Below are positions 1 to 64,000 of a stretch of 64,000 nt of DNA, piece after piece (positions within the stretch are counted from its first letter, which is position 1; the number at the start of each line of letters is the position of its first letter). The translations under genes were made by a program, and so were the position numbers. The stretch spans positions 1 through 64,000 of the forward strand of contig BGKB01000010.1 of assembly GCA_003116975.1 (NCBI GenBank), read 5' to 3'. A model generated the notes under the pieces. It ran no database searches. It was not told where the DNA came from and was given only the letters and a program-made list of their open reading frames with translations. This DNA is from Aurantiochytrium sp. KH105 (lineage: Eukaryota > Sar > Bigyra > Thraustochytrida > Thraustochytriidae).

Positions 1-805
1 TGCGATTTGCAATTTGCAATCGCTTTCGTCTACGTTTGTAGCTTCATGTGGACATTATTTTTATCCATATGGACTGGGAATGCAACGACCTCTCGCTCTC
101 GAGAACGATGATATTCCCTCTCTCCAAGTCGCTTCGATCAGATAGATTAACAACCTTTCCTGAGAGCAAACGCAGCTTGACTACTTGCCAGCCTGAGCTC
201 AACCAACCTTTTAGGTTCACTAGGTTGTTGGATCAACCTTGTAAAACCGAGTAAAGCAGTCCACATCTCACAAAGACAGAGGCAAAAAGGCACGTCAACC
301 TACGCTTATCGGATCTGAGGAGGCGCAATCATTCCTCCTATTTCGTTAACCAAACCTCAGGCCGAAAAAACTTACCTTCAAATACCAGACCCCGTGTTTC
401 GCCCAACCGCCCAATTTGAACCATCTGTGAGCCGTGCGTCGCCGCCAAGAAAATTCCGAACGCACTCATTGTCAAGCTCCCGCCCCCGCCGACTCCCTCC
501 CTCCTCCCTGCCTGCAAACCCATGTACGTAAAGCCCGTGGCAATCCAAGTTCTCTGGCTGGTGGCGCAAATCAACCAGCCAGCTTGTCGAGTATACTACT
601 CCGAAGACAACTTCGACCAAAAAAAAAATTCCAAAAAAAATTAAAGTCAACAAGCTTCCGGGTCTGGCTGCAGCAGCCAGCTGCACTGGCCGCTCCCCCG
701 CAACTTGAACATGACCTAGCAAATACCCGCCAAAAACAATCAAAGGGCAATCGCGGCCTCCCTCGAGGTCTCCGTGCGAGTCTGCTCGTGGTCTCCGCGG
801 GTCTC

Positions 806-863
806 CTTCTTCTTCTTCTTCTTCATCTTCTTCTTCGGCTTCTTCTTCTTCGTCTTCATCTTC
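806..863. repeat. TTC/CTT microsatellite
   Basis: Imperfect run of cttctt triplets, interrupted by catctt and cgtctt. It is a purine/pyrimidine asymmetric tract upstream of the first small gene; it generates artificial poly-Phe, poly-Leu and poly-Lys/Glu frames. Confidence 0.85.
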
Positions 864-1053
864 GTTTTCGTCTCTTGGCGGCTCTCGCCCGGCCGGAGCG
901 GCTCCCTTGCCGCCGCACCCGCACCGACCCTCAGTGCGGGGCGCTGCGGGGCCGGCGCTGCGGCGCAAGAGCTCGCGCGGGGACCGGCTCGAGCGAGGCC
1001 GCGCCTGGCTCCAGTTTGGCGGAGGGCTCGCGCGATTTGGGCGCCTGCGCAGA

Positions 1054-1109
1054 CCGCAAACCGCAAACCGCAAACTGCAATCCACAATCCGCAATCTGCA
1101 AACTGCAGA
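1054..1109. repeat. Eight tandem copies of a degenerate 7-bp unit
   Basis: Read in sevens, the sequence is ccgcaaa three times, then ctgcaat, ccacaat, ccgcaat, ctgcaaa and ctgcaga. The consensus is cYgcaaW. The array ends 61 bp before the start codon of the first small gene, so it lies in its promoter or 5' leader. Two related ttgcaat units sit at positions 7-20 of the window. Confidence 0.85.
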
Positions 1110-1170
1110 CGAGGAGCTCGGGATTGGAGCCCCGGTTGGGCTTACAGAAGACGAGGTCCACGCGCCCACG

Positions 1171-1401
1171 ATGCAGAGCAGCAAGCAGCTGATGCGGACC
1201 AAGTCCACACAATGGCGCGTGGCGTCGCTCGTGGACATCTTCGAGGATAAGAAGCTCGACGGGAACCTCACGCCGTATATTAGCTCGCTGGCCTCGCGCG
1301 CGCTTGCGCATGGGTCGAGCCTTCGGGACATCTTCGAGGCGCTCGAGGAGCTCGGCGAGGACCCTAATTCCTGGCGCTCTCGGCTTCGCGACAACGAATA
1401 G
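1171..1401 (+). CDS. Small conserved protein, paralogue A (76 aa)
   Basis: Not recognised as a known family. The start at 1171 is chosen because the similarity to the second small gene (2973-3206) begins exactly at MQS; the frame is open further upstream, but that part has no counterpart in the paralogue. From QWRV to the last RLR, about 47 of 60 residues are identical between the two by eye, including SLVDIFEDK, DGNLT, AHGSS and RDIFEALEELGED. The protein has a basic N-terminus (about 15 residues), then an alternating amphipathic, probably all-helical body ending WRSRLRDNE. There is no signal peptide or membrane segment. Two diverged copies keeping frame and core strongly suggest a real gene. 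Function unknown. Confidence 0.75.
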   Translation: MQSSKQLMRTKSTQWRVASLVDIFEDKKLDGNLTPYISSLASRALAHGSSLRDIFEALEELGEDPNSWRSRLRDNE

Positions 1402-2423
1402 AAATCACCCTGAAAAGACGCGCATGTAAACTTATTATTATAAACTGTCGCACGAGCGACTGACACCTACTTTTCTATGCGTGTGCTTGCCGATGCAGAG
1501 CGAGATCGTCTGCGCCGGGTTGCCGCGAAGGCGTGAGCATGATCATCTTGTGTCAAATCGCCGCTGAGTGCTGTATGTCTATCTTGGAGCGTATTGTCAG
1601 TACGCGACTGCAGTGCTCTGGCCTTGAAACCTTTTCGATCCGCGAAAACGTGTCTATTTGACGCACCTAATCTGCGACAGCGGTGATAGATTCGCCTTGA
1701 TCTTGGTAAACGAGGCGCCGAGCATACGAGAAGAGTCGCCAATGTATAAAATTAAAAAAGATCATGACGATTCACTGTAAATCAATCCATGTGAGAGAGA
1801 GCGACCATAAGAACACCTATAATATGGTATCTTTCTGTACGGTCACCTGGCCGTCTCCACGTCGTCTGCAAATAATTCAAAGACGAGGGACAATGAGCGC
1901 ACCGTACCTTTTCACGGGTCGGAAATCCATGCTGCAAAGCACCGCGACGCAGAGCGAAGCCACCTTCCGATATTCGGTCTGCCAGTCAGGCCGTCCCTCG
2001 AATGGCCTCTTTTCAAAGTGCTTCCTCTCCCCCATCCCTTGCTCACGAGCCAGGCAGCCGCACGGCTCAAGCAAATCTTCACGTCCCGTGCATCAAACAT
2101 GCAAGTACGGCCCTGCGAAGCTAATCCCTTCAATGGAGGCTCGTCTCCCCTTCGGCTTCTTCTTGCTGCCTCATACCGGTTGAGTCAAAATTGATGGATT
2201 GATTCATTCATTCATGAATTAATTTCTTTGCGGCGCATTGTTGGACTCTTCGTTCTCCTGTGCCAATGGCAACGTCATCCCCTCACAACTTGAGGACCAG
2301 AATAAGATCCGAAGGGCATCCTCTACCCCATAGCATTCGCCAAGTTCTCGCCGACACCGTCCCCGCGATTGCGCCGAGTTCTCTCGCATCCGCCAAGACC
2401 GAGTCGCCGTCAGCCACGTCTGG

Positions 2424-2430
<7 letters not shown>

Positions 2431-2475
<45 letters not shown>
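2431..2475. repeat. CAG/AGC trinucleotide repeat
   Basis: About fifteen uninterrupted agc units (cagcagcag...). It lies in non-coding sequence as far as I can tell; frames through it read poly-Ser (+) or poly-Leu (-). Confidence 0.9.
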
Positions 2476-2476
<1 letters not shown>

Positions 2477-2900
2477 CAGCGTCCAGCCAGCCGGGCGAAG
2501 CGACGAGAACTGGCAAGGCTTCACAACTTAAAGTTGCTGCGCTGAGGGCGCTTCGGCTCTCCGTTTCTTCATCTTCGAAATCTCACACCCCGCTCTTCCC
2601 CCTCAGCCCGCGAGTTGAGGGGGAGATAGGAATAGCCGGGGCCTAGGGCCGGCTAGGCGCGGGCGGTCTGCGGGGCCGCGCGCGGATCGACTCCGCAGCC
2701 TCTCTTCGCCGGCTCTCGCCGTCTGCAGCCAGCTGCTCTTCACGGGTCTGTCGCTGCGGCTAACAACTGTAATCTACTAGTAGGGCGACAGGCGCCCTCA
2801 ACTTGACTCGGACCCGCGACCCTCACACAGACCCCGAACACCCCAACCCGCACCAGGAGAACTCGCTAAAGATAGAAAACGCGCGTACCACCAGCGGCAG

Positions 2901-2936
2901 CAAGCAGCCCAGAAAGCAGCCCAGCAAGCAGCCCAG
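2901..2936. repeat. Three tandem copies of a 12-bp unit before the second small gene
   Basis: Unit caagcagcccag, then aaagcagcccag, then caagcagcccag. It ends 36 bp before the start codon of the second small gene. Like its paralogue, that gene has a short tandem repeat in its immediate 5' region, although the two repeat sequences differ. Confidence 0.85.
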
Positions 2937-2972
2937 CCTGGCCAAAGTATTTGGATAAAGGAGGAGAAGAAG

Positions 2973-3206
2973 ATGATGCAGAGCGCCAGGAAGATGGTCA
3001 TGCGGTCGCAGTCGAGGCAATGGCGCGTAACCTCGCTTGTGGACATCTTTGAGGACAAGATGCAGGACGGCAACCTCACGACGTACCTCGGATCCATGGC
3101 GTCGCGCGCGCGTGCACACGGATCGAGCATGCGCGACATCTTCGAGGCACTCGAGGAGCTCGGTGAAGACGCGGACTTGTGGCGTGATCGTCTTCGTGAG
3201 GACTAG
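2973..3206 (+). CDS. Small conserved protein, paralogue B (77 aa)
   Basis: Tandem paralogue of the gene at 1171-1401. Two adjacent ATG codons (2973 and 2976) open the frame; alignment to the paralogue fits the second slightly better (MQS). Conserved blocks are QWRV, SLVDIFEDK, DGNLT, ASRARAHGSS and RDIFEALEELGED, followed by a variable triplet, WR and RLR. Differences are spread as single substitutions, with one indel near residue 8, as expected for an old duplication under protein-level constraint. Both genes point the same way and are 1.57 kb apart. A polyadenylation-like aataaa follows 43 bp after the stop. There are no recognised domains, signal peptide or membrane segment. Function unknown. 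Confidence 0.78.
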   Translation: MMQSARKMVMRSQSRQWRVTSLVDIFEDKMQDGNLTTYLGSMASRARAHGSSMRDIFEALEELGEDADLWRDRLRED

Positions 3207-3248
3207 AGACAATCTTATGTTATACACAATGTGTTACCCCTGTGTTGT

Positions 3249-3254
3249 AAAATA
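3249..3254 (+). terminator. Possible polyadenylation signal (aataaa)
   Basis: An aataaa hexamer lies 43 bp after the stop of small paralogue B, at a distance usual for a short 3' UTR. The call rests only on the hexamer and its position. Confidence 0.35.
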
Positions 3255-3448
3255 AATTATGCTTGACTTATATAATCAACCATCAACTCTCTCTCTTGCT
3301 TTCTTGGCAACAACAGCCTGCCAGCTTTCCTTTCTTCCCTTGATGTTCACAGAATAAGTGATATCACCGTGATGACCGGCAATGTAACGACTCACTTCAT
3401 GCTTGACACAGAGGAACGAAGACCTTGCAATGCTGCTAAGGTGTATTG

Positions 3449-5032
3449 TCAAGCAGAAAGGGACGCGGCAATCTCAAAAAGCAAACACTCTCTTCCCTTG
3501 GGCACCATGACCTCTACACCCTGCGGAAGTCGCTCGTACGTGGCCAAAGGCAGAGTGAGTGCAGGCCACCCGACGGAAGGGGCCAGACGATTGTTGGCGC
3601 AGTATTGCTGTTTCCCGCTCGAAATACGCGATGGAAGTTTCTTGAACGTCGGATACGCGAGGGCATCGAGCCGCTGTGCTCGCATCAACGCCGTCAGTGC
3701 AGCCTCAAAGAGAGCGGGAAAGGTTCGCGTTAAGAGATCGTACATTTCCACCTCGCGTTTTCGCAGCTTACCATGCACCTTTTTCTGCATGGTGGAAACC
3801 ACTGACGCGCATTCGCTCGATGGCAGTCTCTCTTCGCAGGGACCAGCGGTGACAGCAGCAATGCTCGCGAGCTCCAAGCCCGTGGCCTTGCGCAGGTCGT
3901 CCTGGAACTCAAAATAGCTTGTAGACTTTTGTTTGGACAATTGTGCTACCAAACGCGACACCTCCTCGAGCGCTGCGTCTTCGGCGAGCGCAACAAAGAC
4001 AGAGCCCGATCCTTTCTGCGCCGCTCGACTCGTCGTCGCGTCTGCAAACGCGCGTCCAAGCCCGCTCTCTGTAGGGAGTAGCATGGGCAGCACGCCAATG
4101 CGACGCGGGGCATCCCGTGCCGCCGTTTCGACGCACCATGGGTGCCCACTGGCAATAGCCCATGAAGTGGCCACATCTTGGGCGTTCGCAGCCATGAAGC
4201 CAACCGTGTCTCGCGAATGACTCAGAGGTACGACACCCTCCACGGGCACGCCCCCTGTTGTCGGACGAATGCCAAAGAGCCCAGCAAAGGAGGACGGAAT
4301 GCGTACAGAGCCGCCCGTATCCGTCCCCACGCCGATCACAGCAAGCCCCAGCGCAACGGCCACAGCGGTTCCCCCGCTCGAGCCGCCCGGATATCGCGAC
4401 TTGTCAAAAGCATTCAGCGTTTGCCCGCCGCGAGATGAAGACGTGCGGAATCCGAGCGCAAATTCGTCCATGTTGGCATGACCCAAGACGACAGCTCCGG
4501 CTTCCACCAGTCGAGCCACGGCAGGTGCATGAGCTTGCGCGGGCTGTCGCATGCTCTCCATAGCGATGCTTCCCGCCGCACTAACCATGCCTTGGACATC
4601 GACATTGTCCTTGACGATAACGGGAACGCAGTACAGAGCACCATTCGTATCGCGGGACTTGGCCTCCATCAGAATATCCTCGCTGGCCCTCACTTCTACG
4701 ACCGCCTTGTACGTCTTTGCTGTTTTCCCACGCAAACGCTGCACATACGCTTGCACCACCTCCTCGCAGGTCCAGCCCTCCTTTCCTCGCGCGAGCGCCT
4801 GCACCTCGGCCACCGAGAGCACCTTGGCCGGGAGCCTGCGCGAGGTCGCTCTCGCCGCCGTCAACGTCGTCGTCGTCGCGTATCGATCTCCGCCGCGGAG
4901 CGAGCCCGCCAAGGACGACGTCAGCGCCGACGGCGAGGCCGACGCGGCCGGCGTCGAGGCCGGCGGCTCCCGCACGCCCGAGAGCGCCCGCGCCGCGAGG
5001 CCCAGGACCACGAGCGCCGCGAGCGCGACCAT
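3449..5032 (-). CDS. Amidase-signature family hydrolase with N-terminal membrane anchor
   Basis: A 527-residue enzyme of the amidase-signature family, which cleaves C-N amide bonds (GatA, fatty-acid amide hydrolases, indole amidases). The Ser-cisSer-Lys triad is complete: Lys141 in VPVIVKDNVDV, cis-Ser218 in GGSSGG, and nucleophile Ser242 in GTDTGGSVRIPSS. The chosen ATG at 5032 gives MVALAALVVLGLAARAL, a signal-anchor or signal peptide followed by a Ser/Ala/Pro-rich linker of about 60 residues before the catalytic core. The frame is open upstream to 5599, but that part is low-complexity Arg/Ala sequence overlapping the divergent channel gene. One ambiguous base (n at 5037) sits 5 bp upstream of this start; another ATG at 5049 is out of frame by one base, so the start may change if the n hides an indel. 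Substrate cannot be told; GatA is possible but the anchor argues for a secretory or organelle-surface amidase. Confidence 0.85.
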   Translation of the reverse strand: MVALAALVVLGLAARALSGVREPPASTPAASASPSALTSSLAGSLRGGDRYATTTTLTAARATSRRLPAKVLSVAEVQALARGKEGWTCEEVVQAYVQRLRGKTAKTYKAVVEVRASEDILMEAKSRDTNGALYCVPVIVKDNVDVQGMVSAAGSIAMESMRQPAQAHAPAVARLVEAGAVVLGHANMDEFALGFRTSSSRGGQTLNAFDKSRYPGGSSGGTAVAVALGLAVIGVGTDTGGSVRIPSSFAGLFGIRPTTGGVPVEGVVPLSHSRDTVGFMAANAQDVATSWAIASGHPWCVETAARDAPRRIGVLPMLLPTESGLGRAFADATTSRAAQKGSGSVFVALAEDAALEEVSRLVAQLSKQKSTSYFEFQDDLRKATGLELASIAAVTAGPCEERLPSSECASVVSTMQKKVHGKLRKREVEMYDLLTRTFPALFEAALTALMRAQRLDALAYPTFKKLPSRISSGKQQYCANNRLAPSVGWPALTLPLATYERLPQGVEVMVPKGRECLLFEIAASLSA

Positions 5033-5227
5033 GGCGNCGCGGCGGCCATGGTATCTTCGCGTCTCGCGTTCGGGTTCTGCGCGACGAGCGGAGTCCAAAC
5101 CGATCAAGCCGGACCCGGAGGAGGGCAAGACGGCGACTGCGAGAAAGATAGAAGACCAAACCAACAAACCCGTTGGGCAAACCCGCGAGGCAAACCCGCG
5201 AGGCAAACCCGCGAGGCCCCCGAGAAG
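5033..5227. promoter_or_regulatory. Short divergent promoter region between amidase and Kir genes
   Basis: Only 195 bp separate the two divergent start codons, so the promoters and 5' UTRs of both genes must lie here or overlap coding sequence. It includes three tandem 13-bp repeats (5177-5215) and one ambiguous base (n at 5037). No TATA-like element is evident. Confidence 0.5.
5177..5215. repeat. Three perfect tandem 13-bp repeats in a divergent promoter
   Basis: Unit ggcaaacccgcga, three consecutive copies, followed by a partial gg. The last copy ends 12 bp before the Kir start codon, so on the Kir side it is in the 5' UTR or core promoter. Confidence 0.85.
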
Positions 5228-6874
5228 ATGTCCTCGCGGCCGCTGCTCGGCGGCGGCGCTGCGGCTGCCGCCGACAGCGCGTCGACGCGCGGCGAGGAGG
5301 CGTACGGGGCGACGGCGCCGGGCTTGGTCTCGGCCTCGGCCTCGGGCTCGGCCTCGAGCGACCTCGGCAGCGAGTCCGCGCCGCCGGCGACAGCCGCTGC
5401 AGCTGCGGCGGCGGCGGCGGCGGCGCCTACTGCCGGCGCGGCGCAGAGATCGCGCACGGGCCAGCAGAAACGCTGGAAACGCGCCGTCGAGCGCGGGTCC
5501 TCCTTCGCGTTCCCCAACGTGGCGCAAGAAGAGGCCGACCGCCTCTTTAGCAACTATGGCGAGGGCTACGAGCGCGCGGACTGGGCGCGCAGCTGGCACT
5601 CATCGCGAGAATCCAGTGCGCAGCGCCCCAGCAGCGCGTGGAGGATCATGAATCGCGACGGCGATTTTGGACAATCCACGGGCAGCCTTCGCGTCCACCG
5701 CCTCAATCGCTCCGCAGCCCTCTACGTTGCAGATCTTTGGCACACCCTGGTCGATTCCAGCTTCCGCATGGTCTTCATCATCTTCCTCGTGCTCTACCTG
5801 CTCTCCATCCTTCTTTTTGCAGTGCTCTACATGCTCATTTCCAAGCCCTGCGAGCTGCATCTCGACAATTTCCAAAGCGCCTGGGCCTTCTCGCTCGAAA
5901 CCATTATGACGATCGGCTATGCATTTCCTGGCGACCGCGACTACTTTTCACAATGCACCTCGCTTGTCACATTCGTCACATTTGAGAGCATCCTTGGCGT
6001 TATCTGCGACTCGGTCTGCGTCGGCCTTGTTTTTGCGCGCCTTTCACGCGCACAGACACGCGCCGCGACCATTGTCTTTTCAGACTCGGCCGTCGTGCGG
6101 AGAATTCACGGCAAGCTTTCGCTCATGTTCCAGGTCGCGGAGATGCGCAAGCATCAGCTGGTCGAAGCTCACGTTCGCTGCTACGCCCTGAGTCGCCACC
6201 GCTGCGCCGACGGGTCCCCACTCATGTACTTTCGATCCGATACAATGCGGCTCGTCAAACCCGACGACGAGCTCGGTGGCATGCTTTTCATGGCCTTCCC
6301 CAGCGTTGTGGTGCACAATATTGACACCTTCTCACCTCTTCGCCCGTCCACAAAGCCAAGTACAGATGCCACAGCGCCCAACGCCTCGCGCCAGAACGTC
6401 TTTCCGGGCGTGCTGCAGCGTGACTGCGACATCGAAAACGGCTCACGCGATCTTGTGCACGACGCTGAAAAGCCTCTCTCGCATGGAAACCAAGAACCCG
6501 AGGTCAAGTCGCCCGCGTCCCAGCCTTCACAAATGGGTGCATCTTCGTCCGCCTCGTCCTTGTCGTCCTCGGCGTCCGGCCCCGTTCTCAGCGCGTACGA
6601 GGCCGAGGAAGAGGCACTCAAGCAGTACATGATTGACCATCGCGTAGAAATCATGTGCATGGTTGAGGGCATTGATGCAGTTACAAGCGACACGATCCAA
6701 GCCCGTCATTCTTATTGCTTTGAGGATATTATGTGGCACTTTGACTTTGTGCCTTGCACTCTTGAGGATGAAAACGGCGCTGCCCAGCTTGACTTTGAAC
6801 AGTTTCACAAAGTGTTTCCTGTCCCGGAGCAATACAAGAATTTGCCGCCCATGTACCTACATTCCAACCCATAA
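5228..6874 (+). CDS. Inward-rectifier (Kir-type) potassium channel with GYA filter
   Basis: A 548-residue two-TM channel. The start at 5228 (MSSRPLLGGG) is the first ATG after the divergent promoter; residues 1-75 are Ala/Ser-rich. Then come a slide-helix region ending in DLWHTLVDSSFR, TM1 (FRMVFIIFLVLYLLSILL), a pore loop (ETIMTIGYAFPGD), TM2 (TFESILGVICDSVCVGLVFARLSR) and the Kir cytoplasmic beta-domain (ATIVFSDSAVVRRIHGKLSLMF). An acidic Ser-rich insertion of about 80 residues splits the cytoplasmic domain; the second half, HRVEIMCMVEGIDAVTSDTIQARHSY, matches the conserved Kir segment VEI...EG...T...QARTSY, and the end (LDFEQFHKVFPV) matches DYSQFH. The selectivity filter has Ala at residue 232 (codon GCA, 5921-5923) where K+ channels carry Gly. 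Family assignment is strong; ion selectivity is therefore open. Confidence 0.9.
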   Translation: MSSRPLLGGGAAAAADSASTRGEEAYGATAPGLVSASASGSASSDLGSESAPPATAAAAAAAAAAAPTAGAAQRSRTGQQKRWKRAVERGSSFAFPNVAQEEADRLFSNYGEGYERADWARSWHSSRESSAQRPSSAWRIMNRDGDFGQSTGSLRVHRLNRSAALYVADLWHTLVDSSFRMVFIIFLVLYLLSILLFAVLYMLISKPCELHLDNFQSAWAFSLETIMTIGYAFPGDRDYFSQCTSLVTFVTFESILGVICDSVCVGLVFARLSRAQTRAATIVFSDSAVVRRIHGKLSLMFQVAEMRKHQLVEAHVRCYALSRHRCADGSPLMYFRSDTMRLVKPDDELGGMLFMAFPSVVVHNIDTFSPLRPSTKPSTDATAPNASRQNVFPGVLQRDCDIENGSRDLVHDAEKPLSHGNQEPEVKSPASQPSQMGASSSASSLSSSASGPVLSAYEAEEEALKQYMIDHRVEIMCMVEGIDAVTSDTIQARHSYCFEDIMWHFDFVPCTLEDENGAAQLDFEQFHKVFPVPEQYKNLPPMYLHSNP

Positions 6875-6974
6875 CCCATAGAATGCTGACATTTTCACAC
6901 ACACACACACGCAACAAAAAGAAAGACGATAAGATTACGAAACGGGCAGTGTCCCTTTTCCTTTATATACTTTC

Positions 6975-7061
6975 GAGAATGAAAACGGCGCTTGACTTTT
7001 TGAACAAGATTTTCTCCTATTTCACAAGGTTTTCCCTGTGCCAGAGCAGTACAAGAAGTTA
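6975..7061 (+). pseudogene. Decayed partial duplicate of the Kir gene 3' end
   Basis: This stretch repeats channel-gene sequence 6763-6843 in the same orientation, about 210 bp downstream. Shared blocks include aatgaaaacggcgc, cttgactttttgaaca (versus cttgactttgaaca), tttcacaa, ttttccctgt (versus gtttcctgt) and gagcagtacaagaa (versus gagcaatacaagaa). Several indels destroy the frame, so it cannot encode the peptide. It is best explained as an old local duplication that has been decaying without constraint. It lies in the 3' flank between convergent genes. Confidence 0.75.
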
Positions 7062-7239
7062 TTGTTCTTGTAGTACTACATCAAATGCTGACGGACCAAC
7101 TCTCGAAAAGACGAAACGAAACAGTCCGTGTCAAGTTCCTTTGTTGATGATTATAGAATCAAATGTGTATGTCACCCATGCCCAGCGTCATGTACCACTG
7201 GGAACCCATATTGACCATCTGATAGACACGCGGTCATCT

Positions 7240-10200
7240 TTATTGCGCCAACAAACCAGGATGCGAGCGCACGAGGGCAGTAATGAGCTGTTGCAGCGCA
7301 GCATCCTCCGCATCTTCTTGAGCGCTCGCCTTGTGAGCCTGCGCAAAGAGTTCGGGCAAATCAGCGATCTCGACGCGCCGCTGCAGAATTTGCTGCGTTG
7401 TAAAAAAGAATTCGCGGCGCATGCCCAGCGAGAGCATCTGCCGCAAAAGAGCCTGCACAATCTTCGGCTCGTCCAGGAGATCAAAATCAAGCATCAAGTG
7501 CGCCACAAGCTGAACTGCACGCTCGTCACCACGATGGTCACGCCATAGCCCACGAACAAGTCCACGCTTGTCGCATTGCACTAGCTGATCAAATGTATGA
7601 GGCAAATGCAAATCCTCAAAGACGGACATGTAAATGCAGTACTGCAGATGCAAGTCTAATGGCAGTGCATCCGCGCCGCGCTGACTATACACCAAATCGA
7701 TTTGAGCGCTGCTTCCCAGCCGAAACACCGCGCGCAGAGCACGAGCGCGCGATGCAAACGATCGGCCTGGAACGTCGGTCTGAAAGGCAAAGTTCAGAAG
7801 ATACGCAATGCCGCGACATGTGTCCCGGTCGGCGTCTGGGCCGGGTCGCGCCGACATGGTGTACACAATGCGTTGCAGGAGCTCTTCCTCTACCTGTTGC
7901 GCTTCTTGCAGGCGCGCCGAAGCTGACGACGTTGTCGACGTTGACGAAGACGACGTGCTCGTCATGGCCAGCCAGCCGAGCACGAGACGCTTGCGTACCT
8001 CGAGAAGATCCACGCCATGCCGGTGGGCCAACTGCTCTGCGACCTGATGCAGCCGATGGCGGTCTTGCCATTGCGTCGCAGCCACTGGGCCAAAGCGATC
8101 GTACAGGTCTGCAATTAGCTTGCCGTAATCGAGATCCGCCTTCTTGCTCGGAAGACGGGCGGCAATTCCGGCGCGCCTCAAATCAAGCTCTGTCGCGAGC
8201 TGGTTTGCCAAACGCGTCATCTCGTCGCTTTCTGCGCGCTCAAGAGCAAAGCGCAAAATGAGCAGCTTCGCCTCTGGAGTGCCCACCTGCCCAACCAGCC
8301 ATGAGCATGCCTCCAGCACCCGGCCGTGAGACTTGACATTGTTGAGTACGGGCAGCACACTCTTGGTCACCGACTCGCCTGCGCGCATCAACTTGCGCAC
8401 AAGGCACAGGTAAAAGTCGTTCGGGTCCAAGTCCAATGGGTCGCTCAGGGCCACCAGCCATTTCACAGTGTCCGGCTCCAGGCACAACTCGAGCGCCGGC
8501 CAGGGATTTTCCTCAAAGAGCGCGTGCAGATTAAGACGAACCTCGCAGATGCGAAGCAACTCGAGCACTTGCAAGTACTTTGCCTGGCCCGGCCATGCGC
8601 ACAGACGACAAACTGCCTCGAGACGTTCGTACGAAGTTCCTGGTACGCGCGGGAAAACGTGCTCGCACACCTGAAGGAGGAGACTGTCATCCATGCGGCA
8701 TCGGGCCAGGGCGATCTCGTCTCGATGCTTGTTCAAATCGGCGCTTTCGTCCAAAAACAGGAGCTTCAGGTAGAGACCGTGCACCAAGTCATTGCGAACC
8801 TTGTATGTTTCCGCAAATGCCACCGTTTTCTCTAAATCATAGCCCGACCTGGGAATGCAGAGCTGCAAAAGGGTCTGCTGCAGGTACACATTCGCCTTCG
8901 CGCCCTCTGCGGTGAAGCGAGTCGGATCAAAGTCCACATTCAGTGACTGCAGCCAGGTCCACCATTTAGCGTTCTCCTGCATGCGTTGACAATCGAGGAC
9001 CACGTCCTGCATGTGTCTGCATCTCCCGAGCGAGATGCCCACTCCGGCCAGCTTTTGGAGACGAGCAAAGTCGCTCCGGTCATTCTTGGGCAGGCTCGAG
9101 CGAAAGCTCGCAAAAGCAGAACTTCCTTGAGCATCTGCAAGCAGGTACCCCAGCGCAAGGTCTGCATCCATGTGCGGCGCCGAAAGCACCTTGTCCGCAA
9201 GGCCACGAACTAGCTTCATGGCCGTCTCCGTGAGACCGGGCCGCACGGCAATGCCAACCACACGGAGACCCAGCTGCAAAGCGCCGTTTTGCGAAAGATG
9301 GCCCATGAGCGCCTCTGCGGCCGGCTCGGGGTTTTGGCGCGCACCCAATGCATACAAAAATCCCGCAAGCAATGGTAGCACAGCGGTCGACTCGAGAACA
9401 GTCCCGTGCTCTTTGAACCACGCATGAGCAGCTCGCGCCAAACTCCGGGTCGGGACCGCTGCGTCCTCCGAGGTGTCCCATTCAAAGCCGTCACCGCAAC
9501 GGTCTAGTACGGCTTGCACAAGACTGCTGCTTCGCAAGAGCGTGGCTGCTCTGCAAAGCTGCGCGTCGTCCTCGGTGTTCAAGCAGACATCCACCAGCAG
9601 ATCGTGGCCGGCACGCTGCGCGCGGCTACTCGAGGGAAAGCGCATTGCAAGCTCGACCGCCAGACGTTGTTTCCAATATAGACTCATGGGTCGCGCACCC
9701 CAGGCTAGGCATGCATCCAGGTTTTTAGGTTCCTGACGAGCAAGCCAGATGGCGACGCGACCAGCCATTTGTTCCCGTGAAAATCCGAGAAGCGAGGCGC
9801 GACGACCTAAATCAGTGGTCTTCGAGTTCGTGCTTTCCCGCATCACGTGCAACTCGAGCAAGCCCTCAGCATCGCCATCAAGCGAAAAGTCTTGAAGGTC
9901 AAGCCGAATCGAGAACTCCGTCTGCAGGTCGCGCGCTGCTTCAAAGCCTGCAGACCACGCGTGGCCACCACAAGCGCCCACCATGGCACCAAGACGTGCC
10001 AACGCGAGTCTTTCCTCGTCGGACTCTGCATCACTTTCCTCGGCCAGCCCCCACATGCAAAAGTTGCGGACTCGCTCCTCTACGCTTGCCACGACGTCGG
10101 GGCAAAGCTCCACCATGAGCGTGTGTAATTCGCGAACCTTTTCCTCGCTCGGTGGCTCAGATTGCAGCGTCATGTTTTCGAAGAGGGTCGCAAAGACATC

Positions 10201-12972
10201 TGCCACGTCAAAGCAACGGTACGCGCGCGCAATTTGCACCGCACGCTCTGCGACCGTCTCGGACTGTGCCAAAACATACATGAGAATGGCTTTGGCCTGG
10301 GTTGCACTTCCAAAGTTGATCTGCCGGTCGAGCTGGAAAGATGACAGCAACGAAGAGAGATCCATAAGCCTCTTTTGATCCAAGATCTCGCCTTGCAAGT
10401 CTGTTGTCCAGGTCATGGCCGTCTCCACTACGGCAGAAAGTTCATCGCTGTATGGTGGCACAATGTTGCGCATGAGAGTGAGCACGGCGCGCGAAGCGGC
10501 CGTCAGATCGCCAATTTGTCCGACGGCTTTGACCGCACATTGCTCCCATGCACTGCTCGACGAGTCGATCTCCAAAGCGACGCGCGAAATGTAACGCACC
10601 AAAACTTCGTCTGCGTCAACGCCGTATCGGGCTGCGCATGGCCTCAAATGGTCCTTGGTGGCCCTGGCAATCAGCTCGGGCGCCGTCACACGGCTCATCA
10701 TGTCCATGAGCACCTCGACGCGCGAAGCACTCCGAAAAGACTCGACGCTGATTGCAAGCGCATGCTCACGTTGCAAGTGAATCACCTCGATGAGATCGGC
10801 ACGCAGGCGTTCAAGCTCGGCAATGGCATGATTCTCTGCCCGAGGTCCGCTCTCGGCAGCCTGTCTGGCAAGTTCGCCTGGACTGCACAGACGAAGTTTG
10901 AGCTTTTCTCGTTCCGTTTGGACCTGCGCAGAGGCAATCATTGCAGCCTCTTGGATCAGGCTCAAAGCGCTGACAGCATCGAGCGTCTTGCTGGCCATGA
11001 ACACGGACCAAGACGCTAGTTGTGCCTTTTGTCCGTGCGAACGAACGTGCGGCCCGACGTGGTCACGAAGCCAGTCTACGAGGACTTCTGTAGAAGTCTC
11101 GGCAGGAATGTAGGCCAACAAACGTACCACGTCGTCCTCTTCAGCGCGAATGTGCCGGTGCAAGACAATTGCAGCCATTTGTAGCTGTCCCTTTTGGAGA
11201 AACAGAGTGAGGGCTTGCATCAGGCGGCACGTGCGAAATCGCTGCCATTCTTCACAGTCAAAGGCATCACTCAGCAACGTGTACGTTTCCAGTCTGTACA
11301 GCGCATCCTTGACTTGTGCGAGGAGCGCCTCGTGAGCATGATCGCTGCACAGATCCTCAGCCTTGCGTAGGAGTCGCTTTTGCGCTGCGGGGGCGCCTGG
11401 CAAGCGAACTTGCATGCACCCTTGCACAACAAAGCCGAGGAATCGCTGAGGGTCCATGGCAATAAGTTCATCCACAACGCCAAAAAACTTTTCGTAAATC
11501 GTTTCTGGAAGGTCCGAGATGCCCTCGCCGTCCAATAGGTGCGAACGCGCCGTTTCCAAGAGCTGGCTCAGTTTGCCCTTGAATGCACGATCTCGCCCCG
11601 GCAAGTCATGCTGCGTTGCAAGAGCAAGGGCCTCGTCGAAGCGACCTCCGCTCAGGAGTGATTCAAAGCGCATGGCGTCGTTGCTCTCAAAGCAAACAAT
11701 CCCCTTGACCCCTCCCGTGCTTTGTTGACGGATTGCGAAGCTGCGCGAACCCGGAATAGCGACAAGGCGACTCGCAGTGTCGCTGGCCTCATCTTTGTCT
11801 CGGACTCGCGACTCGTATAGCGTTTCGAGCGTCGTCGATCCATGCAGCCGGATTCGTGCAACCTGGAGCGTGCCATCGGCGCGCAGGATACCAAGGCGCG
11901 CACCCGTTCCCATGCAAGCAATGTCGACAATGCCTGGGCTCACGCAAAGGCAGCGCAAGAGCGTCGCACGGCGCGCATCCCAAAGACAGACGCGGCCCGA
12001 CTGGCTCAGTGTCACTGCCATCGTTTGGCTCGCTGTGTTTTCCAGCGCGCAAAAGGGCGATGTGCTGTCCAGTGGGTCGCCTCCGACACTGTCGCAGCGA
12101 AGGGGAGACCGGCTGTCCACGCTGACCCAGACAGAAAGTTGCGGGGCATCTCGCGCAGCCAAGAGGACGCGAAGAAATCCCGTAGCTTCATTTCGAGCAA
12201 CGAGCATGCCCATGGATCCGCCGGCAGCGCAGCTTGGGTCAAGCTCAAAGCTTTGCATCGAGGCCGAATCCCGGACACTCTTGAGCAGAGCCGTGTTCCC
12301 GCCTTCTGCCGCGTCCTCCAGGAGGTGTAAGCACAAGTTAGAGAACCGAAAGAGGCGCGCAGGATTTCGAGAGGCGATAAATAGTTCTTCGCCCACTTGC
12401 TCGCTGTCGAAAAAGCTTGGCTGTTCCAAGAATGTCATGCAATCGAATCGCTGTCCCCGCGTTCCGAGCATGGGCTGCGAAAAGAGCAGGGAGCCTCGGT
12501 CGCTGATAAAGTGCAAGGTGCCGCGCGCGTCGCCCACGCAAAAGCAAGTCCCGCTAGAGTTCCATGCCAAGACATCTGCCGAAAGGCTGAAGCGCGCACG
12601 TTCTATGGCGGGTCCCATCCTCGCATCGAGTTCGAGCAGCCGCAGGTCCTTCCCAGCGCCCAAGCACATCATCGTGCCAGGCTGCACTGTGCCGTCGTCG
12701 TGCCCATCGTCGTCCTCGCTATGCCCAGAGGCTTGCGCTGCAGCGTAGACAAGACTGCCTTGTTGAGGCAGCTTTTCGCTGCCAGATTGAGACAGGCCCT
12801 GCTCGGCCTCGAGGTTGCCAGCAGTGGCATCGTTTTCTGCGTCACATTCTTGACTCTGGCGCTTCGCAGTCGATGCATCTCCAACCTCGGTCTGCTTCCC
12901 AGCAGCAACGAGGTCCACCTCGACGACGGTGGCCAGAGCGAACAGGTCGCGGTCCATGCCCGTTTGCGCCAT
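7240..12972 (-). CDS. KNTC1: Kinetochore protein ROD/KNTC1 homologue (RZZ complex)
   Basis: A 1910-residue protein in one open frame (human KNTC1 is about 2200). KNTC1/ROD with ZWILCH and ZW10 forms the RZZ complex of the kinetochore corona, which recruits Spindly-dynein and Mad1-Mad2. The N-terminal 430 residues look like a beta-propeller (SADVLAWNSSGTCFCVGDARG; VCLWDARRATLLRCLCV), followed by an alpha-solenoid to the end. Family-like landmarks are RFESLLSGGRFDEALALATQ after the propeller, and KRGLVRGLWRDHRGDERAVQ followed by LMLDFDLLDEPKIVQALL near the C-terminus, matching the KNTC1 C-terminal motif as I recall it. The frame extends upstream to a non-ATG codon; ATG 12972 (MAQTGMDRDLFALATVVEVDL) is preferred because it puts VEVDL where KNTC1 has its first propeller strand. 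NBAS is the main alternative but lacks the GLW motif. Confidence 0.82.
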   Translation of the reverse strand: MAQTGMDRDLFALATVVEVDLVAAGKQTEVGDASTAKRQSQECDAENDATAGNLEAEQGLSQSGSEKLPQQGSLVYAAAQASGHSEDDDGHDDGTVQPGTMMCLGAGKDLRLLELDARMGPAIERARFSLSADVLAWNSSGTCFCVGDARGTLHFISDRGSLLFSQPMLGTRGQRFDCMTFLEQPSFFDSEQVGEELFIASRNPARLFRFSNLCLHLLEDAAEGGNTALLKSVRDSASMQSFELDPSCAAGGSMGMLVARNEATGFLRVLLAARDAPQLSVWVSVDSRSPLRCDSVGGDPLDSTSPFCALENTASQTMAVTLSQSGRVCLWDARRATLLRCLCVSPGIVDIACMGTGARLGILRADGTLQVARIRLHGSTTLETLYESRVRDKDEASDTASRLVAIPGSRSFAIRQQSTGGVKGIVCFESNDAMRFESLLSGGRFDEALALATQHDLPGRDRAFKGKLSQLLETARSHLLDGEGISDLPETIYEKFFGVVDELIAMDPQRFLGFVVQGCMQVRLPGAPAAQKRLLRKAEDLCSDHAHEALLAQVKDALYRLETYTLLSDAFDCEEWQRFRTCRLMQALTLFLQKGQLQMAAIVLHRHIRAEEDDVVRLLAYIPAETSTEVLVDWLRDHVGPHVRSHGQKAQLASWSVFMASKTLDAVSALSLIQEAAMIASAQVQTEREKLKLRLCSPGELARQAAESGPRAENHAIAELERLRADLIEVIHLQREHALAISVESFRSASRVEVLMDMMSRVTAPELIARATKDHLRPCAARYGVDADEVLVRYISRVALEIDSSSSAWEQCAVKAVGQIGDLTAASRAVLTLMRNIVPPYSDELSAVVETAMTWTTDLQGEILDQKRLMDLSSLLSSFQLDRQINFGSATQAKAILMYVLAQSETVAERAVQIARAYRCFDVADVFATLFENMTLQSEPPSEEKVRELHTLMVELCPDVVASVEERVRNFCMWGLAEESDAESDEERLALARLGAMVGACGGHAWSAGFEAARDLQTEFSIRLDLQDFSLDGDAEGLLELHVMRESTNSKTTDLGRRASLLGFSREQMAGRVAIWLARQEPKNLDACLAWGARPMSLYWKQRLAVELAMRFPSSSRAQRAGHDLLVDVCLNTEDDAQLCRAATLLRSSSLVQAVLDRCGDGFEWDTSEDAAVPTRSLARAAHAWFKEHGTVLESTAVLPLLAGFLYALGARQNPEPAAEALMGHLSQNGALQLGLRVVGIAVRPGLTETAMKLVRGLADKVLSAPHMDADLALGYLLADAQGSSAFASFRSSLPKNDRSDFARLQKLAGVGISLGRCRHMQDVVLDCQRMQENAKWWTWLQSLNVDFDPTRFTAEGAKANVYLQQTLLQLCIPRSGYDLEKTVAFAETYKVRNDLVHGLYLKLLFLDESADLNKHRDEIALARCRMDDSLLLQVCEHVFPRVPGTSYERLEAVCRLCAWPGQAKYLQVLELLRICEVRLNLHALFEENPWPALELCLEPDTVKWLVALSDPLDLDPNDFYLCLVRKLMRAGESVTKSVLPVLNNVKSHGRVLEACSWLVGQVGTPEAKLLILRFALERAESDEMTRLANQLATELDLRRAGIAARLPSKKADLDYGKLIADLYDRFGPVAATQWQDRHRLHQVAEQLAHRHGVDLLEVRKRLVLGWLAMTSTSSSSTSTTSSASARLQEAQQVEEELLQRIVYTMSARPGPDADRDTCRGIAYLLNFAFQTDVPGRSFASRARALRAVFRLGSSAQIDLVYSQRGADALPLDLHLQYCIYMSVFEDLHLPHTFDQLVQCDKRGLVRGLWRDHRGDERAVQLVAHLMLDFDLLDEPKIVQALLRQMLSLGMRREFFFTTQQILQRRVEIADLPELFAQAHKASAQEDAEDAALQQLITALVRSHPGLLAQ

Positions 12973-13247
12973 GGCCGGCTTGGTGCGCGGGTCCTTCGCG
13001 CCTTCGAAGCAAGTCGTTCCCGACTCGGCAAGCCGTACGAGTTTGCCAGCGCGACACGTACGCGCTCGCCCCGACGCAAGCTTTCGCAGTCGTCCGTTTC
13101 GACTGCCGACGTGCGTACGCTCGCTTGCACGCACGCGCTCGCGCCGCGCGAATGGCTTTTGATCAGGGGTTTGGGCGCGGCGGTTGTCGCGCAAGAGGAT
13201 GCCTTACTTCATATAACATTCACACCATGTAAATCATGTACGTTTGG
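12973..13247. promoter_or_regulatory. Spacer between two minus-strand genes
   Basis: The 275 bp between the stop of the giant upstream gene and the KNTC1 start codon must hold the 3' UTR of the former and the promoter of the latter. I see no TATA box or clear polyadenylation hexamer on the minus strand. The inferred regulatory role rests on position only. Confidence 0.3.
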
Positions 13248-16200
13248 CTACTTTTTCTCCTTATAAGACACGGTGGACTCGGCCACGCCCGGCTCTCGGG
13301 CCGCGCTGAGAGCGGCGATGCCGGCCACGGTGGTCCTGGCACGCTCCGCGACGGACCTTACCCGCGCTCGCGAGGCAGCGACCCGGAGCTCGAATTGCAG
13401 CCTCCGGAATTTGAGGTCCTTCTCCTTCGAGGGTGCAGCGCACAGCGCCCACAGCGACAGCTCCCGCAGCGAGATCGTCCCATTCCCGTCTTTGTCAATG
13501 AGCGAGAGCGCCTCGGTGGCCTCTTCCGCGGTGAGCACGTGCCCGATTGAAAACGCCAAAGCACGAAACTCGCTGGGATCGAGTCCACCGTCTCTGTTGC
13601 TGTCGAAGCGCCGAAAGGCCCTCTCGATCGGCGTCAGTCTCCAGGACTCGCATGCGAGGTACGCGCGAATGGCGTGCGCGTCGGCGTCCTCTTGCGACAT
13701 CGCCGGCCATTCCCTGGCAGCGACGTAAATGTCTTGCGAGCGAGCAAATTGATCTGCGCGCTCCGAGAGGTCTGCTGCGTGCCGCTTGCGCTCGCTCGAA
13801 CACAGTTCGCGGCAAGCTTCTTCAAGAGAAGCTCGCGCGCAACGTTCGTCCTCGACGAGGCAGGCCGCAGCGCGATCGCGCGCGCGCATAGCCTCGTATA
13901 TACGAAGCTCGAAAGCATTCACATCCAGGAGTACATTTCCATTGTTCAAGGCGCGACATCGTCCGAGCAACTTGCGCAAGAGCTCCTGCATCCTGCGTGG
14001 CTCCAACAGGGATTCCTGCGCCTCTGAAGCAATCGCTTCGACGCCTTCGTGCTGGGGAATGAGATTGACAAATGCATGTATCGCGCTTCCCCGCGTTACA
14101 GGCTGCCCGCGCTTCAGCTCGAGACTCACTTGCGGAGTCCACTCTCCACGTACGCGGTCAAAACTGGCAACTGTTAAAAGATCGCCTTGATCCGACAATG
14201 TCGCGCGTAGAATCGAGCCCAGCCGCTGACTTGATTGTCCAACGCAGCGGAGTAGACGTCCATGGCGCAAAAATTCGCGATCGAACGAGACTGCGTCGTC
14301 TTTACCGTTCTCTGCACCTCGCAGAACAAAACGCGTGCGCGACGCCAGCCACGTCACGAGTCTTTGCATCTCCGGTGCCGATTCTGCTTCAGCATGCGCC
14401 AAGAATGGAACATCTGATCGCTTTGTGCAAGCTAATATATCGAGCATATCCGCAGGTAGTGTCACCGAGTGCTTGACGAGTATTTCGGCATCAGGATCGC
14501 TCTCCGGCGTTGCTCCTCCCGTTACAGGTCCAAGCCCAACACGAGCGGAAGGATCCAGCAGCTCCCGCATGATAGTGTCTCCTGATGACGTTTTCGCAGC
14601 TGCCGCCGTATACCTCGCGAGAAGCTCGCTCTCGATTTTCCAATCATCTTTGGCCACATCAAATTGACCTTCTTGACTTGCATATCGGGCAGCCTCTTGA
14701 ACTTCCGATTCGGTCTTTGCATGCGCATCGCTCTGTGCAAACACTTCAATGCCCGCATCAATGCTCGACGACGACTTGAGTGAAGATCTCCTGATCAATG
14801 CAGCATCCTCGTTTTCTGCGGTCGTCTCGAGCATACCCTCGTCGGAATTTGTAAGACTCTCATCGGCAACTATCATCTTCGTTTTCGAGACCGGCATCGA
14901 TGGCCCTTCAATCGGCAGAGCAAATGCGGCCCCGTTTTGTGTTTGCAAAAATACACGCTCTTCGATTGGATCGTAGCGGATGCGAAAAGGCCCGATTTCC
15001 CGTGAAACACCCCGCAAAAGAGTTTGAGACAAACTCGCCACGCTTCGTGACACTTCAGCCCGCACCATAGTTTCGTGCGCTTGACTGCGGGCAAGCGTAC
15101 GCAAATCTTCCGCCTCTTGCCAACATTCTTCACTCACAACGTCGAGATCGATTGTGTGGCTTGAAATATGGTTCCAAGACGGTACACGAACTTGTACTAG
15201 AGCATCTCCGGATGGTCCTTGCCAACACCTCAAAACACAGCCAATCCCATCGATGCGTCGCACTGCCTCGACTGTCGCTCTCTTCCATGACTTTGGACTT
15301 GCCGAACGTAGCGCATAGCGCTTCATAACAGTACTGCTTGGCCACAGAATCTTTCGAGCAGGTGCGTCAAGACGCATGCCATCAAGAGCTCCCGTGAGAC
15401 GGCTTCTACGGGCGTGCCTTACTCCAGCAATTCTGTTTGCCAAACGTGTCCTCTCTTCATATATCTTGTCCATGTGTGGCGTCTGGACCATGACATGTGC
15501 ATTTTCTTCAAGATATAAAGTAGTTTGCTCTCGCGCAGTCTTGGCCAGATCGTCTTCAAGTGCCATGACCGTCTGCTCGGTACAACACACGCGCGTATCC
15601 TTTTCACGTTGCGTCTCTCGTCGCATGCGAAGCCAAAGGTTTCGGTTGCGCTCCAAAACGTCCATCGACACCGGGACGTTTTCGCGTACGCAAATGACGC
15701 CACGATGAAGAAGACGAAAGTGCTCATCGGGCCGCGCCTGGCTTAGTATGAGACATTGATATGATCTCGGGCCAAGACGAAATCGGTCTGGGGGCTGCAT
15801 TGAATGATCGGCGTCGAGAACGACATGCATGGTGTCCACTACGGAAGCCTTGAGATCCTTGTCGTGCAAGATTGCATGCGCTACGGCGCCCCGAGGAACG
15901 CCGACCTGAAGCATTTTGCAAAACTTGGCGAAAAAAGGATGCTCTCGAGTCGTGTGGGGCGGTCGCGTTGCCGTACGCACAGCGAGGAGCGCAAAGAGTG
16001 TCGCAAAGAGTTCCTTGGCCCGCTGGCGCTCCAGCAAATGGCCAAGCCCCGCCTTTTCGACAAGGTCTCGCACCCGCGGCTTCGATAAACGAATGCTCAA
16101 CACGGTTTGGTCGAATTTGGCTGCTTCAATGAGAATATCCCCATCAGTGCGCATACGTCCCGACACAAGAAGGTGCAAGCCGCTAATGAAGAGAACTTCG

Positions 16201-19200
16201 CGATGAACGAGCTCATACAGAGCACGCGTATTCGTCACGAGTTTTAACGGATCGCGACAGCTTGCATCTCGGGCATCTCCGAGAGGCAAGAACGGAAAAC
16301 GAGTTCGGAGAGGCTTTCCTGCCAACACAAAACGCTCCTTTCCCGTGTAAGCTGGGCCTTGGCGGCTTGGACTTTGCGCACGAGTCCTCACGCGATCGTA
16401 GCACTCACCGTCCAACGACGCGGGACGTTGTTCGTTTCCGGACTCGCATAGTCCTCGCCTCACAGCACCATCTAGAGTCAAATTCCTCAGAATCTCTTCA
16501 ATGACTTGGCGCGGATACGTGTTGCATTTGACACATTGTTTCCAAAGCACAAAAGACTCGAGATCCCCACTTTCCTGAAACATGAGCCGAATAGACTCGT
16601 CATGAAGCGTAGTCCGGCAGCGTTTGATGCGCCGTCCGTCTGCAAGTACGCGTGCGCGTGACCAGCACACTCGTACGGTCAAATCGCCCTGGTTTTCAAA
16701 GACAGTGACTGAGGCAGGAGCGCCTGCAATCATGTGCGTGCCACCAAGAATCATGTGGCCCTGAAGACTGCTGCGACCGCGGCAGAGATCTTTCCACCAT
16801 TGTGTTGGGAAAAGCGAGTTGAAAAGCTTTCGCCGAAGACGCTGAAAGTAGAGCTTGCCAAGCCTTAAGCCTCCATCAATGACATTAAGATGAACAAGCT
16901 GAACGAGACGACCTACAACTTTTCGCCGCAAAGCATCAATGGCTTTCCGCATGCTTTGATGTGTGAGCATTCCGTTTGCATCACGCGAGGCGAGCAAAAG
17001 TCGTTGCACATGTGCGTACGAAAACACTTCCGGGATTGGCGCGCCGGGAAGACCAGCATGTGGCTCGAGCAGTAAAAGACGTAAATCAATTGGGTCTAAC
17101 TCCCATTCCGTGGCTCGACCCGCGCTAGCATCGTATACGCTGACTCGAATCGTTCCCACGTATGGCGGTTGTACAATCGCGTCTTCGACGTCGAAACTGA
17201 TGGACCACTGATGTGCGAGACTATTGTCCCACGCACTTCGATCGCGTACAAGCATGCACATGGCTTCCTCTACCGTTGGCTTGTGTTGCGGGCCTCCAAA
17301 AATCGGTCCGGCAAGGGCGACATGCGGGTCGAAACCTTCGATCCTTGAACTGTGCGTGAACTTGGAGCGCATCCAGCTCGGGGGCAAGGCTGGCACACGT
17401 GGGTTGCTTGGTGCATCGAGCTCAAAAACTTGAATAATGGCTCGAATTGACTCCTTGACGTGACCCACAAAGGGAGGGGACACGATCATGCGGCCTTGGC
17501 GAAAGAGAGTATTATGGTTCGTTGTTGCACGAAGATGTCGCGGTTGCCTCTCCAACAAGCACCATCTTCGCACCAGCGGGCCTGCTCGCGACTGCCGTCC
17601 TTGCTTGATCGCGACAAGTTTTCTGATCGAGATTTGCACGATTGCTCGCAAGCTTGCCTGCAAGAGGTCTCGGACAGCTCGCGTGTCATTTTGAAAAAGC
17701 TCAATTGTTGGCACAATTTCGCATTGCGTTGACCGAAGAAGTGAGGCTGTTTGATCGGCATGATCCTTGCTCGTCGCGTACTCGATGCTGGCTTCAAAGG
17801 CGCGGTGAATGGCAAGGTTACGAATATGTATCGCGAGTTCGACCGCTTTCGTGGCTTGCCATTTCCGCTGAATGTAAATCGCATTATTGGCGTTTTCAAG
17901 CGGATCCCAGGCCTGCTGATTGGTACTGAGCGAAAGGTCCTCATAGAGCTCGATTTGTCGCTTGGAAAAGTTCAAAGCCGTGTCGCAGGCTTGCACCATG
18001 GCGTGTTTGTGGACCTGTGCTGCAAGCATGGTGGCATGAGCATTGTGCAAGTGCTCAGAGGCCTGTACGTGCGCCTTTTCGCGCCACATCAAGTTTTCTT
18101 GCGCCACGCGTGCTCTTCGTTTCATTCCGCGAAACAAGCCTTGCGTTCCCTTCCAAAGTCGTTGACAGTGCCGATCACGACGGTCGAATTCTTGCAAAAG
18201 ATCCATTAGCTGTACGAGTCGGAGACGCAGTTCGGGTTTCTTTCGACACGCGTAGGTGCTTGGCACCACGGTCCTCTCGCCCACATTTGGCAGCAGCCGC
18301 GCTGCAGAGGCCCCACGTTGCAAAAGAATGTCGGCAGCCTTGCGCGCGGCCTCGTGTGCTTGTTGCACAACGCCAGCGTCAACGCGACGAAGCCCTCGTA
18401 GAAGTGATGCAAAACGAAAGACCCCACAGATGGTCTGGCTTGTGGCCGGGAAGTATGCCTCGAAAAGCAGGCGGCCGTGCGAGGCATGCGCGCGGCGGCA
18501 ATAGCACGGTCCATTTCCAGCTCCAGCGTGAAAAACGCGCTCCAGCTTGACGATTCCACGATCACAGGACTCCACATTGCCTGGTACGCACGGTTCTCCG
18601 CGCACCGAAAGCCACGCAAGATCCCGGCGCTCACGTGCTCGAGTGGTAAGACCGCGACAAGCAAAACACGGCTCGAGAAGCGTGGCCTTGCTGCGTGTGA
18701 AGCGATCGAGCTTGTGGGCGTCGTGAATACTCACCAGGACAGTTTCTCCTTCATACTCGACGGCCTCTGTGAGGAATGGGCGCTTCATTCTTTGCTTGGC
18801 GCGATGCACAGACTTGCGCACAACCTTGCGTGTAAAGCGTCGGGCCACCTTGACAGCGTTACGGCCTCGCCGCAGCTCGAGTTCGGCGTTTGCTGCAATT
18901 CGAACACGAAGATCTGTGCAAAATGCGCGCGCAAAAGCAGCGCGCAAATTTCGCTGAATGATCCCCGCAGCCCGCGTGCGCTGCTGCCACTTTTGCAGAA
19001 AAAGCTCGGCGGTGTCGCAGTCCATGAGCAAAAGCGAACCTTGCGCTTCACGACCAAGCTGCACGAGCTGCATGATCGTTTCGGGGTTGCATGCATCTCC
19101 GCGACGCAGACTCTTCGCAAGACGACGTTGTATTCGCTTCCGACGCGCCACCAGCGCTTTGCCCTGTTCCTTAAGCTTTCGATTAAAGTCAAAGTGCTTT

Positions 19201-22200
19201 CGATGTTCGCCACGCACCTGCATGCCCTCGAAGGTGGTACCTGGGTCCCCAGTTGCCCAGACGCCTGGTTTTTTACCCCAAAGTTCGTGGCGCACTTGCT
19301 GCACAGCAATGTACTCGCCCCGCTCCCAAAAATATGCCGTATGGAGCCTGCTCTCCGAGAGCCGCTCGGCTTGCGTTTGCGGGTTGTATCGCGGGGCTCG
19401 TCGACGACGCGCCGCGCCATTCGAAAGATCGGCAATCTCTTCCTTGGAAAGAACATCCGGGGTCTTGTAGGTCCTAAAGACGATGGGCTTTTTCTTGCGC
19501 GACGAGCCGTGTTTCTTCCCCACGGCGGCTGCCCCCTTACCCGGAAGTTGTGTGTTGTCTTCTTCAGAAGAGCTTTCCTCTGAAGAATCGTTCTCGGAGG
19601 AGGACTCGACCTCTTCACCGCTTTCCCGTCGCCTCGCGCGCTCCTCCCTTCGCGCTTGTTTTTCTGCAGCCAAGAGCAGCTGTGTGGCTTTGGCCTTGGC
19701 ATCAAGTCTCGACTCGTACATGTAGCGCGCGAGATCTTTTTCTTCGCGCAGAACAGCTTGCGCTGCTCGAATTCTCCGCATGTCGACGACCTCAAAGTGT
19801 TTAGCCTCGTACTTGCGAGCAAATTCATCCACGAGATGGCGAGAGGTAACGTGGAGAGAAATATATGCTCGCTGTTTGCCGACTGCAATCTGTGGGCCAC
19901 GTGACATGTGGCCGTGCCATTCGATGCACTGATTCGGGTGTACCACTACTGCGTCCGTGGGAACGCCGAAAGTTGCGGCTGCTTGTTTTGTGGTTGTGTC
20001 CCCGGCCAAGGCGCTTTCGGATCGAACCTTGCGCACGCGCAGCTCACGCCTTTCGCCATTTTGGATGTCTGCCGCAAGTAGAAAGGGATTTCCGCGGAAT
20101 GAAAGCTTGCCCGTCTCAAACTCCTCCTTGAAGAAAAGCCGCAAAAGCTCAATGTCCTCGAGGAAATTGGTATCGTGAAGCATTTTAAGCAAATAATTTT
20201 GCCCGTTCCACATGTACGAGGGGGAATACTTGCCGAAATGATTGAATGAGTTTGCAAAGCAAATCTCGCATCGCGTATTTGGAACACCCATCTCGCTCTC
20301 CACAGCAAAATGCTTGCCACAGGCGCGGATAATTGTCTTTGGTTTGGGAAAGTTCTCCGGACCGCACATTTCTTTGGCCATGAGTCGCTTGATCTCGTCT
20401 TCGTACGCGCGTAGCGCCTGCTCGCGCGTCTCGTAAATACCGACGTAACGAAATCGTAGAGCTTTTTTCCCGTTGACGTCCTCGTCCCGGCTGAAGCGCT
20501 TGACCTTGGATCTGAACGCTTTGGATCCGGGATACAGCTGCTCGCCCATGAACCCGATTTTTACGACCCAGCCTCTCGGCTTGAGAAAGGATTCTGCAAA
20601 CGTCTCCGCAGCGCCTTCTGCTGCGCTCAAGCGCGTCTCGCCGCCGCGTCTCCACTTGACAAGAGCCTCGACGACGCGTACGGACGCGACCCGGAGACGA
20701 TTGAGAAGATACAAGAGAGACCCAACATCTTCCGTCTGTACAAATCCTGAAAGGTGGCTTTGGAACCTTCGACTGCACGCCTCTGCCTCGCTCCGAGCCG
20801 AGGCAATGAGCTGTTCCCGCGAGGCAATGGCGTCGAGAACACCCATTTCAAGACCAGCATCCACGGCGGCTCGCCGCATTTGCCATTCATGTGCTTCTTT
20901 GGGTGACACATAGAAATGCCTTCCTTGGCACTGAGCGCGCGTACATCGTTGCTTGAATCCCCACTCATTGCAAAAAGGGGGCGCTGTTTCCAACGTCATC
21001 CCGCGGACAGTGCTGGCGTCGAGGTCAACTTGACTAAGTAGAACCTTTCGATTTTGATGGGAAACGTTCGCCGCGCTCATGGCCGCAGCGACAAAGTCTG
21101 TCGCATCAAGCCTCTCGTCATCATTATCATCTTTATCATCGCCAGCGGCCGAACGTTTGGAGGAGCCTTCTTTTTCGTCGATATTCCCCATTTCGGACAC
21201 GAGACTCTCTGAGGAGGCTGCTGTGGATATGGACATCTCGCTGCTCTGAGAAGGCGGTCTGACCGCCGTCGACGCGGATTTACGCGCTTCGTGCTGCGCC
21301 TTCCTTGCCAAGCGGACGCGGTTTTTGATCTGAGCTAGCTCTTGCTCTTGCTGGCGTGACAATGCCGCCTCCGCGTCAGCCATTCGGTGCTGTCTACGCG
21401 TAGAGCTATCCATGAGCTCCAGATGAGACATTTTCAATCCCTCGCGAAGATGATAGTCCCAGTCCTGAGGATCTGGTGTCGAAGGTGGATCTAGATCATC
21501 AGCTTGACTTGCGTCGCATTCGGTCAAATGGCTTGCCTCGGTGTGTGGTGCACGTGAGTCAGCTTCGAGCGCAGGAAGCTTGGTTTTGGCCAAATTTGGC
21601 GAAGTTTGTGCATTCGTTGCCGCGCTTACAAAGGAGTCTGGCGCCAGTCCTCGCTCGATCATATGCCGCTTGAGCTGTTTCGCGTCCTCCTTGGCCGCGT
21701 CTGCTGTTTTGCGCAGGGCAGAAGCCTCGGCTTGTTTTGCCAGCATCACGCGACGCGTTTTTGCCCGTGCCTCAAAGGAAAGGACATTGTGTTGCTTGCG
21801 AAGCTTTTCAAGAAGCTCTTGGGCCTCCGCGGCTACTTTTTCGGCCTCGTCATGGGCCTCATTGGCTTCACGGTCTGCGCGCTGCACACGCAGCAGGAAG
21901 TTTCGTTTCTTCTCGATTCTACCTTGTGCAACTAGCATTGTTGCGTCGAGCTCACTATCTCGGTCACGACGAAGCTGCCGCGAGCGAGGCGTCAAGGCCT
22001 CCAGTCCCTCTTGCAGTTCTGGTGAGCGCAGCGCCCACTCTTGATGGCTGTCGACCAGCAAATCGACTTCTGCGTCGGCGTTTTCTATTTGATTGTGCAG
22101 AGCGTCCTTGCCCGGAATGCCCGTGCCATGAAAGAGGACCCTGCCTTCATGGATTTCTTTGACGAACTGCACTCCCTCAGATTCAATAGCGAGACGAGAC

Positions 22201-22568
22201 AATTCGGCGTTGCGTTCCACACGCAAGGCCTTCTCCTCGTGATACTCTTCATCTCGACGTTCGCGTTCTAGTGCACGCTGTACGCTTTCGCGAGCGCCTT
22301 CGATAACGCGTGCATTAAGTTCCGCTGCGACATCGCCAGGCTCAACAGCTGGACCGTCGATGTTGTCTTTATAGGTCTCCAAAGCATGATCATTGTCACC
22401 AGAGTCTCGTTGCAGCTCGCCATCGTCGTGAGCATGAGGTGCTCGACCTGGTGGTGGTCGTGACGTCACCGAGAATCGCGCCTTGGCTTGCTGCTCTTTT
22501 CGATGCAGGCGTTTTCGAAGCGCTTCTCGACGCGCCGCGGGTCCAAGCAGCGCTTGCTCGCGCTGCAT
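13248..22568 (-). CDS. Giant IQ/EF-hand protein with CCCH-like zinc finger (3106 aa)
   Basis: Not recognised as a known protein as a whole. The first in-frame ATG is at 22568 (MQREQALLGPAARREALRKR); the frame is open further but without ATG. Order: charged coiled-coil region (residues about 1-330), acidic/Ser linker, CCCH-like finger at about 530-553 (C-x8-C-x4-C-x3-H in CNEWGFKQRCTRAQCQGRH), then about 700-730 a segment RFRYVGIYETREQALRAYED that loosely resembles AP2/ERF-type DNA-binding folds. IQ-type motifs occur at about 1200 (GIIQRNLRAAFARAF) and 1560 (IYIQRKWQATKAV). The middle and C-terminal parts repeat beta-rich stretches such as GTIRVSVYDASAGRATEW and GDLTVRVCWSRARVLADGRR. Two canonical EF hands follow near 2985-3050 (loops DSNRDGGLDPSE and DKDGNGTISLRE), so calcium binding is likely. 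The uninterrupted 9.3-kb frame is strong evidence of a real gene. Function unknown; a Ca2+/calmodulin-responsive scaffold is inference. Confidence 0.8.
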   Translation of the reverse strand: MQREQALLGPAARREALRKRLHRKEQQAKARFSVTSRPPPGRAPHAHDDGELQRDSGDNDHALETYKDNIDGPAVEPGDVAAELNARVIEGARESVQRALERERRDEEYHEEKALRVERNAELSRLAIESEGVQFVKEIHEGRVLFHGTGIPGKDALHNQIENADAEVDLLVDSHQEWALRSPELQEGLEALTPRSRQLRRDRDSELDATMLVAQGRIEKKRNFLLRVQRADREANEAHDEAEKVAAEAQELLEKLRKQHNVLSFEARAKTRRVMLAKQAEASALRKTADAAKEDAKQLKRHMIERGLAPDSFVSAATNAQTSPNLAKTKLPALEADSRAPHTEASHLTECDASQADDLDPPSTPDPQDWDYHLREGLKMSHLELMDSSTRRQHRMADAEAALSRQQEQELAQIKNRVRLARKAQHEARKSASTAVRPPSQSSEMSISTAASSESLVSEMGNIDEKEGSSKRSAAGDDKDDNDDERLDATDFVAAAMSAANVSHQNRKVLLSQVDLDASTVRGMTLETAPPFCNEWGFKQRCTRAQCQGRHFYVSPKEAHEWQMRRAAVDAGLEMGVLDAIASREQLIASARSEAEACSRRFQSHLSGFVQTEDVGSLLYLLNRLRVASVRVVEALVKWRRGGETRLSAAEGAAETFAESFLKPRGWVVKIGFMGEQLYPGSKAFRSKVKRFSRDEDVNGKKALRFRYVGIYETREQALRAYEDEIKRLMAKEMCGPENFPKPKTIIRACGKHFAVESEMGVPNTRCEICFANSFNHFGKYSPSYMWNGQNYLLKMLHDTNFLEDIELLRLFFKEEFETGKLSFRGNPFLLAADIQNGERRELRVRKVRSESALAGDTTTKQAAATFGVPTDAVVVHPNQCIEWHGHMSRGPQIAVGKQRAYISLHVTSRHLVDEFARKYEAKHFEVVDMRRIRAAQAVLREEKDLARYMYESRLDAKAKATQLLLAAEKQARREERARRRESGEEVESSSENDSSEESSSEEDNTQLPGKGAAAVGKKHGSSRKKKPIVFRTYKTPDVLSKEEIADLSNGAARRRRAPRYNPQTQAERLSESRLHTAYFWERGEYIAVQQVRHELWGKKPGVWATGDPGTTFEGMQVRGEHRKHFDFNRKLKEQGKALVARRKRIQRRLAKSLRRGDACNPETIMQLVQLGREAQGSLLLMDCDTAELFLQKWQQRTRAAGIIQRNLRAAFARAFCTDLRVRIAANAELELRRGRNAVKVARRFTRKVVRKSVHRAKQRMKRPFLTEAVEYEGETVLVSIHDAHKLDRFTRSKATLLEPCFACRGLTTRARERRDLAWLSVRGEPCVPGNVESCDRGIVKLERVFHAGAGNGPCYCRRAHASHGRLLFEAYFPATSQTICGVFRFASLLRGLRRVDAGVVQQAHEAARKAADILLQRGASAARLLPNVGERTVVPSTYACRKKPELRLRLVQLMDLLQEFDRRDRHCQRLWKGTQGLFRGMKRRARVAQENLMWREKAHVQASEHLHNAHATMLAAQVHKHAMVQACDTALNFSKRQIELYEDLSLSTNQQAWDPLENANNAIYIQRKWQATKAVELAIHIRNLAIHRAFEASIEYATSKDHADQTASLLRSTQCEIVPTIELFQNDTRAVRDLLQASLRAIVQISIRKLVAIKQGRQSRAGPLVRRWCLLERQPRHLRATTNHNTLFRQGRMIVSPPFVGHVKESIRAIIQVFELDAPSNPRVPALPPSWMRSKFTHSSRIEGFDPHVALAGPIFGGPQHKPTVEEAMCMLVRDRSAWDNSLAHQWSISFDVEDAIVQPPYVGTIRVSVYDASAGRATEWELDPIDLRLLLLEPHAGLPGAPIPEVFSYAHVQRLLLASRDANGMLTHQSMRKAIDALRRKVVGRLVQLVHLNVIDGGLRLGKLYFQRLRRKLFNSLFPTQWWKDLCRGRSSLQGHMILGGTHMIAGAPASVTVFENQGDLTVRVCWSRARVLADGRRIKRCRTTLHDESIRLMFQESGDLESFVLWKQCVKCNTYPRQVIEEILRNLTLDGAVRRGLCESGNEQRPASLDGECYDRVRTRAQSPSRQGPAYTGKERFVLAGKPLRTRFPFLPLGDARDASCRDPLKLVTNTRALYELVHREVLFISGLHLLVSGRMRTDGDILIEAAKFDQTVLSIRLSKPRVRDLVEKAGLGHLLERQRAKELFATLFALLAVRTATRPPHTTREHPFFAKFCKMLQVGVPRGAVAHAILHDKDLKASVVDTMHVVLDADHSMQPPDRFRLGPRSYQCLILSQARPDEHFRLLHRGVICVRENVPVSMDVLERNRNLWLRMRRETQREKDTRVCCTEQTVMALEDDLAKTAREQTTLYLEENAHVMVQTPHMDKIYEERTRLANRIAGVRHARRSRLTGALDGMRLDAPARKILWPSSTVMKRYALRSASPKSWKRATVEAVRRIDGIGCVLRCWQGPSGDALVQVRVPSWNHISSHTIDLDVVSEECWQEAEDLRTLARSQAHETMVRAEVSRSVASLSQTLLRGVSREIGPFRIRYDPIEERVFLQTQNGAAFALPIEGPSMPVSKTKMIVADESLTNSDEGMLETTAENEDAALIRRSSLKSSSSIDAGIEVFAQSDAHAKTESEVQEAARYASQEGQFDVAKDDWKIESELLARYTAAAAKTSSGDTIMRELLDPSARVGLGPVTGGATPESDPDAEILVKHSVTLPADMLDILACTKRSDVPFLAHAEAESAPEMQRLVTWLASRTRFVLRGAENGKDDAVSFDREFLRHGRLLRCVGQSSQRLGSILRATLSDQGDLLTVASFDRVRGEWTPQVSLELKRGQPVTRGSAIHAFVNLIPQHEGVEAIASEAQESLLEPRRMQELLRKLLGRCRALNNGNVLLDVNAFELRIYEAMRARDRAAACLVEDERCARASLEEACRELCSSERKRHAADLSERADQFARSQDIYVAAREWPAMSQEDADAHAIRAYLACESWRLTPIERAFRRFDSNRDGGLDPSEFRALAFSIGHVLTAEEATEALSLIDKDGNGTISLRELSLWALCAAPSKEKDLKFRRLQFELRVAASRARVRSVAERARTTVAGIAALSAAREPGVAESTVSYKEKK

Positions 22569-23119
22569 GGCGTCAACCGGCGCGCTCTCGACGGTGTGGC
22601 GTCTCGAGAACTCGAGCAGAGCACGCGGCTCCGTCTGAAAGAAAGAGCCCGCGCGCTCCACGCGCACGTGGCGGAGTTAGTCACAGTCTGAGGAGACCTC
22701 GACTGGGCTCATGCTCGGCGCCTGGGACGCACGCCGCTGCTGCTGCTGCTGTTGCCGCAAGCAGCTAGCTGGCCCTGAAAATGGGGACCTTCAGAGAGAA
22801 AGGTCCGTGTTACTTCTTACTAGTAGCCAAGCACCACCCCTCTCTCTCTATTCATTGTCAGGTTGATTGCCGCGCCGCCAGCGCTGGCACACTCACTCAC
22901 ATGTCAGGCCGCTTACTGCATTGGCCGAAGCAACAAGGCTCAACGGCTACATTCAATGGTGGGGGATATAGGACCTTGAAGTTCGTACACACCTTTGGCC
23001 GAGACAAGCACCACGCAACAACTTGAAGGCTGGCGACCTTGCTTTGCATTTCTCTGCGCGACGGCGAGGACGGGGCGCCAGACACTGCGAGGTCTCCGTC
23101 GGCGAGACGCTCGTGGAGA
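22569..23119. promoter_or_regulatory. Divergent promoter region (giant protein / TEX47-like)
   Basis: About 550 bp between divergent start codons. It contains a short gct run (22736-22753) and otherwise unremarkable sequence. It must hold both promoters; no specific element can be named. Confidence 0.4.
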
Positions 23120-23851
23120 ATGGCGGAGACAACCGACTACGCTGGCGCGGAGGCGGAGGGCGTAGATGGCGCCGGCAAGCTGCCGCCTTCCGCGACGGTG
23201 AAGCCGCTGAGTCTGCCGGACAACCTGCTGGAGCTGACGAGGCAAAAGGAGGTGACGATTCTTGCTCGCGTCATGCTTGTGGCGACACACAGCGGCGCCC
23301 AAGACGAGCTTGTTCGCGAAATAGAGACTCTGTGCGAGGGTCGTGGAACCGTGACGGGTGTCGGTCTCGTGATGCGCCAGGCATGCATGCTCTTTTGCGA
23401 AGGCCGCTCGGAGGCCATGCGGAACCTTGTGCTGGCCTTCAAGTCCAATTTGACCGCCAAGCTCGACGAGTTGCGCGTCGCAGCTTTTTGCGATGACGTT
23501 CCGAGCCGAAGCTATTCCAGCTTTGGGGTTATGGCTGTAAACGTCCCCAAAGAAGCGAATCTTGAAGTTCCCGAGGAGAACATGACCAAGTTTATATTTG
23601 AGTCCTATCAACGCTGTACACTGCTCGGCAAGGAAGTAGGCTCTCGCGAGGTTTCTTCGGCATTGGGTGCAATTCAGGAAAAGCAACCGGCGTTATTGGT
23701 TTCGAGCGAGCGCATCGCTGCAATTGCCACTCATAACGATGCTATGACCATGGATGACTTTTTCGACTTGCATGGAAGGCCTGCGCAGCCCGAGTCGCTC
23801 GGAGACACCATATGGCCGATGCAAGACATTGCTGTGGATCTTTTGCGGTAA
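23120..23851 (+). CDS. TEX47/BLUF-fold-like protein
   Basis: A 243-residue protein; ATG 23120 (MAETTDYAGAEAEG) is the first in frame. After a flexible 35-residue N-terminus, the pattern KEVTILARVMLVATHSG, then VTGVGLVMRQACMLFCEG, then LDELRVAAFCDDVPSRSYSSF follows the beta-alpha-beta-beta order of the BLUF-like fold seen in the testis-expressed protein TEX47, where a 'TG-hhhh-hhhhhEg' strand pair and a 'hhhh-xxDhPxRxFxxW' strand recur. The tyrosine of photosensory BLUF domains is not present in the first strand, so light sensing is not expected. TEX47 relatives occur mostly in flagellated lineages, which would fit the CEP164 gene elsewhere in the window. The match is by pattern only. It is convergent with the PRMT3-like gene, stop codons 132 bp apart. 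Confidence 0.45.
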   Translation: MAETTDYAGAEAEGVDGAGKLPPSATVKPLSLPDNLLELTRQKEVTILARVMLVATHSGAQDELVREIETLCEGRGTVTGVGLVMRQACMLFCEGRSEAMRNLVLAFKSNLTAKLDELRVAAFCDDVPSRSYSSFGVMAVNVPKEANLEVPEENMTKFIFESYQRCTLLGKEVGSREVSSALGAIQEKQPALLVSSERIAAIATHNDAMTMDDFFDLHGRPAQPESLGDTIWPMQDIAVDLLR

Positions 23852-23983
23852 GGTGTGCTTGCCGTAAGCTCAAGGAGGGCTCGCTTTTTGCTCACAATGT
23901 AAATGTATACGCCGCGAGAACAAGAGACATGGAGAACGCAACTTACCAAAAGATAAAAGATAAGAGGAAAAAGAAGGAGAATA

Positions 23984-25732
23984 TCAGTTCAAGGTGTAAG
24001 CGCGGTAATGCTTGTTGTCGATGGCGAGGGTGATGTCAATATCGCGCTTGTTACGGTCGTTTCGCTTGTAAGAGAGAGAGACGAGGAGCTCCTGACCAGC
24101 CACGACAGTGAGAAAGTTTTCCAGATACAGAACCGTCTGGACCCAATGCGTCTGCGGTGCCTCAGCAGCCGTCGAGAGAACGAGGTCAGTGCCGGGCGCC
24201 ATGGCACAATCAAAGGAAATGACAAAACTTGTAAGCATGGCGTCACGCGAGACACGAAGAGTCATCTCCGCCGAAAAGTCGAGATCCTCCTTTCGCACAG
24301 TGGCGATATCAATGTCATAGGCGAGCGCGCGGTCGGTGACGATGGTAGCCGGGTTTGCGACCTCCACAGCGGGATCCCGCGGGCGCATCTCGCAGAGCTC
24401 AGAGTAGTCGAAGCCGTAGACGTCGCGCCAGTAATCAAACTTCGCCATGTTGCTCTGTCCTTGTAAATAGATGGCAGCCTTGCAGGGGATCATGACGCCG
24501 CCCGGTTTGAGCCAGCGATCGCGGGCGTCGAGCACCGAGTCAAGCATCGACTCGAACAGCAAGCCATAACCCATCCATTCGGACACAATGACATCGGCCT
24601 TGATGTCCTCCGTAACCTTGCTTTCGAGTTCCTCGACGCGGCCGTTGACGACTTCAATGATGTCAGCAAACCCATTCTTGCGGACAAGTCTTTCCGCAAG
24701 CTCTGCGATGGACGAAGCGTCGACAGCAACCACGCGCTTGGCGCCGGCGCGGGCCGCAAACATACTAAGGATTCCGGTGCCGCATCCAACATCGAGAACA
24801 GTAGCGTTCTCGATACCCGGAACAACGGCCTCGACAGCCTCGCGATAGCCCTCGGTCCGGGGCCTGTCGCGTAGCATCTCCTCGTGGATACCCATGCGAC
24901 CGTATGAGGCAAAGTACCCGCTATCGGGGGCGTTGCGCTCTGCGGCCGAGGGTTCGTCGCGTTTAGTCTTCTTGCTGCTTTTTTTCTTGTTCTTATTTCT
25001 TGTCTCCTTCGTTTTACGCTCGTCGCCGTCAACCTTGAGTGTCTCGTCACCCTCATCGAGATCCGGGAGATCGTCGTCGTCATCCTCCTCCTCGTCGTCA
25101 TTGTCATCGTCATCGGACCCGGAGTCAAGCTTGTCGTCGAGTTCGATGACCTCGTCAAGAAGCTCGCGAATCTTGGCACGGCAGGTAGCAACTTCGTCTT
25201 CGAGCATGGCAATGCGCTCTTCAGCAGGAATGGACCTGTCGTTCTCGCCTTCGGCTTGCGCTCCGGCAGCAGCGTTGTTTCCGTGCGTTTGCTGGTGTTC
25301 CGGCTGCGAAGCATCCTTTGATCCAGCATTATCCTTTGCGGCAGCGAGAGCTGCGACGTCGTCGAAAGCATAAAGCAGAGCATCATCTTGCATGACGGGT
25401 TGCAGCAAGGAGTCATCGGCATCAATAGCCGCAAGCCCGTCTGGCGACTGGAGGGACTGAGCGATTTCCTCGACGGACCGTTCCCGCTTGGCAAACTCCT
25501 TGCGGCAAAAGTTGATCACGCGAATCCAGAGGTATTCGTCCTTGAGAGCCACTTTTTCCAAGTCGAGGCCATGGTCCTCCTTGCAGGCACGCACGAGCGC
25601 TTTGCTGCTCTTGAAGATGCGCTCCGAAAAGAGGTCTTGGCACTCCTCTTCCTCGAGGTCCTCCTCGAGGAGCTCCTCGTCCGAGAGCTCCTGATCGCCG
25701 TCTGGCACGAGGTCCTCTGCCTTGTCCGACAT
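23984..25732 (-). CDS. PRMT3: PRMT3-like protein arginine N-methyltransferase
   Basis: A 582-residue type I arginine methyltransferase that transfers methyl groups from S-adenosylmethionine to arginine; PRMT3 in other eukaryotes is cytosolic and methylates ribosomal protein uS5. Motifs: SAM-binding VLDVGCGTGILSMFAARAGA (near residue 312), post-I AVDAS, the double-E loop SEWMGYGLLFESML, and THW in APQTHWVQTV. Upstream is YFASYGRMGIHEEMLRD, the standard PRMT helix. The N-terminus (CQDLFSERIFKSS, then ACKEDHGLDL and YLWIRVINFCR) follows the PRMT3 zinc-finger domain and its IxLINFIR segment, but the CxxC and first His ligands are lost. A 60-residue Asp/Glu tract lies between the halves. Start at 25732 (MSDKAEDLVPDGD) is preferred over the upstream extension because acidic residues just before the finger are typical of PRMT3. 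Confidence 0.88.
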   Translation of the reverse strand: MSDKAEDLVPDGDQELSDEELLEEDLEEEECQDLFSERIFKSSKALVRACKEDHGLDLEKVALKDEYLWIRVINFCRKEFAKRERSVEEIAQSLQSPDGLAAIDADDSLLQPVMQDDALLYAFDDVAALAAAKDNAGSKDASQPEHQQTHGNNAAAGAQAEGENDRSIPAEERIAMLEDEVATCRAKIRELLDEVIELDDKLDSGSDDDDNDDEEEDDDDDLPDLDEGDETLKVDGDERKTKETRNKNKKKSSKKTKRDEPSAAERNAPDSGYFASYGRMGIHEEMLRDRPRTEGYREAVEAVVPGIENATVLDVGCGTGILSMFAARAGAKRVVAVDASSIAELAERLVRKNGFADIIEVVNGRVEELESKVTEDIKADVIVSEWMGYGLLFESMLDSVLDARDRWLKPGGVMIPCKAAIYLQGQSNMAKFDYWRDVYGFDYSELCEMRPRDPAVEVANPATIVTDRALAYDIDIATVRKEDLDFSAEMTLRVSRDAMLTSFVISFDCAMAPGTDLVLSTAAEAPQTHWVQTVLYLENFLTVVAGQELLVSLSYKRNDRNKRDIDITLAIDNKHYRAYTLN

Positions 25733-26151
25733 CTTCTTTCCTGAACCTCCCGGCGCGGCTTTGCTGGCCCTGAGCACGAACTCGCTGATTCGGGTCTTGC
25801 TACTCGTGGTGGCGCCGCGGGCCTGGGCAGGCCAGCCATTCTGCCAATGGGTTCTATCGATAGAGACCCATTCCAAACGCCATTAAAAATTAGGTCTTTT
25901 TACGGGAAAAAGTGATCCGCGCAAAGATACGTCGCCGAGCGTCGCCGAGCAAACAAAAGCAAAACAAGCGAAGCAAGCAAGCAAGCATCTTGCGCGCGCG
26001 CGCGCGTGCGCGGACGCCTTGCGGGGGCGTAGACCGGGTTTCCTCTTTTCGCTTTGCTTGGCGAAAAAGAGAGAACTGTTTCGTTGCGCGAGTTTTCCCC
26101 GCCACGGTCCGTGTGCTTGGACGACTCACTCCCGTGAAGAAAGAAGAAGAA
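25733..26151. promoter_or_regulatory. Divergent promoter region (PRMT3-like / UBA3)
   Basis: About 420 bp between divergent start codons. It includes gcaa repeats (25971-25986) followed by an alternating cg run (25991-26006), and a palindromic ctatcgatag-type sequence at 25853-25864. Promoter function is inferred from position. Confidence 0.4.
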
Positions 26152-27815
26152 ATGGGTGTCGACGCTACTTCGGCCGAGGCGACGACAAATGACCCCATGG
26201 AAACACAGCCGTCAGCGATGACAGCGACGGCAGCACCAACAGCGACGGCGGGATCATCATCTTTTTCGATGAAGAGTTTGAGCGGCGTCGATGTCATTTT
26301 GAGTCGTGCCTCGCCGTTCGGAAACGAAACGGGTCCACTTCCCTCGGGAGAGTTTTACCCGGGCAAGGTAGGTTTCTCGCGTCTTATCAAGGTCCCTCGC
26401 GCGCCTTTTTTAACGCCAAGAGGCGCGGTTTTCTTGATCTTGTGTGCTATGAGCGGCAAGGTCGAGATAAAATGAAGAACGACAAAGAAGAGGAGTTCTC
26501 AGGTAGGACGAAGAGGCATTCTTGATTGACTGACAGATTTGACGACTTGAAATTTAACGCTTGCACAATGCAGGAGACGCGAGACTATATCGGATCCCAG
26601 TCGCGTGTGTTGGTCATTGGCGCGGGCGGCCTCGGGTGTGAACTTTTGAAAAACCTCGCGCTCTCTGGCTTCCGCTCGATCGATGTGATCGATCTCGATA
26701 CGATTGATGTGACGAACTTGAACCGGCAATTTCTCTTTCGCCAAAAAGATGTGGGCCGAATGAAAGCCGAGGTGGCTGCGGAGTTTATTCAAAAACGAGT
26801 CCCCGGCGTGTCCGTGACCGCTCACACATGCCCGATTCAAGAAAAGGACGAGACTTTTTACAGACAGTTTAGCGTCGTGATTGCGGGCTTGGACAATATC
26901 AAGGCGCGTCGCTGGATGAACAGCCTGCTTCACCAAATGGTAGAGACCGATGACGAGGGCAATGTCGACCCAGACTCGGTTATTCCGCTCATCGACGGTG
27001 GCACCGAGGCATTTAAAGGCCAGGCCCGCGTCATTCTCCCGATGGCGACCTCTTGCTTCGAATGCTCCATGGATTCGTTCCCACCGCAAGTTCACTTTCC
27101 CCTTTGTACCGTGGCAGAGACGCCGCGCAAGCCCGACCATTGCATCGCATACGTACTCTTCGCCATCAACAAATCGCTCAGCAACCCGGAGGCGGATCGC
27201 ATCTACGAGGGCTTTGTGGAAAAGTTTGGCGCTGGAACCAAGCTCGATAAGGACGACCCTGCGCACATGCGTTTTATCTTTGAGCTCGCTCAAGACCGTG
27301 CCAATCTATTTCATATTGAGGGTGTCACGTACATGTTGACGATGGGAGTAGTGAAGAACATCATCCCCGCTGTGGCATCTACAAACGCCATCATTGCGGG
27401 AGCCTGCGTCAATGAGGCCTTCAAGGTGCTTTCCTGGAGCTCCCAGTCTCTCAATACCTACTACATGTACAATGGAACGACGGGCGTGTACTCGTATACG
27501 TTTGAGTATGGACGCAAGCCGGATTGTCCCGTGTGCAATGCCGAAGAATTGCGTTGGAGCATGGACGCGGAGGAAACGTTGCAGGTGCTCATGGACCGCC
27601 TCATGAGTGACTCGACGCTCCAACTTGAAAAGCCTTCCATCGCCAAACCTGGTCTCTCTCTGTACATTCAAAAGCCCGAGGCCTTGCGGAAACAGACCGA
27701 GGCAAATCTTTCTAAAAAGCTCGGCGACCTTCTCGAGTCTGGCGACGTCATCACCGTCACGGACCCGATATATCCTGCGGGCCAGAACGTTAGCATCATC
27801 ATCAAACTCGATTGA
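26152..27815 (+). CDS. UBA3: NEDD8-activating enzyme E1 catalytic subunit (UBA3), two exons
   Basis: CDS is 26152-26367 joined to 26574-27815, giving 485 residues (human UBA3 463). UBA3 with APP-BP1/NAE1 adenylates NEDD8 and passes it through a cysteine thioester to UBC12, feeding cullin neddylation. Exon 1 encodes the family-specific lead (ILSRASPF, like human FLERSGPF). Exon 2 begins ETRDYIGSQSRVLVIGAGGLGCE (nucleotide-binding), then DLDTIDVTNLNRQFLF, RRWMNSLL, LIDGGTE.FKGQARV, the catalytic Cys250 in FPLCTVAETPRKPDHCI, and the zinc pairs CFEC and CPVC. The C-terminal ubiquitin-like domain ends VSIIIKLD, as in the human enzyme. Both exons meet in phase 0 with AAG|gta...cag|GAG. Start at 26152 (MGVDATSAEA) is the only ATG before the conserved lead. 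Confidence 0.92.
26368..26573 (+). other. Intron of UBA3 (206 bp)
   Basis: Donor aag|gtaggt at 26368 and acceptor atgcag|gag at 26573. Protein homology runs directly across the join and the phase is conserved (phase 0), and the intron contains in-frame stops. Inside it, at 26501-26507, an acceptor-like ttctcag directly abuts a donor-like gtagga. Confidence 0.8.
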
Positions 27816-29457
27816 AGCTTGCAACGCTGGTTGTTGATACAGACCACTCGCTTCTCTCTCTATGCAATGGTAATCCTTTTGGTTTGAAACCTCTTCGACC
27901 CCTGGCGATAATTAAATTTAATGGTAATACTTCACATGGCAGAGGGAAGGAAACTCTTCAAGGCAGCTTTCGATCTTGCAAATTTTCTATCTTTTCGTAA
28001 TAGACCCACTTTTGTCCTACCCACCCACTGGCATGTGAAGAAGAAGTCGTCCGTTCTTTTGCGGAGCCAGGTCATCATTTCATGAAAAAACAAAACAAAA
28101 GAAACACGAGATTTTTAAAATTTTAAAATTAGGATAAGTAGGCCAGACCTTCTGATGTGTGGGTCAGTTTTGTCCTCGACGATCATCCGTGATGAAGCTG
28201 TTTCGTCCTCCACATTTGATGGGTGTCGTCTCGTCATCTCGCGCTCACCTTGCATACGTAAGCTCTTAACCGTCAGCGGTTTCAATTCCCACACCCTCCA
28301 CCCGAGTCCACTGCGCTACTTCTACCGGGTGACAAGGCTACACTGTCCAGTCAGGATACCTGCCTTGAACCGAAGTATCGCGACGATCGCAAATGTATGT
28401 GGGAGATTTGCTCTGGTTTCTTCGCGCTTTCCCCCCCTCAAAAGCGCCAGGTGAGAAGTGGCCCTCTCCACTACTCTCCACTGGCGCGGTCGTTTCTTTT
28501 TTTTCCCCGCCTGGGCGCGCCCACGCGGGGCGCGTTTGCCGACAGTGGGCGCAGCGCATTCCCGACTTGCGCGCGGGGGCGGCAAGTGGAGAATGGGCCC
28601 CGGGGCGGCGGCGGGCGCGGCGCAAGTGGGAATGGGCGGGCCGCGCACTTGCGCACGGGCGGCGCAAGTGGAGAATGGGCGCGCGCAAGTGGCGCGAGGG
28701 GGCGCGGGAAAAAGCCGCGAGTAGACTTCGAAGCAGCAGCGCAGCCGCAGCGACCCGGGTCCCTGGAGCGCTCGCGCGCGAGGGACTCGCCCGCGGCCGG
28801 CGTACGCGCGCGCGTCGTCGCCCGCGCCCGCGCACGCGAGCCCGCCTCTCCGCGAGCCCGCGGAGGAGCCCGCGAGCCCGCGGCAAGCGCCGCGCTGGAT
28901 TTTCGAAATCGGATCTCGCGCCAGATCCGCTGCGGACTCTGCGCCGGCACGGTCCCGCGAGGCGCGCCGGGCAGCGCGCAAGCTCGCCCGCGGCGAGGCG
29001 AGGCGGGGCCCGCGGAGCCGCGTCCACGCGCGCACGCCCGCCAGCCCACGCGCCCGCCCGCCCGCGCGCGCGCGCACAGCCGCGCAGAACGGAGCAGAGA
29101 AGAGCAGAGAGAGTCCCGAGGGGGTTAGACGCGCCCCGCTCGACCCAACCCGACCCAGGCCGCGCGCTCTCTTGCGCTCTCTTGCGCTCGCGCTTGTGCT
29201 CGCGGCTAGTAAGTCCCGGTCGCTTGCTGCGCCCTGCGCCGACGCCTTCAGCGCCGCGCGTGCGCTAGCTCGCAAGCGAGTCAGCGAGAGCGAGCGCTGG
29301 GCCACCGCGTGGAAAAAGTTGAGGCGTTTCCCAGGCAAAAAGCGGCGCGCTCGTGCTGCGCGTACGCTCAAGCAGCGCGTGCGCTCAATACGTTCGTCCT
29401 TCTGCTCATCTGCTCGCCCGGTCACTCGCCCGCACGTCTGATCACTTGGTTGCGACC
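27816..29457. other. Intergenic region with GC-rich island
   Basis: 1.64 kb between UBA3 and the HAT-repeat gene, both on the plus strand. The first 630 bp are AT-richer with no gene; positions 28500-29100 are extremely GC-rich and open in most frames for that reason, with no recognisable protein. It probably includes the promoter and 5' UTR of the HAT gene. A diverged short repeat (28581-28698) is listed separately. A weak tRNA-like stretch near 28262-28320 was examined and rejected. Confidence 0.55.
28581..28698. repeat. Dispersed direct repeat of gcgcaagtggagaatgggc in a GC island
   Basis: Copies at about 28581-28597 (ggcaagtggagaatggg), 28620-28637 (lacking ag), 28662-28680 (perfect) and a 5' half copy at 28683-28692. 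Reverse-oriented cgcacttgcgc elements at 28643-28655 and 28563-28574 can pair with the gcgcaag halves. Confidence 0.65.
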
Positions 29458-32400
29458 ATGTACTCAGGCCACGGCTGGCAGCAACAAAACGTCGACGAGT
29501 CCGAGGATGCCGAGGTGCAGGGCATTCTGGGGGGCCACGGGCGCGGGTCGGGAACTAGCCACGATCGCAACAACAACAACAACAGCAATACCGGCGGCAG
29601 TCACGGTAATGCCGGCCTCGCGGGAGGGGCCAGCGCCGAGCATGCCGCGCAGACAGGATACAACGACTACAACTTTCTCATGAGCAAGAACATCTTTGCG
29701 CCGTCTGGCGGCGCGCACTTTCTAAATGGGACCGTTGACGGCGTCGAGCAGAGTCAATTGAACGCCAACGTTGAGGGCTTCACCCCACGCATGTACATGG
29801 TGCAGATGCCAACACCACCTCCGGTGGACCCAAATGCGTCAGATGCACATCATCATCAAATGGGATCCGCCTACGATGTCGTATGGCCCCACAATCAGCA
29901 GCAACAGTCACTTTTTGCTCACGATGAGCGTGCGCAACATCGCACGCCAGGACCTGGACAAACAAACTCGCAAGGACAGAGTCCACTGAATTCTTTTCGC
30001 TTCGGCTTTGGAGGCCTATCGTACCAGCACGGCGCCGACGCAAACGTGGGCCAGACCGGTTCTTCTTCCTCGTCCTCGTCGGCGTCGACCTCTTCAACTT
30101 CATCCTCACAGTTCGCACCTGGGGTAGGTGACGGCAACGCCACGGCGCAAATGCCTCCGCACCAGGCATTTTACGCGAGCGGGGAAGACGGTGTGTCTGG
30201 CTACGGTATGGATTCTTCCGACAATGGCGCTGGCCCATCCTGGTATGACCAGCTTCCACAACAGAATCACCAGACGAACCCGGACCAGGGGGCTGGACGG
30301 GAGCACCATTTTCGCCACCAACAGCATCAACATCAGCATCAGCATCAAAACTTTGTGCCACACGAAATATACGGAACGGACAGCAATGGTTCGATGGGAC
30401 CTGTTTCGGCCAATGGCTCCTCCAGTGGGATAATGCCGCTCAGTTTCGATGGCTCGCAGCACGCCTATCCTGGCTATGGTGCCTCGCCCTTCTTTGCTGT
30501 TCCCGAGGACAACGCCGTGCATTCCTTGGGCGCTAACTTTAGTCAGCTGGGTTTCGACGAGTCCGTGAATGACCAACATCGCGAAGGCGGCTTCAATAGC
30601 GCCGCACTTGCCTTTCACGCCAGAGGTCATGCGCCACCAGGTTATACAGGCGGACATGGGAGCTTTGGCCAAGGTCAGCAAGGCTATGCTCACCAACAAC
30701 AGTCGCGCGGGTCGCAAGCAGGGTCATCCACTGCTGGAAGTGACACGTACTACGGAAGCGATCCCTCGAGGTCAACTTCATCAGCGATTCCGGGCGGTCC
30801 CGAGAGTTTTGGCGCCGGTTCGGGGCTTGGATTTCTCCCCAGCAGACAGCGCGACGCCACCGCTTCCTTTGACTCGTCCACGGACCAAAAGTCGATTGGG
30901 ACCCCTGTGTCCACGCCTCAGTCTTCGCCCATGCGCGGTCCCCAAATGTCGCCGCAAATGTATCCGGGTGCGCATCGCGGCTCGGGTGACTTTGGTAACC
31001 TCGGTTCTCCCCAGCGTGGCCCCTCCTTTGCCGAGGCAGCGAGCGCGTCCTCGTTCATGGGACAATCTCAGCAACAGCAACAGCAACATCAACAGCAACA
31101 GCAACCTAGTCGCGGGGGGTACATTGGTGCTCTCTCGGGGCGAGGCGGTGGAGATGCGCATCCCGAGCAGGGCGTCAAAGAGGCGTCATCAACAGCACAA
31201 CCCTCGCCCATGGCGTATTCTGCCGCAGTCACGGGCGGCATGCGGAAAGGAGGCCCCGCTCGACACTCTGATGGCGAAGACGAACGCAAAGAGAAGCGCG
31301 ACATGATTGGTAGCCCTCAGCACACGCCAGCTGGCCGACCAGCCTCCTCGTCCCTTTCTTCTTCGGGCAGCAGCACATGGAGTAACAGAGTTGCGGCCGC
31401 GGCGGCCATACCTGCTTCCTCGGGCGGAAGCGGTCCCGCTGCTGCTGGCAAAAACAAGGTCAATAACAACAACAACAACAACAATCACGCCAATGTCGCC
31501 AACAGCAATAACAAGAACCGTACGCAGCCTCAGCCGCAGCATGAACAACCTCAGCGCGCAGAGACCGTCGCGCAGGATTCGGCCTGGGCACAGAAGAAGA
31601 AGAGCGAGCTTGACGAAACACCACAGACACGAAGTGTATTCAAGGAATTCTACAAAAGCTTTCGCAGCAAGGAGAAAGAAAGCGTGGCGGAAGCCTTTGC
31701 ATACGCTCGGCGCTCGCTGCAGTCCAAAGATGTGCCAGAGCGCATTCACTGGCGAATTTATCTGGAAATGGCAGATTTGGCAAAGCGCGAGAACCAATTT
31801 CAAGAAGCTCGAGAGCTATATCAACTCGTCAATGAGACGCAACCTTTTGCGCATCAAGGCTGGCTTGAGTACTCGAAAATGGAAGAAGAGTGCGGGCGTC
31901 TCTTGCATTGCAGATCGATCCTCCAGCGGGGTCTGGAGTACTGCAATTACGCAGAACAATTGCTTACCAAAGCCATTAAGCACGAAGAGCGCCTCGGAAA
32001 CTTGGACAACGCTCGCGCGCTCTTGTCTCGTCTGCGCTCCCAAAATGTGGAAAAAGCGTGGCGTACAATCCTCGAAGGCGCTCTACTCGAGGCCCGCGCA
32101 GGAAACATTGTTGTCGCCCGCAAAGTCTTCAAGTACCTCATGGAAAATGTGCCATGGTACGGCCCAATCTACTTTGAGGCAACACGCTTCGAGGAGAAGA
32201 ACGAAGAGTTCGACCGTGCCATTGCCATTGTGGAAAAGGGTCTCAAAGAAATCCCTCGCTATGGTCCGCTCTGGTTCAATGCTTTTCGTCTGCACGAAAA
32301 AACCGAAATGGAGCAGGCCATCCGCGCCGCGTCTGGGGCCAAGGCCCACCAAGTGGCGCGCGAGACTTGCCAGCTCCTGCGCAAGGAGGAAGATCGCGCT

Positions 32401-33723
32401 CGCTTTGTACTGCAAGACATGTTTGGCGTGGACGACGCCTGCTTCGTCGTTAACACCGTTCCGTGCAAGCTTTTGCAAACGCGGGGCGCCTTGCAGCGCG
32501 CAATGAATTGCATCTCCAAGGAGCTCGTGTGGAAGGTTCACTTTGAGGCCGCACAGGTTGCCGAGCGCGGCGGCGGGTCCGAGGCCTTGCAACGTGCGCG
32601 TCACGCCTACGTGCAGAGCGTCCTGCGATGCCCTGTAAATCTGCGCTGGAAGGTTTGGCTGGCAGGGGCCCGCGCCGAGCTCGCCCACGCAAACATGGAG
32701 AAGGCGCGCCAGCTCCTCGATCGCGCGCTCGTCGATGTGCCGGCCAAGTCGCGCGCTCAGGTCCTGCTCGAGTGCTCGAGGATCGAAGAGTATGAGGGTA
32801 ACGTTGACAAGGCGCGAGAGGTGCTCGTTCGGGCTCGCGCCGAGACACGGCACGAGTGGAAGGTCTTCCTCGAGGCTGTAATGCTCGAGCTCCGCAATGG
32901 CCACCGCGAGGACGCTATCCGCGCAGCCGAGGACGCGCTCGCCACCCACTCCGGAACAGGTCGACTTTGGGCCATCCTTGTGCAGCTCAAGCATGCCATC
33001 GGACCTGACTCGCAGAGACTTGTATTCCGCGAGGCGCTCAAGAGTTGTCCCAAGTCTGGCGAGGTTTGGTGCGAGGGCGCACGTCTCCACATGAACCCGG
33101 TATCACCGTACTTTGACCTCGAAACGGCGTCTCGTTACCTGGAGTTTGCCATTCAGTTCACGCCGCAGTACGGTGGTAGTTTCCTCGAGCTCATGCGCTG
33201 GAAGTTACTGCAGAGCAACTTTGGTGATCAGCGCGCCTTTCCCGACTACTCACACGTCGAGGATGCCCATACGTTTCGGGCCAATATGATGGCCTGCGAC
33301 ACTTCTGACATCGAACTTCGCTGCGTGAATGCGGACCCAAACTACGGCGCACTTTGGTTCCATTGCAAGCGCGGGCCCTTCGACACGGCGCGCCAGGTGT
33401 TGCGCACAGCAAAGAGTCTCATGATCGAGGAGCTTACAAAGTTTCGCGCGGTCTATCGGGAGGCTATTGTAGAGTCGATCCACCGCAAGCGTGATACTGC
33501 CGCGCGCCAGCTCTCTCGTGCCAAGTCTCGCACAACCCCGGCTCTCGCCGGAGGTGAAGATCGTTGGCTCACCGAGCGACTTGAGCCTATGCATGATGCC
33601 AAGTCGTACGCCAACTTTAGTACGGGCCTTCTGAGCGTCAACTGGCTCGGTGAGCATGTCGGTCTCTTGGTTGACCGCGAGCGTCGCAAGTTTCTCTTTG
33701 GCTCCGACCAGATCGTCCCATAG
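29458..33723 (+). CDS. HAT-repeat protein with long N/Q/S/G-rich N-terminal region
   Basis: A 1421-residue protein; ATG 29458 (MYSGHGWQQQNVDESED) is the first in frame that makes a sensible N-terminus. Residues 1-720 are low-complexity, with His/Gln and Asn runs, Ser runs and a Lys/Asn stretch: prion-like in composition. From about 720 to the end runs a superhelix of half-a-TPR (HAT) type repeats, for example RIHWRIYLEMADLAKRENQF, GWLEYSKMEEECGR, AWRTILEGALLEARAGN and PIYFEATRFEEKNEEFDRA, each with the spaced W...E/Y...E pattern. HAT repeats mark RNA-processing scaffolds (Prp6, CstF77, Rrp5, HCF107/Mbb1). The single-copy C-terminus GALWFHCKRGPFDTARQVLR suggests a specific conserved protein rather than Prp6, whose N-terminal domain is missing. 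RNA processing is inferred; the exact orthologue is not recognised. Confidence 0.8.
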   Translation: MYSGHGWQQQNVDESEDAEVQGILGGHGRGSGTSHDRNNNNNSNTGGSHGNAGLAGGASAEHAAQTGYNDYNFLMSKNIFAPSGGAHFLNGTVDGVEQSQLNANVEGFTPRMYMVQMPTPPPVDPNASDAHHHQMGSAYDVVWPHNQQQQSLFAHDERAQHRTPGPGQTNSQGQSPLNSFRFGFGGLSYQHGADANVGQTGSSSSSSSASTSSTSSSQFAPGVGDGNATAQMPPHQAFYASGEDGVSGYGMDSSDNGAGPSWYDQLPQQNHQTNPDQGAGREHHFRHQQHQHQHQHQNFVPHEIYGTDSNGSMGPVSANGSSSGIMPLSFDGSQHAYPGYGASPFFAVPEDNAVHSLGANFSQLGFDESVNDQHREGGFNSAALAFHARGHAPPGYTGGHGSFGQGQQGYAHQQQSRGSQAGSSTAGSDTYYGSDPSRSTSSAIPGGPESFGAGSGLGFLPSRQRDATASFDSSTDQKSIGTPVSTPQSSPMRGPQMSPQMYPGAHRGSGDFGNLGSPQRGPSFAEAASASSFMGQSQQQQQQHQQQQQPSRGGYIGALSGRGGGDAHPEQGVKEASSTAQPSPMAYSAAVTGGMRKGGPARHSDGEDERKEKRDMIGSPQHTPAGRPASSSLSSSGSSTWSNRVAAAAAIPASSGGSGPAAAGKNKVNNNNNNNNHANVANSNNKNRTQPQPQHEQPQRAETVAQDSAWAQKKKSELDETPQTRSVFKEFYKSFRSKEKESVAEAFAYARRSLQSKDVPERIHWRIYLEMADLAKRENQFQEARELYQLVNETQPFAHQGWLEYSKMEEECGRLLHCRSILQRGLEYCNYAEQLLTKAIKHEERLGNLDNARALLSRLRSQNVEKAWRTILEGALLEARAGNIVVARKVFKYLMENVPWYGPIYFEATRFEEKNEEFDRAIAIVEKGLKEIPRYGPLWFNAFRLHEKTEMEQAIRAASGAKAHQVARETCQLLRKEEDRARFVLQDMFGVDDACFVVNTVPCKLLQTRGALQRAMNCISKELVWKVHFEAAQVAERGGGSEALQRARHAYVQSVLRCPVNLRWKVWLAGARAELAHANMEKARQLLDRALVDVPAKSRAQVLLECSRIEEYEGNVDKAREVLVRARAETRHEWKVFLEAVMLELRNGHREDAIRAAEDALATHSGTGRLWAILVQLKHAIGPDSQRLVFREALKSCPKSGEVWCEGARLHMNPVSPYFDLETASRYLEFAIQFTPQYGGSFLELMRWKLLQSNFGDQRAFPDYSHVEDAHTFRANMMACDTSDIELRCVNADPNYGALWFHCKRGPFDTARQVLRTAKSLMIEELTKFRAVYREAIVESIHRKRDTAARQLSRAKSRTTPALAGGEDRWLTERLEPMHDAKSYANFSTGLLSVNWLGEHVGLLVDRERRKFLFGSDQIVP

Positions 33724-34318
33724 GTGTTTTTTCCACTCCTCATATCTTCTTCTTCATCCTCTCTCCCCCTTTTTTCTTGACTTTTCTTGGTCATGGTCAT
33801 GGTAGGTTACGCGACGTTGGAAGAAAGGACAGAAATGATGGAAGACAAAAGGCATGCTCTCATGTCTTGCTGTAGGCTATGTCCTGAAATTACCCTCATT
33901 CTCACCTTCTTTTCAATGTAAGCGTGTACGTACATGAACTTGTGCATAGAGAAAGGGAAAAAGAAAAAGAAGCTGTACAAGCCTTAATAAATATCGTTTT
34001 CCGCCTCACCTTTCAGTCTGGCCCAAAGGTCGCTGCATAATTCTCTTTTTACACGACACACGAAAAAAAAAAAAAAGTTCGCCACACCCACCAAGCAAGC
34101 AGGTTTTTCCAATCGTTCATTCATTCAATCATTCATTCCGTTTTCACTCTGTTTCTTTTTTTTGTGTGGGGGGGGAGGGGGCGTGTCGTATGTTATCGTG
34201 GCATGAAAATCATCACCTTCTTCCCATCTTTGTCTTTCGCACACAGAAACACACAAAGCCTTTTAGGGATGGAGTGGGGGTGGTGAGAATGCCATTCTTC
34301 ACGTTCATTTTATGTTTT
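33724..34318. other. 3'-3' intergenic region
   Basis: 595 bp between convergent HAT and PurL genes. It is AT-richer with poly-A (34063-34076), attc repeats (34118-34138) and a poly-G run (34168-34180). An aataaa hexamer at 33986-33991 could be a polyadenylation signal for the HAT gene, 263 bp beyond its stop. No gene seen. Confidence 0.5.
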
Positions 34319-37300
34319 TTAGCTTGACGTCGCGAAGCGGTAGGCATTGTTGAACATCTTAGCCCAGGGCGACGTGGAAAGCTCAGCCTGCGTCCAGGAC
34401 TCGCCCGTCGGCTTCCAGGGCCACTGCCACATGCGGCAGGCACGTTCCGGATGCGGCATGAGCGCCAGATGACGGCCGTTCGCCGAGGCGAGTGCCGTGA
34501 CACCCTTGGGGGAGCCGTTCGGGTTGAACGGGTACGCCTCGGTCTCCTCGCCAGCGTCGTCGACGTAGCGAAGCGGGGCCTGGCCTTGCTCGAGAACCGA
34601 CTTCATTACGGCCTCGTCAGGGAAGTGAGCACGGCCCTCGCCGTGAGCAACCCACACACCGAGAACGGAGCCCTCCATGCCCTTGAACATCATCGTACCG
34701 TTGTCTTCGCGCACCTTGACCGAGACAAAGCGGGACTCGTAACGCCCCGAAGCGTTGTGCACGAAACGAGGCTGCTTCTGCCAGTTCACATCGTGCGTCG
34801 ACTGGTTGTAGGTCTCGTCAAGACCCGGTACCCAGCCGAGCAGCGCCATAAGCTGGCAGCCGTTGCAGACACCAAGACTGAACGTGTCGGGGCGCTGGTA
34901 AAAGGTCTGGAACTCGTTCCACACGGCCTCGTTGAAGCGAATGACGCCGGCCCAGCCCTTGGCGCTGTCCATGACGTCGGCGTAGCTAAAGCCACCCACA
35001 AACGCAATGCCTTGAAAGTCGGCCAACTTGACCTTGCCCAGCTTGAGATCTGCCACGGCGACATCCCATGCCTCAAAGCCAGCAGCCGTGAAGGCGGCGG
35101 CCATTTCGCGGTCGCCGTTCGAGCCCTCCTCACGCAGAACGGCGACACGAGGCTTGCTCGTCGCGCTGGACGCCAATTCCGAGAGAATCTTGGCCTGGTG
35201 CGCGGCCTCAGGCTCAACGTCGAAGGAAACCTTCCAGGGCGGGAGGGTGCGGTCCTTCAAGCCCGTCATCTCCGACTCCACGCAGGCCGGGTTAGCCTGG
35301 AGCTTATCGAGACGGAAGCTCGTGGCCTCCCAGACATCACGCCAGTGCGTCATTGAGCTCTGCGCGGCAAAGAGATCGGCGCCCTCGTACTTGATGGCCA
35401 ACGTCTGGGCGTCCGCAACAACGGCTCCAAGGTCCGTGCACGTGACGCCAGCCGCCTCAAAGCGGCCCTTGACGGCCTCGAGGTGGCTCTCCGCAACTTG
35501 GAGGACAAGACCGGCCTCCTCGGCAAAGAGATCGGCGAGAACGCCATGCTTGGACGGAACCGTAATGTCGAGACCAAGGTTTCCGGCAAAGGCCATCTCC
35601 AGGACGCACGTGATGAGACCACCGTCGGAGACGTCGTGGCCGGCGAGGATCTGGCGCGCCTCGAGCGCCTCCTGGGTGGCGTTGAACGCAGTGACGAGCT
35701 TGGACGGATCGTCGAGATCGGGCGCCGAGTCGCCAATCTGCTTGTAGACTTGCGCGAGCGCAGAACCACCAAGACGGCCACCCTCGCTGATGGCAATGTG
35801 CACAAGCCGCGACGGCTCATCGACGCGCTTGAGGTCAGGAGTGGCCGTGAGCGTCACGTCGGGGCACATGGCGTAGACGGAGATGGCAAGCTGGCCAGGG
35901 CACTTGACAACCTCATCGCCAGCCTTGGCGGCCATGGACAAGGAATCCTTGCCGCCATCGACGGCGATACCGACCTCATGCATAACCTTGCACATGGCCT
36001 CGCAGGCATCGTACATGGCGGCACCCTCGCCCGCAAGCTTGGCGGCCCACATCCAGTTGGCCGAGCACTTGACGTCCTCGAGGGCGGTGACCTTGGCGAA
36101 GACCAGGTTGGTGAGCGACTCGGCCACGGTCATGCGCGCCATGGCGCCAGCGGAGACGAGACCCTTGATGGGTTGCTCGCCAATGGCCGTGGCAACACCG
36201 GTGAACTTGCCGTTCGCGTCCGGAAAGTGCGCTTGCGCAATGATGCCGACGTCAGCGAGCGGGGTGTGGAGCGGGCCAACGCACTGCTGCTGCGCGATAA
36301 GGCCAGTCACGGAGCGATCGACCTTTGTCGTGAGGAAGCGCTTGGAGCCAATCTGCAGCAGGCGCAGCACGCGATCAAGGGCCTCCGAGAACTCGACGCC
36401 ATCGAGATTGAGGGCCTCAAGCTTGTTCTCGGCGCGCTCCGAGGTAAAAGTCTTTTGCGGCATCTTGCCCAGGACATCGTCGAGGTGAAGGTTCACGGGT
36501 GTCGAGCCGTCGCGCTCGTCATGAACGCGGACAATGCTATCGCCGGTGATCTCACCGAGAAAGGCAAAGGGCATGTTCTCGCGAGCGCAGATGCGCTCAA
36601 AGAGAGGCTTGTGCTCGGCACGAATGAGAAGCGCGCAGTTCTCCTGGTACTCTGCGCCCCAAAGCTCCAGCGCGGTCATCGTCTTATCGCCCTGCGGCAG
36701 GCGACGGAGGAAGAGCTCGGCGCCCGCGGGCTCGGAGATCTCCTTGAGCACGTTGCCGTTGCCGCCGGCGCCCTGGTCGTGGATGCTCACGATGGGGTTC
36801 TTGTCACCGAGCTCCACGCAGGCGCGAATGACGCGGTTCATCTTGTTCTCCATCTCAGCGTCGCCGCGCTGGACAGCGTTAAAGTCGAGGTCGGCCGTCT
36901 TGGCGTCCTGCACGCGGCTCGAGGCGGCACCGCCACCCATGCCAATGCGGTACGCGGGTCCGCCGACCTTGACAACCACCATGCCCTTTTCGGGCTCGCC
37001 CTTGGTCACGTGGCGGCCGTCGAGGAGGCCGACGCCGGAGCTCATCATGATAGGCTTGATCCACTCACGGCGCTCGCCGTTCGGGAGACGCATGCCGAAG
37101 GAACGCGTGTATCCGCTAATGACGGGCTCGCCAAACTTGTTGCCATAGTCGGAGGCGCCGTTGCTTGCCTCGATCTCGATCTGGAGAGGGCGCGCCATGT
37201 TCGACGGGTACTCGAAGTCTGCGTCCTCCCAGGGCTGCTCGTAGCCCGGAATGCGCAGGTTGCCAACGCAGTACGACGAGGTACCAGCGACAACGAGTGC

Positions 37301-38386
37301 GCCGCGGCCCGTGGCGTGCACGTCACGGATCCGGCCGCCCGTGCCGGTCTCGGCACCGGGAAAAGGGGCCACGCCGCAGGGAAAGTTGTGCGTTTCGGCG
37401 GTGAGGATACCGTGCATCTCGACGTTCTTGACGGAATACGAGGAGGGTTCGGCCTCCTTGCCATCCTCCTTGGACTCGATCGACGGCATGATGGCGCGCA
37501 CAGGAAAGCCACGGATCGCCGACGAGTTGTCGTGAAAGGCGATGACTGAGTTATTCGGCTGCGGGTTCGTCTTGGAGCACGCCGGGTTGGTGCCCTTGAC
37601 CATCTGGAAGAGCGTCGAGGGCATCTCGGTGCCGTCAATAACCATTTTGCCGCTGAAGAACCAGTGGCGCGAGTGCTCCGAGTTGGACTGGGCCAGGTCA
37701 AAGCACTCGACGTCACTCGGGTCGCGGCCGAGCTTGTCCTTGAAGAGCTTGGTGTAAAAGTCGAGATCCCAGTCGTCAAAGGCCAGGCCGAGTTCCTCGC
37801 TGATGGACTGGAGCGCGGCGCGGCCCTGTTCCATGACGGGGATCCAGCGGGTGCCGACGGCGGCAGCGAGAGCCTCCTGGTCGGGGGCAAAGCTGGTGAT
37901 GGGCTCGTCGATGATGAACTCCGTCATGCGGTCATGGATGGCGTTCTCGATGGCCTTGCGCTCCTCGTCCGAGATGCTCTTGCTCTTGGTGGTGAACTCG
38001 TAGCGGCGGGAGCGCTCGATGCGGCGGATGCACTCGAGGCCGCATGCCTGGCAGATGGTGACGGCATTCGAGGACCAGGCCGTGGAGAACGACAGGCGCG
38101 GGCCCACCTCGACCGTGAGCGTGCCCTTGCCGGGGAGAAAGGTGCTCGTGCCGAACTGCTCCTGCTCAAAGGTCTCGCTCAGGAGCCAGCTCAGGCGCGT
38201 GAGCTCCTGCTCCGTGAGGTCGCGGTCATCGGTCTCGATGTTGTACCTGAACTCCGTGAGCAGCTCCTCGATCTCGGGCGTGCCGGTCTCCTGCGCGAGG
38301 CTGCGCAGAAAGGCGTCGTGCTGGGGCCCTCCGATCGCCGGCGTGCGGAACATGTGCACCACGCGGCTCGCATCGTTAGCCGCCAT
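34319..38386 (-). CDS. PFAS: Phosphoribosylformylglycinamidine synthase (FGAM synthase, PurL/PFAS)
   Basis: A 1355-residue single-chain enzyme (human PFAS 1338) of de novo purine synthesis: FGAR + ATP + glutamine give FGAM. Order: N-terminal PurS-like domain, linker, FGAM synthase core and C-terminal class I glutaminase. Landmarks are AQSNSEHSRHWFFSGK, the substrate loop LTAETHNFPCGVAPFPGAETG, SIHDQGAGGNGNVLKE and HDVSDGGLI, then the glutaminase with nucleophile Cys1174 in LGVCNGCQLM and His1312/Glu1314 in PHPER. Start 38386 (MAANDASRVVHMFR) is the ATG immediately before the first strand; the frame continues upstream but only as Arg/Glu-rich low-complexity sequence. No frame breaks. Confidence 0.97.
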   Translation of the reverse strand: MAANDASRVVHMFRTPAIGGPQHDAFLRSLAQETGTPEIEELLTEFRYNIETDDRDLTEQELTRLSWLLSETFEQEQFGTSTFLPGKGTLTVEVGPRLSFSTAWSSNAVTICQACGLECIRRIERSRRYEFTTKSKSISDEERKAIENAIHDRMTEFIIDEPITSFAPDQEALAAAVGTRWIPVMEQGRAALQSISEELGLAFDDWDLDFYTKLFKDKLGRDPSDVECFDLAQSNSEHSRHWFFSGKMVIDGTEMPSTLFQMVKGTNPACSKTNPQPNNSVIAFHDNSSAIRGFPVRAIMPSIESKEDGKEAEPSSYSVKNVEMHGILTAETHNFPCGVAPFPGAETGTGGRIRDVHATGRGALVVAGTSSYCVGNLRIPGYEQPWEDADFEYPSNMARPLQIEIEASNGASDYGNKFGEPVISGYTRSFGMRLPNGERREWIKPIMMSSGVGLLDGRHVTKGEPEKGMVVVKVGGPAYRIGMGGGAASSRVQDAKTADLDFNAVQRGDAEMENKMNRVIRACVELGDKNPIVSIHDQGAGGNGNVLKEISEPAGAELFLRRLPQGDKTMTALELWGAEYQENCALLIRAEHKPLFERICARENMPFAFLGEITGDSIVRVHDERDGSTPVNLHLDDVLGKMPQKTFTSERAENKLEALNLDGVEFSEALDRVLRLLQIGSKRFLTTKVDRSVTGLIAQQQCVGPLHTPLADVGIIAQAHFPDANGKFTGVATAIGEQPIKGLVSAGAMARMTVAESLTNLVFAKVTALEDVKCSANWMWAAKLAGEGAAMYDACEAMCKVMHEVGIAVDGGKDSLSMAAKAGDEVVKCPGQLAISVYAMCPDVTLTATPDLKRVDEPSRLVHIAISEGGRLGGSALAQVYKQIGDSAPDLDDPSKLVTAFNATQEALEARQILAGHDVSDGGLITCVLEMAFAGNLGLDITVPSKHGVLADLFAEEAGLVLQVAESHLEAVKGRFEAAGVTCTDLGAVVADAQTLAIKYEGADLFAAQSSMTHWRDVWEATSFRLDKLQANPACVESEMTGLKDRTLPPWKVSFDVEPEAAHQAKILSELASSATSKPRVAVLREEGSNGDREMAAAFTAAGFEAWDVAVADLKLGKVKLADFQGIAFVGGFSYADVMDSAKGWAGVIRFNEAVWNEFQTFYQRPDTFSLGVCNGCQLMALLGWVPGLDETYNQSTHDVNWQKQPRFVHNASGRYESRFVSVKVREDNGTMMFKGMEGSVLGVWVAHGEGRAHFPDEAVMKSVLEQGQAPLRYVDDAGEETEAYPFNPNGSPKGVTALASANGRHLALMPHPERACRMWQWPWKPTGESWTQAELSTSPWAKMFNNAYRFATSS

Positions 38387-38673
38387 CTCCTCCTCCTCCT
38401 GCTCGCTCCCTCGCTCGCCCGCCCGCTCGCCCGCCCGCCCGCGCTCGCGCTCTGCCCGGCTGCTGCCTCGCTGCTGCCTCGCGCTCAGGCCGCGCCCCGC
38501 TCGCTCGCGAGCCGCGTCGCCGGAACGTGTCTGCCAGCCAGACGTTGCCGCCTCTGCGCCGCCTCTGCTGCGCTGTTGCAGTGGCACTTGATGCTGCGGC
38601 AGAGCGCAGGCGAGATCGCCAACAGCCAACCGGTGGCTCTGGAGACCCAGCAGGGAAGGAAGGAAGGATCCAT

Positions 38674-38720
38674 CCTCCCTCCCTCCCGCCGAGGAGGGAG
38701 GGAGGGAGGGAGGGAGGGAG
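38674..38720. repeat. Inverted C-rich/G-rich tract (hairpin and G-quadruplex potential)
   Basis: A C-rich arm (cctccctccctccc, 38674-38687) is followed after five bases by a complementary G-rich arm (ggagggagggaggg and further aggg units to 38720). The arms can form a perfect stem of about 14 bp, and the G arm alone has at least six ggg runs spaced by one base. It lies 288 bp upstream of the PurL start codon. Confidence 0.85.
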
Positions 38721-38860
38721 GCCGGAGGCGCAACCAGTTATCTGACTCGGTTGGTCCACGTGACCTGATCTTGGCTTGCCTCGCGTGGTCTGGTCTGCAT
38801 GGTCGGTCCTCGAGGTGTCGGGCTTGTCGTGGCGTGGCGTGTCTTGTCTCTTGTCTTGTC

Positions 38861-38900
38861 TTGTCTCGAGTTCCCTTGTCTTGTCTCGAGTTCCCTTGTC
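38861..38900. repeat. Two perfect 20-bp tandem repeats
   Basis: Unit ttgtctcgagttcccttgtc at 38861-38880 and 38881-38900, embedded in a longer cttgt-rich stretch (38840-38935). Confidence 0.85.
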
Positions 38901-39068
38901 TTGTTTGGCCTTGTATTCGTCTTGTCTTGTCTTGGTCGAGCTCTGAGATCATCATGGGCTCAGCTGAGCGAGGGTGGTCCGGCGAGCGAGGATGAACAGA
39001 TAGGTGGTCGATGGATGGACGGGAAGCGAGCGGCGAATGGGAGGGCTGGTTGTAGAGTAAGATAAGTG

Positions 39069-39116
39069 AGCAAGCAAGCAGGCAAGCAAGCAGGCAGGCA
39101 AGCAAGCAAGCAGGCA
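39069..39116. repeat. Tetranucleotide agca/ggca repeat
   Basis: Interspersed agca and ggca units over 48 bp. The same unit mix recurs at 40110-40153. Confidence 0.85.
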
Positions 39117-39248
39117 TCTGCACCAGCGCGTCCTCAAGCTACCGTCTGCGCCGCGTCAGCCATCAGCGCTGCACTGCGCTAGAGTGCACTGCACCTGCAC
39201 TGCGAATCTCTGTGTAGAATACACACACACAAACAAACAAACAAATAA

Positions 39249-39252
<4 letters not shown>

Positions 39253-39299
<47 letters not shown>

Positions 39300-39300
39300 G
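39253..39300. repeat. (acag)12 microsatellite preceded by aaac repeats
   Basis: Twelve perfect acag units over 48 bp, preceded by about six aaac-type units from 39228. Confidence 0.92.
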
Positions 39301-39500
39301 CTGAGGAGACACCGATGGAGGCGTTACGAGGAGAAGTGAAGAGCCGTGTCGACGCGGGGCTAGAGAATGAATGAGCGTAGGCAGCGAGAGGGGGAAAGAA
39401 CAATCTCACTGTCAGTCAGGCTGGGATTTTCACGGCAGCCGAAAGAGGCCATGTGCTGTGGAACACGTTGCGCAAGGCCAATGCAATTTTTCTCCGCCAG

Positions 39501-39532
39501 ATCATTGAAGATAATAATCATTGAAGATAATA
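39501..39532. repeat. Perfect 16-bp tandem duplication
   Basis: Unit atcattgaagataata occurs twice in a row without mismatch. Confidence 0.9.
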
Positions 39533-40109
39533 AAACTATTCTTTGCGCTGCCGACAGTCCTTTCGCGAATCTTCTTCTGACCTTGAGCAAGTTATGATGT
39601 TGTCTAGAGAGAGATCGAAATTCCAGCCCAAGCAATGGGCTCTCATGCAGAATTTACCTCATGTCTCTCGGATAACTGTTAATTTCTAGCAATTCTGGCT
39701 TGTAACGGACACATGCAAGGCCGAGGTGGGGTATGCCGCGTCGCTGCGAATGCGTCTTCCGTTTGTAGTCAGACTGGTCAAGCGTGATTGCTCTCAAGTC
39801 GCCCCGTGCCCTCTGTATGACATAGTCCCGGTCTGTGTTGGTAGCGAGGCCTTGGCACGGCTTGGGCAACGAGGGGAAAAAATTGAGCGAAACGCACGCT
39901 AGATGCACGAACGGCCCGAGCCACCTATACCATACTGCGCACACTGACAAGCCGCCGATTGGCAAATGATTGTCAATGAGTGATAGATTGACAGTTTCTT
40001 TCGCGATCCGTCAACGCTGCCTAAGACAGCGAGCCTAGACACTCGCAACGGCGCGGCCACACTGTGCAAGTCTTTCCTTTTAGACCGGGTTCTAGGAAGG
40101 CAAGAAGAC

Positions 40110-40153
40110 AAGCAGGCAAGCAGGCAGGCAAGCAGGCAGGCAGGCAAGCAGGC
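40110..40153. repeat. Tetranucleotide agca/ggca repeat
   Basis: Second cluster of agca/ggca units, 44 bp, with the same composition as the cluster at 39069-39116. Confidence 0.85.
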
Positions 40154-40501
40154 TACTACCAGCCAGTAAGCCCAGCCTGGCCCAGGCGGCCCGCTATTAC
40201 GCCAGTCAATCAGCCATTTTGTCAGTCAGTCACCGTGGAGGAAAGTGCGGTTGCCAGCAACCGCAGACTTGACTGACCAATTGTGTAACGATACTAAAAG
40301 GGAAGAAGGCGACCCTGGGCCACGCACGAGCCGAGGCCGACCGACAGACGGCCTTGGCCTGGCCCCCCATAAGTGGCGTCTCCGCCGGGGCGACGCCAAA
40401 CCCTCATTGGTGGCCTCGACACGCGAGTCGAGCGATATTCCACCCCGGAGCGAGAGCACGTACTGCCTGGTGCCCCTGGGGGCTCTGCCACGCGCAGACA
40501 A

Positions 40502-43500
40502 ATGCCGCAAGCTTCGGGGTCTCTCCGAGAGTCCTCGCTCACGGAGGAAGAAGTTCTTGCGGGAGACGATAGCGGCACCGATGATGAACATAATGACGGC
40601 GCCATCCCTGGCAATGAGTCGAACAGAGCTCCTCGCGTACAATTCGACACAAGAACCAGAGGTTCTTTGACTGCGGCAGCTGCAAATGCATCGCGTAAAC
40701 CCCGCGATTCTGTCACGCCAAGTATTTTGAATGATGACAATGATAGCCACAACCCCAAGGTGAAAGCCAAAAAAGTGGTGCAGGGCCGATGGATTCGCAA
40801 AGTCAAAGGAGTGAGGGTCGCCCCGGCTCCCCATGGCGCCAAGGTCCCGATTGTACAAGGCCACAAAAGCACTCCTGCAACCGGGCTCTCCATATATCAG
40901 ATTCAGCGCATGAAGAGGCACTTTGGCGAGGAGGGAACGCTTCACACAGAAGCGAGAAAACATATTATCGAACGATGGACGCACACGCATCTCGTGCTCA
41001 AACTCGCCATTATTGCAGTCCTGGCCGTCGTGCTGCTCTTCCTTGGGGCTTACGCGGAGCCTCTCGTTTCGGGACGCCTCGTCTGGGTGTCGGGTGCCTT
41101 ACTGCTATTCTCGACGCTGATCGGTATCCGTGGTGCCATGGTCGTTGTTCGTGACATACAGCGCGACGACGACGGTCTCGAGACACCGGGGCAGCGCATG
41201 CTGCAAGTCTACTTTCATATTGCGCTCGCTTTTGTCGTACTCTTTCTACCGTTTGCCATTGGACTCTTGCGAGATCCCATTGGCTACGAGGGAGACGTGT
41301 TGGCCACGCTGTTCGAGGCTGGGGATGCCTTACTCTGGGAAGAGGCTAAACGCCTTCTCTTTGCGGCCGGCTTCATTGGCCTCATCGTAGCGCTCGTCAT
41401 TCTCACCTCTTTACAATCGGTCGTGAAGATTGTGACCTTTTACGAAATCACCCAAAGCTTTCTGGAGACCTTTTCTCTCACCCTCATCGCTTTTGGAATC
41501 CTTCTCATTTATCTGCTGCTCTCTCTCTTCAAAGAGACGCAATTCCTCAGCAGCAATGAGGCCGAAACGCTTGTGGGAATTATGGACTCAAGAATTATCC
41601 TCGCGACGATCTGCACGGTCGTTGTCGTTGGCATGAGTATTATCGGTTTCTTCGCAGCTTGGTTCGAAAGTCGTAGGCTTTTGCTGTTCCATGCAGTAGG
41701 CATGGCCTTTCTCGGTGTGATGATCTTTACCTTTGGCATCCTCATTCTCTCGCTCGACTGGCCGGCGTATATCGAGGGACGCTGCTATCAAGTCGTCAAG
41801 ACCATGTCCGCAGATTGGTGGACGAGTGCCCTTCAGTGCACAAAATACGGCGGAACGTCTATCGGCGCTCTTGTCGAAGCCTTCGACGACACCACGAGCA
41901 CGTGGGTCTATCTCATCAACGGCGTGGGAAGTGCGGCGCGCTGCGCAGACTCGAGCCAATATGCACAGGCCTGGGAGTATGCCCCCATTACAATGGCGAA
42001 CCGTACCGTCGATCTCGTCGGTTGCGTGAACTTGGCGTGCTGCAGCACATTGAGCAGCATCCTCTCGTCCATGACATTCACGATTGCCTTTGCTTTTACC
42101 CTTTTGCTGGTGGGAATCTTTGTTGTTGTCTTCGGAGACCTTTGGCTTCGCAGGGAAACCAACAAGGACACCAACAACATCAAGTACTTTTCGCGTACAC
42201 GAGCCTTCTGGATTCTCACAATGTCTACCTTTCTCACACTTCTTGCTATTATTATCCTCACGGTCCTTCTCAAGGGTGATCTTGGCCGTGCTACCGAGGA
42301 TCTGGTTCTCGCCGAAGACATTCAGCAGTCCGTGAACAAGACCTCTTTACTCGTGCCGACGGGAGATGAAATTTCTCCGCATAGCTGCAGCAATCAAGTT
42401 CGCGATGGCGCCGAGACCGATATTGATTGTGGTGGAATCGAAGGTCAAGGTGGATGCTCGAGTGAACAGCGATGCCGCGCCCGGCAGAAATGCCTCGAGG
42501 ATTCCGATTGTCTCACCGATCTCATTTGCGACAGCACCTACCAGGTCTGCGTATTGCCTCCTTCCAATGTCACCTGCAGCAATGGCAAAAGAGATGTCCT
42601 CGAAACGGATGTCGACTGCGGAGGCCCAAGTTGCCAGGGATGTGGGAACGGCCAGACGTGTTCATCCAATGCAGATTGTTATTTCCTTCACTGCGAGTCC
42701 GGAGTCTGTATCAGTTGCTCAGACGGCATCAAGAACGGCGACGAAGCCGACGTGGACTGTGGCGCACAGCACTGTGTTCAAGAAGCCTCACTTGATGCCT
42801 GGGCAGAGGATGCGGGTCAACCGACATCGTCAGAAACTTTCGACAACTCCCAGTTCAGAGGTCCAAATGGACTTTGCCTGTCCGGCGCGCGATGTTCGAA
42901 GGGCGCGCAGTGCGAGGGCGGTTTGTGCATTGAGGGAAGCTGCGCATCGTGCTCTAACGGCATTCTTGACGGAGACGAGACCGACGTTGATTGCGGTGGG
43001 TCTTCCTGCCAAGCTCGGTGCAGTGCGGGAGCAACTTGCTCAGCAGATAGCGATTGCGTCAGTGGCACGCTCTGTGATGCTGCGACGAGCACCTGCGTTT
43101 GGGAAGCCAATTTGACCTGCGCACAAGACGGAGTGCAAAATAACGATGAGACTGATGTTGACTGCGGTGGCGAGCACAATAGCTGCGAGCGTTGCGGTGA
43201 AAGTATGCAGTGTTCACAAAATAATGACTGCGCAAGCGGCATCTGTCACGTGGTCAACGGCACCGGGTACTGCGCCAGCTGCTCGAATGGCATTCAAGAT
43301 GGTGACGAGGCCGGCGTGGACTGCGGTGGATCCATGTGCGCTTCTCGGTGCAGTGTTAACGACCCCTGCACGAGCACCTCAGACTGCGCAACAGGTCTTT
43401 TCTGCTGGAATGAAGTCAATGTGGACGCTGCCGTTCAACACTACATGCAAACCCACGAAGTAGACTCCGAGGCAACAGCCCGCGCAGAGCTCGCCACCGT

Positions 43501-46500
43501 TTTCCCTTCCACTGGTAGCTGCCAGGTACCTTTTACTCTGACGATCAAAGCTCTCTCGCCCGTGTTTTACATGAACACCCAAGTGAATTACGGTGACCTT
43601 TTTGAGTCAGAGGCACTCAGTGGGCTGCAGCTTGATGGAAGTAGTGATACGAATGCCGAAGTTTCCTCTTCTTCTACCGGTGGCACTCGTCGTAGGCTCA
43701 TAAGAGAACGAGAGCCCCGAAGACGCCTCCGCGAGCTTGCCTCTGCAGCCGATGACGGGTATGTAAATAGCCTCACTACTGAAGAGGAGAATACATGGCC
43801 ATACCTTTGCAATCTCACGGTGCAAAGCGCTCTCACGTCAACAGGAACGCATTTTCAGATCGAAGATGATGGAGGAGCCACCGTCACAACCTGGAACACG
43901 TCTTCGCAGAGTGGTGTCGATATCCTCATTCAGCATGGGGATGCTTTCCCGCTCATCTACATTGTCCCTACAACCTGCACGGATTTGCGGGAAAGTGAAA
44001 TTACCACGACGTGGTCTGTTGATTCAAGTTGCGAGTCAGTCAACGTTGAAAGCAAACTTAAAATTGGCGTCGCAAGCTTGCTCGTACCGCTCACGACCTC
44101 CCTCGCAGGATATGTGCGGTCTAGCAAGTGCATCGAAAACCCCTCGGACGTGGATTGCATCTTGATCACAGGCGTGACCGTCACGCTTCGCTCATATAGG
44201 GCGGGGCTTTGCGCCAATGTAATGCCCGCTCCCTTGGCTTCTTGCGGAGATTGCGTCGAATTACACTATCACCAATGCGTATCGGACGATACGCAGGCCT
44301 GTTGCTACTGGGAGGATAGCGAGGAGGACAATGCTGCAGCAATCTCAGCCTGCCTGAACGATGCTGAAGAGTTTGTTCAGACCGAGACGTACACCAATCA
44401 AATTCCGGGCCTGTACTTTCTGTCTTGGCCTGAGCTCTACACGGACTTAACCATTGCATCCTCGCACACGGTTCTTATCCAGTATTCCAAGGAAGGCTAC
44501 CAGGACAGTGAAGCAATTGTGACGATTCCTGTAGGAGGCATGCAAGTCATCAGCGACGTTCACATGAAGGAATCAGGTACCGATGCGTCTACGTCAACCA
44601 AAAGTCCCACGGTTGCGCCAACCCCTCCGGGACTTGCATATGAAACAGCAAGCCCCACGGATGCCCCTGTTCCAACACAAACGGTGCTACCGACCGCATC
44701 GCCGACCTCTTCGGTGACGGGATCACCAACCTCATTGCCAACCTTCTTAGCAACGTCATCACCAACTTTGACACCGACAGCATCGCCGACCGGATCGCTC
44801 TCTGATACGCCGACGTTGTCGCCAAGCGCGACGCCAACAGTGTCGCCGAATGCACCCGTGACGTCTTCGCCAACCACATCGCCAACATCAGTTCCGACCT
44901 CATCGCCGACAACCTCATTGCCTACTGAAACGCCTACAAAATCACCGACTGCCGAACCAACATCACCAACGCCAGCGCCAACGCCCAAGGTCAGCATCAC
45001 TCCCACGACCGACCCAGTGGTAACCATTTCTGGATTGTGTCCTCTGACAGACGTAGCCATGGGAGTGCGTCGATTGCAAAACCTCTTTGACAGCGTTTCC
45101 GAGTATGATCACGTTCTCTCGGCCTACCTCGAAGTCGTGACACTGTATATCATGGAAATCGATGCCGTAGTCGATGCTTCGAGCACAACGGAGGAAACAG
45201 CGTGTCAGTTACGATGCGGAACGTCATGCTCAACCACGTGTTCCGCAGAGGCCACAAGTGTCAGCGCAACACAAAGTGCAGTGGGCATCAAGACTTTTGA
45301 GACGATTCGATACGGAGACGACAATGTATTGGCATCTGCCATTGGGACGTTCGAGTCTTTCAAGACGGACTTTCTCGATGCAATTGGTGTCGATCCCAGC
45401 GCTCTCTCACAGGTCACAAAGCAGACGGTCGTGTATGCATCTGGCTCTCCGAACACAGAGAATCAGTACACGACTGAGGTCACGGTGCGAAAGGTATTAG
45501 ACTGGGCACTCAGCGACAGCGCAGCTGAGGATGCGCATGGTGCCCTCTTCAACGGCACAGATTGCAACACGACAACTCTTCTTGAGGTGTGCGGTGGAAC
45601 AATCTGCAACGAGCGCGGCGTGTGCAATCCGACCACTGGCCTCTGTGAGTGTGACGAAGGCTACCATGGATACCAATGCCAGGATACAACATGGGAGTTT
45701 TCTCACGACTGCGAATGGAATAAGGTTTACGACCAATCAAAGTGTATTGCGAGCCAGGACATCGGAAGCGAGTCCTTTAACGAAAAGTTTGCAGTCAGTG
45801 GACTCCTGCGCTACGACCGATATGGAGAGCCTTATGCGTTTTATGAGAGACTTTCGGATCCATCAGGTTTTGACGCATACAGCACTTTCTTGGAAAAATT
45901 CAATTCAGACGGTAACCTGCTGCATACAGACTTTACTATACATTCGACAGATCCGACTCTCGAGGCAGGGGATGCAACGTGGGAATTCTGCGACTACGGC
46001 ACGAATGGCGTCGGATTTCCAGGTTTCTGTGGGCCTACGTCGTACCGCTCGACATATTGGTGCTCGAGACTTTGCACGGAAGATGATCCGGCGGTCAGCT
46101 TCGTTTCAATGACGACAGACTTTCAACTCTATATTTGTGTCCAAACCGCCGACAGTAGCACTGGTCCACCAATTTATAATAGGACTGGAACCTTGTCAGG
46201 CTCGGTGACGAATGAAGGCGGACTCGCAGTGGCCGCTACCATCAAACTCTTTAAGGGCACTGTCGATTCCGCAAGTGCGCAAGTCGCAACAGCATTTCGC
46301 GAAACCACGACAACATCTGTTGATACGGGCGTAAGTGCAGAAGATGGGGACGGCACAGTTAGCGTTGCGGCCACGAGCAGTCTCGAAGTCTCGTCGCTGT
46401 GCTATCCAAGCGAGAGTGAAAGCGTTGGTATCTCGAGTCTTGTGACGAGCGATTTCGCTTTCGAGGATCTGCCGGAGGGTATGTACAGCTTGCTCGTGAT

Positions 46501-49366
46501 TCCGGAGGACAGTCTTGTATACTCTGAAAAGCTTTTGACAAGTATCTCCTATTCGTCAGAGGATGTTCAAGTGGTGGTCCCATCAGCAAACGTAGGATCG
46601 CAATTGCACCTTACATTCGAGTATGATCGCGGTGACTACGGTGAGCTTGAACTCGTCGTCAATTTCCAGCTCAGCGATGATGAGGACGCCGATGAATGTT
46701 CCATTGGGATTTCCGCGCTGGAAGACGGAGCTTGTGCCTGCGGCGACGTACAAGTGGCCTCGATTGCGTCAAACGCGCTAGAGAGCAACGAGGGCCGATT
46801 CTCGCAGTCCATCGTGATCAACACGCTTTACCTCACCGTGTATCGATTTTTTCTGCGCCAGCGCTCTACCTCCTCAACCACGAGCTCGTCAGACCTCACG
46901 TATCGTACAGACGGCCGATGCGGTGCTAATTTTCCTCTCGACAACGGACGAGCCTCTCAATGCCCCACAGAAGAGATTCTTTGGGATGATGGTACCACTG
47001 GCTTGCGCCCTTGCTGCTCGCAAGGCGGATACTGCGGCTCATCCGAACGTCACTGCTCGTGCCAACTCTGCATGGACTACAGAGTTTTCATGGAGGATGA
47101 CTGGGAATCAAAGTACCGAATTGATGGCGCCTGCCGAGATCCTTTGCAACCCTTTGACAGCGATGGCACGGTGGCTATTTGTCCTCCTGATGCCGTAACA
47201 TGGTGGGACCTGGTAACTGAGGCACGCCCCTGCTGCAACGCTGACTTTCAATGTGGGAATAGTGTTGCCGATTGCACGTGCTCCACGTGCGTGGACTACC
47301 GTGCCTTTCCGAGTTCAAGCTCAAATGCAACAACAAACACGACAGAATCCAGCGCCAGCCTAGTTGACTTGTTGCAAGATTCGAATGCGGTGGTCAAGAT
47401 CATCACGGTTGAAGGAGCAGAGACGACGATTTCATTGCCCGCGGCTGTCGAAATCAATTTCGAGGTCGGAGAGAACGGGGACTACGATGACGCAAGCTTT
47501 GTTCGTCTCTTTTGCATTGATGCGCAGAATGAGAGCCCCTCAATACATGAGTATGGTGCCCCCCGTTACTTTGCTTTTGAAAGCGAAATGATGGCGCTGG
47601 ACATCGGCCAGTGCCCGGGCAACTCAACGTGTGAATTTATTGCTGTTTCTGGGATTCAGGCAAACGACGAGCTCAATGGGATTTTCCGTCGTCGTTACGA
47701 TGTGAATGCAGAAACGTACAAGGCATTCCCAGGTTATGACGTGAGTGAGGCGTGCTCCACATTCGCGAGCACCATCACGAACAGCGGCGCAAGCCCTGAC
47801 GACTGCTATTCGACGTGCGACGCTAGTGATGCTTGCGATGGCTTTGTGTATCGCCCCATCGATGAATCTGACTCCTCGAAAGGCTTTTCGTGTCGCTACG
47901 TGAATAACATTACACGGTGTGGCGGCAAGTTTTCGAGCACTGACATCGCCAAAGTTACTTACATGAAAACGTACGGGGAGCGTCTAGTGCCGACCAAATG
48001 GTACACGCACGTTGACACACTCTTTTCGAGCGATGGCCAAATCCACTTGTACAGAGACGAGCCGTCAGCTCTCCTTGGAGGCATGTACACATGGTTTTTC
48101 GACTCGAACCTCAACCCAGACGATGGCTACTTGGCTTTCGGTGTAGATGCCATTGGCTCGGGGACACCGGATGGAGTGGTGCAGTGGTTGGTGTACTCAA
48201 CGGCTTGGACATATCCAATCTTCTTGGCGGAGAGCCCACTGACGACGCTCATTTCCACAATGACAGATTCGTGCGACCTTTCTTATCCGTCCCTCGTCAA
48301 GAACTTTTCGTCGCTGGCGTGCAGCTGTTCTGGCACTGGCCTAGCAAGCGCATACATTTGCTCTGACGAGATGGCTTGTGGCACGGGCCAGAATGATGAC
48401 GACTGCCGCGCGGATCCGGATGCGCTACTTGATGAGGGAAGGTACCCATACGAGCTTCAGACACATTATCAGTGTGGTCTCGGTGTGGACCGAAGCGAGA
48501 TGGCATATATCAATTTTGCCGCGGAGAACTGCGACAAGAATACCGCGCCTAAAAATGGCGCATGTCGCATTCATAACGGCCCCGTCTCTCAGTGCAAGCG
48601 AATTTGCGATAAGCATCCCGGCAAGTGCGCAGGCTTTGATTACGAGCGCACCGACGAGTTTGCCGGTGGCTACAATGCATACATTGCTGATGAGGTGGAC
48701 ACGGGGCGTTGCCACTTTCGGACATCGTCAGGCATGTATTTTGCCGGCTTTAACACCATGCATGACTGCTACATTCGCCAGGCTCGCCCTGACGATGGCA
48801 CCATCTGCAAGCCTACAAAGTTCCCCTCCGATGAACCTGGCACGGACTTCGGGTGTCCTCCTGGATTCACGTATTGCGGAGAAGGGCGCTACGACCCAAC
48901 GCAGTATACTTCGTGCGCCACCGACGATGCCACGGAGTCTTGCTCGACATTTCAGATTCGTTTTGCGGGAACAAATTACTGTCTCACACGCACGCGATGG
49001 TCGATTCGCGCCTTGCAGTGCGACCCAGAGGACTTGCATCAAGCATGGACGCTCACGGCGGAGGGCTATCTCGTGGGTCAAGGCGTGCGTTCGCAGACCG
49101 AAGTGTTCTCAAATTACTATTACACGATGGGCGTAAATCTCTTGAATTCGACATCGACAGCCTTTGTCATGGATCCCACGTCGCAAGACTTTGCAGAAAA
49201 CTTTGAACCGATCAAATTTCGAGCAAATGAGGCAAACGAGCTTCATGGAGCTCTTGACAGCGATGGCACGCGGCTTTGTTTCAATGCGGACCCGGTTCTT
49301 GGACTTGAAGCGGGTGTTCACATTTATGTGCTGACCAGCATATGTGCGGCGTTCGAGATGTTTTAA
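40502..49366 (+). CDS. Giant nine-pass membrane protein with modular Cys-rich ectodomain (2954 aa)
   Basis: Not a known protein as a whole. The first ATG is 40502 (MPQASGSLRESS). A basic cytosolic N-terminus (1-159) precedes nine predicted TM segments (about 160-593); the loop after TM7 has NRT and a CC motif, placing it outside. Nine passes with N inside put the rest outside. Ectodomain order: six Cys modules of type CSNGxxDGDETDVDCGG (about 628-1000); a dibasic-rich stretch (RRRLIREREPRRRLREL, near 1061-1079); a mucin-like SPT/TPT linker (about 1360-1500); an EGF module (CNERGVCNPTTGLCECDEGYHG, near 1700); a carboxypeptidase-regulatory-like strand region (LSGSVTNEGGLAVAA); two chitin-binding-like modules with YRTDGRCG, PCC and CSCQLCMDYR (near 2134 and 2205); two PAN/apple-like modules (about 2406-2480 and 2683-2762); and a C-terminal beta-trefoil-like segment (RLCFNADP). 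Surface adhesion, glycan binding or wall/ectoplasmic-net attachment is inference. Confidence 0.82.
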   Translation: MPQASGSLRESSLTEEEVLAGDDSGTDDEHNDGAIPGNESNRAPRVQFDTRTRGSLTAAAANASRKPRDSVTPSILNDDNDSHNPKVKAKKVVQGRWIRKVKGVRVAPAPHGAKVPIVQGHKSTPATGLSIYQIQRMKRHFGEEGTLHTEARKHIIERWTHTHLVLKLAIIAVLAVVLLFLGAYAEPLVSGRLVWVSGALLLFSTLIGIRGAMVVVRDIQRDDDGLETPGQRMLQVYFHIALAFVVLFLPFAIGLLRDPIGYEGDVLATLFEAGDALLWEEAKRLLFAAGFIGLIVALVILTSLQSVVKIVTFYEITQSFLETFSLTLIAFGILLIYLLLSLFKETQFLSSNEAETLVGIMDSRIILATICTVVVVGMSIIGFFAAWFESRRLLLFHAVGMAFLGVMIFTFGILILSLDWPAYIEGRCYQVVKTMSADWWTSALQCTKYGGTSIGALVEAFDDTTSTWVYLINGVGSAARCADSSQYAQAWEYAPITMANRTVDLVGCVNLACCSTLSSILSSMTFTIAFAFTLLLVGIFVVVFGDLWLRRETNKDTNNIKYFSRTRAFWILTMSTFLTLLAIIILTVLLKGDLGRATEDLVLAEDIQQSVNKTSLLVPTGDEISPHSCSNQVRDGAETDIDCGGIEGQGGCSSEQRCRARQKCLEDSDCLTDLICDSTYQVCVLPPSNVTCSNGKRDVLETDVDCGGPSCQGCGNGQTCSSNADCYFLHCESGVCISCSDGIKNGDEADVDCGAQHCVQEASLDAWAEDAGQPTSSETFDNSQFRGPNGLCLSGARCSKGAQCEGGLCIEGSCASCSNGILDGDETDVDCGGSSCQARCSAGATCSADSDCVSGTLCDAATSTCVWEANLTCAQDGVQNNDETDVDCGGEHNSCERCGESMQCSQNNDCASGICHVVNGTGYCASCSNGIQDGDEAGVDCGGSMCASRCSVNDPCTSTSDCATGLFCWNEVNVDAAVQHYMQTHEVDSEATARAELATVFPSTGSCQVPFTLTIKALSPVFYMNTQVNYGDLFESEALSGLQLDGSSDTNAEVSSSSTGGTRRRLIREREPRRRLRELASAADDGYVNSLTTEEENTWPYLCNLTVQSALTSTGTHFQIEDDGGATVTTWNTSSQSGVDILIQHGDAFPLIYIVPTTCTDLRESEITTTWSVDSSCESVNVESKLKIGVASLLVPLTTSLAGYVRSSKCIENPSDVDCILITGVTVTLRSYRAGLCANVMPAPLASCGDCVELHYHQCVSDDTQACCYWEDSEEDNAAAISACLNDAEEFVQTETYTNQIPGLYFLSWPELYTDLTIASSHTVLIQYSKEGYQDSEAIVTIPVGGMQVISDVHMKESGTDASTSTKSPTVAPTPPGLAYETASPTDAPVPTQTVLPTASPTSSVTGSPTSLPTFLATSSPTLTPTASPTGSLSDTPTLSPSATPTVSPNAPVTSSPTTSPTSVPTSSPTTSLPTETPTKSPTAEPTSPTPAPTPKVSITPTTDPVVTISGLCPLTDVAMGVRRLQNLFDSVSEYDHVLSAYLEVVTLYIMEIDAVVDASSTTEETACQLRCGTSCSTTCSAEATSVSATQSAVGIKTFETIRYGDDNVLASAIGTFESFKTDFLDAIGVDPSALSQVTKQTVVYASGSPNTENQYTTEVTVRKVLDWALSDSAAEDAHGALFNGTDCNTTTLLEVCGGTICNERGVCNPTTGLCECDEGYHGYQCQDTTWEFSHDCEWNKVYDQSKCIASQDIGSESFNEKFAVSGLLRYDRYGEPYAFYERLSDPSGFDAYSTFLEKFNSDGNLLHTDFTIHSTDPTLEAGDATWEFCDYGTNGVGFPGFCGPTSYRSTYWCSRLCTEDDPAVSFVSMTTDFQLYICVQTADSSTGPPIYNRTGTLSGSVTNEGGLAVAATIKLFKGTVDSASAQVATAFRETTTTSVDTGVSAEDGDGTVSVAATSSLEVSSLCYPSESESVGISSLVTSDFAFEDLPEGMYSLLVIPEDSLVYSEKLLTSISYSSEDVQVVVPSANVGSQLHLTFEYDRGDYGELELVVNFQLSDDEDADECSIGISALEDGACACGDVQVASIASNALESNEGRFSQSIVINTLYLTVYRFFLRQRSTSSTTSSSDLTYRTDGRCGANFPLDNGRASQCPTEEILWDDGTTGLRPCCSQGGYCGSSERHCSCQLCMDYRVFMEDDWESKYRIDGACRDPLQPFDSDGTVAICPPDAVTWWDLVTEARPCCNADFQCGNSVADCTCSTCVDYRAFPSSSSNATTNTTESSASLVDLLQDSNAVVKIITVEGAETTISLPAAVEINFEVGENGDYDDASFVRLFCIDAQNESPSIHEYGAPRYFAFESEMMALDIGQCPGNSTCEFIAVSGIQANDELNGIFRRRYDVNAETYKAFPGYDVSEACSTFASTITNSGASPDDCYSTCDASDACDGFVYRPIDESDSSKGFSCRYVNNITRCGGKFSSTDIAKVTYMKTYGERLVPTKWYTHVDTLFSSDGQIHLYRDEPSALLGGMYTWFFDSNLNPDDGYLAFGVDAIGSGTPDGVVQWLVYSTAWTYPIFLAESPLTTLISTMTDSCDLSYPSLVKNFSSLACSCSGTGLASAYICSDEMACGTGQNDDDCRADPDALLDEGRYPYELQTHYQCGLGVDRSEMAYINFAAENCDKNTAPKNGACRIHNGPVSQCKRICDKHPGKCAGFDYERTDEFAGGYNAYIADEVDTGRCHFRTSSGMYFAGFNTMHDCYIRQARPDDGTICKPTKFPSDEPGTDFGCPPGFTYCGEGRYDPTQYTSCATDDATESCSTFQIRFAGTNYCLTRTRWSIRALQCDPEDLHQAWTLTAEGYLVGQGVRSQTEVFSNYYYTMGVNLLNSTSTAFVMDPTSQDFAENFEPIKFRANEANELHGALDSDGTRLCFNADPVLGLEAGVHIYVLTSICAAFEMF

Positions 49367-49517
49367 AAAAAGATAATTTCGACAAGGGGTTCATGTCTAT
49401 ACATCGGCCCAAAGTGCAGATCTCGGCTCAGCAGAATTCACTTTTAGCAATACATGTTTTGTTTAGGTTTACTTCTGAGAAAGGGTATGACGCCAAGATT
49501 TTTGGATATTAGTTTAG

Positions 49518-51488
49518 TCACCCTGTCTCATCGTTGCCATCCTCTATTCGCGGCGACGGGTTCTGAGCATGTGCCGCGGCTCTCAATTTGGAAACCCAAG
49601 TAACGGTTTGCGCACGACTCGTCGTGACGAACCAAACGCGGGAAGCCCCACGAAGATGATTGTGAAGTCTGCGACGCTTGCCGACGGGCTCGATGACCAT
49701 GCCTTGGGCAGTCGCGTTTGTAGCCTCAATGGCAAACTCGGGACTGTCAAAAGTCCCGGAAAAGGCGGCCGAAAATGTCTTGCATTGCGCTGCGCGAATG
49801 ACGTACAGAGGCTTCAAGTCTCCGTACGACTCGTACAAGTAGAGCTTGCCGTTAATAAGAATGCTCCAGTAGCACTCCCACGCGTTTGCGCGATTGTCTT
49901 CTGAGACGTCCAGCTCGGCGGCGGACACTTCTGGCCGAGGATTGGCCAACGTAGAGGGACCATTATCGGAGGATTGAAGGTTTGCGGGTCCTGGTTGCAC
50001 CTGATTACCCGACGGGTTAATCCACGAAACCCACTTGTGAAAAAATGACCAAAGTCTTTCGAATCTGCCAATGCGCGCAATCTTCGCCATGCTGCGCGCC
50101 GTCCGTGGCGAGACGAGACGTGGGGAAAAGCGTGGGGATCTTGCGGTCGATGACTCCTCCCCGACGCGAGACGCCCAAAGCCAACCTGCGTGCGTGTGCG
50201 GCGACGACCTTGTTTGGACACAGAGTACAACAGAGGGTTCCTTCTCGCTAGTAATATGGTTGGCGAGACCTTTCTTGTTGCACATCACTCGAAACTCTTT
50301 GGTTTGCAGGCCAGCTGCAGAATGGCGAAAATGTGCGAGGTCAACGAGCTTCACTTCAAACAGCACGCCTCCTGGACGCGGATCAAACAGGCTCACACTC
50401 ATGACGCAGTCATTGTCCATTCCAGGAATCAAAAGAGACCTTCCTATGCGAAAGGAGCTGTCAATCGATCTCACCCCGGTCTCGTAGCTAAAGATGATCT
50501 CTGAAGTCTTGAGGTTCCATATTGACATTTTGCAGTAAAGAAATTCCTCCGGTCTGGCCATATCCCAGTCGCGCACCTTCATTCGCAGCTCTAATACATG
50601 GAGACTCGGTTTTGTTCGCTTGAGAAATATTCGCGTCTTGTGCCCTTTCCAAAGACTTTGCAGCTTACGACATGCCTCCGATTGCTTTTGGAGGAGCAGG
50701 CTCTCATGTGTGGTGCTTCGAGAAGACGAAGATGATTTCCGCCCCGACCTTTCCGAGTGTGTTGGCTTATATTGCGATTGACCCGTCAGTGGCACCATGA
50801 GGTCTTTTCCTGAGCTCGACGCATCCGCTGGTGACGTAAACTCGAATTCTTCGGGAATATTCCTCATTGAGGCTCCCGTTTTACCCAAAGCGGCAAGCTC
50901 GATTGGAGGTATGCTTACATCGCCCATCGTATCTGTTGGCGACTTGGCAGTCCACGGTGACCATGGCGACTGCGGCTCCGAGGCCGAGGCTGGTGTTTGG
51001 TCCATTTCACTATGTGGCTCGAGCATCTCCTTATCTTCGCCCAAGTTGTTGGCTCGAGTTGAGATCGACGAAGCTCCCCCTTCTTTTCCGCCGTCATCTG
51101 AGGTGTTGGCACGATTTGAGACTGGTGAAGCATCCTTTCTGCCATCGTCATGGGGCGTCTTTAATATGTCATCGGGGTACGAATTTGTGGCACCAGTTTC
51201 TCTTTCTGGCGAGTTGTCGCTCGAAGATACCCTCTTTGAAGCAGCACGGTCGACTTCCCTCGTATGATGTTGCGTTGCCGATTTCTGCGAAACGTTCGAA
51301 TGGGTCGAGGAAGTCTCCACAGAGAGGCCGAGGCTCTTGGCAGCGAGGTCTTGGAGTCCGTCTGCATGTTGTTGAGAGGCTACGAGTCCATTGCGAATTG
51401 ATGCGTGAAGGGCATTGTCGATGGCTTCGTCTTCCTTCTTGAGTGCTGCGGACGTCTTGGCATAGACGTCATCGATGTCCGCGTCCAT
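49518..51488 (-). CDS. IQ-motif, C2-like and PH-domain protein
   Basis: A 656-residue protein; the first in-frame ATG is 51488 (MDADIDDVYAKTSA). The open frame continues 66 codons upstream without ATG, so an upstream exon is possible. Residues 1-250 are Ser/Glu-rich and probably disordered. An IQ-like helix (ACRKLQSLWKGHKTRIFLKR, about 265) binds calmodulin-type proteins in other families. About 290-450 contains beta-strand patterns with VCVMSVSLFDPRPGG-like spacing suggesting a C2-type sandwich (weak). The C-terminal PH domain spans about 530-645 (CYWSILINGKLYLYE ... SRVWFVTTSRAQTVTWVSKL, with the terminal W). PH and C2 domains typically bring proteins to phosphoinositide membranes. It is convergent with the giant membrane protein, 151 bp apart. 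The exact orthologue is not recognised. Confidence 0.72.
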   Translation of the reverse strand: MDADIDDVYAKTSAALKKEDEAIDNALHASIRNGLVASQQHADGLQDLAAKSLGLSVETSSTHSNVSQKSATQHHTREVDRAASKRVSSSDNSPERETGATNSYPDDILKTPHDDGRKDASPVSNRANTSDDGGKEGGASSISTRANNLGEDKEMLEPHSEMDQTPASASEPQSPWSPWTAKSPTDTMGDVSIPPIELAALGKTGASMRNIPEEFEFTSPADASSSGKDLMVPLTGQSQYKPTHSERSGRKSSSSSRSTTHESLLLQKQSEACRKLQSLWKGHKTRIFLKRTKPSLHVLELRMKVRDWDMARPEEFLYCKMSIWNLKTSEIIFSYETGVRSIDSSFRIGRSLLIPGMDNDCVMSVSLFDPRPGGVLFEVKLVDLAHFRHSAAGLQTKEFRVMCNKKGLANHITSEKEPSVVLCVQTRSSPHTHAGWLWASRVGEESSTARSPRFSPRLVSPRTARSMAKIARIGRFERLWSFFHKWVSWINPSGNQVQPGPANLQSSDNGPSTLANPRPEVSAAELDVSEDNRANAWECYWSILINGKLYLYESYGDLKPLYVIRAAQCKTFSAAFSGTFDSPEFAIEATNATAQGMVIEPVGKRRRLHNHLRGASRVWFVTTSRAQTVTWVSKLRAAAHAQNPSPRIEDGNDETG

Positions 51489-52349
51489 CCTCTCTGAGAT
51501 GATCAAGTCTTTGTTTCTCTGCTTCGACGTAATCGCAGTCGCCTTTGCCCAGCGCTGGGCGAAGGCGAATTGCTGCCAATGGTCCTGGACGCCGCGAGCT
51601 CTCAGGCTCGCGTCCGCCGACTTGCTGAGGAAGGTCTGCCTGCGCTTCGCGGCGCAGTTCGGCGAGGGAATACGATGCGGCCGCAAAGCAGACTATTGGG
51701 CGGCCTCAGCAAGTGTCAGCTTCTTCAAGCTGTCTCGCATACAAAGCTATAGCTAAGGGGGGAGGAAATAGGGGAAGAAGAAGAGGGGCTCGGATTTTCT
51801 TTTCAAGTCAAATCGTCGCACGCACAGATCTGAGCTTTCTCTCTCTCTCTCTCTCCTACGATGCATATACACACATTCACACACACAAAGCATCGGTCGT
51901 CCTTCTTTCATGACGGGACCTCTTTGACGGCCATTGCCCTCTCCCCCCCCCTGTGCAAGCAAGGAGAGGGACCACCCATCCATCTATTTCTCTAGTGCAA
52001 CATGGTATATCCGTTGAGATGAAAGGTGTGTACCATGGTCGTTGCTAGACTCTCAGCTTAGATTGCACATCGAGCAACTTTGTAAAAGTAGAGTGGCGCG
52101 GAGCTCTGTGCAGACGAGAAAGAGAAAAAGAGAGAGACGTGGATCGGCCTTGTCATTCATGGTAATTTGCCCGGCCGCTTCTGTCTTGCGCCTTCACTCC
52201 ATCCGTGTCAAAATACGAACGTTGAAGACCTCTCTCTCTGTGCACTGCACTTGCAGCGCCGCGGGACAGCCTTACTCGCGTGAGTCCCCAGCACGGCGAG
52301 CACCGCGCGTAAGAGGCGATTGAGCGAGCTTGCAAGGCTGCGACGGACG
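51489..52349. promoter_or_regulatory. Divergent promoter region (IQ/PH protein / CEP164)
   Basis: 860 bp. It contains a ctctct run (51837-51856), a cacacaca-type stretch and a poly-C run (51945-51951). The first 200 bp may be 5' exon sequence of the IQ/PH gene, whose frame is open there. Promoter role is inferred. Confidence 0.35.
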
Positions 52350-55300
52350 ATGGCAGACGAGCTGGCAAAACGCTGGGAGCTCATGTCGTCGGAGGAGCGC
52401 TTTGCGGAACGAGCGCGGCGCAAGCGCGATAAACTTGCGCGAAAGATGCAAACGGAGAACGAAGAAGACCGACAAGAGGTTTCAAGCATCTCTGGTGCAA
52501 TGGAAACCGCAACATGCAAAGAGACGACCGAGGAAAGTGCGTCTCATCATAACGAGAGCGATGAGGAAGACGAGATCTTCAGCGGCAGCGAGTCCGGGTC
52601 GAATTCATCGTCTTCTCCATCCTCGTCGAGCAGAGCCTCTTCTTCTTTACATTCGTCTTCCTCGGCGTCATCGCTGCTGAGTAGCGCTTCCGAAGGTTCA
52701 ACGACTTCTGGCGGGTTGGCATCAACGTCTTCTTCCTCGGCGACCTCCTCCTCGTCTATCCCAAATAATAGTGGGAGCGAGAGCGAGAGCGAGAGCGAGA
52801 GTGAGAGTGGGAGCGAGAGCGGAAGTCAAAGCGACCATGATAGTGAAGGAAGCGAGAGCGGGAGCGAGAGCGAGAGCGAAGACGAGTCCCCAAGAACTTC
52901 TACCAGCGCAGAAGATGACCTCGACTCAGAACCTGAATCAGCTATCAATGCGCAGGCGCAAGCATCCCCGGAGCCAAGAGGATTGGGTAGCGACAGAGTG
53001 CACAAAAAGTCTATTCGAGATCCTCAAGAGCAAGAGGACGAGGAAGGAGGACACGTCGTTGTCCTCGATGTCAGTGGCAACCAGTCCGAGGTAGGCACTT
53101 TGAGTTCAAATGAACTTGAAGCTTCACCTACTTCAGAAAAGAATCAACAATTAGGATTGAAGAAAGCGAGCAATGAGAAGGAAGAGGTTGCCCCCCCCTT
53201 GCCCCCGCGACGAAAAGTCTACGAACTACTTATTGCGGAGGATTACTCTGCGAAGGACGACTCTGAAACAAGCGCACCCGTTCAGATTAACTTTGACGAG
53301 CAAGCGACAGACCACAATGATTATACAAAGACTCACGCTACATTAGAAACAATTAGCGTGTCTGACGTGTCTGAGGAAGGCTCGAAGGAAAAACTTAAAG
53401 GCCTTGGTCGAGAAGATTCTGCTTCAGACAACAAGCCTGCAGCAAATAGAACTGATGGTGCATCACACATTGCTGCAGAGTCAACTGGAAGTGATTTCGC
53501 GTCAAAATCTAGTTCAAGTATAGAGTCGGACTCGAGCTCGGAATCTGGCTCTGCATCCGAGTCAGAGTCCGAGTCTGAGTCGGGGTCCGGATCAGAGTCC
53601 GAGTCTGCTTCGGAGTCGACGAATTCAGATTCTGGATCAGAGTTCAACTCGGATTCCGGGTCTGAATTAGGGTCTGGGACAGGATCTGACTCTGACTCTG
53701 ACTCTGGCTCCGAGCTTGACTCCGAGTCTGACTCCGAGTCAGAGTCAGAGGTCGAGGCGGGGTCTTCAATTGTCTCAAAACGCCAGGATACAGAGCTTGT
53801 GAAGCTCTCGCAGCCTCGGGTGAGCGAAACGAGACTTGCCGCCGATGAACCTTCTTCTACCATTCCAGCTGCTTCAAAAGCTGGTCCACGAGCCGTGCTA
53901 GCATCAGCGTCTGTCTCTAGATCTGGGTCAGAGACTCCATCAGGCTCAGGTTCATATTCAGGGTCAGAGTTAGGATCAGGATCGGGATCCGAATCAGAAT
54001 CTGAGTCCGCGTCTGAGTCGGGATCACAATCAGATTCAGAGTCCGAGTCCGAGTCCGAATCGCAGTCAGGTTCAAATTCGGAATCAGAGTCGGAGTCCGA
54101 AACAGATTCAGAATCAGGATCTGAGTCAGAAGCGGAATCGGCATCGCCCTCCAGCGCTTTATCTGCACAGGAAAGTGGCAGAGTTACAGTGCTAGAAAAC
54201 ATGGACAGAGAGACCCGCCAACCAGCGCTATACAAATCTGCGACAAATCCGGCGCTTGTAACTGTAACGATTGATGAAGAAGCCGTACGAGAGCATGCTC
54301 TTACATTGGGCATGAATCCTGACACTGATCGAGAGTTGCTCTGGATTGCAAAAGAAGCTCTTGTCGCGCCACTTCCCGCAGGCTGGACGCAAGAGATTAG
54401 CGACGACGGACAACCATACTTTTATCATGCGTCCTCCGGTCAATCGCGCTGGGAGCATCCTCGTGACGACGAATTTCGAGCGAAGATCGAAGATCACAAA
54501 CGTCAGAACGAGCGCAGCAAGACCTCTTCGACACTCTCTAGCATGAATGCGTCTTCCAGTGGATCAAGTCCGGAAACGGAGAGCGTGGAGCAGCAAAAAC
54601 TGTCAGGTCTCGTTTCTAGGCCCCATGCTACAGGCATGTACGCGAACAAGAAACCAGTAGTGGCAAGTATGGCAATGCAGAGACAGCGCAATCATTCACT
54701 TGCTACCGGCCGCCTCGGCAACTTTCATGCTGCAATGGGCAAGTCTTCGTTTATGTCACCGCTCATACACACAACGAAGAAGAATGATCGTCTTCGAGAT
54801 AAAGGAAAGGTGCAAGAAATCGTCGAAGAAGAAGAAGAAGAAGAAAAGGAAATGGAAGACAGGAAGGTCACTGCCATCGATAGAGGAGTGAGAGACAGTG
54901 GTTCATTACATAATGACGCATCATCAACGTCGTGTCAGGAGACGATTGGCGCAAGCCACTCGTCAGTTAGCGCAGCACACGTCGCCTGCGCGAAAGAGTC
55001 CGCATCGCAAGTGGTCCACGCCGAAAACTGGGACTATGCAACCCTGAGCAAGCTTGAAGTTCTGCGACAAAAGTGTCAGGATCTGGAGAAACAGTTGGAG
55101 AACGCAACGAAGAAGACCCAGGATGCTGAAGAGCAGCGCATCCAGGTCCAAGTCGCAAACGAGGCGCTCGAAAAAAAGATGGCAAAACAGCGTTCAGTCC
55201 CCGCGATCGAAAAAGAACTCGAAGACGAGCGCGAACGAGCCATGCGTTCAGAAGAAGAAAAACGAGCGCTCGAGGAATCAATCGTACAGATTCGAGATCA

Positions 55301-56864
55301 AGCAGATGCCAAGGTGGCGGCTTCAATGCAGGCGTCCGCTCAGGCAAATTTGCAGGTTAGCAAGACCCTGGATCAACTAAACAATGCTCGCATGCTACAC
55401 GAGGCAGAACGTCTGCAATGGATTGCCGAAAAGGAATCACTGAACTCAAAATTAGAGGACATTCACGCATTGCGCGAACAAGTTGCTCTTGCAGAGAAAG
55501 AGACCAAAAATCTTGAAGAGCAGCTTGCGACAGAAAGATCCAAATTTACTTCTCTGGAGCAAGAACGAAACAGTCTTGCCTCATCACGAGAAGCATTCGA
55601 AAAAGACACAAAGACAAGGCTCGAGGCATCGTGGGAAGGCGAGCGTGAGAACCGGCACCAAGTATTGGAACAGGCTTTCGAAAAGCGCGTTCGGGATCTT
55701 TTACTAGAGAAGCAGAATCTTGTCGGGGAGTTACATGATCAGACGAACCTGTGCAAAGACCGAATTGCGAGCCTTGAAGCGGAGAATGGCAAGCTCAAGG
55801 CTCAAGTTCAAGATCAGGCACGGCAGGTTCGCGAGAAAGAAACAGAAAAACTTTCTCTTCAAGGTCGTCTCGATAACTCTGTTTCAGCTCTGAGGGAGGC
55901 ACAGAAGGACGTGCGCTGCTTAGAGACTGCGAAACGCGACATGGAGCAGCTTGGCCGCGATTCGGCGGCGCAAGCGGACTTACTCGCTCAAAAGCTGGCA
56001 GAATCAAGTGCCTCTATTCGAGCGCTCGAAGCTGAGCGCGAGCAGCTTCGGGTTCGGAATGCGCAAAGCCAATTCCTTGAAAACTCGCGTGATAATGACC
56101 TCGGCGCCCGCAACAGGGAAATGAAGGAGCAGGGCAGGGCATCTCCTGGGTCGCGTCATCATCAGCATCAGCGACAACAGCAGCAATCCGCGGACCACCA
56201 CCCGCAGCAGACGCTGGAGCGTCTGCAAAATCAACACGAACGTGAGCTGCAAGACGCTGTGACGGCAACAGCTCACAGAACAAGTGAGCGTTGGCGTCAA
56301 AAGATGCAGGAACTGCGGGCCTCGCATCGGGAAGAAATGCACAAAGCACAGCATCTGCTCGAACTAGAACGCGAGCGGCACCAGAGCGCGCTTCGCGAGT
56401 ACGAACTAAAGTTATCTTTTGTGCGCCAGCAAGCCCGGACAGAGTGCGCGTCAGCCGCAGCAGACGTCGAGCGCGTCTCCATGCTGAACGAAAAGCTGCT
56501 GGCGCAGGCACCAAGACGTCAGCTGCAAGGCGTGCAGCAGCACCATCCGTTCCAGTATGCGCCAAAATTTGCTGACTCGGAGATAGATTTGCGAGACGAA
56601 GACTTTGGCCCTGCATCAAGCGATTGGGCTCCGCCGCACCAAGGCAATCATCGATCTCCGGGGCCCGTCGCGCAGCTGAATATGCACATTGCCGTTCTGC
56701 GCGATCAGTGCCGATCCGCGTGCGGTCCACGACCGAGCCCACTGCGCTGTCAAGAGGATCTCGAAAACTTGTTCCGAACAGAGGAGAACATGAGCAGACT
56801 GTACTTGCGTAGCGACGCAATGCAGCGGTCGCCATCCCCTATTCCATTTCCGAAAATCCTTTAG
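52350..56864 (+). CDS. CEP164: CEP164-like centriolar distal-appendage protein
   Basis: A 1504-residue protein; ATG 52350 (MADELAKRWELMSS) is the first in frame. In animals and flagellates CEP164 sits on the distal appendages of the mother centriole and recruits TTBK2 and ciliary vesicles to start ciliogenesis. The diagnostic part is EHALTLGMNPDTDRELLWIA then KEALVAPLPAGW, with a WW domain (PLPAGWTQEI ... YFYHASSGQSRWEHP) at about 674-706: it matches the human CEP164 N-terminal helix plus WW (ELMWLAREGIVAPLPGEW). A coiled coil of about 450 residues fills the C-terminal third, as in CEP164. The unusual part is the N-terminal 620 residues, mostly Ser/Glu/Asp/Gly runs (SESESGSGSE type) separating three short ordered stretches. 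In animals the WW lies near the N-terminus, so the acidic leader is an addition. Confidence 0.85.
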   Translation: MADELAKRWELMSSEERFAERARRKRDKLARKMQTENEEDRQEVSSISGAMETATCKETTEESASHHNESDEEDEIFSGSESGSNSSSSPSSSSRASSSLHSSSSASSLLSSASEGSTTSGGLASTSSSSATSSSSIPNNSGSESESESESESGSESGSQSDHDSEGSESGSESESEDESPRTSTSAEDDLDSEPESAINAQAQASPEPRGLGSDRVHKKSIRDPQEQEDEEGGHVVVLDVSGNQSEVGTLSSNELEASPTSEKNQQLGLKKASNEKEEVAPPLPPRRKVYELLIAEDYSAKDDSETSAPVQINFDEQATDHNDYTKTHATLETISVSDVSEEGSKEKLKGLGREDSASDNKPAANRTDGASHIAAESTGSDFASKSSSSIESDSSSESGSASESESESESGSGSESESASESTNSDSGSEFNSDSGSELGSGTGSDSDSDSGSELDSESDSESESEVEAGSSIVSKRQDTELVKLSQPRVSETRLAADEPSSTIPAASKAGPRAVLASASVSRSGSETPSGSGSYSGSELGSGSGSESESESASESGSQSDSESESESESQSGSNSESESESETDSESGSESEAESASPSSALSAQESGRVTVLENMDRETRQPALYKSATNPALVTVTIDEEAVREHALTLGMNPDTDRELLWIAKEALVAPLPAGWTQEISDDGQPYFYHASSGQSRWEHPRDDEFRAKIEDHKRQNERSKTSSTLSSMNASSSGSSPETESVEQQKLSGLVSRPHATGMYANKKPVVASMAMQRQRNHSLATGRLGNFHAAMGKSSFMSPLIHTTKKNDRLRDKGKVQEIVEEEEEEEKEMEDRKVTAIDRGVRDSGSLHNDASSTSCQETIGASHSSVSAAHVACAKESASQVVHAENWDYATLSKLEVLRQKCQDLEKQLENATKKTQDAEEQRIQVQVANEALEKKMAKQRSVPAIEKELEDERERAMRSEEEKRALEESIVQIRDQADAKVAASMQASAQANLQVSKTLDQLNNARMLHEAERLQWIAEKESLNSKLEDIHALREQVALAEKETKNLEEQLATERSKFTSLEQERNSLASSREAFEKDTKTRLEASWEGERENRHQVLEQAFEKRVRDLLLEKQNLVGELHDQTNLCKDRIASLEAENGKLKAQVQDQARQVREKETEKLSLQGRLDNSVSALREAQKDVRCLETAKRDMEQLGRDSAAQADLLAQKLAESSASIRALEAEREQLRVRNAQSQFLENSRDNDLGARNREMKEQGRASPGSRHHQHQRQQQQSADHHPQQTLERLQNQHERELQDAVTATAHRTSERWRQKMQELRASHREEMHKAQHLLELERERHQSALREYELKLSFVRQQARTECASAAADVERVSMLNEKLLAQAPRRQLQGVQQHHPFQYAPKFADSEIDLRDEDFGPASSDWAPPHQGNHRSPGPVAQLNMHIAVLRDQCRSACGPRPSPLRCQEDLENLFRTEENMSRLYLRSDAMQRSPSPIPFPKIL

Positions 56865-56987
56865 ATCATCTTTTGTGAGTCATAAACCTACACTCATAGC
56901 AAGCTCCCATTTGATTTTTCTATTAATTTCATCGTGCGTTTGTTTCTGTGTGCAGAACTGCGTCAGGGTATGTGCGCGTGCACTTTA

Positions 56988-58637
56988 TCATCTGTCGCTT
57001 CTTCCGCGCTTGTCAAAGTGGCCAGGGAGATAGAGCTCGTCAGGCTTGCGTTTGCCGAGCGGGGTCATGTGATCTGTGTCTGCGAGTGAGAGCATGCTGA
57101 TGTCGCCAGGCATCATCTCGCCGTTCGTCGACCTTCGTCCAAAGGACATGCCATTTGATGCGCTTGGTTCGCCGAGATATGCGCCGTCAGAGTTCGCGGT
57201 GGAGAACACCGGACCGCCCTCAAAGTCCCGGGAAGAAGAAAAGATGGGCTCCGACTGCCTAAAAGCGTCCGTGTGGTCAACGCCAAAGGCAGACAAGGAT
57301 GGCGCGGGAGGTGGTGACGTGGAGGTTATCGCGTTTTGTGGAGACGGAGAAAAGGATTCGCCGCCAACCAAGTGATTGCTATGACTCGGGGCGGGCAAGG
57401 AACCAGCGTTGTCTCCATACATGACCGCACTTGAAGGTGATGACCTCGTTGCGGTGTCAGATGTGCCAAACGGAGACCCTGAATATGTATGCAAAGAAAG
57501 CGCAGCTTCACTACTTGCAGACGCAGAATGCGAAGGCAAGTTGGGAGCCACTGCCGAGAGACCCGCTGCGGCAGTCGCGGCAGTCGCAGCGTCAGCCTCT
57601 GCATTTGCGGGATCGCTGTCGGAGATGCTTGCTGCAGTCCTCTTGTTTGTAGATCGCTGTCGCCTTCGCTCGCGCTGACGCTTCTTGCGTTCCTCTTCGA
57701 TGCACTTCACGACAAAGGCTGGTTTGGGTAATGACCGGCGTTTCTTTTTCATGCGCCAAACGTGTGGCGGAAGCTTGCTGCAGAGCTCGCAGGACTTGGT
57801 CTGATCTGCGCGGCAATCCTGCAGATGAAACATGAGGGCGCGCGAGGAGCGGCAGCTGCCGTACTCGACACGAAAATTGCAGTTTTCTTCGACGCACTGA
57901 ATGACATGATTGTAAAGACTACGCATAATGGGATCGCCGCGCTCTGAAGAATGGGCGAGCAAGAGACCGGTGAACTGTTGGACAAGGCGTTTGGCTTTGG
58001 CCGCCTCCTTTCGTTTCCGGCTGGACATTTGCTCTTCGTGAGGAACAACACGGCGTTTGAGGGTGTCGAAAAAGTTGCAAAACTTGCAGCTCTCTAGACA
58101 GACGCCTACCACGCCTTCGCTTCGTTTCTGTCGAAGGTGTACCACGTAGGGTCGTAAAACTTTGCACAGTTCGCGTTTGCAAGCGGGACCTCGCTTGCAT
58201 TCGACGCAGTGGTTCCAGGCTTGCAGCGTGGCCTCGCAGATCTCGATGTTTCCAGCGGCGGCGCTGCTGCTGCTGCTGCTGCTGCTATTGCTGTTTGCTC
58301 CTTTGAGATTCTTGCTGAACGCTTCGCTCTCGGACTCGTCGGCTTCATATTCTGAAGCGTCCTCGCGGTCGTGCATATTCACCCCGTTCGTGTGGCCCGG
58401 GTTTACCGCAGACCCGTTCGCATCGACTTGCCCGGGCATGGACAATGAAGCCTCTACGGCTTCATGCAGTTTTTCAGGGCCGACCAGGTTCTGCAGCTCG
58501 CGTACAACGTGTTGCTGATTTGAGGGCCGCGCATCTGACACGTACGAAAGGTACAGCCTTTCAATCTCGCGATGCTTTGTGTCGTCCACGGTCGACTTGA
58601 GGTGCTGAGTGAGCCTGTAGGCGTCCACCCCCTCCAT
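56988..58637 (-). CDS. TAZ-zinc-finger-type protein, probable transcription co-regulator
   Basis: A 549-residue protein starting at 58637 (MEGVDAYRLTQHL). TAZ fingers of CBP/p300 and plant BT proteins bind transcription factors through four helices and three zinc sites with HC3 ligands. Residues about 245-320 fit TAZ spacing: LLLAHSSERGDP, then LYNHVIQCVEENCNF, CRSSRALMFHLQDCR and CELCSKL. An earlier Cys/His-rich segment (WNHCVECKRGPACKRELC, CLESCKFCNFF, about 140-200) looks like a second, more degenerate TAZ. Acidic and poly-Ser linkers precede it. The C-terminal 220 residues are Ser/Pro/Gly-rich, followed by a basic nuclear-localisation-like run (RKRQRERRRQR type). No KIX, bromodomain or HAT is present, so this is not full CBP/p300. 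It is convergent with CEP164 (stops 123 bp apart). Confidence 0.72.
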   Translation of the reverse strand: MEGVDAYRLTQHLKSTVDDTKHREIERLYLSYVSDARPSNQQHVVRELQNLVGPEKLHEAVEASLSMPGQVDANGSAVNPGHTNGVNMHDREDASEYEADESESEAFSKNLKGANSNSSSSSSSSAAAGNIEICEATLQAWNHCVECKRGPACKRELCKVLRPYVVHLRQKRSEGVVGVCLESCKFCNFFDTLKRRVVPHEEQMSSRKRKEAAKAKRLVQQFTGLLLAHSSERGDPIMRSLYNHVIQCVEENCNFRVEYGSCRSSRALMFHLQDCRADQTKSCELCSKLPPHVWRMKKKRRSLPKPAFVVKCIEEERKKRQRERRRQRSTNKRTAASISDSDPANAEADAATAATAAAGLSAVAPNLPSHSASASSEAALSLHTYSGSPFGTSDTATRSSPSSAVMYGDNAGSLPAPSHSNHLVGGESFSPSPQNAITSTSPPPAPSLSAFGVDHTDAFRQSEPIFSSSRDFEGGPVFSTANSDGAYLGEPSASNGMSFGRRSTNGEMMPGDISMLSLADTDHMTPLGKRKPDELYLPGHFDKRGRSDR

Positions 58638-59462
58638 GTTTCCTCACGTCGTTGTCCACGTTCTTGTCGTCCGAGCGGGGTCGCGCGTCCACGTGCCGTC
58701 GCAAAGCGTGCGCGAGGAGCACTACGCAGAGTCAGGGCGGCGGCGGCGGCGCGCGGGGGCGCGTGGCGCTCAGGACGAGTGCCCTGCCCGTCCACGCCGC
58801 GCCGGGTCGCGCGCGTCGGGCGGACCTGCGGCGCCGGAGGGACCGGGCGAACGAAGCCTCCGTCGCGCCCGGCCTGCTTGCCGGCCGGCCGCGGGGAGCG
58901 CGGGCGGGAGGGAGGCAACGCGGGGGCCGCAGACGGGGGCCAGGGGCTCCCGGGCTCGCGCCCGCGCCGCGGCGGCCGCTGCTCCCGCGTCGGCGGGTCC
59001 TCCGCCCCTGCGCCGCGGCGAGATCGGGCTCTCCCTCGCCTCGCCTCGCAGTTGCTGCGCACTCGAGCTAGCCTCGGTATACAGACAGGGGCAGGACGCA
59101 CAAAGGGACGGTGGCCGCGGATGAAGCACTTGGCCGCCGCCCCGACGAGTGCACAATGGCGCCATTGTCGACTTGGCGGCGGCCTCTCGTTCGACGAAGA
59201 CGCGAGAATGAAAGACACCGCCGGACTCGGTCTCGGTGACAGCGAGGACCCGGAGGTTTATCTCGAGGGCGAGGATCTCGAGGGCGAGGATCTCGAGGGC
59301 GAGGATCTCGAGGGCGAGCGGATGGGGGGACTGCGAATGCGAATGCGACTGCGAATGCGAGCTGAGGCGCCACGATGACGAGGTTGATCTCGACGCGCGC
59401 CGGCTTGACGCGTAGGACACGCGCGTGCTGAAACCAGAGTTCTGCGACTGGTGTAGACGGCG
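58638..59462. other. GC-rich intergenic region
   Basis: 825 bp between two minus-strand genes, very GC-rich from 58730 to 59060. It is open in several frames because of composition. A plus-strand frame at 59122-59378 consists largely of the tandem repeat translation (LEGED)n and is not supported as a gene. The region likely includes the TAZ gene promoter and the 3' UTR of the next gene. Confidence 0.5.
59261..59320. repeat. Four tandem 15-bp repeats with ctcgag cores
   Basis: Unit tctcgagggcgagga, three perfect copies and a fourth ending cg, over 60 bp. It is followed by a 6-bp gcgaat/gcgact repeat (59332-59360). It is in non-coding sequence as far as I can tell. Confidence 0.88.
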
Positions 59463-60950
59463 TCACGAGAGACGACGGCTCAGGTCCCGGTCGAGGAGCT
59501 GCAAGGTTGAGGACGAACAGTTGGCGCCTTCCGAAGACACGAGGTCGAGCCCTGCGCGCCAAAGTGAAGAAGGCAAGAGGAAAGCGGAACAATCGGCGCC
59601 ATCGTGCACGAGCGACGCGCGGACGAGGTTCGTTCTCGTATCTACGTTGACTCGAATGTTGACGCCAGCACTTGGTAGCGAAAGAATTGTCGAGAGAGAC
59701 GGGGAATGCGATAATGGATGATCGTGAATTTCTTCTTCGGCTGTCGTTCGCGGTGTCATGGACCCGGGAATGACTTGCTGCGCATTGACTGCATCGCCCT
59801 TCCTCTTTGCGTTTCCGGAATTTTGACGGCAGTCTTGAGTCTCGGCTCCATGGCGACCGAGAAGTGCAGTATTGCTTTGTAACGCGCGAGTGCTGTGTTG
59901 ATTTCGCTGATCATAAAGCTGCTGATCTTGCTTCTGGTGCGGCTGATTTGGCTCATGCTGATCATAAAGTTGCTGATCTTGCTGCTCCTGCTGATCTTGC
60001 TCCTGCTGCTGCTGTTGCTGCTGCTGCCTCTTGGAAGCGAGAATGCTTGCAATGCCAACACCCCATGGTTTACGGTGTTTGGCAATGAAATTTCCTAACG
60101 ATTCGTTCTCAGTGATCGCCCTCGTCTCCAGCACGGCCAGAGCACGCAAAAGAGTCTCCGATTGGACCAAAGGAGCAGAACTTTGCTTGGTTCGAACTGA
60201 AAGAGTTTGTTTTTGCGACCGCTCTGCCGCGAGTAAAATCACCTTGCTCTCCCCGTCAAGAAGAAAACTGTGCAGTTTTCTCACGAGAGACTTGCAAAGC
60301 GTCAGTCGCGCTTTGGAGTCGAGATCAACCTCGCGTCCAAGCGTAGCCCGCACTGTGGCAGCGTCGGCTGTAATGCGCTGCGAACAAGATGTCTCCTGGT
60401 CGTAGACTTCAATTTCCAAGACGGAAGTGTATGTCTCTGCAGCAGCACTTTGACTGCTTACTACCTCATATATCGAGACAAGCTTGCGACAACCATTCAT
60501 GCAGATCCCTTCTTGGTGCAGTCTGAATTTGAAGCCGCGCTCAATGGACAGACCATCCTTTTTGCGCTTCGGTCTACGCAGAACTTCTTTCGACCAATGT
60601 AAAGTTTGCACTTGAGACGGCAGTTTGTGCTGGCGCGCATTCGCTATTTGCGCTTTCCGCTTTGTTTTGCTTCCATATGCTGGGAGCGATGACGATGCCG
60701 ATAAGGGTGCAATGCGCAAACTTTCTAGCTTGCGGCGCAAAATCTTGGCTTGTTCGCTTTCGCGGCGCTTGTGCTGTTTGTCATAATCGTACGACGTCTT
60801 GACGGCAGCAATGCGGGTCGCAAGAGCGGAATTTTCTGCATGCAATCGCCTTTCCGTCTCCAAGTAGCGACTCCTCCGCGCGACCTCTTTATTCCTCGAG
60901 AATCTTTTTTTGGAGGTGTGGACCCTCCCCTGGCGCGACTGCGCTTGCAT
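59463..60950 (-). CDS. Q-rich protein with possible CFAP97-like helix
   Basis: A 495-residue protein; ATG 60950 (MQAQSRQGRVHTSKKRF). The N-terminal helix RYLETERRLHAENSALATRI then AAVKTSYDYDK resembles the short CFAP97 ('hemingway') motif, whose pattern is yleIEreNrxLlxkixxIm; CFAP97 proteins are ciliary or testis-specific. A basic segment (KRKAQIANARQHK) follows. The middle (about 150-260) contains a beta-rich stretch SIYEVVSSQSAAAETYTSVL and EIEVYDQETSCSQRI resembling C2-like modules of the 3106-residue protein. About 310-355 is Gln-rich (CAG tract). The C-terminus (VNIRVNVDTRTNLVRASLVH) is again beta-rich. The CFAP97 suggestion rests on one helix and is weak. Confidence 0.6.
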   Translation of the reverse strand: MQAQSRQGRVHTSKKRFSRNKEVARRSRYLETERRLHAENSALATRIAAVKTSYDYDKQHKRRESEQAKILRRKLESLRIAPLSASSSLPAYGSKTKRKAQIANARQHKLPSQVQTLHWSKEVLRRPKRKKDGLSIERGFKFRLHQEGICMNGCRKLVSIYEVVSSQSAAAETYTSVLEIEVYDQETSCSQRITADAATVRATLGREVDLDSKARLTLCKSLVRKLHSFLLDGESKVILLAAERSQKQTLSVRTKQSSAPLVQSETLLRALAVLETRAITENESLGNFIAKHRKPWGVGIASILASKRQQQQQQQQEQDQQEQQDQQLYDQHEPNQPHQKQDQQLYDQRNQHSTRALQSNTALLGRHGAETQDCRQNSGNAKRKGDAVNAQQVIPGSMTPRTTAEEEIHDHPLSHSPSLSTILSLPSAGVNIRVNVDTRTNLVRASLVHDGADCSAFLLPSSLWRAGLDLVSSEGANCSSSTLQLLDRDLSRRLS

Positions 60951-61452
60951 AGCACTGCATGTCGCTCCTCCAACGTTCCTCGGTGGCGAGCAATTCCGCC
61001 CGCCCCGGCAACAAGGCTACTAGTTTGCTGGCTGCCTCTTGGCGTGGGTGGGCGGATGGATGGATTCCCAGACCCAGGCGCGCTCTTATCCGTTACGATT
61101 TTTTTCCCCGGACCTCCCAAGAACTTTTGGGCACCTTGATTGGGCTTCCTTTATGCATGGAACAACTACTACAAACTCCAGAGTTGCACTATAGTATGTA
61201 TACATACGAAGATGTCTGCACCAAGTTGTGGACAGGATCCATTTATGGTGGGTCTTCACGCGCGCCTTTCTTATCCGCGCCGCAAGAAGAAGAAGAAGAA
61301 GAAGAAGAAGACTCTCCATTTTTTCTGCGTCCAGCAGCGCGCTGGTGGCATAATCTGCGCGCTCGACAACATAGAAGCAGAGCGGACTTCGTCGTAGTGC
61401 CCGCACGGGGCGGCGGGGCCGAACGCGAGTTCGCCGACGCGCTCGTCACACG
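60951..61452. promoter_or_regulatory. Divergent promoter region (Q-rich protein / WW-PH protein)
   Basis: About 500 bp between divergent start codons. It contains a gaa repeat (61285-61312). The frame 60959-61705 (+) runs through but overlaps the WW-PH gene out of frame and is not supported. Confidence 0.4.
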
Positions 61453-62676
61453 ATGGCTTCGTTTACTGGAGCTGCAGGAGCAGCAGCAGCAGCAGCAGAA
61501 GAGGTGGTGTCCAGTGCTGCGCACGACGAGGAAAGGACGGTTCGGGTGTCTGCAAAGGAGATGCGCGCCAACTCAGGTAGGCGACAACTGCGAATTTGGG
61601 TGCATTGCCAAGACGACGAAGATCGATCATTCTTTTACGAACATGCGTCAGGCACTTCTGTATGGGAGTTGCCTCAAGGGCCAGACGATTGGCTCGAGTC
61701 TGTAGATCCTGACTCGGGCGAAAAGTTCTACTTCAATGCCGAGATCAATCTCTCTACCTGGGAACATCCTGCGACGTCAACAGCAACAACATCCTGGCTT
61801 GAGTGCATTGACAACACGACCGGAAGAACATTCTATTATCACGTACAAAAGCGCAAGTCCGTGTGGCGAAAACCCTCAGGTGAAGATGAGAGCGATGTTG
61901 TAAACGAGGCGATCGAATCTTCAAAGCAAGCAAGAGAGAAGGACGCAGAGCTATCCAGAAATACAATCTCCAAAGGCAGAAGCGAAGAACGCGAGATCGA
62001 AGAATCGAAAGCTCTCGACAACGGTGTAGAGACGAACGCATCAGACTCGCCTTCCAAAATGGCGGTGACCGACAATATGCAGGCTCGTCATCTTCAAAAA
62101 GCTGTCAAAGGAACACATGGCGAGGCAGACTCGCGTGCGCGAGGAGCGTCATCCTCCTCCTCCTCGTCGTCAAGCTCTTCATCTTCTTCGACCGCAGCAA
62201 CCAGTGCTAGCTCGTCTGGCACGCGTGGCTTTGGTCGTCTCTCGCGAGGCTCTTTAGGGGATGCACCGACCGAATATGCCGAAGGAGAGTATCATGACTA
62301 CGTCATGAAAGAGGGCGGAGGAACTACGGTCTTTGGGCGCAAGTCTTGGAAGAGGCGATTCATGGTACTCAAGCATGGGGAATTGGGATGGTTCCGCTCT
62401 TTCAAGGAGTATGCCAGCGGCGCCATGCCGCTCAAAGGAAGGTGGACGTCACTAGCCACCTACCGCTTGGAAGAAATGCTGCAGGACAATCTGGGCATCC
62501 GTTTAATTCCGGTCAACCCTGACGCTTCCACGCGCGTGTGGAACATTCGCTGCGACGATGTTGACAAGAAACACAAGTGTATGGAGGCCATGGCGCCCCA
62601 CATTGTATCGCGCTCCTTTGTCAAGTCTTTGGACAAGATGCTCTCGGGACGACGTTTTCTCAGCGTAGCCGAGTAG
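61453..62676 (+). CDS. Triple-WW and PH-domain protein
   Basis: A 407-residue protein; ATG 61453. Three WW or WW-like modules lie at about 47-75 (IWVHCQDDEDRSFFYEH, W at 71), 78-107 (DDWLESVDPDSGEKFYFN, W at 103) and 113-142 (SWLECIDNTTGRTFYYH, W at 138), a tandem almost without linkers. WW1 and WW3 end with a WE-P or WR-P pattern, WW2 with WEHP. A charged and poly-Ser linker (about 145-260) leads to a PH domain (about 278-395; KSWKRRFMVLKHGELGWF ... terminal helix with CMEAMAPHI). WW domains bind Pro-rich ligands; PH suggests membrane lipid targeting. No Rho-GAP or other enzyme follows, so an adaptor role is inferred. Confidence 0.78.
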   Translation: MASFTGAAGAAAAAAEEVVSSAAHDEERTVRVSAKEMRANSGRRQLRIWVHCQDDEDRSFFYEHASGTSVWELPQGPDDWLESVDPDSGEKFYFNAEINLSTWEHPATSTATTSWLECIDNTTGRTFYYHVQKRKSVWRKPSGEDESDVVNEAIESSKQAREKDAELSRNTISKGRSEEREIEESKALDNGVETNASDSPSKMAVTDNMQARHLQKAVKGTHGEADSRARGASSSSSSSSSSSSSSTAATSASSSGTRGFGRLSRGSLGDAPTEYAEGEYHDYVMKEGGGTTVFGRKSWKRRFMVLKHGELGWFRSFKEYASGAMPLKGRWTSLATYRLEEMLQDNLGIRLIPVNPDASTRVWNIRCDDVDKKHKCMEAMAPHIVSRSFVKSLDKMLSGRRFLSVAE

Positions 62677-62802
62677 TGTTGCTTGAAAGAGAATAGAAAC
62701 ATTTTTCAGACATCGCAGGCAGAACGTGCTCGATCAATTGGCAAGTGGAGCGTCTCGCTGCATTTAGAGTGGGCGATAAAGACAATTTGCTTGGGTCTGC
62801 TG

Positions 62803-63972
62803 CTATTGCGGCTGGTCATCCTGTGGTAGTTGTCCTTGCCCTTGTTGTTGTTCTTGCTGTTGTTGTTGTTGCTGCTGCTGCTGACGCTGCTGAAGAACAG
62901 TTGTGAGTACATGTGGCTGCTGTTGTTGCTGGTGCTGCTGCTGGTGCTGCAGAGAGGGTAATTGATTTATGAGCTCAGTTTGAAGCTGGTGCTGATCGAG
63001 ATGCTGCCGGCGTTGATTCTGATGGTGCATTTGCTGGCTGGCATTGGACTCGTGCTCAGATGCCTGCGGCGCGATGGTAAAGCTTGGCAAATCGTGTGAG
63101 TTCTGCCGTTGCTGCGGTAGCGAAGAATGAGGTGACAGCTGTTCTGGCGGGCGCGGGGGCTCTTGCAGAACATTGTGGTGGTGTTGATGATGACGGTGGC
63201 GGTTTTGTTGATGGTCCTCATGTTGCTGATCATCGTGGGGATGCTCATGGATAGGTTGCTGCGTCTGCTGCGTTTGTGGCTGCTTCTGCTGCGGCTGATG
63301 TACACTGTGAGAATCAGGGTTTTGTGAAGTCTCGTGCGCACCGCTGACTTCCGCGGACGCGTTGGTGTTCGTGCCGTCTTCGGCGGCCCCACCCAAGATC
63401 TCACGGTGTGACTCCTTCTTTTCCTGCAAAATGCGTGCCTCTAGCGTTGGCAACGGAGGGATAGGAAGCCGCACATCGTGCGGATCGAAAGTAGGTCCAG
63501 AGGCGCGGGGTTTGATGGTTTTCTCATTTTCGCTAATGAGATAGCGACATGCTCGACGGCCGCCCTCAAGCTTGCGAAGACCAATAAAGAAGGCAAGAAC
63601 CTCGGCCCCAAACTTGCATCGATCCCAAACCCAACCACGCGCCCCCTTTTCTAGGATACGCCGCCAATAGTGCAGCGTGACATAGAGAAACTTGTAAAAG
63701 AAGCAGGTTTCGGGCAGCAAACCTTCGTTCTCCAGGTAGCGCACAAGCGCCGCGATGGGTGGAAAGGTGGATTTTTGCACTTGCTCCATCTTTCGCTTTT
63801 CTTCCTTGACGGACTTTTCAATAATGGTCATACGTGCAGCTAGTTTGTGCAACAGTTGAAACTTGGACATGGCCATGAGGTCTTCGAGGTTGGTATCAAA
63901 TTTGTCTCTTGCCACGTGTGCAATTGTGCGAATATACCTTCTGTAGGTGTTGCGCGAGGTAATGCAGCTCAT
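62803..63972 (-). CDS. Q/H-rich protein with unknown N-terminal domain, possibly N-terminally incomplete
   Basis: A 389-residue frame. The first ATG seen is 63972 (MSCITSRNTYRRYIRT), but the frame remains open to the window edge (64000), so the true start may lie outside. Residues 1-165 form an ordered, helical, uncharacterised domain with aromatic and charged helices (FLYVTLHYWRRILEKGARGW and AFFIGLRKLEGGRRACRYL). From about 190 on the sequence is Gln/His-rich low complexity (QQQQPH, HHQHHHN), with CAG/CAA runs mixed, as in glutamine-rich transcription factors. No family is recognised. It is convergent with the WW-PH gene (stops 127 bp apart). Confidence 0.6.
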   Translation of the reverse strand: MSCITSRNTYRRYIRTIAHVARDKFDTNLEDLMAMSKFQLLHKLAARMTIIEKSVKEEKRKMEQVQKSTFPPIAALVRYLENEGLLPETCFFYKFLYVTLHYWRRILEKGARGWVWDRCKFGAEVLAFFIGLRKLEGGRRACRYLISENEKTIKPRASGPTFDPHDVRLPIPPLPTLEARILQEKKESHREILGGAAEDGTNTNASAEVSGAHETSQNPDSHSVHQPQQKQPQTQQTQQPIHEHPHDDQQHEDHQQNRHRHHQHHHNVLQEPPRPPEQLSPHSSLPQQRQNSHDLPSFTIAPQASEHESNASQQMHHQNQRRQHLDQHQLQTELINQLPSLQHQQQHQQQQQPHVLTTVLQQRQQQQQQQQQQEQQQGQGQLPQDDQPQ

Positions 63973-64000
63973 ACAAATTCCTTGACCTGCATGTCGCGCG

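Follow-up and report, generated by a model that had tools for sequence, protein, structure and literature searches.

A Kir-type gene of Aurantiochytrium sp. KH105 with a GYA selectivity filter probably encodes a channel subunit with a modulatory role, poor conduction or reduced selectivity

Both glycines of the GYG selectivity filter are treated as indispensable. The papers cited here by accession are represented by excerpts, in which the filter glycines are called absolutely conserved and structurally required (PMC9273215) and mutations of the second glycine are said to abolish selectivity and function (PMC3283738). At this second position, G146S of Kir2.1 (numbering as in PMC8026347 and PMC5634867) blocked ion flow with localization unaffected (PMC8026347), Kv7.2 with a GYS filter was inactive, a kind of mutant known as dominant negative, and Kv8.1 G399R left Kv7.2 mixtures with about 54% of their current (PMC11335225). 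First-glycine mutants of BK, GIRK2 and Shaker, in contrast, conduct with reduced selectivity; KcsA G77A also conducts, about 32-fold less, and the data on its selectivity conflict, with liposome flux indicating a wild-type-like channel and simulations disagreeing (PMC11251424). For surface expression, a mutational scan of Kir2.1 found the filter more tolerant than its neighbours (PMC9273215). Natural channels in which another residue takes the place of the second glycine have already been published, namely other protozoan channels with GYS or GYR filters (PMC3283738). Our search of the open-access literature, with subscription papers mostly outside it, found no Kir with GYA, and the sole match for GYA together with "selectivity filter" used Gya for billion years.

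The gene, which we name KirA, is on contig C10 of the Aurantiochytrium sp. KH105 assembly (76 Mb, 367 contigs), and positions below are those of the window, the whole stretch of 64,000 nucleotides that was analysed and with which the contig begins. In this genome the PUFA-synthase profile TIGR02813 (PfaA) scored 930 bits against a cut-off of 1010, and as it also responded in 11 of 14 control genomes it is of little value as a thraustochytrid marker. Its coding frame of 548 amino acids plus stop occupies 5228-6874 (+), the start ATG being the likely one. The frame is free of stop codons from 4439 to 6874 and runs straight through the filter, which rules out an intron or frame artefact at that point. 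The filter itself (5909-5926, +) reads ACG ATC GGC TAT GCA TTT, or T-I-G-Y-A-F, with GCA at 5921-5923 (+) encoding alanine 232, which corresponds to G146 of Kir2.1. When KirA was compared with PDB sequences by phmmer, the best matches were Kir2.2 and Kir2.1 (E 1.2e-37 for Kir2.2, 3sph), and the alignment set G-Y-G of Kir2.2 against G-Y-A of KirA. The Pfam domain IRK (PF01007; transmembrane and pore region, protein 155-275, 5690-6052, +) scored 67.2 bits against a cut-off of 22.7, and the cytoplasmic domain IRK_C (PF17655) scored 92.2 bits against 22.5, in two pieces (6071-6349 and 6626-6829, both +) around a low-complexity insertion (6350-6625, +). The window sequence, open frame and aligned Kir pore thus confirm the GYA filter reported in an earlier note on this DNA, and its description of a Kir-type gene with intact surroundings is borne out by both domains and by the motifs QARHSY and LEDENGA..DFEQFH. 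Where the K+-channel signature T-x-G-(Y/F)-G would stand, both copies of KirA read T-I-G-Y-A, and for this reason we did not class it as a K+-selective channel. The degenerate DNA pattern T-[IMV]-G-Y-A-[FDVY] occurred at 9 places in the genome and its reversed control at 11, and only the two KirA copies among the nine coincided with a channel match; since the pattern is no commoner than its control, the string alone is meaningless, and what matters is that it sits in a Kir pore by alignment.

Head to head with KirA lies an amidase-family gene (3449-5032, -; PF01425, 230.7 bits). Downstream, at 6957-7061, the last KirA codons are partly duplicated in a degenerate form that includes a TGA, and this duplicate is also found beside the second copy; beyond it runs a 1987-aa frame for a KNTC1/Rod-like kinetochore protein (7240-13203, -), in which Rod_C and three KNTC1 ARM domains exceed their cut-offs.

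An extracellular cysteine pair is a defining feature of the Kir family, and C208 and C243 of KirA, which align with cysteines of Kir2.2 and bound the stretch 5849-5956 (+), are presumably the Kir disulfide cysteines. We take R78, W79, R80, K183, R186, K188 and K189 to be the PIP2-binding basic cluster of Kir. In KirA, R80, K183 and R186 have basic counterparts, and at the positions of R78, W79, K188 and K189 stand Ser, Phe, Gln and Thr (for R78, Ser in either of two adjacent alignment columns), which makes even ordinary Kir gating of KirA uncertain; KirC, one of three further Kir genes described below, has Arg at the R78 column, and KirD has Trp at W79. Close to the filter, the filter threonine is kept, as is the pore-helix glutamate E138 of Kir2.1 (Glu224; 5897-5899, +), and the adjoining residue is Met227 in KirA only, with Ser, Ala and Leu in the other three genes. 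The R148 position of Kir2.1 is Pro234, a proline common to all four genes, so that KirA lacks, as such, the ion pair of E138 and R148 that reportedly stabilises the pore loop of Kir2.1 (PMC6920955, in excerpt). Asp261 (6008-6010, +) corresponds to D172 of Kir2.1, to which a rectification role is assigned (PMC3283738, in excerpt), and is again confined to KirA among the four genes, the others having Asn. A second rectification site, E224 of Kir2.1, is kept as Glu313, and the equivalent of E299 is Asn.

Most genes that we searched for in this genome occur in near-identical pairs, as would be expected of a diploid assembly, and KirA has a partner on contig C7 that is 99% identical in protein. Two blocks of the DNA are collinear between the copies, one of 5.1 kb with 91.4% identity and the other of 4.0 kb with 96.3%, and the frame is open in both copies. 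Over the whole gene we obtained dS 0.061, dN 0.0069 and dN/dS 0.114; within the core of 310 codons the values were 0.089, 0.0049 and 0.055, and outside it dN/dS was 0.35 in this two-copy comparison (Fisher's test on rounded core counts, p about 9e-9). The eight amino-acid differences include one in the pore turret (Gln216/Leu), and filter codons 228-233, GCA included, are identical. The same GCA in two diverged, constrained copies points to a real, constrained gene and not to a base error. Within the limits of two copies from one genome, the comparison indicates that KirA is a genuine Kir-family subunit kept by selection.

The IRK_C profile found 14 pieces in the genome, belonging to 8 gene copies in 4 pairs. 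Besides KirA on C10 and C7 (TIGYAF), these are KirB on C90 and C49 (L006:2980-5532, +; filter TIGYGF), KirC on C112 and C24 (L050:1630-5091, -; TSGFGL) and KirD on C83 and C85 (L052:569-5368, -, and L053:365-5185, -; TLGYGP). PF01007 matched the KirA and KirB pairs only, KirC and KirD passing IRK_C alone, which marks these two as more distant. KirA and KirB share 48% identity over a 168-aa pore stretch. With a midpoint root, the tree joined KirA, KirB and KirC in one group (support 99/98), with KirB and KirC together inside it (99/97), the KirA copies paired (98/89), prokaryotic KirBac sequences outside and KirD on a long branch among them. With glycine in KirB, KirC, KirD, Kir2 and KirBac, the alanine of KirA is most simply read as a Gly-to-Ala change on its own branch, and for this one genome the sequences indicate that glycine is ancestral and that alanine arose after KirA split from KirB and KirC. 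As to the architecture of the other genes, KirB and KirC carry long insertions that split IRK_C at the same place as the shorter one of KirA. The KirB insertion has a C2H2-like stretch under the Pfam cut-off (E 0.0014), and a similar CPVC...H stretch was seen by eye in that of KirC. KirD combines, in one 1600-aa frame, a Kir-type pore and IRK_C with several domains of GST type (three stretches of GST_N_2, two of GST_C_2, and CLIC-like_N at 40.5 bits), a Kir-GST fusion.

The second filter position was also read in more distant sequences. A query taken from behind the filter, chosen to avoid favouring GYG, gave 65 prokaryotic Kir loci, mostly from Paraburkholderia, Burkholderia or Caballeronia, and all 65 read GYG; 19 of them were aligned, and 11 of these 19 entered the tree. 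PF01007 gave no match in three prokaryote genomes whose Kir loci were already known, and PF17655 was used instead. This IRK_C search covered two phyla and provided 46 loci, made up of the best 30 of 56 matches (in 54 of 292 genomes) and 16 of 16 (in 16 of 398 genomes); 45 were read, all GYG, with L143 unread, and G001 and G003 belong to both the 46 and the 65. Among 89 Ion_trans_2 pore matches in the Aurantiochytrium genome itself, 30 filters were read (29 GYG, 1 GFG); the remaining 59 include two of KirD (GYG) and 57 that were left unread. On C90/C49, C59/C214, C110/C33 and C113/C104, Ion_trans_2 occurs three to four times per apparent frame of about 2400-2900 aa, and, judged from the frame lengths, these are possibly single-chain multi-pore K+ channels. 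Viral contigs searched with the KirA core gave 28 stretches that fit a pattern, none a relative; 83 stretches from genome contigs searched with an alignment likewise included no relative, and phage records gave no match. Plasmid records gave 9 matches, all below 60% identity, and both filters read among them were GYG.

Taken together, KirA is probably a modulatory, poorly conducting or less selective subunit and not an ordinary potassium channel. Strong constraint, canonical sisters in the genome and the published mutants lead us to rank first the reading that KirA has been kept as a modulatory subunit of mixed tetramers, to which we give a little under an even chance. Judging by its intact domains and by the constraint, KirA would probably fold and assemble as a Kir subunit; a ring of four alanines would be expected to strain the outer ion sites, and homotetramers would, by analogy with published mutants at the same position, conduct little or nothing. 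The three other Kir-like genes, with GYG or GFG filters, are possible partners and make a role in mixed tetramers possible: KirA could enter tetramers with such a sister and lower or reshape the current, and these tetramers would gain its rectification aspartate and its cytoplasmic domain. The mutants at the second glycine that do not conduct (Kir2.1 G146S, Kv7.2 GYS) favour the modulatory subunit, with a less selective conducting channel close behind. Counting against the modulatory subunit, alanine is a milder change than the Ser or Arg of the published mutants, a pore-lining Asp261 would be of no obvious use to a silent subunit, the changed PIP2-site residues put even ordinary Kir gating in doubt, and KirD, and to a lesser degree KirC, are distant. 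Retention of Asp261 suggests that ions or blockers enter a KirA-lined pore, which would suit a modulatory as well as a conducting KirA.

Conduction through the alanine filter can be framed broadly or narrowly. Broadly, a wild-type Kir, on its own or in mixed tetramers, would conduct ions through a GYA filter that occurs naturally; the neighbouring changes Met227 and Pro234 would shift or rebuild its K+/Na+ selectivity, and Asp261 would preserve strong rectification; we regard this as quite possible, while leaning against it. More narrowly, KirA alone would be a conducting inward rectifier, its conductance low and its preference for K+ over Na+ relaxed because the outer filter sites are distorted or hydrated, a reading that we hold somewhat less likely than the modulatory subunit. 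The strong constraint on the channel core and the preserved Asp261, Glu313, cysteine pair and Glu224 agree with this, Met227 might compensate for the alanine, and conduction by first-glycine mutants of BK, GIRK2 and Shaker and by KcsA G77A (PMC11251424) gives it precedents; yet these precedents lie at the first glycine, the second-glycine mutants in the excerpts of PMC11335225 and PMC8026347 do not conduct, and the selectivity data for KcsA G77A conflict (PMC11251424). Should surrounding changes let alanine adopt the backbone geometry of glycine, KirA would be an ordinary K+-selective Kir. Intact domains and constraint accord with such a channel, as do Met227 and the shared Pro234, which differ from animal Kir2, but we consider it unlikely, given the second glycine in the three other Kir genes, in all 65 prokaryotic loci and in 45 of the 46 (one unread), and the description of the filter glycines as absolutely conserved and structurally required (PMC9273215, in excerpt).

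That KirA is a decaying gene whose filter was free to change is very improbable. The degenerate duplicate just downstream, in both copies, tells of local rearrangement, and a very recent loss of function would be compatible with a two-copy comparison, but the open frame in both copies and the core dN/dS of 0.055 argue against decay; on these grounds we rejected a pseudogene, in line with the earlier note. A base-calling or assembly error, which that note had offered as an alternative (G to C), is effectively excluded and its probability negligible: the single N at 5037, just upstream of KirA, means that the assembly is imperfect, but the second copy, diverged at about 6% of the synonymous sites and over 4-9% of the aligned DNA, has the same codon, and where the note looked to other reads or close orthologues for GGA or GGC, the one close copy inspected, that on C7, reads GCA.

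KirA thus presents a natural, apparently selection-kept case from the Kir family, alongside sister genes with canonical filters in the same cell. With a single gene and a single codon, it makes testable whether a K+-type filter works with alanine at the second glycine or whether such a subunit is kept only to modulate others, and a conducting GYA filter, if true, would be a natural counter-example to the indispensability of both filter glycines.

Among known systems, animal Kir2.1 and Kir2.2, the best PDB sequence matches, share with KirA the two-helix pore and IRK_C, the cysteine pair, the pore-helix glutamate (E138), the rectification aspartate (D172) and the glutamate E224; KirA differs in having GYA instead of GYG, Pro at R148, several changed PIP2-site residues and Asn at E299, and in its long N-terminal tail and the low-complexity insertion in its cytoplasmic domain. 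KirB, KirC and KirD resemble KirA in their Kir domains and the proline after the filter, and KirB and KirC also in an IRK_C split by an insertion, whereas their filters are GYG, GFG and GYG and their rectification site is Asn. KirBac channels have the same two domains, at 26-31% identity over the 19 aligned rows, but read GYG wherever the filter was read and are without the insertion in those rows. The GYX homologues of Leishmania, Trypanosoma and Trichomonas, as described in the excerpts of PMC3283738, parallel KirA in having the second filter glycine replaced within a pore that otherwise resembles that of K+ channels, and canonical homologues in the genome. The Leishmania GYX are KCa2/3-like, and one of Trichomonas is treated among cyclic-nucleotide-type channels; the GYX homologues read GYS or GYR followed by D or E, while KirA is Kir-type and reads GYA followed by F (PMC3283738).
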